Shown here piece by piece: positions 1 to 26,696 of a stretch of 26,696 nucleotides of DNA. The DNA lies in IMG/VR virus record IMGVR_UViG_3300035698_030910, positions 1 to 26,696 of that record, one strand, 5' to 3'. Below the pieces are notes generated by a model, which was not told the origin of the DNA, ran no database searches, and saw only the letters and a program-made list of their open reading frames with translations. How positions within the stretch are numbered: the first letter of the stretch is position 1; every line of letters starts with the position of its first letter. This stretch comes from a virus. Made by a program: the position numbers and the translations under genes.

Positions 1-2
1 GG

Positions 3-608
3 GTTCCCACCACTAATTTTGGCTCCGACGATTGGCTGCTAATCGGCGAGGTTCCAGAGGTAAGCCCATATCCTATTACCTTAGGCGTTGCTAGAACGTG
101 GATGAAATTTAGCCTCGCACCAATTCCTGTTGGCTCTGTTATAAATAGTGCTATTTTGCAAATGTCTAATTACATGAATTTTAGTGATTATAACCCACAT
201 GAAATTCAAGCGGCAAGATCAACAGATACGTCTTGGACGGAAACAGGAATAACATGGAACAATGCACCCAATAGCGCGGTCAATGCCCAAGACGGTAATA
301 CTTTATTGATAGATGAGGAATCGTCAGGTATTGATATAGTTATTACTGGAATGGGTTCTGGTGTGCAAAAAGCATTATCAGAAAGGGTTTATAGTTGTCA
401 GGTGATATCAGTTGATGAGGACGGACAAGGCATAGGAATCAGATCAAGGCAGTACACGGCCAAACGAGACAAAGAGCCACGCTTAATAGTAAATTATACA
501 GAACAAAAAGCACCAGGACTCCAAGGTATGGGGGAACAATTCGCCTCATTTCACGATGGTACTATAGATCCAACAATGCACAAAATAGAAACAGGGATAA
601 GCTCATGA
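3..608 (+). CDS. DNRLRE-domain virion protein, C-terminal part (5' end outside window)
   Basis: The reading frame is open from the first bases of the window, so the methionine at 102 is internal and this is the last ~200 residues of a longer protein. Visible motifs are TNFGSDDWLLIGE, then WMKFSLAPIPVGSVINSAIL, then DTSWTETGITWNNAP. Together these match the DNRLRE/CBM96-like beta-sandwich found in secreted and phage surface proteins, where it is thought to bind carbohydrate. The C-terminus ends in a short tail after a conserved RLIVNYTE strand. Its stop overlaps the start of the next gene by 4 bases. Location just before the scaffold and capsid genes suggests a virion surface or fibre component, but that is inference. 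The DNA is visibly more AT-rich than the genes that follow, so the domain may have been acquired recently. The family call is fairly sure; the function is not. Confidence 0.7.
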   Translation, partial: VPTTNFGSDDWLLIGEVPEVSPYPITLGVARTWMKFSLAPIPVGSVINSAILQMSNYMNFSDYNPHEIQAARSTDTSWTETGITWNNAPNSAVNAQDGNTLLIDEESSGIDIVITGMGSGVQKALSERVYSCQVISVDEDGQGIGIRSRQYTAKRDKEPRLIVNYTEQKAPGLQGMGEQFASFHDGTIDPTMHKIETGISS

Positions 609-1183
609 GAATACCAAGCGGAGTAACCGATCAATATATCTATTTCGTAGCTGTTGATGCTACGGATTTGAAAACTCGTGAGACAGGGCTCACCACTTTC
701 ACGGTTTACCGTTCGCGCAATGGTGCAGCGGCAGCAGCCTTTACCACACCGATAGTTACTGAGGTGGACGCTTCTAATATGACTGGTGTTTACAAGTTGC
801 TGCTCGATGAAGACATGACAATATCTGCGGGCAACGACTCAGAAGAAGTATGCTTACACATTACTCAAGCCTCTATGGCCGCAGTGACCCGCACTTTTGA
901 GCTGTATCGCCCAAAGGTCACTGCGGGTCAAACACTGGATGTTTCTTCTATTCCAACCGCAAACACAAATGCCGACGCTTTGCTGGATAGGGTGGCAGGC
1001 GTTGAGCCTGGTAAAACGTTGAGGGAAACTCTGCGTTTGTTCGCGGCTGTTCTTTTAGGTAAAGTGTCGGGAGCAGGCACGGGAACTGAAACTTTCCGTG
1101 ATACAAATGATGGCACAGATCGTGTAGTAAGTAACGTAGACTCAAAAGGCAACAGAAGCACTGTCACATTGGACGCTAGCTAA
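605..1183 (+). CDS. Phage protein of unknown function, probably structural
   Basis: A 192-residue protein whose ATG overlaps the upstream stop (ATGA), with an AGGG element about 8 bases before it. The N-terminal ~110 residues look like an all-beta domain. The C-terminal third (GVEPGKTLRETLRL, then AAVLLGKVSGAGTGTETFRD, then DRVVSNVDSKGNRSTVTLDAS) resembles a short module I recall at the ends of various phage head or tail-region proteins. No enzyme motif, signal peptide or membrane segment is visible. Because it is translationally coupled to the DNRLRE gene and followed by the scaffold gene, a role in head decoration or fibre attachment is possible. That role is inference from position only. 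It is very likely a real gene. Confidence 0.75.
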   Translation: MRIPSGVTDQYIYFVAVDATDLKTRETGLTTFTVYRSRNGAAAAAFTTPIVTEVDASNMTGVYKLLLDEDMTISAGNDSEEVCLHITQASMAAVTRTFELYRPKVTAGQTLDVSSIPTANTNADALLDRVAGVEPGKTLRETLRLFAAVLLGKVSGAGTGTETFRDTNDGTDRVVSNVDSKGNRSTVTLDAS

Positions 1184-1542
1184 TGAACTATTTTTCTTCC
1201 ATACATTCCGCTGCTAGGCATTTTGCTCAAGGGCATTTTAGTGTAGTGGCAGACGTGATCGGCATCGCCTCCGGAAAGCCCACGCGCCTCCGTAAAAAGA
1301 GGGCGGAGCGCGGTCTTAAAGAGCGGCGTCCTGAGGTGGATTGGCGGCGCCAGCAGGAAGAGCACCGGGCCGCTTTGCAAAAAACAATACGGGAGGCATT
1401 GCTCCCGACCCCTCCTGTAGGAGCGGAAGCGGTTTCGCTCCAGGAGCAAGTACCTGAGGTGCTAATAAGCGAAACTTTCAAGGGCATGCCTGTTAAGCCG
1501 ACTTATGAATTGGAACTTTTAATGCTGAATAGCCATATTTAG
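1183..1542 (+). CDS. Hypothetical small Arg/Glu-rich protein
   Basis: A 119-residue protein not recognised. Its ATG shares one base with the upstream TAA stop (TAATG), so it is probably translated by coupling; no independent ribosome site is evident. The middle (about residues 30-75) is strongly charged, with runs such as RLRKKRAERGLKERRPEVDW, and is likely helical. The remainder is neutral and ends in LMLNSHI. No known motif is seen. GC content rises sharply inside this gene compared with the AT-rich DNA before it. A candidate promoter starts two bases after its stop, so this gene ends the upstream block. Minus-strand reading frames overlapping it lack ribosome sites and are treated as shadows. 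Confidence 0.6.
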   Translation: MNYFSSIHSAARHFAQGHFSVVADVIGIASGKPTRLRKKRAERGLKERRPEVDWRRQQEEHRAALQKTIREALLPTPPVGAEAVSLQEQVPEVLISETFKGMPVKPTYELELLMLNSHI

Positions 1543-1543
1543 T

Positions 1544-1572
1544 TTGACAGCGGTATAAGTTTTATAGATACT
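1544..1572 (+). promoter_or_regulatory. Candidate sigma70 promoter for the scaffold-capsid genes
   Basis: A perfect TTGACA (1544-1549) is followed 17 bases later by GATACT (1567-1572, four of six matches to TATAAT). It lies in the short gap between the 119-residue protein and the scaffold gene. Transcription would begin about 25 bases before the scaffold ATG. A promoter here would let head proteins be made at higher levels than the upstream genes. It is a sequence match only. Confidence 0.45.
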
Positions 1573-1604
1573 GATATTAAGAAAACCGTAAATAAGGAGT
1601 GACT

Positions 1605-2675
1605 ATGCCGGATTCATCCACCGACGACGAAGAGAAAAAGGTCGAACCAGCCGCCGCAATACCTGCAGAAGCTGATCCAGCCCCACCCTCTTCCGATGAC
1701 GCCCAGGCTGCTGATGCACCTTCGCCAGGTGCAGAAGAAAAGGACGATAAACAACCCAAAGATATGGTGTCTGCAGTACGGGCAGCACTCGAGAAGGGAA
1801 AAGAGCCATCGTCCAGCTCTAGCGATAGCGAGGATGGTGCGGAGCCCAAGAAAGCAGAATCGGAGCCCGAGAAGAAAGAGGGCGAAGAGGAAGATCTTGG
1901 CGAATTGACTGAAGACGAGCTCAATTCGTACAAACCAAAAACGCAACGGCGCATGAGGCAATTGCTTAGCAAGAATGAAGAATTGACCGAACAAGTGGCT
2001 CAATCCGGACCCATTGTTGAGCAGTTTCAAGGAATTAAGTCGTTTTGTGAAAAGGCCAATTTGTCTAGTAAAGACGTTAATACCGGCTTTGAATTAATGA
2101 ACTTAATGAGAAATGACCCGCAGCAAGCCTTTAAACAGCTTACTCCGATTTATGATACCTTGAGACAAATGGTCGGCGAAGTTCTGCCAGACGACTTGCA
2201 ACAGCAGGTTAGTGAAGGCAGGATTACAGAAGACCATGCCAAAGAGCTTTCACGTTTGCGGTCTTCTCAGACGCTTACTGCCCAGCAAAGTCAGCAGCAG
2301 GAAGCAAATACTGCAGAAGACGATAGGCGCAAATCAGTGGAAACTCTTAGAACAAATTGTGCGACTGCCGTTTCGAAATGGGAAGCTGAATGGAAAGCCT
2401 CAGATCCAGACTACCGCGTAAAGCAAGCCCGCGTGATGAGTGAAATCAAGTTGGCGCTTTACGAGGCAAAGAGCACAGGGAATCTGCCAACGACGCAGGA
2501 GGAAGCGGTTAAACTCGCTAATACTGCTAAAAAGACGGTGGAAGAGGAACTGAAGCGCATAATGCCCCCGAAGGCGTCGGTTACACCCATTACAAAGGTC
2601 AGATCAGCAACCGACTCGACGTCTGCCCCGAAAAACATGTTAGAAGCGGTAAAGCAGGCAGTCGGTCAAGCATAG
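1605..2675 (+). CDS. Head scaffolding protein
   Basis: This 356-residue protein directly precedes the major capsid gene and has the hallmarks of a podovirus scaffold. It has a very acidic, Pro/Ala/Ser-rich N-terminus (about residues 1-110), a helical middle rich in Glu, Gln and Lys (TQRRMRQLLSKNEELTEQVA and onward), and a basic C-terminal stretch (residues ~310-356). Scaffolds co-assemble with coat protein to shape the procapsid and then leave; the basic C-terminus is the usual coat-binding part in P22-like systems. I place the start at the ATG at 1605, because AAGGAG (1594-1599) sits five bases upstream. The in-frame GTG at 1599 overlaps that element and cannot use it. No protease motif is visible. 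The assignment comes from composition and position, not a sequence motif. Confidence 0.8.
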   Translation: MPDSSTDDEEKKVEPAAAIPAEADPAPPSSDDAQAADAPSPGAEEKDDKQPKDMVSAVRAALEKGKEPSSSSSDSEDGAEPKKAESEPEKKEGEEEDLGELTEDELNSYKPKTQRRMRQLLSKNEELTEQVAQSGPIVEQFQGIKSFCEKANLSSKDVNTGFELMNLMRNDPQQAFKQLTPIYDTLRQMVGEVLPDDLQQQVSEGRITEDHAKELSRLRSSQTLTAQQSQQQEANTAEDDRRKSVETLRTNCATAVSKWEAEWKASDPDYRVKQARVMSEIKLALYEAKSTGNLPTTQEEAVKLANTAKKTVEEELKRIMPPKASVTPITKVRSATDSTSAPKNMLEAVKQAVGQA

Positions 2676-2698
2676 AACCCTTAAGGAGGGCTTAACCG

Positions 2699-3742
2699 AT
2701 GGCTTTTACGCTATTAGAACTAGAAAACATCGCCAACTCGGCGATTGATTTTCATTACGCGCGGGGAGAAGTTTTCTCTTCGTCTATCCAAAACAAGCCT
2801 TTACTTCGTGAAATGACTAAATCAAAAGAGACATTTCCCGGTGGTAAAGAGAATATCACAGTTGGCGTCAAGTTTGACTACAGCACGGGTATTCAGGGCT
2901 TTACTCATGACGAGCGTGTCACGTACGGCAATCCAGGCAACACAAAACGTGCCGTTTACCCTTGGAAAGAGATCCATTGGGGTATTTCTGTTACGCTCAC
3001 GGAGCTTAAGAAAGACGGTATTTCCATTTCCGACACAACGGACGGAACGGGCGAACAGCGCCATTCTGGCCGTGAGTTGACGGCATTGGCCAACATGTTC
3101 CAAGAAAAGATCGAGGACATGAAGGAAGGCTCCGAAAGAGGCCTTAATGAAATGTACTGGAAAGACGGCACCCAAGACGCTAAACTTATACCGGGTGTAA
3201 AATCGTTCGTTACGGACGCTCCTACTTCTGGTTTAGTAGGCGGACTGGATCGCGCTGTTTATGCTAAGTGGCGTAATCGTGCGAATCTTGCCATTTCGGT
3301 CGGCGCCACTCCATCGGATCAGGTATTGGTTAATTTCCTACAAGGGGAAATGCGCCAACTTCGCCGTTATGGTAACCCCAAGCATGTTGCGCTGTGTGGC
3401 TCAGATTTCCTTGAGCAGCTAGAAAAAGAGCTGCGCGCTAAGGGTAACTACACCCTAGAAGGCTGGGACAAAAAAGGTGCGATCGATATTGGCATGGCCG
3501 ATGTTGCGCTTAAAGGCGTGATGTTCGAGTACGATCCAACACTCGATGACTTGTCTGAAGCTGCCCGTTGTTACTTCTTAGATTTAAAAAACATGTTCCC
3601 TAAGAACATGGAAGGCGAATTTATGAAGAAGCATACGCCAGCTCGTCCTCCGGAGAAATACGTCCTGTATCGTGCTGTGACTCTGACTGGTGGCCTCATA
3701 GGCAAGCAGTTGAATACCAGCGGCGTATATAAGATCGTATAA
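2699..3742 (+). CDS. Major capsid protein
   Basis: A 347-residue protein with a strong ribosome site (AAGGAGG, 2683-2689). It follows the scaffold gene and precedes the probable decoration gene. The features fit a HK97-fold phage coat subunit of the N4/P22-distant podovirus kind. An N-terminal helix-rich segment is followed by an extended loop (VGVKFDYSTGIQGFTHDERV, about residues 56-75), and conserved phrases include KRAVYPWKEIHWGISVT and MFPKNMEGEFMKKHTPARPP. No cleavage pro-segment is obvious, so it is probably not proteolytically matured. It would form the icosahedral shell that the scaffold templates. Size and gene order support the call; the exact family would need a profile search. It is the most confidently structural gene in the block. 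Confidence 0.85.
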   Translation: MAFTLLELENIANSAIDFHYARGEVFSSSIQNKPLLREMTKSKETFPGGKENITVGVKFDYSTGIQGFTHDERVTYGNPGNTKRAVYPWKEIHWGISVTLTELKKDGISISDTTDGTGEQRHSGRELTALANMFQEKIEDMKEGSERGLNEMYWKDGTQDAKLIPGVKSFVTDAPTSGLVGGLDRAVYAKWRNRANLAISVGATPSDQVLVNFLQGEMRQLRRYGNPKHVALCGSDFLEQLEKELRAKGNYTLEGWDKKGAIDIGMADVALKGVMFEYDPTLDDLSEAARCYFLDLKNMFPKNMEGEFMKKHTPARPPEKYVLYRAVTLTGGLIGKQLNTSGVYKIV

Positions 3743-3801
3743 ACCGAAGGATAAAGGGCCGTTTTGGCGGTTCTTGTGCAACTTAGTTAAGGAGAAACAT
3801 T

Positions 3802-5088
3802 ATGAGTTTCGACATTGTTAATTTCGCATTAGCGGCAAGTGTGGCTGATGCGGCTACTGTTACGGTGGGGTACCCTACTGGCCGTTCGAAGGGCAATTAC
3901 GCTCTCAACAGCGGTAAACATAAGCTACGCATCGGGAAGAATATTTATTCTTCTCCTGCTGACTTTACTATTGTGTTCAACGCAAACGCTTCGAGCATCA
4001 CAGTAACCAACGCCACAGGCGCAACCTGGCCTATTCAGTCAGATTGTGCGATCCAGCTTGAACAGGCCGGTGTGAATGCAGACAGTCCGTTTGCTGTGCT
4101 ATTGGCTTCTGTGAAGCGGGTGACTGCGCTGAGCCCTGTTATGATTGATCTGGGGTCGCCTAATGTGGCTGATGCTAACGGTTTTATCGTATCTCAGGAC
4201 CTAACGGCCTTGGGTGTGTTTTCGGTTAGTGCCACAGCAACGGCAGCTTTGGCTGCTGCAGCTTTGGCGGGCTCCGCGGATGTGCCACGTAATGTGGTAG
4301 CTGCGTGGACAGGGACTGCGGTTCTTACGGTTACAGGTACCGACGAATACGGTACTGTTATCGTGGAGTCTTCAGCTTCTGGTACGACACTAACTGGCGA
4401 TAAAGCGTTCAAGACCATCACCGACATTACCACTTCAGCGGATATTACTTCGTTGACTGTGGGTACCGGTGACGTTCTCGGGCTCCCAGTGGCTGTTAAT
4501 AACACTTCCGTCATTCTTGCGGAAATGAAAGATGGTGTGACGGTAGGCCGTGGGCCTAATGGCAAGATCCGCTTGTATTGGAATGCCGAACAGGTTTCTG
4601 TTCTCGCAGGCACAACGCATGCTATCGAGCTTATTTCGCCGGTAGTTGGTGCTATTAGCGGGTTAACTGTTGCAACCCGTGCCGCTGTTACGACAGGGGA
4701 TGCGGTTACGGTAGCGGTTGCCACTACGGCGGTTGACGGTTTGTCAGTCGCAGTCGCCGACTCTTCTACTAAAGGCACGACTACTTCGGACACTCCGACA
4801 GCAGGACACGCCACTACGGTAGTTGCGAAAGGCGATCGCCTTCAGATCATCTTTGGTAATTTATTTGCTACGGCAGGCGCTCTCGATGGTTACCTCGAGA
4901 TTACGCCTACTGATGGCGTATCTGACGGCGGTTTGGTATTAGCTGTCGGAACAGAAGCTACTGCACTAACAGGTGACGTGCGCGGGACTTATGACCCTGC
5001 CGACGCTTGCGATGGTGATGCTGGTTACAGACTTGCTGTATTACTGGCGGATCCTAATGATCTCGGTATTGCCCAATTTGGGGGTTAA
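3802..5088 (+). CDS. Probable head decoration/stabilisation protein
   Basis: A 428-residue protein starting after AAGGAG with 7-base spacing, directly behind the capsid gene. It is overwhelmingly Ala, Val, Thr, Gly and Ser with very few charged residues, as expected for beta-sandwich domains on a capsid surface. The N-terminus (TVGYPTGRSKGNYALNSGKH) and C-terminus (DVRGTYDPADACDGDAGYRL, then NDLGIAQFGG) resemble phage head decoration proteins. The middle (~130-340) looks like two or three inserted immunoglobulin-like or repeat domains. A long opposite-strand reading frame (4194-4814) exists only because of the Ala/Thr-rich codons and is not a gene. Its role would be to cement or ornament the shell. 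Capsid-adjacent position and composition support this; a direct homologue was not identified. Confidence 0.65.
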   Translation: MSFDIVNFALAASVADAATVTVGYPTGRSKGNYALNSGKHKLRIGKNIYSSPADFTIVFNANASSITVTNATGATWPIQSDCAIQLEQAGVNADSPFAVLLASVKRVTALSPVMIDLGSPNVADANGFIVSQDLTALGVFSVSATATAALAAAALAGSADVPRNVVAAWTGTAVLTVTGTDEYGTVIVESSASGTTLTGDKAFKTITDITTSADITSLTVGTGDVLGLPVAVNNTSVILAEMKDGVTVGRGPNGKIRLYWNAEQVSVLAGTTHAIELISPVVGAISGLTVATRAAVTTGDAVTVAVATTAVDGLSVAVADSSTKGTTTSDTPTAGHATTVVAKGDRLQIIFGNLFATAGALDGYLEITPTDGVSDGGLVLAVGTEATALTGDVRGTYDPADACDGDAGYRLAVLLADPNDLGIAQFGG

Positions 5089-5102
5089 TATTTGAGAAAG
5101 GT

Positions 5103-5130
5103 GAGCGGCGGGAGGACCGGCCCGTCGCTC
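5103..5130 (+). terminator. Hairpin after the decoration gene (possible partial terminator)
   Basis: GAGCGGCGGG (5103-5112) pairs with CCCGTCGCTC (5121-5130) across an 8-base loop. This gives a 10-bp stem with one G-T pair. There is no run of T after it, so it may attenuate transcription or protect the 3' end of the capsid/decoration mRNA rather than terminate fully. Confidence 0.45.
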
Positions 5131-5161
5131 ATTCCGGTTCAACTTAACAAGGAAGATTATT

Positions 5162-5668
5162 ATGTCTGATAAAATGGAATACTACAATTGTAGAGTACGG
5201 TTAGCAGGAAGCACTCAAAACGAAGTGTTGAAAACATGTCTGTCAGCCCCAGAATTGCTCGTTGTGCGTAAGATACATGGCGCAGAAAATGTTCTCGATG
5301 TGGAGCTTGCTAAGCTACCTGAATATAAACATAAATCCTATGATAGCTCCAGGGACAAGCAGCTTCAGGAAGAAGGGCTGATGCGGGATCCCTCTGAGAT
5401 CGACCCCGATGAAGATTTCGATGACGAGAGCGAGCGCCAGCGCCTGGCTACTTTATATGGCCGTGGGCTAGGGTTCGATCCGGCAAAAGATGAAAACATA
5501 ATGACCCCTATTGAGCATCTGTTTGGAGGGCAATACGTGCCTCTGCCTCGCCGGCTTCCTGAGAGGGAAAAAGAGTTGCGCGCGGCTGCCAGAGCCAAAG
5601 AGAAAAAGGCAACGGGTAAGGGTAAGAAAAAAGATGAAGATATGTCTCAACTTGAAAAGATTGCATAG
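5162..5668 (+). CDS. Unknown phage protein between decoration and adaptor genes
   Basis: A 168-residue protein with a good ribosome site (AAGGAA, about 7 bases before the ATG). The first ~60 residues form a compact domain (YYNCRVRLAGSTQNEVLKT, LLVVRKIHGAENVLDVELAK). An acidic patch follows (PDEDFDDESERQ), and then a Lys-rich C-terminus (AKEKKATGKGKKKDEDMSQL). The first domain resembles small unknown proteins often found just behind capsid genes in podoviruses. The acidic-then-basic organisation suggests an intrinsically flexible C-terminus. No catalytic motif is seen. It is likely a head-completion or virion-associated protein, but only its position supports that. Confidence 0.65.
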   Translation: MSDKMEYYNCRVRLAGSTQNEVLKTCLSAPELLVVRKIHGAENVLDVELAKLPEYKHKSYDSSRDKQLQEEGLMRDPSEIDPDEDFDDESERQRLATLYGRGLGFDPAKDENIMTPIEHLFGGQYVPLPRRLPEREKELRAAARAKEKKATGKGKKKDEDMSQLEKIA

Positions 5669-5671
5669 TTT

Positions 5672-6379
5672 ATGGCCCGTGGAACCCAACTCAGTGAGCT
5701 TGTTTACCAGTTAAGAGCTGAAGTAGGCCACAGTGTATTGGTATCTGCGGGCGTAAGCGAACTTCCCGGATTGCAGCAAAAGCTCAAGCGCGCCCAGATC
5801 ATGCTTTACGACGATTACGATTGGCCTTTTCTTCGCATAAAGCGGAAAATCGACATGGCGGCGGGGCAAAGGTATTACGATCTCCCCTCAGACATGGATA
5901 TGGAGCGCATTGAAGATGTGTGGATGGAGCTCAGCGGTATTGTGTATAAAGTCAAACGCGGCGTCGATAAAGAGCAGTACGCCCAATACAATAGCGAAGC
6001 CGACGAGCGCACCGAGCCTCTGCTCCGCTGGGATATAGATAGGCAGGCCACCGACAACGAACAAATAGAAGCATGGCCAATACCATCCGGCAACGATCAG
6101 GATCTCTGGTTTAAGGGCATCAAACAATTGCGCCTTTTGGTCCAGGACGACGATGTGGCCGATTTAGATGACATAGCAATCGTGCTCACGGCCGCCGCAG
6201 AAATATTAGCGAGGGCGAAACAGGCCGACGCTTCTGATGTTCGTAATGCGGCTGCCGCGCGCTTAAAACAATTAAAAGCGCGCACAAAAGGCTCAAGTCG
6301 CGTTTTCACCATGGGTACAAGCAAAACTGTAAACGCGGATGAGCGCAGCGGCTCAAGAATTGTTATTTCGCAAAGTTAG
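5672..6379 (+). CDS. Head-tail adaptor (P22 gp4-like tail accessory factor)
   Basis: A 235-residue protein. Its N-terminal helices (LSELVYQLRAEVGHS and LQQKLKRAQIMLYDDYDWPF) and the conserved phrase RYYDLPSDMDMERIEDVWM are characteristic of podovirus adaptors, which sit beneath the portal ring and receive the tail nozzle. The second half carries EAWPIPSGND and an Ala/Lys-rich helical segment (about residues 165-215). Its gene order, just before the nozzle gene, matches this role. The start ATG lies three bases after the previous stop without a strong ribosome site, so expression probably depends on coupling. The adaptor identity is based on recalled family phrases and context; the exact Pfam family was not tested. 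Confidence 0.7.
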   Translation: MARGTQLSELVYQLRAEVGHSVLVSAGVSELPGLQQKLKRAQIMLYDDYDWPFLRIKRKIDMAAGQRYYDLPSDMDMERIEDVWMELSGIVYKVKRGVDKEQYAQYNSEADERTEPLLRWDIDRQATDNEQIEAWPIPSGNDQDLWFKGIKQLRLLVQDDDVADLDDIAIVLTAAAEILARAKQADASDVRNAAAARLKQLKARTKGSSRVFTMGTSKTVNADERSGSRIVISQS

Positions 6380-6388
6380 GGAAACACT

Positions 6389-8464
6389 GTGTCTTATCTG
6401 CTTATCGATGATTTTCGTTTAGGGATGGACCGTCGGAAAGACCGTATGTCGGGCACTCCGGGGGCTTTATGGCTTGGTATAAATGGCCACATAACCCGTG
6501 GGGGCGATTTCGAACGCCGCAAATTATTCGTTGAAAAACACGTACTGCCTTCGTCCGACACTTTCGGTGCTACGCAGGTAAACGGCCAATTATTTGTATT
6601 CGGCAGCGCTGCTAGCGTTGTAGTGCCCGCGGGGGTAACGTATCAGCGGCTGCAGCATCCGGGCGCCGCGGTGATGACGGGCGTTCTTAACACAACCACT
6701 TTTGGGGGTAAAATATACGCCGTTGCTCAGTTCGATGACGGGAACATATATCATTACTACGACGGCGCCCGGGTGACTTCCTGGGACGCAATATCCGAGA
6801 GTGTAGCTGACAACAATGCCGTTGCTGCAGCTCTTGGGGCGCTTATCGATACGGCGGCCGAGGTGTCTGCCAGCCCTGTTTCGTCAGTTATCACTATCAC
6901 GGCCGCGGTGCCTGGAACCGCTTTTACTATTAGCTCGGAGGTTGCTAACAACGGCCCCATTAATGATCAAACGCTCACCCTACTGGAAACCCAAGTAAAT
7001 GTGGCGGCCGTTACCGAAGTGCAGGCTATCGCCCAGATAGCGGTCGATGCCGGCACGAGCAGCGCTGGCGTGAATAAGCTATCGTCGATCACGATCGATG
7101 GCGTGGAAGTGCTAAATGTAGCTGTAGACTGGGCCACGTCTAACACAGCCACAGCCGCCGCCATAGCCGCTCAAGTTCAGGCATTCGCTTCCACTCCAGA
7201 GTATACGGCCGCTTCAGACGGAAACGTGGTTACTATTTCTGCGGCGTCCGGGACAGGCACAACGCCTAATAGCTATGCCGTCACTACCACCGTGGGCGGC
7301 GATGTTGTCGTGTCGGCGCCTTCTACCATGTCCGGAGGAGTTGCCGCGGTATCAGCGGTTAGCCAAGTACACACAGCGACAGTAGGAGGCACTTTTGAAG
7401 CGGCCGATACGTTTACCATTATTATTAATGGCATACCGTATGTTACCGCTGGGGGCGCCGCGGGCATCGGCATAACTTCGCTCACCTTCAATCAGAAGGT
7501 GTATAGCGTAACTAATTCGCTATTGTATTTTTCTGCGCTTTCTTCGCCAACACAGTTTGGGTCGGGGATTGGTAGCGGATTCATTAATATGCAGAATCAG
7601 GACGCAGAAAATGAAGATCTGGTGGGCGTGCGGCAGTATCAGAATCGTATGGCTATTTTCTCTAGGAATAGCATCCAGATATGGAATATTGACGTGGATC
7701 CTGCTCTTAACTCATACCAGCAGACCGTCGAAAATTCGGGTTCTTTCAGCAATAAGTCTATACTCCCGTATGGTAATATTGATGTTTTCTACCTGAATGA
7801 CAGCGGCGTGCGTAGCTTGAGAGCGCGTGATTCTTCAAATGCGCCTTCTGTGAACGACGTAGGGGTCGCTATTGACACATTCTTAATCGAGTTTATGGAC
7901 ACGTTAACTGACGCCCAAAAGAATGCGGCCGTGGCGGTGATAGGCCCCGACACTAGGTATTGGCTGGCTATTGAAAAACGCATATTTGTGTTTTCTTTCT
8001 TCCCTGGCAGCAAAATTAACGCTTGGACGTATTATGACCTTTCTGACGAATTAACTGAAAATATTTCCGAATTGGTGAAAGTGCGAAACCGCGTTTACGT
8101 CCGATCCGGGGATTCATTATTCTTATACGGAGGTGATAGTAACACCGTATACCCTGCGGCGGGCGAAGCAGTCGGAGAGGCATCGTTACCCTTCCTTTCA
8201 GCGGATAAGGCGGCAGATAGAAAAGGTATAACGGGGTTTGACATAGGGGCGCGAGGCGTTTGGGACGTGAAACTGTTGGCGGATCCTGCCGACGAAACCA
8301 CAGAACTACCTATTGGCGTCTTTACCCAACCTACCTTTAATCGGCCAGCTATGGCCTTCCAGACGCCCGCAGCGTTATTCAGCCTAAAATGTACCTGCAG
8401 CGAAGCCGGGTACGCTAAACTTACTACTGTTGCCGTTCACTTTCAAACACAGAATGCAAGATGA
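6389..8464 (+). CDS. Tail nozzle / hub protein (P22 gp10-T7 gp12 type) with inserted repeat region
   Basis: A 691-residue protein starting at a GTG. The opening (LIDDFRLGMDRRKDRMSGTP, GALWLGINGHITRGGDFERR) and later DVFYLNDSGVRSLRARDSSN and VKVRNRVYVRSGDSLFLYGG match the beta-propeller nozzle proteins of podoviruses. These extend the tail tube and plug the genome exit. Residues ~136-350 are unusual. They are Ala/Val/Thr-rich and contain two similar beta domains, one around ITITAAVPGTAFTISSEV and one around VTISAASGTGTTPNSYAVTT. They interrupt the propeller between GNIYHYYDGARVTSW and NGIPYVTAGG. Such modules occur as exchangeable inserts in phage tail proteins and could contact the host surface. 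The next gene starts inside the last codons (ATGA). Confidence 0.75.
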   Translation: MSYLLIDDFRLGMDRRKDRMSGTPGALWLGINGHITRGGDFERRKLFVEKHVLPSSDTFGATQVNGQLFVFGSAASVVVPAGVTYQRLQHPGAAVMTGVLNTTTFGGKIYAVAQFDDGNIYHYYDGARVTSWDAISESVADNNAVAAALGALIDTAAEVSASPVSSVITITAAVPGTAFTISSEVANNGPINDQTLTLLETQVNVAAVTEVQAIAQIAVDAGTSSAGVNKLSSITIDGVEVLNVAVDWATSNTATAAAIAAQVQAFASTPEYTAASDGNVVTISAASGTGTTPNSYAVTTTVGGDVVVSAPSTMSGGVAAVSAVSQVHTATVGGTFEAADTFTIIINGIPYVTAGGAAGIGITSLTFNQKVYSVTNSLLYFSALSSPTQFGSGIGSGFINMQNQDAENEDLVGVRQYQNRMAIFSRNSIQIWNIDVDPALNSYQQTVENSGSFSNKSILPYGNIDVFYLNDSGVRSLRARDSSNAPSVNDVGVAIDTFLIEFMDTLTDAQKNAAVAVIGPDTRYWLAIEKRIFVFSFFPGSKINAWTYYDLSDELTENISELVKVRNRVYVRSGDSLFLYGGDSNTVYPAAGEAVGEASLPFLSADKAADRKGITGFDIGARGVWDVKLLADPADETTELPIGVFTQPTFNRPAMAFQTPAALFSLKCTCSEAGYAKLTTVAVHFQTQNAR

Positions 8465-8919
8465 GCTTAGTTTTTGAGAAAGTTAGTTCCGGAGATATCC
8501 AATTTGTCGTAGGCAAGTTGTGGGATCGAGGGGAAAAAGAGGCCGCTAAGGCAGGGTTCGATAGCAAAGAGCAACTATTGGCGCATTTGCTTAGCCTGTC
8601 CGGGGAGTACGCATACGCTCTGAAAGTAGAGGAGGAACCGGTTGCTGTTTTTGGCGCCACCACGTCTAACAGAGGGCAATTGTACTATTCTTGGTTTATA
8701 GCGACCGACCAATTTAACAAAGTAGGAAAGCAGGCAACGCGGTTCCTACGGGGCTTTATCAAAGAGCGGGTAAAGGGGCGCCCTGACGCGCGATTGGAGA
8801 TGATGAGCGCTGTGGACCACCCAGAAGCGGAGAAATGGTTTAAGTTTATTGGGTTCCGAAAACTCGAAGAAGAGAGCGAAGGAGTGTTTTCTCGCTACAT
8901 TTATGAGGAAAAGCGTTGA
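8461..8919 (+). CDS. Gp13-like (DUF2833) protein with acetyltransferase-like fold
   Basis: A 152-residue protein coupled to the nozzle gene by a 4-base overlap. The layout is that of the T7 Gp13/DUF2833 family, which has a GNAT-like fold: an N-terminal helix pair, then a strand with AYALKVEEEPVAVFGATTSN, a strand with YYSWFIATDQF, a helix region (KQATRFLRGFIKERVKG), and an end AEKWFKFIGFRKLEEES. T7 Gp13 is needed for virion assembly but is absent or minor in the particle, which fits the position between nozzle and internal proteins. The acetyl-CoA pyrophosphate loop (Q/RxxGxG/A) is not clearly present, so enzymatic activity is doubtful. The family call is reasonably good; the biochemical role is unknown. 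Confidence 0.65.
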   Translation: MSLVFEKVSSGDIQFVVGKLWDRGEKEAAKAGFDSKEQLLAHLLSLSGEYAYALKVEEEPVAVFGATTSNRGQLYYSWFIATDQFNKVGKQATRFLRGFIKERVKGRPDARLEMMSAVDHPEAEKWFKFIGFRKLEEESEGVFSRYIYEEKR

Positions 8920-9003
8920 CTAAGCAATCATAATGCACGAATATAAGAAAGGCTGATTCTGCACTCGCCATGCCTATATGTCCATATACGATCGAGGTTA
9001 GTC

Positions 9004-9615
9004 ATGTGTTTACCATCGCCACCAAAGGACAATTCAGCAGCCATAGCGCGCCAGAGAGAAGAAGAGCGCCAGGGCCGGATAGCAGAAGGTCAAACGGCTA
9101 TTGATGATACTTTCAGCCAATTTGACGATAACTTCTTCAATAATCAGCAAAACAATTTCACTGATTTCTTTAACCCCCAAGTAGATGATCAGTTTGAAAA
9201 AGCGCGCGAGCAGCTTACTTTTGGCCTCGCCCGTAGAGGTAATTTGCAGTCACAAGCCGCAAGTGACAAGTTCGGGGATGCCCAACAGGAGCTTGACCGG
9301 GTGCGTACAGATATCGCTAACAGAGGTTTGTCGGCCGGACAAGATGCACGTTCCCGGGTGGAAGCGCAGCGTAATGAACTTATCAATTTGAACAATTCCG
9401 CCGCGGATCCGTCGCTTATCGCGTCGCGCGCTTCGGCCGCAGCAACAGGGTTGAACGCACCGCAGGTGTTTAGCCCGCTGGGTAACGTATTCGCTGGGCT
9501 GCTTAACGAAGGCGCAAACCAAGTAAATCTGCAAAGTCAAGGGTTCCCTACGAACTCACAGCAGAGCTTTAACAACCCCATTGGCGGTGCTGGCACCGGC
9601 AGTGTGAACAATTAG
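9004..9615 (+). CDS. Internal virion (ejection) protein candidate 1
   Basis: A 203-residue protein with GAGG seven bases before the ATG. It begins MCLPSPPKDN, continues into a charged helix, then an Asn/Phe/Asp-rich stretch (FSQFDDNFFNNQQNNFTDFF, residues ~37-56). After that come amphipathic helices (QAASDKFGDAQQELDRVRTD) and a Gly/Asn/Gln-rich C-terminus. No membrane segment is present. The length, composition and place at the head of a set of four similar genes behind the nozzle match the small internal proteins that podoviruses eject with their DNA to cross the envelope. A run of Asn/Phe could mediate association with the other ejection proteins. Role by context only. Confidence 0.6.
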   Translation: MCLPSPPKDNSAAIARQREEERQGRIAEGQTAIDDTFSQFDDNFFNNQQNNFTDFFNPQVDDQFEKAREQLTFGLARRGNLQSQAASDKFGDAQQELDRVRTDIANRGLSAGQDARSRVEAQRNELINLNNSAADPSLIASRASAAATGLNAPQVFSPLGNVFAGLLNEGANQVNLQSQGFPTNSQQSFNNPIGGAGTGSVNN

Positions 9616-9630
9616 TGAGGAAACGAGTCG

Positions 9631-10353
9631 ATGTGTTTAGGTCCTGAAGCGGCGCTTGCGTTGGCCCTGGCGGGTGCTGGGCAAGGTGTTAACGCCTTTG
9701 AAGCCAATAGAAGCGCGAAAGCACAGTCGCAGGCGCAAGAGGGGGCTTTGCTCCAGGAATTAGATCGCCAAGATGACTTCCAAAGAGACTCAGGGACGGC
9801 TTTTCAGGACGCCATACAGTCTTTTTCTAAAAACAATCAAGATCAAAACGTTGGAGATCTGCTACTTAAAAACACCGAAGCTCTCCAACGGAACCAGAGC
9901 GCACCGGCCGACGCGGATTTTGCGGCTGTTACAGGCAATGCTCCTAAAGTGGTGAAAAGCTCTTTGGCCAAATCACTCTCTGACGCAGTAGGCGAAGGGC
10001 AGGCGAATGCCGGCCGTTTAGCCAAGCTGCGCGGTGTTGGTGATCAGATATTTGGTAATAATTTGCGGCTAAACACCACAGGCAACAAAATCCGGACTGT
10101 TGGCAATTTTGCCCGTAATTCGGCAAACGTCAATCGGGCAGAGCAGCAAGAAGCGTTTAATAACGCGAAGAAAGGTCCAAGTGGCATTGGAGATTTACTG
10201 AGTCTTGCCGGTTCTGGGCTTAGCCTCGGAGCCGCGGGGGGAGCTACTTTCGGAGACGTAGGCAGTGGCGCTAATTCATTATTTGGAGGAACAGGTTTTG
10301 GTACGGGCTTTGACCTATCGCAGGCTTTGCGGAATACTCCTAGTATATTTTAA
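9631..10353 (+). CDS. Internal virion (ejection) protein candidate 2
   Basis: A 240-residue protein with a ribosome site (GAGGAA) that begins two bases after the preceding stop codon. It opens with MCLGPEAALALALAGAGQGV, a short hydrophobic helix that may insert in membranes. A long helical part (residues ~25-180, rich in Gln, Asn, Ala and Arg) follows, and it ends in a Gly/Phe/Ser-rich, hydrophobic tail (LLSLAGSGLSLGAAGGATFG). The start MCLG or MCLP is shared with the previous protein, which hints that they are paired. Membrane-active ends joined by helices fit an ejection protein that helps form the DNA-transfer channel. No catalytic motif is seen. The C-terminal ~50 residues are a plausible second membrane-interacting part. 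Confidence 0.6.
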   Translation: MCLGPEAALALALAGAGQGVNAFEANRSAKAQSQAQEGALLQELDRQDDFQRDSGTAFQDAIQSFSKNNQDQNVGDLLLKNTEALQRNQSAPADADFAAVTGNAPKVVKSSLAKSLSDAVGEGQANAGRLAKLRGVGDQIFGNNLRLNTTGNKIRTVGNFARNSANVNRAEQQEAFNNAKKGPSGIGDLLSLAGSGLSLGAAGGATFGDVGSGANSLFGGTGFGTGFDLSQALRNTPSIF

Positions 10354-10367
10354 CAGAGGGGCACAAC

Positions 10368-11672
10368 ATGCCGATTAAGTTTAATGCGCCGCAGACTGTA
10401 ACCCCGATAGGTAAAGCTGTTGGTAATCTAGTGGCAGCTTTTGGCTCCGGGCCAACAGGCCGGGAACGCGCTACTGCGGATTTTGCCGCTGAGAAAGCCA
10501 ACGACATACGCAGTAAGCGTCAAGCGGCCGGTTCGGTTGAGGACATATTTAACAAGGTATTCAATCCTGCGCCTATTACGGAACAGGTTGAAGGGCCTTC
10601 GCCCCAGCCTAGTTTTGTAGGGCCGCAGCCTTCAGTGACTAACACATTACCTCCCGCTGCGGCAGAAGATCTGCTGCGCCAAAACTTGCCTAGTTTAGCG
10701 GGCGCATTGGCTAAATCGGGGCAAACAAGCCAGATTGGTAACTTGTTCCGGGCCATCACCGCAAACGCCCCTGGTGTTACAGACACACAGGTTATCGATC
10801 GTGCGCAGCTAGGCGCCGGAGACAGCTTCGGCAGCACGATTGGGGGCTCTCGTGAGAAGAATGCCGCCGACTTTGCTCGCAACAAATTCACAGTAGAAAA
10901 CAGGCCAGTTAATGTCTCTGCCGGCGGCTCACTATTCACGCCACAGGGCGCCGAATTAGGCCGTGGTCGTGACACTAAATCGACCGCAGAAGCCGCTGCC
11001 ATACAGACCCTCCCTATTCCGGACCAGATAGCGCTGCTGCAGAAAAAAGGCATCGTGGTCAGTCCTGATGGTACTGTTTCTATCGGAGGTAGCGGGAATC
11101 TATCAAAACCGACTAGAACGGGGCTGGAACAGCAGGAGATCGCGCTAACCGACTTCGAAGGGTCTTTGGGGCGGGCCCGTGAGGTAGCCGGCAGTGATTC
11201 TACACTTTTCGGAGCGACAGGGCTCGCAAGAGGCGCAGTACAGGGCGTCCAGGAACAGGCGAGCGCCCTTAATCAGGCCTTTGGCGAGGGAGGCATAGGT
11301 GGTGCTGTTGCTATCGCTAGTCAGGAGCTTGAGGCTGCAGGTTTGGAGCCCGATGCTGTTTTTGATCCCAGTTTAACGGACATCGATCAACTACCAAACC
11401 TCTTAGCATATCAGGCCGCTTCAGCTATCGCTGCCCAAACCGGAAGAGGACTTTCGGACAAAGATTTTGCTATCTTTAAAAAGATAGTAGGCGATCCCAA
11501 AGCTCTATTATCTTCGCAAAATGATTTCCTTCGCCGCATAGATAACTTGGAAGCAGAAGTGCAGCGGCGCTTGGGGACTACGCGCGACCGCCTAAGCGGG
11601 CAAAGTGAGGCGCCTATCGTACCGGCGGCAACCGAACTAACGATTGATATAAATGGGAAAGTAATTGAATGA
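10368..11672 (+). CDS. Internal virion (ejection) protein candidate 3
   Basis: A 434-residue protein with GAGGGG before the ATG. The N-terminal ~70 residues contain PIGKAVGNLVAAFGSGPTGR and a charged helix. Residues ~70-240 are Pro/Gly/Ala/Gln-rich and likely extended. Residues ~260-410 are helical (FEGSLGRAREVAGSDSTLFG, then AYQAASAIAAQTGRGLSDKD and NDFLRRIDNLEAEVQRRLG). The last helices could form a coiled coil. It overlaps the next, larger gene by 4 bases (ATGA), so the two products are probably made in linked amounts, as with T7 gp15/gp16-type partners. No lytic transglycosylase signature was found. The structural call rests on order and composition. Confidence 0.6.
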   Translation: MPIKFNAPQTVTPIGKAVGNLVAAFGSGPTGRERATADFAAEKANDIRSKRQAAGSVEDIFNKVFNPAPITEQVEGPSPQPSFVGPQPSVTNTLPPAAAEDLLRQNLPSLAGALAKSGQTSQIGNLFRAITANAPGVTDTQVIDRAQLGAGDSFGSTIGGSREKNAADFARNKFTVENRPVNVSAGGSLFTPQGAELGRGRDTKSTAEAAAIQTLPIPDQIALLQKKGIVVSPDGTVSIGGSGNLSKPTRTGLEQQEIALTDFEGSLGRAREVAGSDSTLFGATGLARGAVQGVQEQASALNQAFGEGGIGGAVAIASQELEAAGLEPDAVFDPSLTDIDQLPNLLAYQAASAIAAQTGRGLSDKDFAIFKKIVGDPKALLSSQNDFLRRIDNLEAEVQRRLGTTRDRLSGQSEAPIVPAATELTIDINGKVIE

Positions 11673-14578
11673 TCAGGGTCCAGTTACCAGATGGCGAGCA
11701 TATCCGCGTAGACACGGATGACCCGCAAGCTGCGGCGGCGGCTGCGCGCAAGTTTGTAGGCGGTGAACCCGCCGCTCCTGCTGCGCCGCCAGTTGAAGCC
11801 CCTCCCGCACCGACCGAAGGGACATTCGGCCGCAAAGGAACAGTCGCGGCGCAGGGCGCAGGGCTAGGCCTATCCGACATAATAGGCGCGCCAGTAGATC
11901 TGGGCACTTTGGCGGTCAATTTAGCGTCGCAGGCAGGCACCGGGGCCGTAAGGGGCGCGACAAACTTATTCTTGCCTGATGACGAGCAACTAACTACGCA
12001 AGCGCCCACACTGTCTAACCTACCCGGCAGTAGTAGCGCTATCAGCGAGCTATTTGGTGGCGCTATCGAAGACTTAGGGTTCGAGGGCATTCCTAAGGAA
12101 GAGCAATCCGGAGGTGAACGCCTGCTGGAAAATGTGGTGCGCTTCGGCACAGGCGGCGCTACGGCCGGAAAGGCTTTGGCCACGAAAGCGGCGCAGCGTC
12201 AAGCAGGCCGTGTGGCGGGTGAAACAGCCCCGAAATTGGCAGATAAGATGCTTAGCCCCTTTGCCGGCGCTAATGCGGGGAGGGCCATAGCTACCGAAAC
12301 GGCGGCTGGCGCCGGTAGTGGCGCTGGCGTAACGGCTGCTCAAGAGCTTTTGCCGGATAGTCCGATTGCGGAGTTTTTCGCCTCGGTTATCGGGGGCCTT
12401 GGTGGCGCTGGTGCGTTGGCCACTGCAAGGGGTGGTAAATCAGCAGCTAAAAGCGCGGTACTGCCCGGCGGCGGCGTTGCACAGGACATTCCTCTGGATC
12501 CTAGTGAGGTGCCTTTTGTCTCTGCGACAAATAAAGACGCGGATCAGGCGGCCCAGCTTCTGCAGAATAAGGCGACGGATCCGGCTAAGGCCAGCAAAAC
12601 GATAGGGGAGACGGTTGCCGAGGCGGTTGGCCAAGAAGCTCCAGTGCCTACTTCTGGCATAGCGTCAGGCGATGTTGGATTGATCGGACTGGAGCAAGGC
12701 GCACGGGCTGTGGGCCCTGATGAGTTCCGGGTGCGTGACACCGCTATAAAAACAGCAGCGGCCGATAAGGTCGCCTCTATACGCCCAGAAGGGGCTAATA
12801 AACGCGCTCCGCAACAGTTCGCCCAAGAAAAGGTGGCTAAGGTCCGCGGGGGCCTAAGAACTCGTGAGCAGCGGGCTGAGCAGGCGTTGGCCGATACTGA
12901 AACAGATCTGGCGAAAGTACAGTCTGAAACAGGGGATATTGAAGCGCCTATCGCGGCCGCTCGTGACAAAGACACTAAGATCAAGGCGTCGCAGCAGTTA
13001 GACGAGGTGATCACTGACGACCTGAAGGTGCGCACAGAAGCTAAAAATACCGGCTTTGAGAAGGCGGCCGCTGCGGCTGGAACCATTGAAGCTACGGGGA
13101 TTAAGGACTTAGCGAAGCAAATAAAGAAAGAAGCCAACCCTCTTAAATCGGGCAATAAAGACGTGCCTTCGGAGTTCATTAAGCGCTTGGAGACCGTATC
13201 GAAAAAGAATGACGGAGCGCTTCGTGTGGCGGATTTAATGGATATCCGCAAGGATCTGGGCAGGGAGGCTGATCGCGCACAAACCGCCGGGCAGCGTACT
13301 CTGTCGACCAACATACGAGTGCTGAAAAAGGACATAAACGAACAAGTGGACGCGATAGCAGAATCGGGCGCTCCGGGTTCAAAAGAGATCAGGGAAGCAC
13401 AACGCTACTATAAAGCAGAATACGCACCGTTTTACGCTACCGGCGCCGGCAGAGAATTCCGTGATAAAGTCCAATTAGATCCCACCGGCCGCACCGTGCT
13501 GGAGCCTTCTCGCGTAGCCGAATTCTGGCTCAATAACACAGAAGAGAAAGCGGCTCATCTAAATCGCATCTTACAGGGCGCTTCTTCCAAGCAAGAAGGG
13601 GCAGCGGCTGTCCGGAGCTTTGTTATCTCCGATCTGGCCCGCGCCAGCACACCGGATGGTAAAACTGTAAACATCAAGATGCTGAATAACTGGATCGACG
13701 ACAATCCGGCCGTACTTAACGCTTTTCCGGAGCTGAAGAAAGAAGTAACGGGGCTACGGGGGTCGCTGACGGCGCAGGGCGCTAAAGAGTCAGCGCTGCT
13801 GGGCGAGATAAAGCAGCACCAAAGCTCCCTGAAAAAAGCGGCTGGCAAATCCGCCAGTGTGGAGCGGCATTTGCGTCAGGCGCCATTAGGCATTCTGCTC
13901 AACAATAGCCCCGAAAACGCCGTGCGTAAGGTGCTGAGCGCCGGAGATCCTGTGAAGGCTATGACAGATATGACTAAGACGCTGAAGAAAGCGCCGCCGT
14001 TTATGCGGGAGAACATAGAGCGCGCGTGGGATGCCTCGGTCGCTGATCATTTTATTAATAAAGTCAGAACCACCACGCTCACTCCTGAGGGCAACGATAC
14101 TGTCAGCTACGCCCAATTAGCCCGCGAATGGACCAAGAATGAAGAGGTTTTTCAAGCGCTATGGAAGAATAAACCTGAGAAGCTGAGCGCACTTCGCCAG
14201 GCGCAGACGATGCTGAAGCCTTTGGGCAATTTATCGTTACAAGCCACTAAGGGGTCGGCCACTGCTGAAAACATCGGCAGCAAAAAGTTATGGAATACGT
14301 TAGAGCTTGCCTTCAAGGTCAAGTACGGTATCTTAAAAGGCGGCGGTGTTACTCGAACAATGAAGATCGCCGCTAAGCGCATTTCGGGCGATAGGGAGCC
14401 CTTTATCGCGCGTCTGATAGAGCGGGCCATGTTCGAGCCAGAAGTGGCCCAACATCTGCTGACACGGGATATTAAAGCGGTTGGCACACCCGCCTGGAAC
14501 GCCAAATTAAACCGTTTGTTGGGCGTTGCCGCAGCGCAGCGTTCATCGGACAAAACGCAACAAAAAGACGAGAGGTGA
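11669..14578 (+). CDS. Large internal virion (ejection) protein candidate 4
   Basis: At 969 residues this is the largest protein in the window. It starts with a small beta region (MIRVQLPDGEHIRVDTDDPQ, then AAAAARKFVGGEP), as in several phage internal proteins. Long Ala/Gly/Pro stretches follow (residues ~30-330), with hydrophobic Gly-rich parts such as FFASVIGGLGGAGALATARG. Residues ~370-900 are rich in Lys, Glu, Ala and Arg and look like extended helical or coiled-coil segments. The end is AAQRSSDKTQQKDER. It would be the major ejection protein that spans the periplasm during genome entry. No obvious peptidoglycan-degrading motif is visible. Large opposite-strand reading frames (for example 12544-13335) mirror its codon bias and are not genes. 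Confidence 0.65.
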   Translation: MIRVQLPDGEHIRVDTDDPQAAAAAARKFVGGEPAAPAAPPVEAPPAPTEGTFGRKGTVAAQGAGLGLSDIIGAPVDLGTLAVNLASQAGTGAVRGATNLFLPDDEQLTTQAPTLSNLPGSSSAISELFGGAIEDLGFEGIPKEEQSGGERLLENVVRFGTGGATAGKALATKAAQRQAGRVAGETAPKLADKMLSPFAGANAGRAIATETAAGAGSGAGVTAAQELLPDSPIAEFFASVIGGLGGAGALATARGGKSAAKSAVLPGGGVAQDIPLDPSEVPFVSATNKDADQAAQLLQNKATDPAKASKTIGETVAEAVGQEAPVPTSGIASGDVGLIGLEQGARAVGPDEFRVRDTAIKTAAADKVASIRPEGANKRAPQQFAQEKVAKVRGGLRTREQRAEQALADTETDLAKVQSETGDIEAPIAAARDKDTKIKASQQLDEVITDDLKVRTEAKNTGFEKAAAAAGTIEATGIKDLAKQIKKEANPLKSGNKDVPSEFIKRLETVSKKNDGALRVADLMDIRKDLGREADRAQTAGQRTLSTNIRVLKKDINEQVDAIAESGAPGSKEIREAQRYYKAEYAPFYATGAGREFRDKVQLDPTGRTVLEPSRVAEFWLNNTEEKAAHLNRILQGASSKQEGAAAVRSFVISDLARASTPDGKTVNIKMLNNWIDDNPAVLNAFPELKKEVTGLRGSLTAQGAKESALLGEIKQHQSSLKKAAGKSASVERHLRQAPLGILLNNSPENAVRKVLSAGDPVKAMTDMTKTLKKAPPFMRENIERAWDASVADHFINKVRTTTLTPEGNDTVSYAQLAREWTKNEEVFQALWKNKPEKLSALRQAQTMLKPLGNLSLQATKGSATAENIGSKKLWNTLELAFKVKYGILKGGGVTRTMKIAAKRISGDREPFIARLIERAMFEPEVAQHLLTRDIKAVGTPAWNAKLNRLLGVAAAQRSSDKTQQKDER

Positions 14579-14658
14579 TCGCTATGGAAAACCAGTAAAT
14601 AAGGAACCCGGTGGCGTCGGAAAACGTTATTAACATCAACAACCAATAGGAGTTTGTT

Positions 14659-14859
14659 ATGCCAGTTGGCAAAGTAAAATGGTACAATGCCTCAAAGGGA
14701 TTCGGCTTTATAGCCCCCGAAGAGGGCGGTAGTGACGTATTTGTTCATCGTTCGGAACTGGAAGCGGCCGGAATACCGGTCTTACAAGAAAATCAGCCCA
14801 TCACCTATGAAATGGGCGACAATAAAGGGAAATCTTGCGCTATTAAAATATCTGTGTAA
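14659..14859 (+). CDS. Cold-shock-domain protein (CspA-like)
   Basis: A 66-residue protein with both nucleic-acid-binding motifs of the cold-shock domain: RNP1 (KGFGFI) and RNP2 (DVFVH). It opens with the family's usual VKWYNASKGFG start and ends in the usual hydrophobic strand. It would bind single-stranded RNA or DNA and melt structures or act as an antiterminator. AGGAG lies about seven bases before the ATG. The gene stands alone after the virion block and before a terminator, so it could be read with late mRNA or from its own promoter. The usual bacterial length is near 70 residues, so it is complete. Phages rarely carry it; a host origin is probable. Confidence 0.93.
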   Translation: MPVGKVKWYNASKGFGFIAPEEGGSDVFVHRSELEAAGIPVLQENQPITYEMGDNKGKSCAIKISV

Positions 14860-14882
14860 TAGTGTAATGCTCCATGGTGGTT

Positions 14883-14930
14883 AGCGGCCGTCTTACCTTT
14901 ACTACACTTTAGGGGCGGCCGTTTTCTTGT
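14883..14930 (+). terminator. Rho-independent terminator after the cold-shock gene
   Basis: AGCGGCCGTC (14883-14892) pairs with GGCGGCCGTT (14914-14923), including G-T pairs, across a loop of about 20 bases. The stem is followed immediately by a T-rich tail (14922-14929, TTTTCTTG-like). It would end transcription of the virion block and cold-shock gene and insulate the integrase. Both stem arms contain the self-complementary hexamer CGGCCG. Confidence 0.6.
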
Positions 14931-14995
14931 TGCATGCTCTTTTAATGTGTGATAGTTCTGTTTAGGCACTTACAACTATTGAAAGAGAGTCACTT

Positions 14996-15850
14996 ATGGA
15001 CCGGTCCCCTATAAGCGTCGTTCAGGCGCTCGACGATTATTACAAAGAACATATAGCCGTAAAAGCCGTCGCAAAACGCCGGGCCGAATACGCTATTGAG
15101 GCTTTAAAAAAGCATTTTCAGCAAGATCTGTTGCGCGATATCGAGATCCCGGCATGCCGCATCTATGCGTTGAGCCGGAAGGTGACAGACGCCACAATTC
15201 GCCGCGAATTAGGGGTGTTGCAAGCGGCGGCCAATCATGCGCTTCGGTGGCGGCGTATAGCACTGGATAAGATGCCGTCGATTGAGTTGCCCAAAGCTGA
15301 AGAAACTAAACCTGTATGGCTCTTTAAAGACGAACTCGAGCACCTTTTGGAAGTAGCCGAAAGCCAAAACGAACGTGTGTGGAGGTTTTGTCAGCTCGCC
15401 TACCATACTGGATCTCGGAGGGCTGCAATCGAAAATCTACCGTGGAGTAGGGTGTCTTTTGGGCCCAATCGCATAGATCTACAAGATCCTGATGCGCCCG
15501 TAACAAAGAAACGGCGTCCGATAGTGCCCGTCTCTGAAGCGATGGCTGATGAGTTAAGTTTGATGCAGTCGTCAGCGACGACAGATTGGGTCTTGGGTTC
15601 CAACACGTCGATAGCTCGCTGCTTTGAAACAGTAGCGGCGAAGGCGGGTCTTCTTGAATTACCGCGCTCTGGGTTACGCAGCGAAGGGCGATTAACGCCT
15701 CACGTTTTGAGGCACTCACGGGCCACCCATCTGTTGCAGGAAGGAAAGCCGCCATGGGCCGTGGCGAACCTATTGGGGGACAGTCTAACCACCGTAATGC
15801 GGGTCTACGGTCATGCTTGCCCGAATTATCTCGAGGATGTGCTGACATAA
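14996..15850 (+). CDS. int: Tyrosine-family integrase/recombinase
   Basis: A 284-residue site-specific recombinase with the full catalytic set: Arg141 in HTGSRRAAIENLPW, Lys171 or Lys172 in TKKRRP, His236 and Arg239 in HVLRHSRATHLLQ, His273 in VYGHACP and the nucleophile Tyr278 in NYLEDV. An N-terminal SAM-like core-binding helix bundle occupies residues ~5-90. There is no long arm-binding domain, so it is shorter than lambda integrase. It would recombine attP with a host attB, or resolve multimers. It lies behind a terminator and is convergent with the early operon, with 17 bases between stops. No excisionase gene was recognised nearby. The attP core could not be located. Confidence 0.92.
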   Translation: MDRSPISVVQALDDYYKEHIAVKAVAKRRAEYAIEALKKHFQQDLLRDIEIPACRIYALSRKVTDATIRRELGVLQAAANHALRWRRIALDKMPSIELPKAEETKPVWLFKDELEHLLEVAESQNERVWRFCQLAYHTGSRRAAIENLPWSRVSFGPNRIDLQDPDAPVTKKRRPIVPVSEAMADELSLMQSSATTDWVLGSNTSIARCFETVAAKAGLLELPRSGLRSEGRLTPHVLRHSRATHLLQEGKPPWAVANLLGDSLTTVMRVYGHACPNYLEDVLT

Positions 15851-15867
15851 ACAGCTTCTTTATCTTG

Positions 15868-16080
15868 CTAACAAAGTTCATCGATGCTCTCCCTTTTCCG
15901 GAAATAGAATATCACCGAATCGGCTTTTACTTCCTGCACCAGCTCAAGCTGGGCGGGGCTGCAATTGAGCTTTTTGCCCACAGCGATGCCGAACAGGTCC
16001 AGGTGCAGATCCCGCTCCAGTGTTATCCGCTCTACGAATTCGGCCTTTATCTCATCGAGTGTTAGCGTTTTTTCCGTCAT
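15868..16080 (-). CDS. Hypothetical small protein behind DNA polymerase
   Basis: A 70-residue protein at the end of the leftward operon, two bases after the polymerase stop, with AGGAAGG eight bases before its ATG. It begins TEKTLTLDEIKAEFVERITL, likely two helices, then a strand-rich part ending IFYFRKRESIDELC. It is not recognised. The tight spacing argues that it is a real gene co-translated with the polymerase. The overlapping rightward frame at 15754-16065 would run through the integrase 3' end and has no ribosome site. A role as a polymerase accessory or regulator is possible, based on position only. Confidence 0.6.
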   Translation of the reverse strand: MTEKTLTLDEIKAEFVERITLERDLHLDLFGIAVGKKLNCSPAQLELVQEVKADSVIFYFRKRESIDELC

Positions 16081-16082
16081 TA

Positions 16083-18197
16083 TTAGCCCTTCCTGTAGCG
16101 TTTGCCCCGCCAGCCCGCCACACTAATAGGCAGACCCGGGCACCACTGCGGCTGTTCGGCCATTAATTCATTATACTCCTCCAGAGAGCCGAAATCTTCT
16201 GGTATTTCGCTAACGGCTTCATCGTGCACCGACAGGATCACGTCATAGCCGGCGTCGTCCACACGTTTCATCGCTTCGGCCATTATATCTCTAGCGGCCG
16301 CTTGCGTTATGTTCTCTACACCCAAACCCCCATAAAACGCCTTGTCGCCCCATTTGCGAGTATATTGGTCAATTGATTTATAGAACACCTGTTGGCGCGT
16401 GGCTCCCCATGGCGTTTTTACGTCACGCAAAGTAGGGTACGGGTACGATAGCGCTCTACCGGAGGGCAGCAAGCAGAACAGGAAACTACCTACTTTCTTA
16501 TAGATAACGTAGCCTGCGCGCGTCGCTTCGCCGGGGTTTCGTACCGCTTGAATGGCCGCCTCTTCTATTTCGCCCCAGAAAGCCTGTATGAAGTTGTTTT
16601 TATCACGCCAGGCGAGCTTGATCACTTCTGCAGCTAACCAAGCCTCCTGAGCCATTCCTGTGCGTTTACCGTGCTCTCCCCAGCCATCTTTGGCTTGATC
16701 TTTGAATTCACTGGCGGCCATCGCCCAAATAGGGCCGTATAGCTCGCCTATGCGCACGCCGTAGTTCTTGCTCATCTTGGCGAAAGCGCGGGGTCCGCCC
16801 TGGAAACCGAGGGATAGTTCGCCTACTTTGCCGATCTGGCGATGAGGGGCGGCTTCTTCTATACTGCAGCCGTAGATGGCGGCGGCCTGAATCAGATAGA
16901 TGTCAGGGCCGGTGCCTGCGTCGAATGCCCGGAAAGCGTCGAGTTTATCTCCCTGTCCAGCCAGCCACGCCACCATGCGGCCCTCGATGTTACTAAAATC
17001 GCTGGCCATTAGGATGTTGCCTTTTTCGGCGCAAATCATGCTGCGGACGCAATCTGAAACTAACGTTATGGGTGTGCCGTATATCAGCTCAATCCAGCTA
17101 GGGCTCTCTGATTCTACGGCTAATATGGCGTTTTCTATCTGCCGATCGATAGGGGTAGGCTCTGCCTTTTTGCATCCAATGATTTTAGGCCGCGTTAGGT
17201 TCTGTAGCTGTATGCCCCGCGCCGCCCATCTTCCTGTGGCAGAAGCGCCATAAAACTGCAGATTACCGCGGGCGCGCCCATCGCGTTGGCGTCGTAACAA
17301 CATAGCGTCTATTTTGGCTACGGACGATTTAGACCCCTCTTGGCGAATTTCAAGGGCTCGGCGGCATGGCCCGGATATGTCGTCTCGGGCTAGTAGGTCT
17401 TCTATGTGTTCACGGTCAACGCTTTTTGTCACGACACCGTTTTCGGCCAGCCATTTTATCAAGACGGCCACTTGTTTCACGCTGCCCACCGCACCGCTGG
17501 TGACGTATTTCAGCTCATCATTCAACCGTTTTTTTGTTAGGTCCACCACCACCTGCGCGCTTTCACACAGCGGTTTATCGATGTAAACGCCTTTATCATT
17601 GATTTTCATATCGAGCAGATACAGCTCTTGCTCCGAAGCTTTCAAACGCATGACGCGCCCGCCCAGAGCGACCTCTGTCCTCACATCTTGCAGGCAATAT
17701 TCGTCGAGGCGCGTTCGCTTTTCCTCTTCATCCCACCACACAGGCTTGCCGTCGTCATCAAACCGCCGCGGCCGACACATGCGCATCATTAAGCGGTGGC
17801 CTTCCTGATCTTTTACAATGTCAAGGCCAAAAGCAGGAGCGGCCGCCTCGAGTTTGCCGGGCATATTCATGGCCAGCGCTTCGGTCATTGTGCATTGGAA
17901 TTGGGCGTCGGCTGGCATTGGCCAACCGTAAACGAAGGATAGCAGGTAACGAAAAGCAAGCCGTTCGAACACAGCGTTCCATGCGGTGATAACACGTCCA
18001 GCCAGTATGTGGTCTCTGATCCTTTCGGGGCACGGCTGGCCAGGGCGCCATATAGCGGGTTCTTCTTGGTCAAAAGAGTAAGCAACGCACCACAGGGCGG
18101 TGCTTGTGTGCTCAAAATAAGCATGGGAGCCGGTCTTTCTGAGATCGACAATGCTGCGAGTTTCGACATCTATGTGCAGTTCTTTAGCATAAGACAT
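16083..18197 (-). CDS. Family-A DNA polymerase with 3'-5' exonuclease
   Basis: A 704-residue replicative polymerase. The N-terminal DnaQ-like exonuclease is intact: Exo I HIDVETRS (Asp10, Glu12), Exo II in ITAWNAVFERLAFRY, and Exo III in EYCLQDVRTE (about residue 170). The polymerase part has motif A (MASDFSNIEGRMVAWLAG, around residue 400), motif B in the phage form HRQIGKVGELSLGFQGG, and motif C (SVHDEAVSEI, around residue 656). There is no 5' nuclease domain. This is the PolA subtype that travels with DUF2815 and DUF2800 genes in phages. It would copy the phage genome with proofreading. The start ATG lies 14 bases inside the preceding small gene, so it is translationally coupled. Confidence 0.93.
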   Translation of the reverse strand: MSYAKELHIDVETRSIVDLRKTGSHAYFEHTSTALWCVAYSFDQEEPAIWRPGQPCPERIRDHILAGRVITAWNAVFERLAFRYLLSFVYGWPMPADAQFQCTMTEALAMNMPGKLEAAAPAFGLDIVKDQEGHRLMMRMCRPRRFDDDGKPVWWDEEEKRTRLDEYCLQDVRTEVALGGRVMRLKASEQELYLLDMKINDKGVYIDKPLCESAQVVVDLTKKRLNDELKYVTSGAVGSVKQVAVLIKWLAENGVVTKSVDREHIEDLLARDDISGPCRRALEIRQEGSKSSVAKIDAMLLRRQRDGRARGNLQFYGASATGRWAARGIQLQNLTRPKIIGCKKAEPTPIDRQIENAILAVESESPSWIELIYGTPITLVSDCVRSMICAEKGNILMASDFSNIEGRMVAWLAGQGDKLDAFRAFDAGTGPDIYLIQAAAIYGCSIEEAAPHRQIGKVGELSLGFQGGPRAFAKMSKNYGVRIGELYGPIWAMAASEFKDQAKDGWGEHGKRTGMAQEAWLAAEVIKLAWRDKNNFIQAFWGEIEEAAIQAVRNPGEATRAGYVIYKKVGSFLFCLLPSGRALSYPYPTLRDVKTPWGATRQQVFYKSIDQYTRKWGDKAFYGGLGVENITQAAARDIMAEAMKRVDDAGYDVILSVHDEAVSEIPEDFGSLEEYNELMAEQPQWCPGLPISVAGWRGKRYRKG

Positions 18198-18366
18198 TTA
18201 ACATCCACTTATCGTGCATTTCGTTCATTTGTTTCGCCACTAGCGGGTTGCGAACAACAGTTGGGCGGGGCTTGTATTTATTAGGGCGTGGGCCTACGCG
18301 CACGCGCTTTTTTCCGGCATGGGCTAAAGTTGCTAACAGGTCTGCAACGCTGATGTCATTGAACAT
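18184..18366 (-). CDS. Small basic protein upstream of the polymerase
   Basis: A 60-residue protein with a clear ribosome site (AGGAG, six bases before the ATG). It starts 11 bases inside the previous gene and runs 14 bases into the polymerase gene. After a short helix (MFNDISVADLLATLAHAGKK) it becomes strongly basic (KRVRVGPRPNKYKPRPTVVR), which suggests nucleic-acid binding. The end is a helix (QMNEMHDKWMLN). It is not recognised. Its place between small early genes and the polymerase suggests a DNA-binding accessory, but this is inference. Confidence 0.6.
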   Translation of the reverse strand: MFNDISVADLLATLAHAGKKRVRVGPRPNKYKPRPTVVRNPLVAKQMNEMHDKWMLNVLC

Positions 18367-18619
18367 AATTATCTCCTGAGAAAGGTGGTGGTGTTTGTTG
18401 TTGCTTCACGTCCCAACCGTGGGCGAGAGCTAATTCTGCGGCTTCGTCGATATCACGTCGATCGAACCAGCCGCCACACATATAAAGCGTTTGATCGCGG
18501 TCGCCCCGAATAAACATATTCAGGGTTTTATCCACAAAAGCCCATGTGCCTCGGGGGTACCCATGCGCTTCGGCGACATTGCGCGCTTCTTGGTAGTTTT
18601 TGGTGAATAAGTAGATCAT
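18356..18619 (-). CDS. Hypothetical early protein (87 residues)
   Basis: An 87-residue protein whose ATG overlaps the stop of the preceding gene (ATGA). It looks like a compact alpha/beta domain, with strand MIYLFTKN, helix YQEARNVAEAHGY, strands WAFVDKTLNMFIRGDRDQTL, and a final helix with RRDIDEAAELALAHGWDV. Such small strand-helix proteins are common in phage early regions and often have unknown host-directed roles. No motif with known function is present. The C-terminal QQQTPPPFSGDNYVQ tail is probably disordered. The gene is well supported by coupling on both sides; its role is unknown. Confidence 0.65.
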   Translation of the reverse strand: MIYLFTKNYQEARNVAEAHGYPRGTWAFVDKTLNMFIRGDRDQTLYMCGGWFDRRDIDEAAELALAHGWDVKQQQTPPPFSGDNYVQ

Positions 18620-18888
18620 AGCAGCGCGCTCATGTCTTCCGTAGGGCTTTTTGCCGCTTTAATTATGGAACGATTGTCTGGGCCTTGTTTACCACGGCAC
18701 CGCTCCAATGCGTCTTCTAAAGCCGCGTGAGGTGTATTGCCCCGGCCGAAGTCCTGATGGCCGCTCTCATGCCTAAAATTGGCTTGGTAACGTCCGTTAC
18801 CCTTGATGCACGTATTGCTGTCTCTGAGCTCGAACAGGTTGTTAAGGAAATAGCCCTCCTGCCGAGCTCGCTCAATTAATGCTTCCAT
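18616..18888 (-). CDS. Hypothetical early protein (90 residues)
   Basis: A 90-residue protein with AGAGG five bases before the ATG. It lies inside the operon, overlapping the gene before it by 17 bases and the one after by 4. The sequence starts with a helix (MEALIERARQEGYFLNNLF). A short beta part (CIKGNGRYQANFRHESG, then HQDFGRGNTPHAALEDALER) follows that resembles a small dsRNA-binding-like or phage early domain. The end is charged and flexible. No recognised family. The beta part plus the following helix is the usual shape of small phage proteins that bind a host enzyme or nucleic acid, but nothing in the sequence proves it. Confidence 0.6.
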   Translation of the reverse strand: MEALIERARQEGYFLNNLFELRDSNTCIKGNGRYQANFRHESGHQDFGRGNTPHAALEDALERCRGKQGPDNRSIIKAAKSPTEDMSALL

Positions 18889-19171
18889 TCAGACCTCTTT
18901 TGGGGAGTATTAGCCCCGACTCTTTTTTAGCGGGGTGCACGCGCACAATCACTTCTTTTATATGGGGTCCATCGGGCTCTACCTGCTCGAAATTGTATTT
19001 GGTTATAACGCCATCTTTTGTATCGAGCATCAGCTTAACCAGCGCCTGCCCCTTCGTAGGCATTACGAGCAAGATACCGTGCTGCAGCACCTGTTCATTA
19101 ACAGGCACTGCCGCACCGCATTCGACGATCTGGACCGGAGAATCGACCGAATTCTGTTTAGTATCACTCAT
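18872..19171 (-). CDS. Hypothetical early protein (99 residues)
   Basis: A 99-residue protein coupled to the previous gene by ATGA. The N-terminal ~25 residues are polar and probably flexible. Residues ~28-80 alternate hydrophobic and polar residues as in a small beta-barrel (HGILLVMPTKGQALVKLMLD, then GVITKYNFEQVEPDG and HIKEVIVRVHPAKKE). An OB- or SH3-like fold is possible but was not tested. The C-terminus is basic (LILPKRGLNGSIN). No family was recognised. It lies with five other small genes between the polymerase and GapR genes. Confidence 0.6.
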   Translation of the reverse strand: MSDTKQNSVDSPVQIVECGAAVPVNEQVLQHGILLVMPTKGQALVKLMLDTKDGVITKYNFEQVEPDGPHIKEVIVRVHPAKKESGLILPKRGLNGSIN

Positions 19172-19368
19172 TTGGCAGTGACATTGACGCTGCCTTTAGC
19201 GTCTTGAGTGTAAACATAGCCAGGTTTGATCTTAACCTTGCCATTTGTCAAAAAAGACACTTGCAGAGTACTACCTTTGCCCATGTCGAGTTTTAATTTT
19301 GTATTGCCGTCGGCGTCTTCATCGCCCACGGATAGAACTTTGGCTTTAAAGCCTTTACTTTTTGACAT
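19168..19368 (-). CDS. Small Lys-rich beta protein
   Basis: A 66-residue protein starting MSKSKGFKAKVLSVGDEDAD. I choose the ATG at 19368 rather than the upstream ATG at 19374, because AAGGA lies six bases before the former and abuts the latter. It appears to be all-beta (KLKLDMGKGSTLQVSFLTNG, then KVKIKPGYVYTQDAKGSVNV), like a small SH3- or OB-type domain. The high Lys content suggests nucleic-acid or ribosome contact. Its start lies inside the 3' end of the zinc-ribbon gene upstream, and its stop overlaps the next start, so it is tightly embedded in the operon. It is not assigned to a family. Confidence 0.65.
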   Translation of the reverse strand: MSKSKGFKAKVLSVGDEDADGNTKLKLDMGKGSTLQVSFLTNGKVKIKPGYVYTQDAKGSVNVTAK

Positions 19369-19531
19369 CTTCATTCCTTTCTAATAGTTCATCTTCATCG
19401 ATAATTTCGCAACATATATCACAGCGTATCGACCTTCTTCCCGTAATACATCCTTGTCTTACCGCATCGCGGTTAACGCCGGCATCGCAGTAGGGGCATA
19501 TGGCTTCCCCTAAATCGCTCCGGCGCCCCAC
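19355..19531 (-). CDS. Small zinc-ribbon protein
   Basis: A 58-residue frame in what otherwise looks like a gap between the GapR gene and the Lys-rich gene. It starts at a GTG one base after the GapR stop codon and ends 14 bases inside the next gene. It carries ICPYCDAG (Cys12, Cys15) and RCDICCEI (Cys37, Cys40, with Cys41), two CxxC pairs 22 residues apart with an extra Cys28 between. That is the pattern of a treble-clef or zinc-ribbon metal site. The C-terminus is acidic (IIDEDELLERNED). Such proteins often bind DNA, RNA polymerase or ribosome parts. The start has only a weak ribosome site, so coupling to GapR is likely. No database match was tested. Confidence 0.6.
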   Translation of the reverse strand: MGRRSDLGEAICPYCDAGVNRDAVRQGCITGRRSIRCDICCEIIDEDELLERNEDVKK

Positions 19532-19532
19532 C

Positions 19533-19820
19533 TTACTCTAATTCGGAGATCATTCCTAGTGCTGCCATATAGGTGCCCAGGACGGCCTCTTGTTCTTCAC
19601 GTTCAGAAGCGTCTATTTTACGAATCTTAATTATCTGTCTAATGGCCTTGGAGTTAAAGCCATTGCCCTTCGCCTCCGCATGAACTTCGCGTATATCGGC
19701 GGCGATGTTTGACTTCTCTTCCTCGAGGTTTTCAAGCCTCTGGACTACACTTTTAAGTTGATCGGCCGCTATTCCGCCTTGGCGGTTGTGGCCTTTTTTT
19801 GCTAATTCAGGTGACGCCAT
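19533..19820 (-). CDS. GapR-like DNA-binding protein (DUF2312)
   Basis: A 95-residue protein matching the GapR/DUF2312 family along nearly its full length. Conserved phrases include GGIAADQLKSVVQRLENLEE, then EKSNIAADIREVHAEAKGNG, then FNSKAIRQIIKIRKID and VLGTYMAALGM. Cellular GapR (about 89 residues, Caulobacter) forms a tetrameric ring around overtwisted AT-rich DNA ahead of forks and RNA polymerases and stimulates topoisomerases. A phage copy could aid its own replication, compete with host GapR or redirect it. It sits between the DUF2815 and polymerase genes of the replication operon, overlapping the previous gene by 14 bases. The basic residues of the central helix (KAIRQIIKIRK) are kept. 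Confidence 0.9.
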   Translation of the reverse strand: MASPELAKKGHNRQGGIAADQLKSVVQRLENLEEEKSNIAADIREVHAEAKGNGFNSKAIRQIIKIRKIDASEREEQEAVLGTYMAALGMISELE

Positions 19821-20022
19821 ATTGTTCCTTCATCCTTTCTAATTGTTGCCATTCTCTGGGCGAAATACGAATTCTACTATCGAATTTGGTTAACCGGTCG
19901 GTAAGCGAATCGACGAAATCGTGGTCCCAGTCGCCGAGGTCGCAGTCCTGGAATTTCGCTAAAAGCTTGTCCAGTTCTGCGGCCTCTTCTTTGCGGCGAT
20001 CAAAGTCGTCGGGGTTAAACAT
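19807..20022 (-). CDS. Hypothetical acidic protein upstream of GapR
   Basis: A 71-residue protein that I start at the ATG at 20022. This ATG shares a base with the previous stop (TAATG) and has GAGG seven bases before it; longer versions would run into the upstream gene and lack a ribosome site. It opens FNPDDFDRRKEEAAELDKLL (a charged helix), has an acidic turn (DLGDWDHDFVDSLTDRL), and ends ISPREWQQLERMKEQYGVT. It resembles short phage replication-region proteins that I cannot name. Its stop overlaps the GapR start, so the two are made together. Function unknown. Confidence 0.6.
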   Translation of the reverse strand: MFNPDDFDRRKEEAAELDKLLAKFQDCDLGDWDHDFVDSLTDRLTKFDSRIRISPREWQQLERMKEQYGVT

Positions 20023-20366
20023 TACGCAACCTCTTCGAGGCGCTGTGTTTGGTCGCCGATACCGCATAAGGCGCGCCTAATCCCGGCTACACGCACTTTC
20101 AGATCACCGGCGGCCCCCGGGGCCATTACCGCTTCCGATTCTTTGCTCACCGCAGCGGGTAGCTCCCCAAACAGCCGATCCGCAACAGCTTCTTGTCTTT
20201 CGCGCAGCGCCTCGGCCTGCAAAGCCAACGCTCCCAAGTCGTCTATCAAAGCACTAAGCAGCTTCTGATGCGTTGGTGGGGACCCTAACACACTTCCGTG
20301 GTTGGCGGCGCTTACCCCACCCGCACCTGCCATTTTATTAGCAGCGCTTCTTGCTGATTCTGACAT
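20022..20366 (-). CDS. Hypothetical early protein with coiled-coil character
   Basis: A 114-residue protein with an AGGAG ribosome site seven bases before its ATG. It follows the DUF2815 gene by 33 bases. Its N-terminal ~35 residues are Ala/Ser/Gly-rich and likely disordered. Residues ~38-70 form a long helix (LLSALIDDLGALALQAEALR, continuing ERQEAVADRLFGELP) with a heptad-like spacing of Leu and Ala. Another helix comes near the C-terminus (VRVAGIRRALCGIGDQTQRL). It could multimerise. No family was recognised. The separate ribosome site suggests it is produced at a different level from its neighbours. A replication or regulatory accessory role is only a guess. Confidence 0.6.
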   Translation of the reverse strand: MSESARSAANKMAGAGGVSAANHGSVLGSPPTHQKLLSALIDDLGALALQAEALRERQEAVADRLFGELPAAVSKESEAVMAPGAAGDLKVRVAGIRRALCGIGDQTQRLEEVA

Positions 20367-20399
20367 AATTATACTCCTTATATTAGTTAAACAAAAACC

Positions 20400-21029
20400 C
20401 TAGAATAGGGCGTCAATAGAACCTTCGGCGGCATCTCCACCAGTGTAATCGGCGACCGCTTCGAACTCGTCTTCGGCTTTCATTTTCCCGCCCAATGAAT
20501 CGTCATGGTTAAGCAGGAATACGTTGTTAAGGCCGAAAGAAACGCCTTTATTGCCTTTGGTATCGTAGGCAAAAGCGTTTAGCGTTGCGATGCACCAACG
20601 GCCTGGGTAAGCCTCGGATTCATCGTCGTCGGTTAGTTTGATAATATCGGCGCCTTTTTGGTGCACGACTGAAGGCTTGGTAAGCGCCGAGGCGCGAATA
20701 AGCGTCCAGCCTTCTTCGTAGCCTTCGTATTCAAACTCGCCAGCATCAAGGAATGGCGTTTTGAGCTTCATGCTGCCCGCTTTATCTCCCCACTTTGCTG
20801 CGGCTGTTTCACTGCATATTTGCTTCAACAAGGTTAGGTCACAAGATGGAGGGATCAGCATAGATAAGCTGAACTTCTTCTTACTATCAGCATCCTGCCC
20901 CATCGCTTTCGCATGGAACAAATGCGGGAAGCTCAATCGGCCGATAGGCGTAATAATGTTGCTGCCGCTTTTAGGTTCTCGGCACGCTAAAAGGTGCTTC
21001 GGTACTGTACTTAAATCAAGTTTGCTCAT
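20400..21029 (-). CDS. DUF2815 single-stranded-DNA-binding protein
   Basis: A 209-residue protein of the DUF2815 family, which has an OB fold related to T7 gp2.5. Supporting phrases are NIITPIGRLSFPHLFHAKAM, then SKKKFSLSMLIPPSCDLTLL, then GRWCIATLNAFAYDTKGNKG. The C-terminus is acidic and ends IDALF, the kind of acidic tip with a terminal aromatic residue that SSBs use to contact polymerase and helicase. AGGAG lies seven bases before its start, and it overlaps the end of the DUF2800 gene by 14 bases. It would coat single strands during replication and recombination. Confidence 0.85.
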   Translation of the reverse strand: MSKLDLSTVPKHLLACREPKSGSNIITPIGRLSFPHLFHAKAMGQDADSKKKFSLSMLIPPSCDLTLLKQICSETAAAKWGDKAGSMKLKTPFLDAGEFEYEGYEEGWTLIRASALTKPSVVHQKGADIIKLTDDDESEAYPGRWCIATLNAFAYDTKGNKGVSFGLNNVFLLNHDDSLGGKMKAEDEFEAVADYTGGDAAEGSIDALF

Positions 21030-22245
21030 GGTTGTTCTCCTCAGTTAAATAAGAAAACTCTTCTATTGCGTCGATCCGTGCAGGTTGCCGCGGATCATCC
21101 ATGGGAACGAGGGAGAGTTTTCCTAAGCCTTTTTCCCATAAGTCAGTGATAATTCCTTTGTGTTTTTTGCCGCATAACGCCTCTATTTGTGCCGGCGATT
21201 TCAGCACACTCTTCACGACGTCGCCCTTGAGCATACCCATATCAACCATTTCAGTGAGTTGCTCTTCAGCGGCTTCTTTATCTTTCCAGCGGCGGTTGGA
21301 CCTACCATTTACCAGCTTGGTTTCAGGCAGAAGTTTGCCCTCCAGAGCCTGGCTGTGCGCGTACGCTTGCACACTCGCCACCATGCCCTTAAGCAATCCG
21401 GCGTTTTCCCAGGCGAGTTTCAGTTCATCTATAGTCATGTCTTCGGGTTTAGGCATAACGGCTCTTCCTTCTGAGTCAAATTCGGCGCAGGCTATTTCGA
21501 ATGCGCGATTGTTGAGAGTTTGGCATATTGCTGCCGCTGGGCAAAACTTGCACCAATCGCCGGCCTCGAACGTAGGCTCTTCTACTTCAGTGAGTTTAGC
21601 GGCCGCTACCAGATCGTCGGTAAAATTCAGCAATTCTTCGACTGTGCACTCCCACGAGCGAATAGGGCCTTCGTGGTGCGGGCATCTGGGCTGGACAATT
21701 GCCAGTTCCACCAAATGGAGGCCCCTATTATGCTTCCCACTAACAGCCCCCAGGCCGTAATACATTAGTTGCGGGTTTTCCTTGACTTCTACGGCGATAC
21801 CCTGCCCGTATTTGAAATCGCACACCAGCAGTTTCATCCATTTTGGAAAGTATATGACACAATCGGCCGTTCCGAACATATCGTGAAATATGTGTGTCAA
21901 GTCGAATCTTTGCTCATACACCACTTCGCAATCATCTAAGCCGGTTTCGGCCTTATAAACCGCCATAGCTGAATATATGAAATCCATATATTCGCGCACA
22001 GCATCGGCCATTTCCTGCGTTACTTCTATGTCTTCATAATGCTTTACGTCTTCACCAATCCAGTCGTCCGGATCGCCATTGTTCTGTAGGCAATGCGCCG
22101 CCACTTCATGGGCGCAGGAACCCTCCCTCGCATACACGCTGGACTCATTGGGCATGCCTTCCGAAAGCTGGATGCTGCCAGGGCATTTCATCCAACGTTC
22201 AGACGACGATGCGCCTAGTTTTGCGTGTTGCGAGGGAGCAGCCAT
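21016..22245 (-). CDS. DUF2800 Cas4-like PD-(D/E)XK nuclease
   Basis: A 409-residue protein of the DUF2800 family, related to Cas4/RecB nucleases. The active-site set is visible: Asp128 in FGTADCVIYF, Asp143-x-Lys145 in VCDFKYGQG, and the Q-motif Gln159 in ENPQLMYYGLG. Four cysteines are placed as in Cas4-type iron-sulphur clusters: Cys21 (WMKCPGS) and Cys232, Cys235, Cys241 (WCKFCPAAAICQ). It would be an exonuclease that makes single strands for recombination, next to its DUF2815 SSB partner. Its ATG shares a base with the previous stop (TAATG). Rightward frames at 21101-21760 are shadows. The cluster has not been shown experimentally. Confidence 0.88.
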   Translation of the reverse strand: MAAPSQHAKLGASSSERWMKCPGSIQLSEGMPNESSVYAREGSCAHEVAAHCLQNNGDPDDWIGEDVKHYEDIEVTQEMADAVREYMDFIYSAMAVYKAETGLDDCEVVYEQRFDLTHIFHDMFGTADCVIYFPKWMKLLVCDFKYGQGIAVEVKENPQLMYYGLGAVSGKHNRGLHLVELAIVQPRCPHHEGPIRSWECTVEELLNFTDDLVAAAKLTEVEEPTFEAGDWCKFCPAAAICQTLNNRAFEIACAEFDSEGRAVMPKPEDMTIDELKLAWENAGLLKGMVASVQAYAHSQALEGKLLPETKLVNGRSNRRWKDKEAAEEQLTEMVDMGMLKGDVVKSVLKSPAQIEALCGKKHKGIITDLWEKGLGKLSLVPMDDPRQPARIDAIEEFSYLTEENNHEQT

Positions 22246-22646
22246 TATTCCAGTTCCTTGGCCTTAGCTGCCTCGATTTCGGCATCGCAGCCATCTATCC
22301 AGTCTTGGAATTTATCGGCCGGAAGATCCTGCACTTTACCTACACCGAATTTAACTAGCAGCGCTTTGGCCGTGTCAAAATCAGCCGCTGCACCAAGCTC
22401 TTTCAGCTTGTCCTGAGCGTTTTCTAACGTCGGGCCTGTGGGCTCTTCAGCTTTTGGCTCTGCTTTCTTCCTAGAGCGTTTTGCTGCAGGTTTGGCAACG
22501 GCCGGAGCCGGTTTGTCGGTAGCGGTTTCGGCGGTACGAACTTCGTCCACCTTTGCGGCAACGGCACTGAAAGCGTCAAACAAGCCTGATAGCTCGCGCA
22601 TGGCTTGTCCGGCGTCTTCACCGTTAATTCTAATTTCTACTGGCAT
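22245..22646 (-). CDS. Unknown Lys/Ala/Pro-rich protein upstream of DUF2800
   Basis: A 133-residue protein with AAGGAG nine bases before the ATG. It has three parts: a helix domain (residues 1-43, MPVEIRINGEDAGQAMRELS onward), a basic Ala/Pro-rich linker (~44-75, KPAAKRSRKKAEPKAEE), and a C-terminal helical domain (LENAQDKLKELGAAADFDTA, then ALLVKFGVGKVQDLPADKFQ and DWIDGCDAEIEA). The last part resembles a short module seen near phage recombination genes, but I cannot name a family. It ends by overlapping the DUF2800 start. It may be a DNA-binding or partner-loading factor for the nuclease and SSB. Confidence 0.65.
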   Translation of the reverse strand: MPVEIRINGEDAGQAMRELSGLFDAFSAVAAKVDEVRTAETATDKPAPAVAKPAAKRSRKKAEPKAEEPTGPTLENAQDKLKELGAAADFDTAKALLVKFGVGKVQDLPADKFQDWIDGCDAEIEAAKAKELE

Positions 22647-22667
22647 TTGTAATTCTCCTTTTGTTAA

Positions 22668-23945
22668 TTATCCAAATAATGCGATCTGCTCTTTTGTACG
22701 CCGCTGCACAACTTCCATAATGGCGTCATCCAGCGACCCTGCCAGTCCTACAAATCGCGCTAGGACTGGGTTTTCTTGCCCGATACGATCGAGCCTTGCA
22801 ATGACCTGGGCGTTGTCATCGGGCACCCAAGAATATTCAACGAGCAGCATATCTCCCGTAGCATGCTGTAAGCCATCAAGGCCGGTTCCGCCAGCGTTGA
22901 TCTGTAGCAGCAGAACCGCAAGGCCCGCTGCGGCCACAAAACCTCGCTTTGCAGCGTCTTTTTCCTTATCAGTGCTGCCCCAGTATATAAAGCTCTTTAT
23001 CTTGTGCTTGGCGAGCTCCTTTGCGAAGTTACTGATTACATCCCGATGAACGCATACCAGCACAATTTTCTCGAGGCCACAATCAAATTGGTCAAGTAGC
23101 CATTTAATCACAGGGCCAACTTTTATCAAGCCAATTGCGCGGCGCATCGTTGAAGTTTCTAACCATATTTCTTGCAAACCTTCCAGGCCCGCGTTCTTAA
23201 AAGCGTCCATAGCGAGTTGGCCGATCTCGTCAGTCTCTACCTGCGCCAGCTCGCTACGTGTTTTTTCCGGATCAAGATGTAAGTCAGCCACTAGCGGCTC
23301 TTTCCAATCTTTGAGCACTTGTCTTTTAGTACGGCGCAGCATATATGGGGCGAGCCTTTCTTTAAGCTCTTCCAGGTTCTTCCCGCGCTTTACCACCATA
23401 CCCCGGCCGCCATCAAACATAACGCAGTACCGGTTTTTGAAGGACCAATAATCCATGGTCTTTCTCGATATTGGTGTTTGCAGCGCTCCGGGGATGACAG
23501 CAAGCATGACCGAGTATAACCCAGATGGGTCTTTGGGGGATGGGGTTCCCGACAAACACCACACTCGCTCCGCTTTTGCTATTTCACCGTCCACGCCGTA
23601 CATTTGCTTGCCCAGAATGTTCTGGGTTCTGCCGGCGCGGTGGTTCTTCAACATTTGGAATTCGTCAGGTATCAGCACTTCCATGTTATAGGGCAGGCCT
23701 TTATCTCGAGCGTATTCGTAGCTGTAGGATTGCTGGTGCGCTTGATGGCCTAATTGCTTCATATTCGCACGCCACTGGGTTCGCACACTGGCCGGGGCTA
23801 TCACGTCGAGAGCTTCAGCGCCAATCATATTAGCTGCCGTGATTCCCTGCACCGTCTTTCCTAAGCCTGGCGCATCACAAAGTAAGCCTCTGTGCCGCTC
23901 GGCGAGGAATTTAGCGCCTTCTTCTTGATAGGGAAAAAGCTTCAC
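22668..23945 (-). CDS. SNF2-type DNA helicase/ATPase
   Basis: A 425-residue helicase of superfamily 2. Its motifs are in order: the Q-like region FPYQEEGAKFLAERHRG, Walker A DAPGLGKT (residues 24-31), Walker B-type LIPDEFQ (DEFQ, 94-97), LSGTPSP (131-137), and C-lobe INAGGTGLDG (~350) and IARLDRIGQ (~385). The last phrase is the hallmark arginine-finger region of SNF2/SMARCAL1-like remodellers. It would translocate on or reanneal DNA at forks. The start is a GTG that overlaps the DUF1508 stop (GTGA). DEFQ replaces the common DEAH. Rightward frames inside it are shadows. Confidence 0.9.
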   Translation of the reverse strand: MKLFPYQEEGAKFLAERHRGLLCDAPGLGKTVQGITAANMIGAEALDVIAPASVRTQWRANMKQLGHQAHQQSYSYEYARDKGLPYNMEVLIPDEFQMLKNHRAGRTQNILGKQMYGVDGEIAKAERVWCLSGTPSPKDPSGLYSVMLAVIPGALQTPISRKTMDYWSFKNRYCVMFDGGRGMVVKRGKNLEELKERLAPYMLRRTKRQVLKDWKEPLVADLHLDPEKTRSELAQVETDEIGQLAMDAFKNAGLEGLQEIWLETSTMRRAIGLIKVGPVIKWLLDQFDCGLEKIVLVCVHRDVISNFAKELAKHKIKSFIYWGSTDKEKDAAKRGFVAAAGLAVLLLQINAGGTGLDGLQHATGDMLLVEYSWVPDDNAQVIARLDRIGQENPVLARFVGLAGSLDDAIMEVVQRRTKEQIALFG

Positions 23946-24148
23946 TTGGTTAGATCCTCGGTTTTGAAGTAGTTTTCGATTCGAATAGCGTGTACCGCCG
24001 CTTTGGCCGCTCGCTTCGTCGTGTACTGCTCGCTGTGGCAGAGTATTTTACCGTTTCTGGCTTTTAGCCGCCAGTAGAAAAACCCCCTGTGGCCATAAGC
24101 CTTGTGTTTTATGCGTATCACTTCAAACGTCATGTGTGCACTGCTCAT
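23942..24148 (-). CDS. DUF1508 (YegP-like) protein
   Basis: A 68-residue protein with one copy of the DUF1508 fold, recognisable from the phrases GFFYWRLKARNGKILCHSEQ and YTTKRAAKAAVHAIR (residues ~20-60). In bacteria such domains are usually found in tandem pairs in YegP; here there is a single copy. The fold is a small alpha-beta domain of unknown biochemical role. It lies between a RuvC-type enzyme and a helicase, so a link with DNA repair or recombination is possible. The start is the ATG at 24148 (GGAG eight bases before, ATGA overlap). The internal ATG at 24133 is less likely. Confidence 0.75.
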   Translation of the reverse strand: MSSAHMTFEVIRIKHKAYGHRGFFYWRLKARNGKILCHSEQYTTKRAAKAAVHAIRIENYFKTEDLTK

Positions 24149-24369
24149 GGTTTTTCTCCCTGTTTCTTCTCTAGTTTTTTCTGCATTTCAAGAAACTTAT
24201 GTGCAAGCAACGCCAGAACCAGTTTCGCGCTTTCTTCAGACACATTAAGGCTTTTCAGTTCTGTCGCTGTGACTTCCAAAGGCAGGCCTATTCCAACTGT
24301 GTCGTATTGCACCTCGATAGCCAACGCCGCCATTTCTGTATCGCCTTTTACGTACATTGATACTTTCAT
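24145..24369 (-). CDS. Hypothetical early protein (74 residues)
   Basis: A 74-residue protein whose ATG at 24369 shares a base with the stop of the RuvC-like gene (TGATG); a GTG three bases upstream could also serve. It begins MKVSMYVKGDTEMAALAIEV, passes through a beta part (VQYDTVGIGLPLEVTATEL), and then forms a helix (SAKLVLALLAHKFLEMQKKL). The end is Lys/Glu-rich. The strand-helix layout resembles small phage early proteins. No catalytic motif was seen. Its stop overlaps the DUF1508 start (ATGA). Coupled on both sides, it is likely real but of unknown role. Confidence 0.6.
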   Translation of the reverse strand: MKVSMYVKGDTEMAALAIEVQYDTVGIGLPLEVTATELKSLNVSEESAKLVLALLAHKFLEMQKKLEKKQGEKP

Positions 24370-24887
24370 CACATTAAATCCCCTACGTTATCTTGCGCCT
24401 GCACGCCTTCAGCTTTGGCCAACCAGTAGGCCAACAGCACTGCTTCAGCACGACCGTCATCTTTCTTACGCGCCCACAACTCCGTGTATTTGGGGAATAG
24501 CTGGGAAGCCCTCTGCCGCGACCCTTCCTTGTCTTTTCCGATGCGCATATTGCGTTTCCACTTGGCCGCTGGAACCGTAGTGTACGGTACCTCCAGCGCA
24601 GCGAGCGCCATGTGACAAACTCCCGCCGACCAGCCAAAGTTAAACATACTGGTGACGCCCTGGCCCGGCATGGCCGATACCTCTTCGATCACTGCTTTTG
24701 TGTTGTCTCGCGCGCCGCCCCTGAGCATCTTAACCAATCCATGGAGGTCCACTGTGCGCTTTTTCCTTTTGTTAGAAAGGATGGCGACGGTTGGCATGTC
24801 GGCTACTACTATAACGCCGCTCTCAGGGTGGTAAAACGCTATTGCGCCATCGAGCCCCGGGTCTATTCCTATGAAAAACTTAAGCAC
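24369..24887 (-). CDS. RuvC-like Holliday junction resolvase
   Basis: A 172-residue protein of the RNase H-like RuvC fold. Acidic residues are in the expected positions: Asp9 in FIGIDPGLDGAIAF, Glu68 or Glu69 in AVIEEVSAMPGQG, and Asp143/Asp144 and Glu148 in KKDDGRAEAVLLAYWL. The order D-E-(D..E) matches RuvC. It would cut branched DNA made during recombination-dependent replication, before packaging. It starts at a GTG that shares a base with the stop of the previous gene (TAGTG), with AAGGA upstream. Host RuvC is also about 170 residues, so the phage enzyme is full-length. Confidence 0.87.
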   Translation of the reverse strand: MLKFFIGIDPGLDGAIAFYHPESGVIVVADMPTVAILSNKRKKRTVDLHGLVKMLRGGARDNTKAVIEEVSAMPGQGVTSMFNFGWSAGVCHMALAALEVPYTTVPAAKWKRNMRIGKDKEGSRQRASQLFPKYTELWARKKDDGRAEAVLLAYWLAKAEGVQAQDNVGDLM

Positions 24888-25657
24888 TATTCGAGGTCCT
24901 TGAGCTGGGCGTGCAGGGTGTTGAGCTGCTCCGTCGATAAGTCAAGTAGAGAGGCCTCGTTCCCAAAGCCGAGAAAAGCTAATAACCGGGGCCATGCCTC
25001 TTCGCCCTCCTTTGTAATGTATTTATCAAATAGCGGCAGAAGCTCGCTAAGCGCCTTTACATATTTCCCAGCTAAGGTGCTTTTGCTGACGGCTTTTCCT
25101 AACTTATTCACACTGCCTATAATTTCGTCCAGGCTGGTGTTTTGCGAGCGCACTAGACCCTGTATGCCCGGCGTGCCTTTGGGGGCGCTTTTCCAGAAGC
25201 GCAGCTCATCACCTCCGATCCCTCTCGCCTTTTTCTCCTTCGCCAGCTCTAAGTTGTCGACCTTAATTACCACCCCCGGCGCTGACCACCCCTTGAGCAC
25301 GCTTTCAGCGGGTACGGTATATCGTGGCGCCAAAGCTTTCTTATTTGCTATGTGCACCTGATCAACTGTGTAGCATTCGAACGCTATGGCGATATATGCC
25401 GCTAAATCCGCGTAGCTGTCCCGGTGTCCGGGTGCTCCACAAGCGATCCGCGCCAGCTTGATCATAACGCGGCCGATAGCTTCATCATGCGCAGCGCAAT
25501 TCCTGCCTTTAGCGTGGCGATTAAACACCGCCATCAATTCGGCCGCGCAGGCCATATCTGTATAAGGATCTCCGTATACTTTATGGCGTGATTTTAGGGT
25601 TGCGTCCATTGCTTCTTGGAGCACGCTACCGCGTACAGTTGCTTGATCATTTGGCAT
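24887..25657 (-). CDS. DUF6378/MazG-like protein with extra C-terminal domain
   Basis: A 256-residue protein. I start at the ATG at 25657 with AAGGA six bases before it; a TTG two codons upstream is in frame but abuts that element. Residues ~10-100 match the DUF6378/MazG-like alpha-helical pyrophosphohydrolase type (LKSRHKVYGDPYTDMACAAE, then VMIKLARIACGAPGHRDSYA and DLAAYIAIAFEC). These enzymes hydrolyse nucleoside triphosphates such as (p)ppGpp or dNTPs. Residues ~110-256 are an unrecognised extension, partly helical (STLAGKYVKALSELLPLFDK, then EEAWPRLLAFLGFGNEASLL). It overlaps the regulator's 3' end by 11 bases. The extension could bind a partner or regulate the enzyme. Confidence 0.7.
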   Translation of the reverse strand: MPNDQATVRGSVLQEAMDATLKSRHKVYGDPYTDMACAAELMAVFNRHAKGRNCAAHDEAIGRVMIKLARIACGAPGHRDSYADLAAYIAIAFECYTVDQVHIANKKALAPRYTVPAESVLKGWSAPGVVIKVDNLELAKEKKARGIGGDELRFWKSAPKGTPGIQGLVRSQNTSLDEIIGSVNKLGKAVSKSTLAGKYVKALSELLPLFDKYITKEGEEAWPRLLAFLGFGNEASLLDLSTEQLNTLHAQLKDLE

Positions 25658-25862
25658 TTTCAATCCTTTTCTGGCGTTCGTATTGCAGCATCCACTCCCG
25701 CGTGCGGCGTACTTGTTTTAAGGTAGGCGAACGGCCTGCGTGCAGATCGCTCACGAAATTTGGATTATTAAGGCATAAGCGGCCGAAAGTAGTAGGCGCC
25801 ATGCCCCCGTTGTTTTTACGGAAATCTTTAATCTCTTTTATAAATTGCTTTTCATCGGTCAT
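25647..25862 (-). CDS. Small HTH-like (Cro/C1-type) regulator
   Basis: First gene of the leftward operon. The phrases MAPTTFGRLCLNNPNFVSDL and HAGRSPTLKQVRRTREWMLQ match the short HTH proteins (XRE-like) seen in phages and proteobacterial genomes; these bind operators as repressors or Cro-like factors. Two start codons are possible: 25874 (75 residues) and 25862 (71 residues, MTDEKQ). Neither has a ribosome site. I take 25862 because the upstream TATGTT fits a -10 element. Coordinates would be 25647-25874 if the first start is used. It presumably controls this operon and the divergent prim-pol gene. It is too small to have the usual C-terminal dimerisation/cleavage domain of lambda-type CI. 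Confidence 0.65.
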   Translation of the reverse strand: MTDEKQFIKEIKDFRKNNGGMAPTTFGRLCLNNPNFVSDLHAGRSPTLKQVRRTREWMLQYERQKRIENAK

Positions 25863-25869
25863 GCAAACG

Positions 25870-25998
25870 AACATAAGTCATAACAAAATACAATGCAACA
25901 TAATAATGTATGATATTTCGAACATATTTCTCTTGCCTTTAAGTGCGCAATGAGAGTACGTTGTCAGTTCGCAGTATTACAAAAAAGGCATAAGTGGT
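25870..25998. promoter_or_regulatory. Divergent early control region
   Basis: This AT-rich gap separates the leftward regulator operon from the rightward prim-pol gene. The 6-mer AACATA occurs three times in the same direction (25870-25875, 25897-25902, 25921-25926), and CGAACATA occurs twice (25868-25875, 25919-25926). These are candidate regulator operators. On the minus strand, TTGCAT (25898-25893) and TATGTT (25875-25870) are 17 bases apart and could be a promoter; the match to consensus is only partial. No clear rightward promoter could be fixed. The region is a reasonable place for the early genetic switch, but no site is proven. Confidence 0.45.
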
Positions 25999-26696
25999 AT
26001 GAATGATAAGCTGGAGCACGCGCTGGAACTCGCACAACTAGGGTACCATGTATTCCCTATAATAGAGAACGCCAAAACTCCCGCTGTTAAATTCAAAGAA
26101 AGAGCCACCACCGATCCCGAAACTATAAAGAAATGGTGGGTGTGCCCTATCACCGGCTGGGCTCAAGATTACAACATAGGAATAGCTACCGGCAACACCG
26201 GCCTTGTCGTGGTGGATGTTGATGTGAAAGATGGCAAAAAAGGGCTAGAAAGCTATGAAGAACTGAATGAGATATACGGTTTCGACGATGCGCCTAAGGC
26301 TGTTACTACCAGCGGCGGTTTTCATCTATTCTTCAGAGCGGATGGCGGCCTGTACCGTAACAGCCAAGGTGACAATAAAGGCATAGCGCCTGATATAGAT
26401 GTGCGCGCCATGGGCGGGTATGTGGTAGCGGCCGGAAGTGTTATTGATGACAATCCATACTACTGGTGGGGGGACCAGGGTCCCGTCGCTGTTGAGTCGC
26501 TACCTGTCGTTCCTGAATGGCTCGCCAAAAAGCTGAAAGAGTATAAGCCCCGCACCGAAGCGAGTCAGGAAATTATGTCGCAGGATGAACCCGACGACAT
26601 TGAACGGGCGACCGACTATCTGAAAGAAGCCGATCCTGCTATTGAAGGCGCTGGTGGCAACCACCGAACATTCGCAGTGGCCGCTAAGGTACGGGA
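25999..26696 (+). CDS. Bifunctional primase-polymerase (prim-pol), N-terminal part
   Basis: The frame runs from the ATG at 25999 to the right edge (232 codons seen), so its 3' end is missing. Prim-pol (AEP superfamily) motifs are present: VVVDVDVKDG (Asp73, Asp75), TTSGGFHLFF (His109), and APDIDVRAMGGYVVAAGS (residues ~130-147). The extra acidic motif near residue 132 is also there. After residue ~200 a phrase AIEGAGGNHRTFAVAAKV resembles the PriCT-like start of a following helicase-linker domain, so the full protein probably has a C-terminal D5/AAA helicase. It would make primers for PolA. Ribosome site is weak (AAGTGG or AAGG). It is the only early gene transcribed rightward. Confidence 0.88.
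   Translation, partial: MNDKLEHALELAQLGYHVFPIIENAKTPAVKFKERATTDPETIKKWWVCPITGWAQDYNIGIATGNTGLVVVDVDVKDGKKGLESYEELNEIYGFDDAPKAVTTSGGFHLFFRADGGLYRNSQGDNKGIAPDIDVRAMGGYVVAAGSVIDDNPYYWWGDQGPVAVESLPVVPEWLAKKLKEYKPRTEASQEIMSQDEPDDIERATDYLKEADPAIEGAGGNHRTFAVAAKVR

Follow-up and report, generated by a model that had tools for sequence, protein, structure and literature searches.

A probable small gene with two CxxC pairs next to GapR in a phage replication operon

Introduction

The viral contig analysed here (IMG/VR record IMGVR_UViG_3300035698_030910; 26,696 nt in full, hereafter the window) encodes a homologue of GapR, and the short stretch behind the GapR gene raises two questions: whether it contains a small gene for a zinc-ribbon-like protein and, if so, whether this protein works together with GapR. 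GapR binds overtwisted DNA and stimulates type II topoisomerases, and phage-encoded GapR has already been described (PMC7349988, PMC12185513); a first phage GapR is claimed in PMC12185513 (2025), and the earlier PMC7349988 cites the GapR of phage PhiCr30. A link between ribbon and GapR, if true, would give the phage a handle of its own making on a bacterial supercoiling sensor; however, the comparative evidence points against it. The ribbon gene matters little except for annotation: in compact phage operons, frames that fill a gap, lack an ATG start, and carry cysteine pairs escape notice. Moreover, the analysis separates an accidental ribbon neighbour from GapR itself, which recurs with a module of PolA, exonuclease, and single-stranded DNA (ssDNA)-binding protein in several phages.

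The replication operon and its GapR

The GapR gene belongs to a minus-strand operon that encodes, in order, an SNF2-type helicase (22668..23945), a DUF2800/PD-(D/E)XK exonuclease (21016..22245), an Enc34-type ssDNA-binding protein (20400..21029; PF10991, E=2.4e-32), GapR (19533..19820), small genes and, at the operon end, a family A DNA polymerase (PolA; 16083..18197). A phage integrase is located at 14996-15850. The nearest cultured phages, Rhizobium phage RHph_N65 and Microcystis phage Mae-Yong1326-1, were identified by the capsid protein, the polymerase, and a structural-region protein of 691 residues; near relatives were also sought in IMG/VR via the ssDNA-binding protein, the exonuclease, and the capsid protein, and none were found there.

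By its sequence, the 95-residue product of 19820..19533 is a genuine GapR homologue. It scores 104.9 bits against PF10073 (E=1.6e-30; cut-off 22.6 bits) and is a true member of this family (UPF0335), which comprises GapR of Alphaproteobacteria and their phages; it also matches the PDB entries 6cfx (E=3.5e-24) and 6jyk (Caulobacter crescentus, E=2.9e-20). The alignment with C. crescentus GapR is ungapped. In particular, among the basic DNA-contacting positions of the C. crescentus protein (K34, K42, K49, K56, K59, K60, R63, and K66; PMC7498317), 7 of 8 carry K or R in the phage protein as read from the alignment, the exception being K60. The phage GapR would most likely keep its known function and bind overtwisted DNA in front of the replication fork of the phage's own PolA.

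The 58-codon frame

Directly behind GapR, the minus strand carries an open frame of 58 codons (19355..19531) that starts with GTG and translates as VGRRSDLGEAICPYCDAGVNRDAVRQGCITGRRSIRCDICCEIIDEDELLERNEDVKK. Cysteines occupy positions 12, 15, 28, 37, 40, and 41 and include the pairs Cys12-x2-Cys15 and Cys37-x2-Cys40, which the first-pass annotation had pointed out without naming a strand; the two CxxC pairs make a four-cysteine site possible and agree with the general cysteine pattern of zinc ribbons. The placement described in that annotation was also borne out: in the window, the GapR stop codon (TAA) is followed by a single G and then by the GTG, and the stop codon of the frame lies within the next gene. 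The frame, its cysteines, and its position in the operon are established. The protein has a computed pI of 4.8 (acidic), and its AlphaFold2 model, a low-confidence one built from the single sequence without relatives (pLDDT 65), is helical instead of ribbon-like and has no fold match. The next small gene (19168..19374, minus strand) encodes 68 amino acids when read from its first ATG (19374) and has no known relatives; its Shine-Dalgarno sequence favours the second ATG, at 19368, over the first.

A gene or a chance open frame

Is the frame a gene, or did it arise by chance in a stretch that has another purpose, for example as leader sequence for the gene that follows? Its length by itself is unremarkable and would suit a chance origin: when the stretch was shuffled 20,000 times with dinucleotides preserved, a same-strand frame with at least 52 open codons appeared in 7.9% of cases. 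What is remarkable is that the cysteine pairs lie exactly in the hole between co-directional operon genes. Two CxxC pairs within one open run were seen in 0.015% of the 20,000 shuffles, which argues against chance, and a long open run together with two pairs was seen in none of them (0/20,000); likewise, among 3,998 frames of 50-80 codons, counted from stop to stop in the window and the loci collected at that stage, only 11 (0.28%) contain two such pairs. The hole occupied by the frame is 158 nt, and 13 of the 14 other minus-strand operon junctions that were measured fall within -46 to +33 nt. If the frame were not a gene, the operon would contain no other hole as long, save one in which a gene probably lies too. 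The stop codon of the frame overlaps the start of the next gene, as is seen at neighbouring operon junctions.

The chance reading also draws on the failure to find a homologue in any collection searched, on the weak start signal at the GTG, and on codon usage, which is undecided: the score of the frame lies above 94% of spurious frames, yet only about 6% of real genes score lower, on a measure that separates the two poorly. We regard a chance frame as unlikely, though it is the most serious of the alternatives. Given the tight packing of the operon, the filling of the hole, and the rarity of two CxxC pairs in shuffles, the frame 19531..19355 is probably a gene, as the first-pass annotation had proposed for an easily missed non-ATG start, with a predicted CxxC/CxxC metal site.

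The sole exception among the 14 junctions is a second 158-nt hole, directly before PolA. It contains a 60-codon ATG frame (18184-18366, minus strand) with a strong Shine-Dalgarno sequence (-7.4), which is probably a second small gene without known relatives.

Start codon and translation

The start of the 58-residue protein is uncertain. At the GTG, the anti-Shine-Dalgarno energy is -2.4 kcal/mol, near the random-site median of -1.9; thus, of the translation signal sought at this codon, the Shine-Dalgarno part is weak and the stop-start coupling remains. Because the GTG has almost no Shine-Dalgarno sequence of its own, initiation would depend on coupling to the GapR stop: ribosomes finishing GapR would restart one base later at the GTG, and this would be the main route by which the ribbon gene is translated.

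A possible alternative start lies just before the CPYC motif (19494..19515, minus strand), where a Shine-Dalgarno-like AGGGGA is followed by an in-frame ATA (19501) and an out-of-frame ATG (19499). The anti-Shine-Dalgarno energy of this site is -6.4 kcal/mol, compared with -2.4 for the GTG, and it is stronger than about 95% of random sites. Initiation at the ATA would yield a protein of 48 residues with the CPYC knuckle at its N-terminus, and residues 1-10 of the GTG frame would not be protein. This energy speaks for such a start; however, ATA is very rare as a start codon, and the ATG two bases further, which opens only 8 codons before a stop, could use the AGGGGA site instead, so that we consider initiation at the ATA very improbable.

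In our judgement, the likely explanation is an orphan yet genuine small gene within the replication operon, translated by coupling and encoding a zinc-binding adaptor with no fixed GapR partnership. We infer that the gene is translated into a protein of approx. 6.5 kDa whose two CxxC pairs would together bind a single zinc ion as a ribbon or knuckle. Most likely, the product would serve as a small adaptor, with nucleic acid or a host protein as its binding partner, in replication or in host take-over, and it may be a fast-evolving accessory specific to its lineage.

Homologues and known families

The 58-residue protein had no homologue among IMG/VR viral contigs and GTDB genome contigs, in scans that rely on exact back-translated peptide words and may miss distant relatives. 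The same was true of tblastn searches of phages and plasmids (sole phage matches at E about 9), of 50 whole records including RHph_N65 and Mae-Yong1326-1, in which three weak matches were read in other long frames and lack the cysteine pattern, and of phmmer against 31,683 frames from the collected loci. In the PDB, no homologue was found; the best matches (E=0.044) are C2H2 finger proteins, which share with the protein only CxxC and the stretch TG-R-S-x-x-C-D-I-C. Pfam, PHROGs, and NCBIfam gave no accepted match and PADLOC gave nothing. Profile searches, a check proposed in the first-pass annotation, named no family for the ribbon. That annotation had also taken missing conservation of the four cysteines or the reading frame in related phages as refuting its idea, and since no relative turned up in any collection searched, this check speaks against the link with GapR. 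A fast-evolving protein of 58 residues can escape detection. The missing homologues hence weigh less against the gene than against its pairing with GapR, for which the loci examined had been retrieved by way of GapR and PolA.

The best Pfam score was obtained with Zn_ribbon_PaaD (PF23451; residues 8-43), but its 14.2 bits (E=0.035) fall below the cut-off of 27 bits. Cys_rich_CPXG (PF14255) resembles the protein in its CPxC...CxxCC pattern, as CPYC is followed 21 residues on by C-x2-CC; in contrast to that family, the protein has no E/D before the second pair and no P after CC. PF14255 found no match in the window at E<=10 (curated cut-off 25.2 bits), and with a six-member Cys_rich_CPXG profile, cysteine-preserving shuffles scored as high in 181 of 1000 cases (18%); thus, the likeness is one of cysteine pattern only. 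The family came to notice through a spacing scan (CPYC-x21-CDxC), which matched once in IMG/VR and seven times in genomes; one of these matches, a Campylobacteraceae protein at locus L183, is a true Cys_rich_CPXG member and served as the positive control (PF14255, 47.1 bits).

The closest likeness in kind is to small orphan zinc-ribbon proteins of tailed phages, which are also short, carry two CxxC pairs about 20 residues apart, and are encoded in early or replication gene clusters, although they have no sequence similarity to the protein except for the cysteines. Unrelated small phage genes with two CxxC pairs were met at loci L181 (63 aa), L174 (adjoining PolA), and L080 (adjoining GapR). 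Small two-CxxC phage genes are a common kind, and the ribbon gene is an ordinary one.

Does the ribbon travel with GapR?

The first-pass annotation had further suggested that GapR and the ribbon could belong together as a phage unit that targets DNA topology or host RNA polymerase. The two genes do adjoin, one base apart, and the GapR is genuine, with its DNA-contact residues kept. However, the ribbon is not a part of GapR (PF10073), and in a survey of GapR loci (95 loci, 81 non-redundant, 80 usable) the same pair occurred at no other locus. Frames with two CxxC pairs adjoin GapR at 3 of the 80 usable non-redundant loci (L009, L055, and L080), compared with 13 of 867 gene ends in the background (Fisher p=0.15), and all three are unrelated to the window protein. 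From the side of the polymerase, PolA alignment led to 80 loci, of which 5 have GapR in the module and none the ribbon; in the five PolA modules with GapR from IMG/VR, the neighbours are other genes.

The cultured relatives give the same picture. In RHph_N65, a GapR gene (PF10073, 53.8 bits) likewise stands between the genes for the ssDNA-binding protein and PolA, at the equivalent site of the module; the gene directly after it is annotated as an endodeoxyribonuclease and looks by its sequence like a DnaQ-type exonuclease, and the ribbon frame is absent from this phage. In Mae-Yong1326-1, which also lacks the frame, one gene of 76 residues, with no such cysteine pattern, separates the ssDNA-binding protein from PolA. 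In general, the GapR neighbour varies between phages, being an exonuclease, a methyltransferase, GcrA, or HNH. With no relative of the ribbon found and an exonuclease gene in its place in RHph_N65, the proposed functional unit is not supported, and we judge it highly improbable. Least probable of all is a reading in which the protein founds a new phage zinc-ribbon family as its first known member, is translated by stop-start coupling to GapR, and serves in phage replication by tuning GapR, a host topoisomerase, or RNA polymerase.

The orphan replication-operon gene thus remains the preferred explanation for the ribbon, and it is GapR that recurs. GapR lies several kilobases or less upstream of a family A polymerase at loci L084, L101, L104, L105, L106, and L138, and its presence near this polymerase in several phage loci suggests a standing role in phage replication.

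Two further observations concern the genes next to GapR. At L080, the two-CxxC frame (4232-4432, plus strand; 67 residues) begins 3 bases past GapR and is unrelated to the window frame. Its product is weakly similar to the Lar restriction alleviation protein, scoring 13.4 bits where PF14354 requires 28.6; the window protein does not match this family at E<=1 or at E<=10. A GcrA-like gene lies a few bases downstream of GapR at L013, L021, L022, L025, L027, L030, L040, L044, and L063, and one also occurs with GapR at L093 (Agrobacterium phage Atu_ph08); in the one case of L022, Pfam confirms the assignment (PF07750, E=1.4e-11). GapR-GcrA is a repeated pairing, in phages, of two alphaproteobacterial cell-cycle and chromosome proteins.
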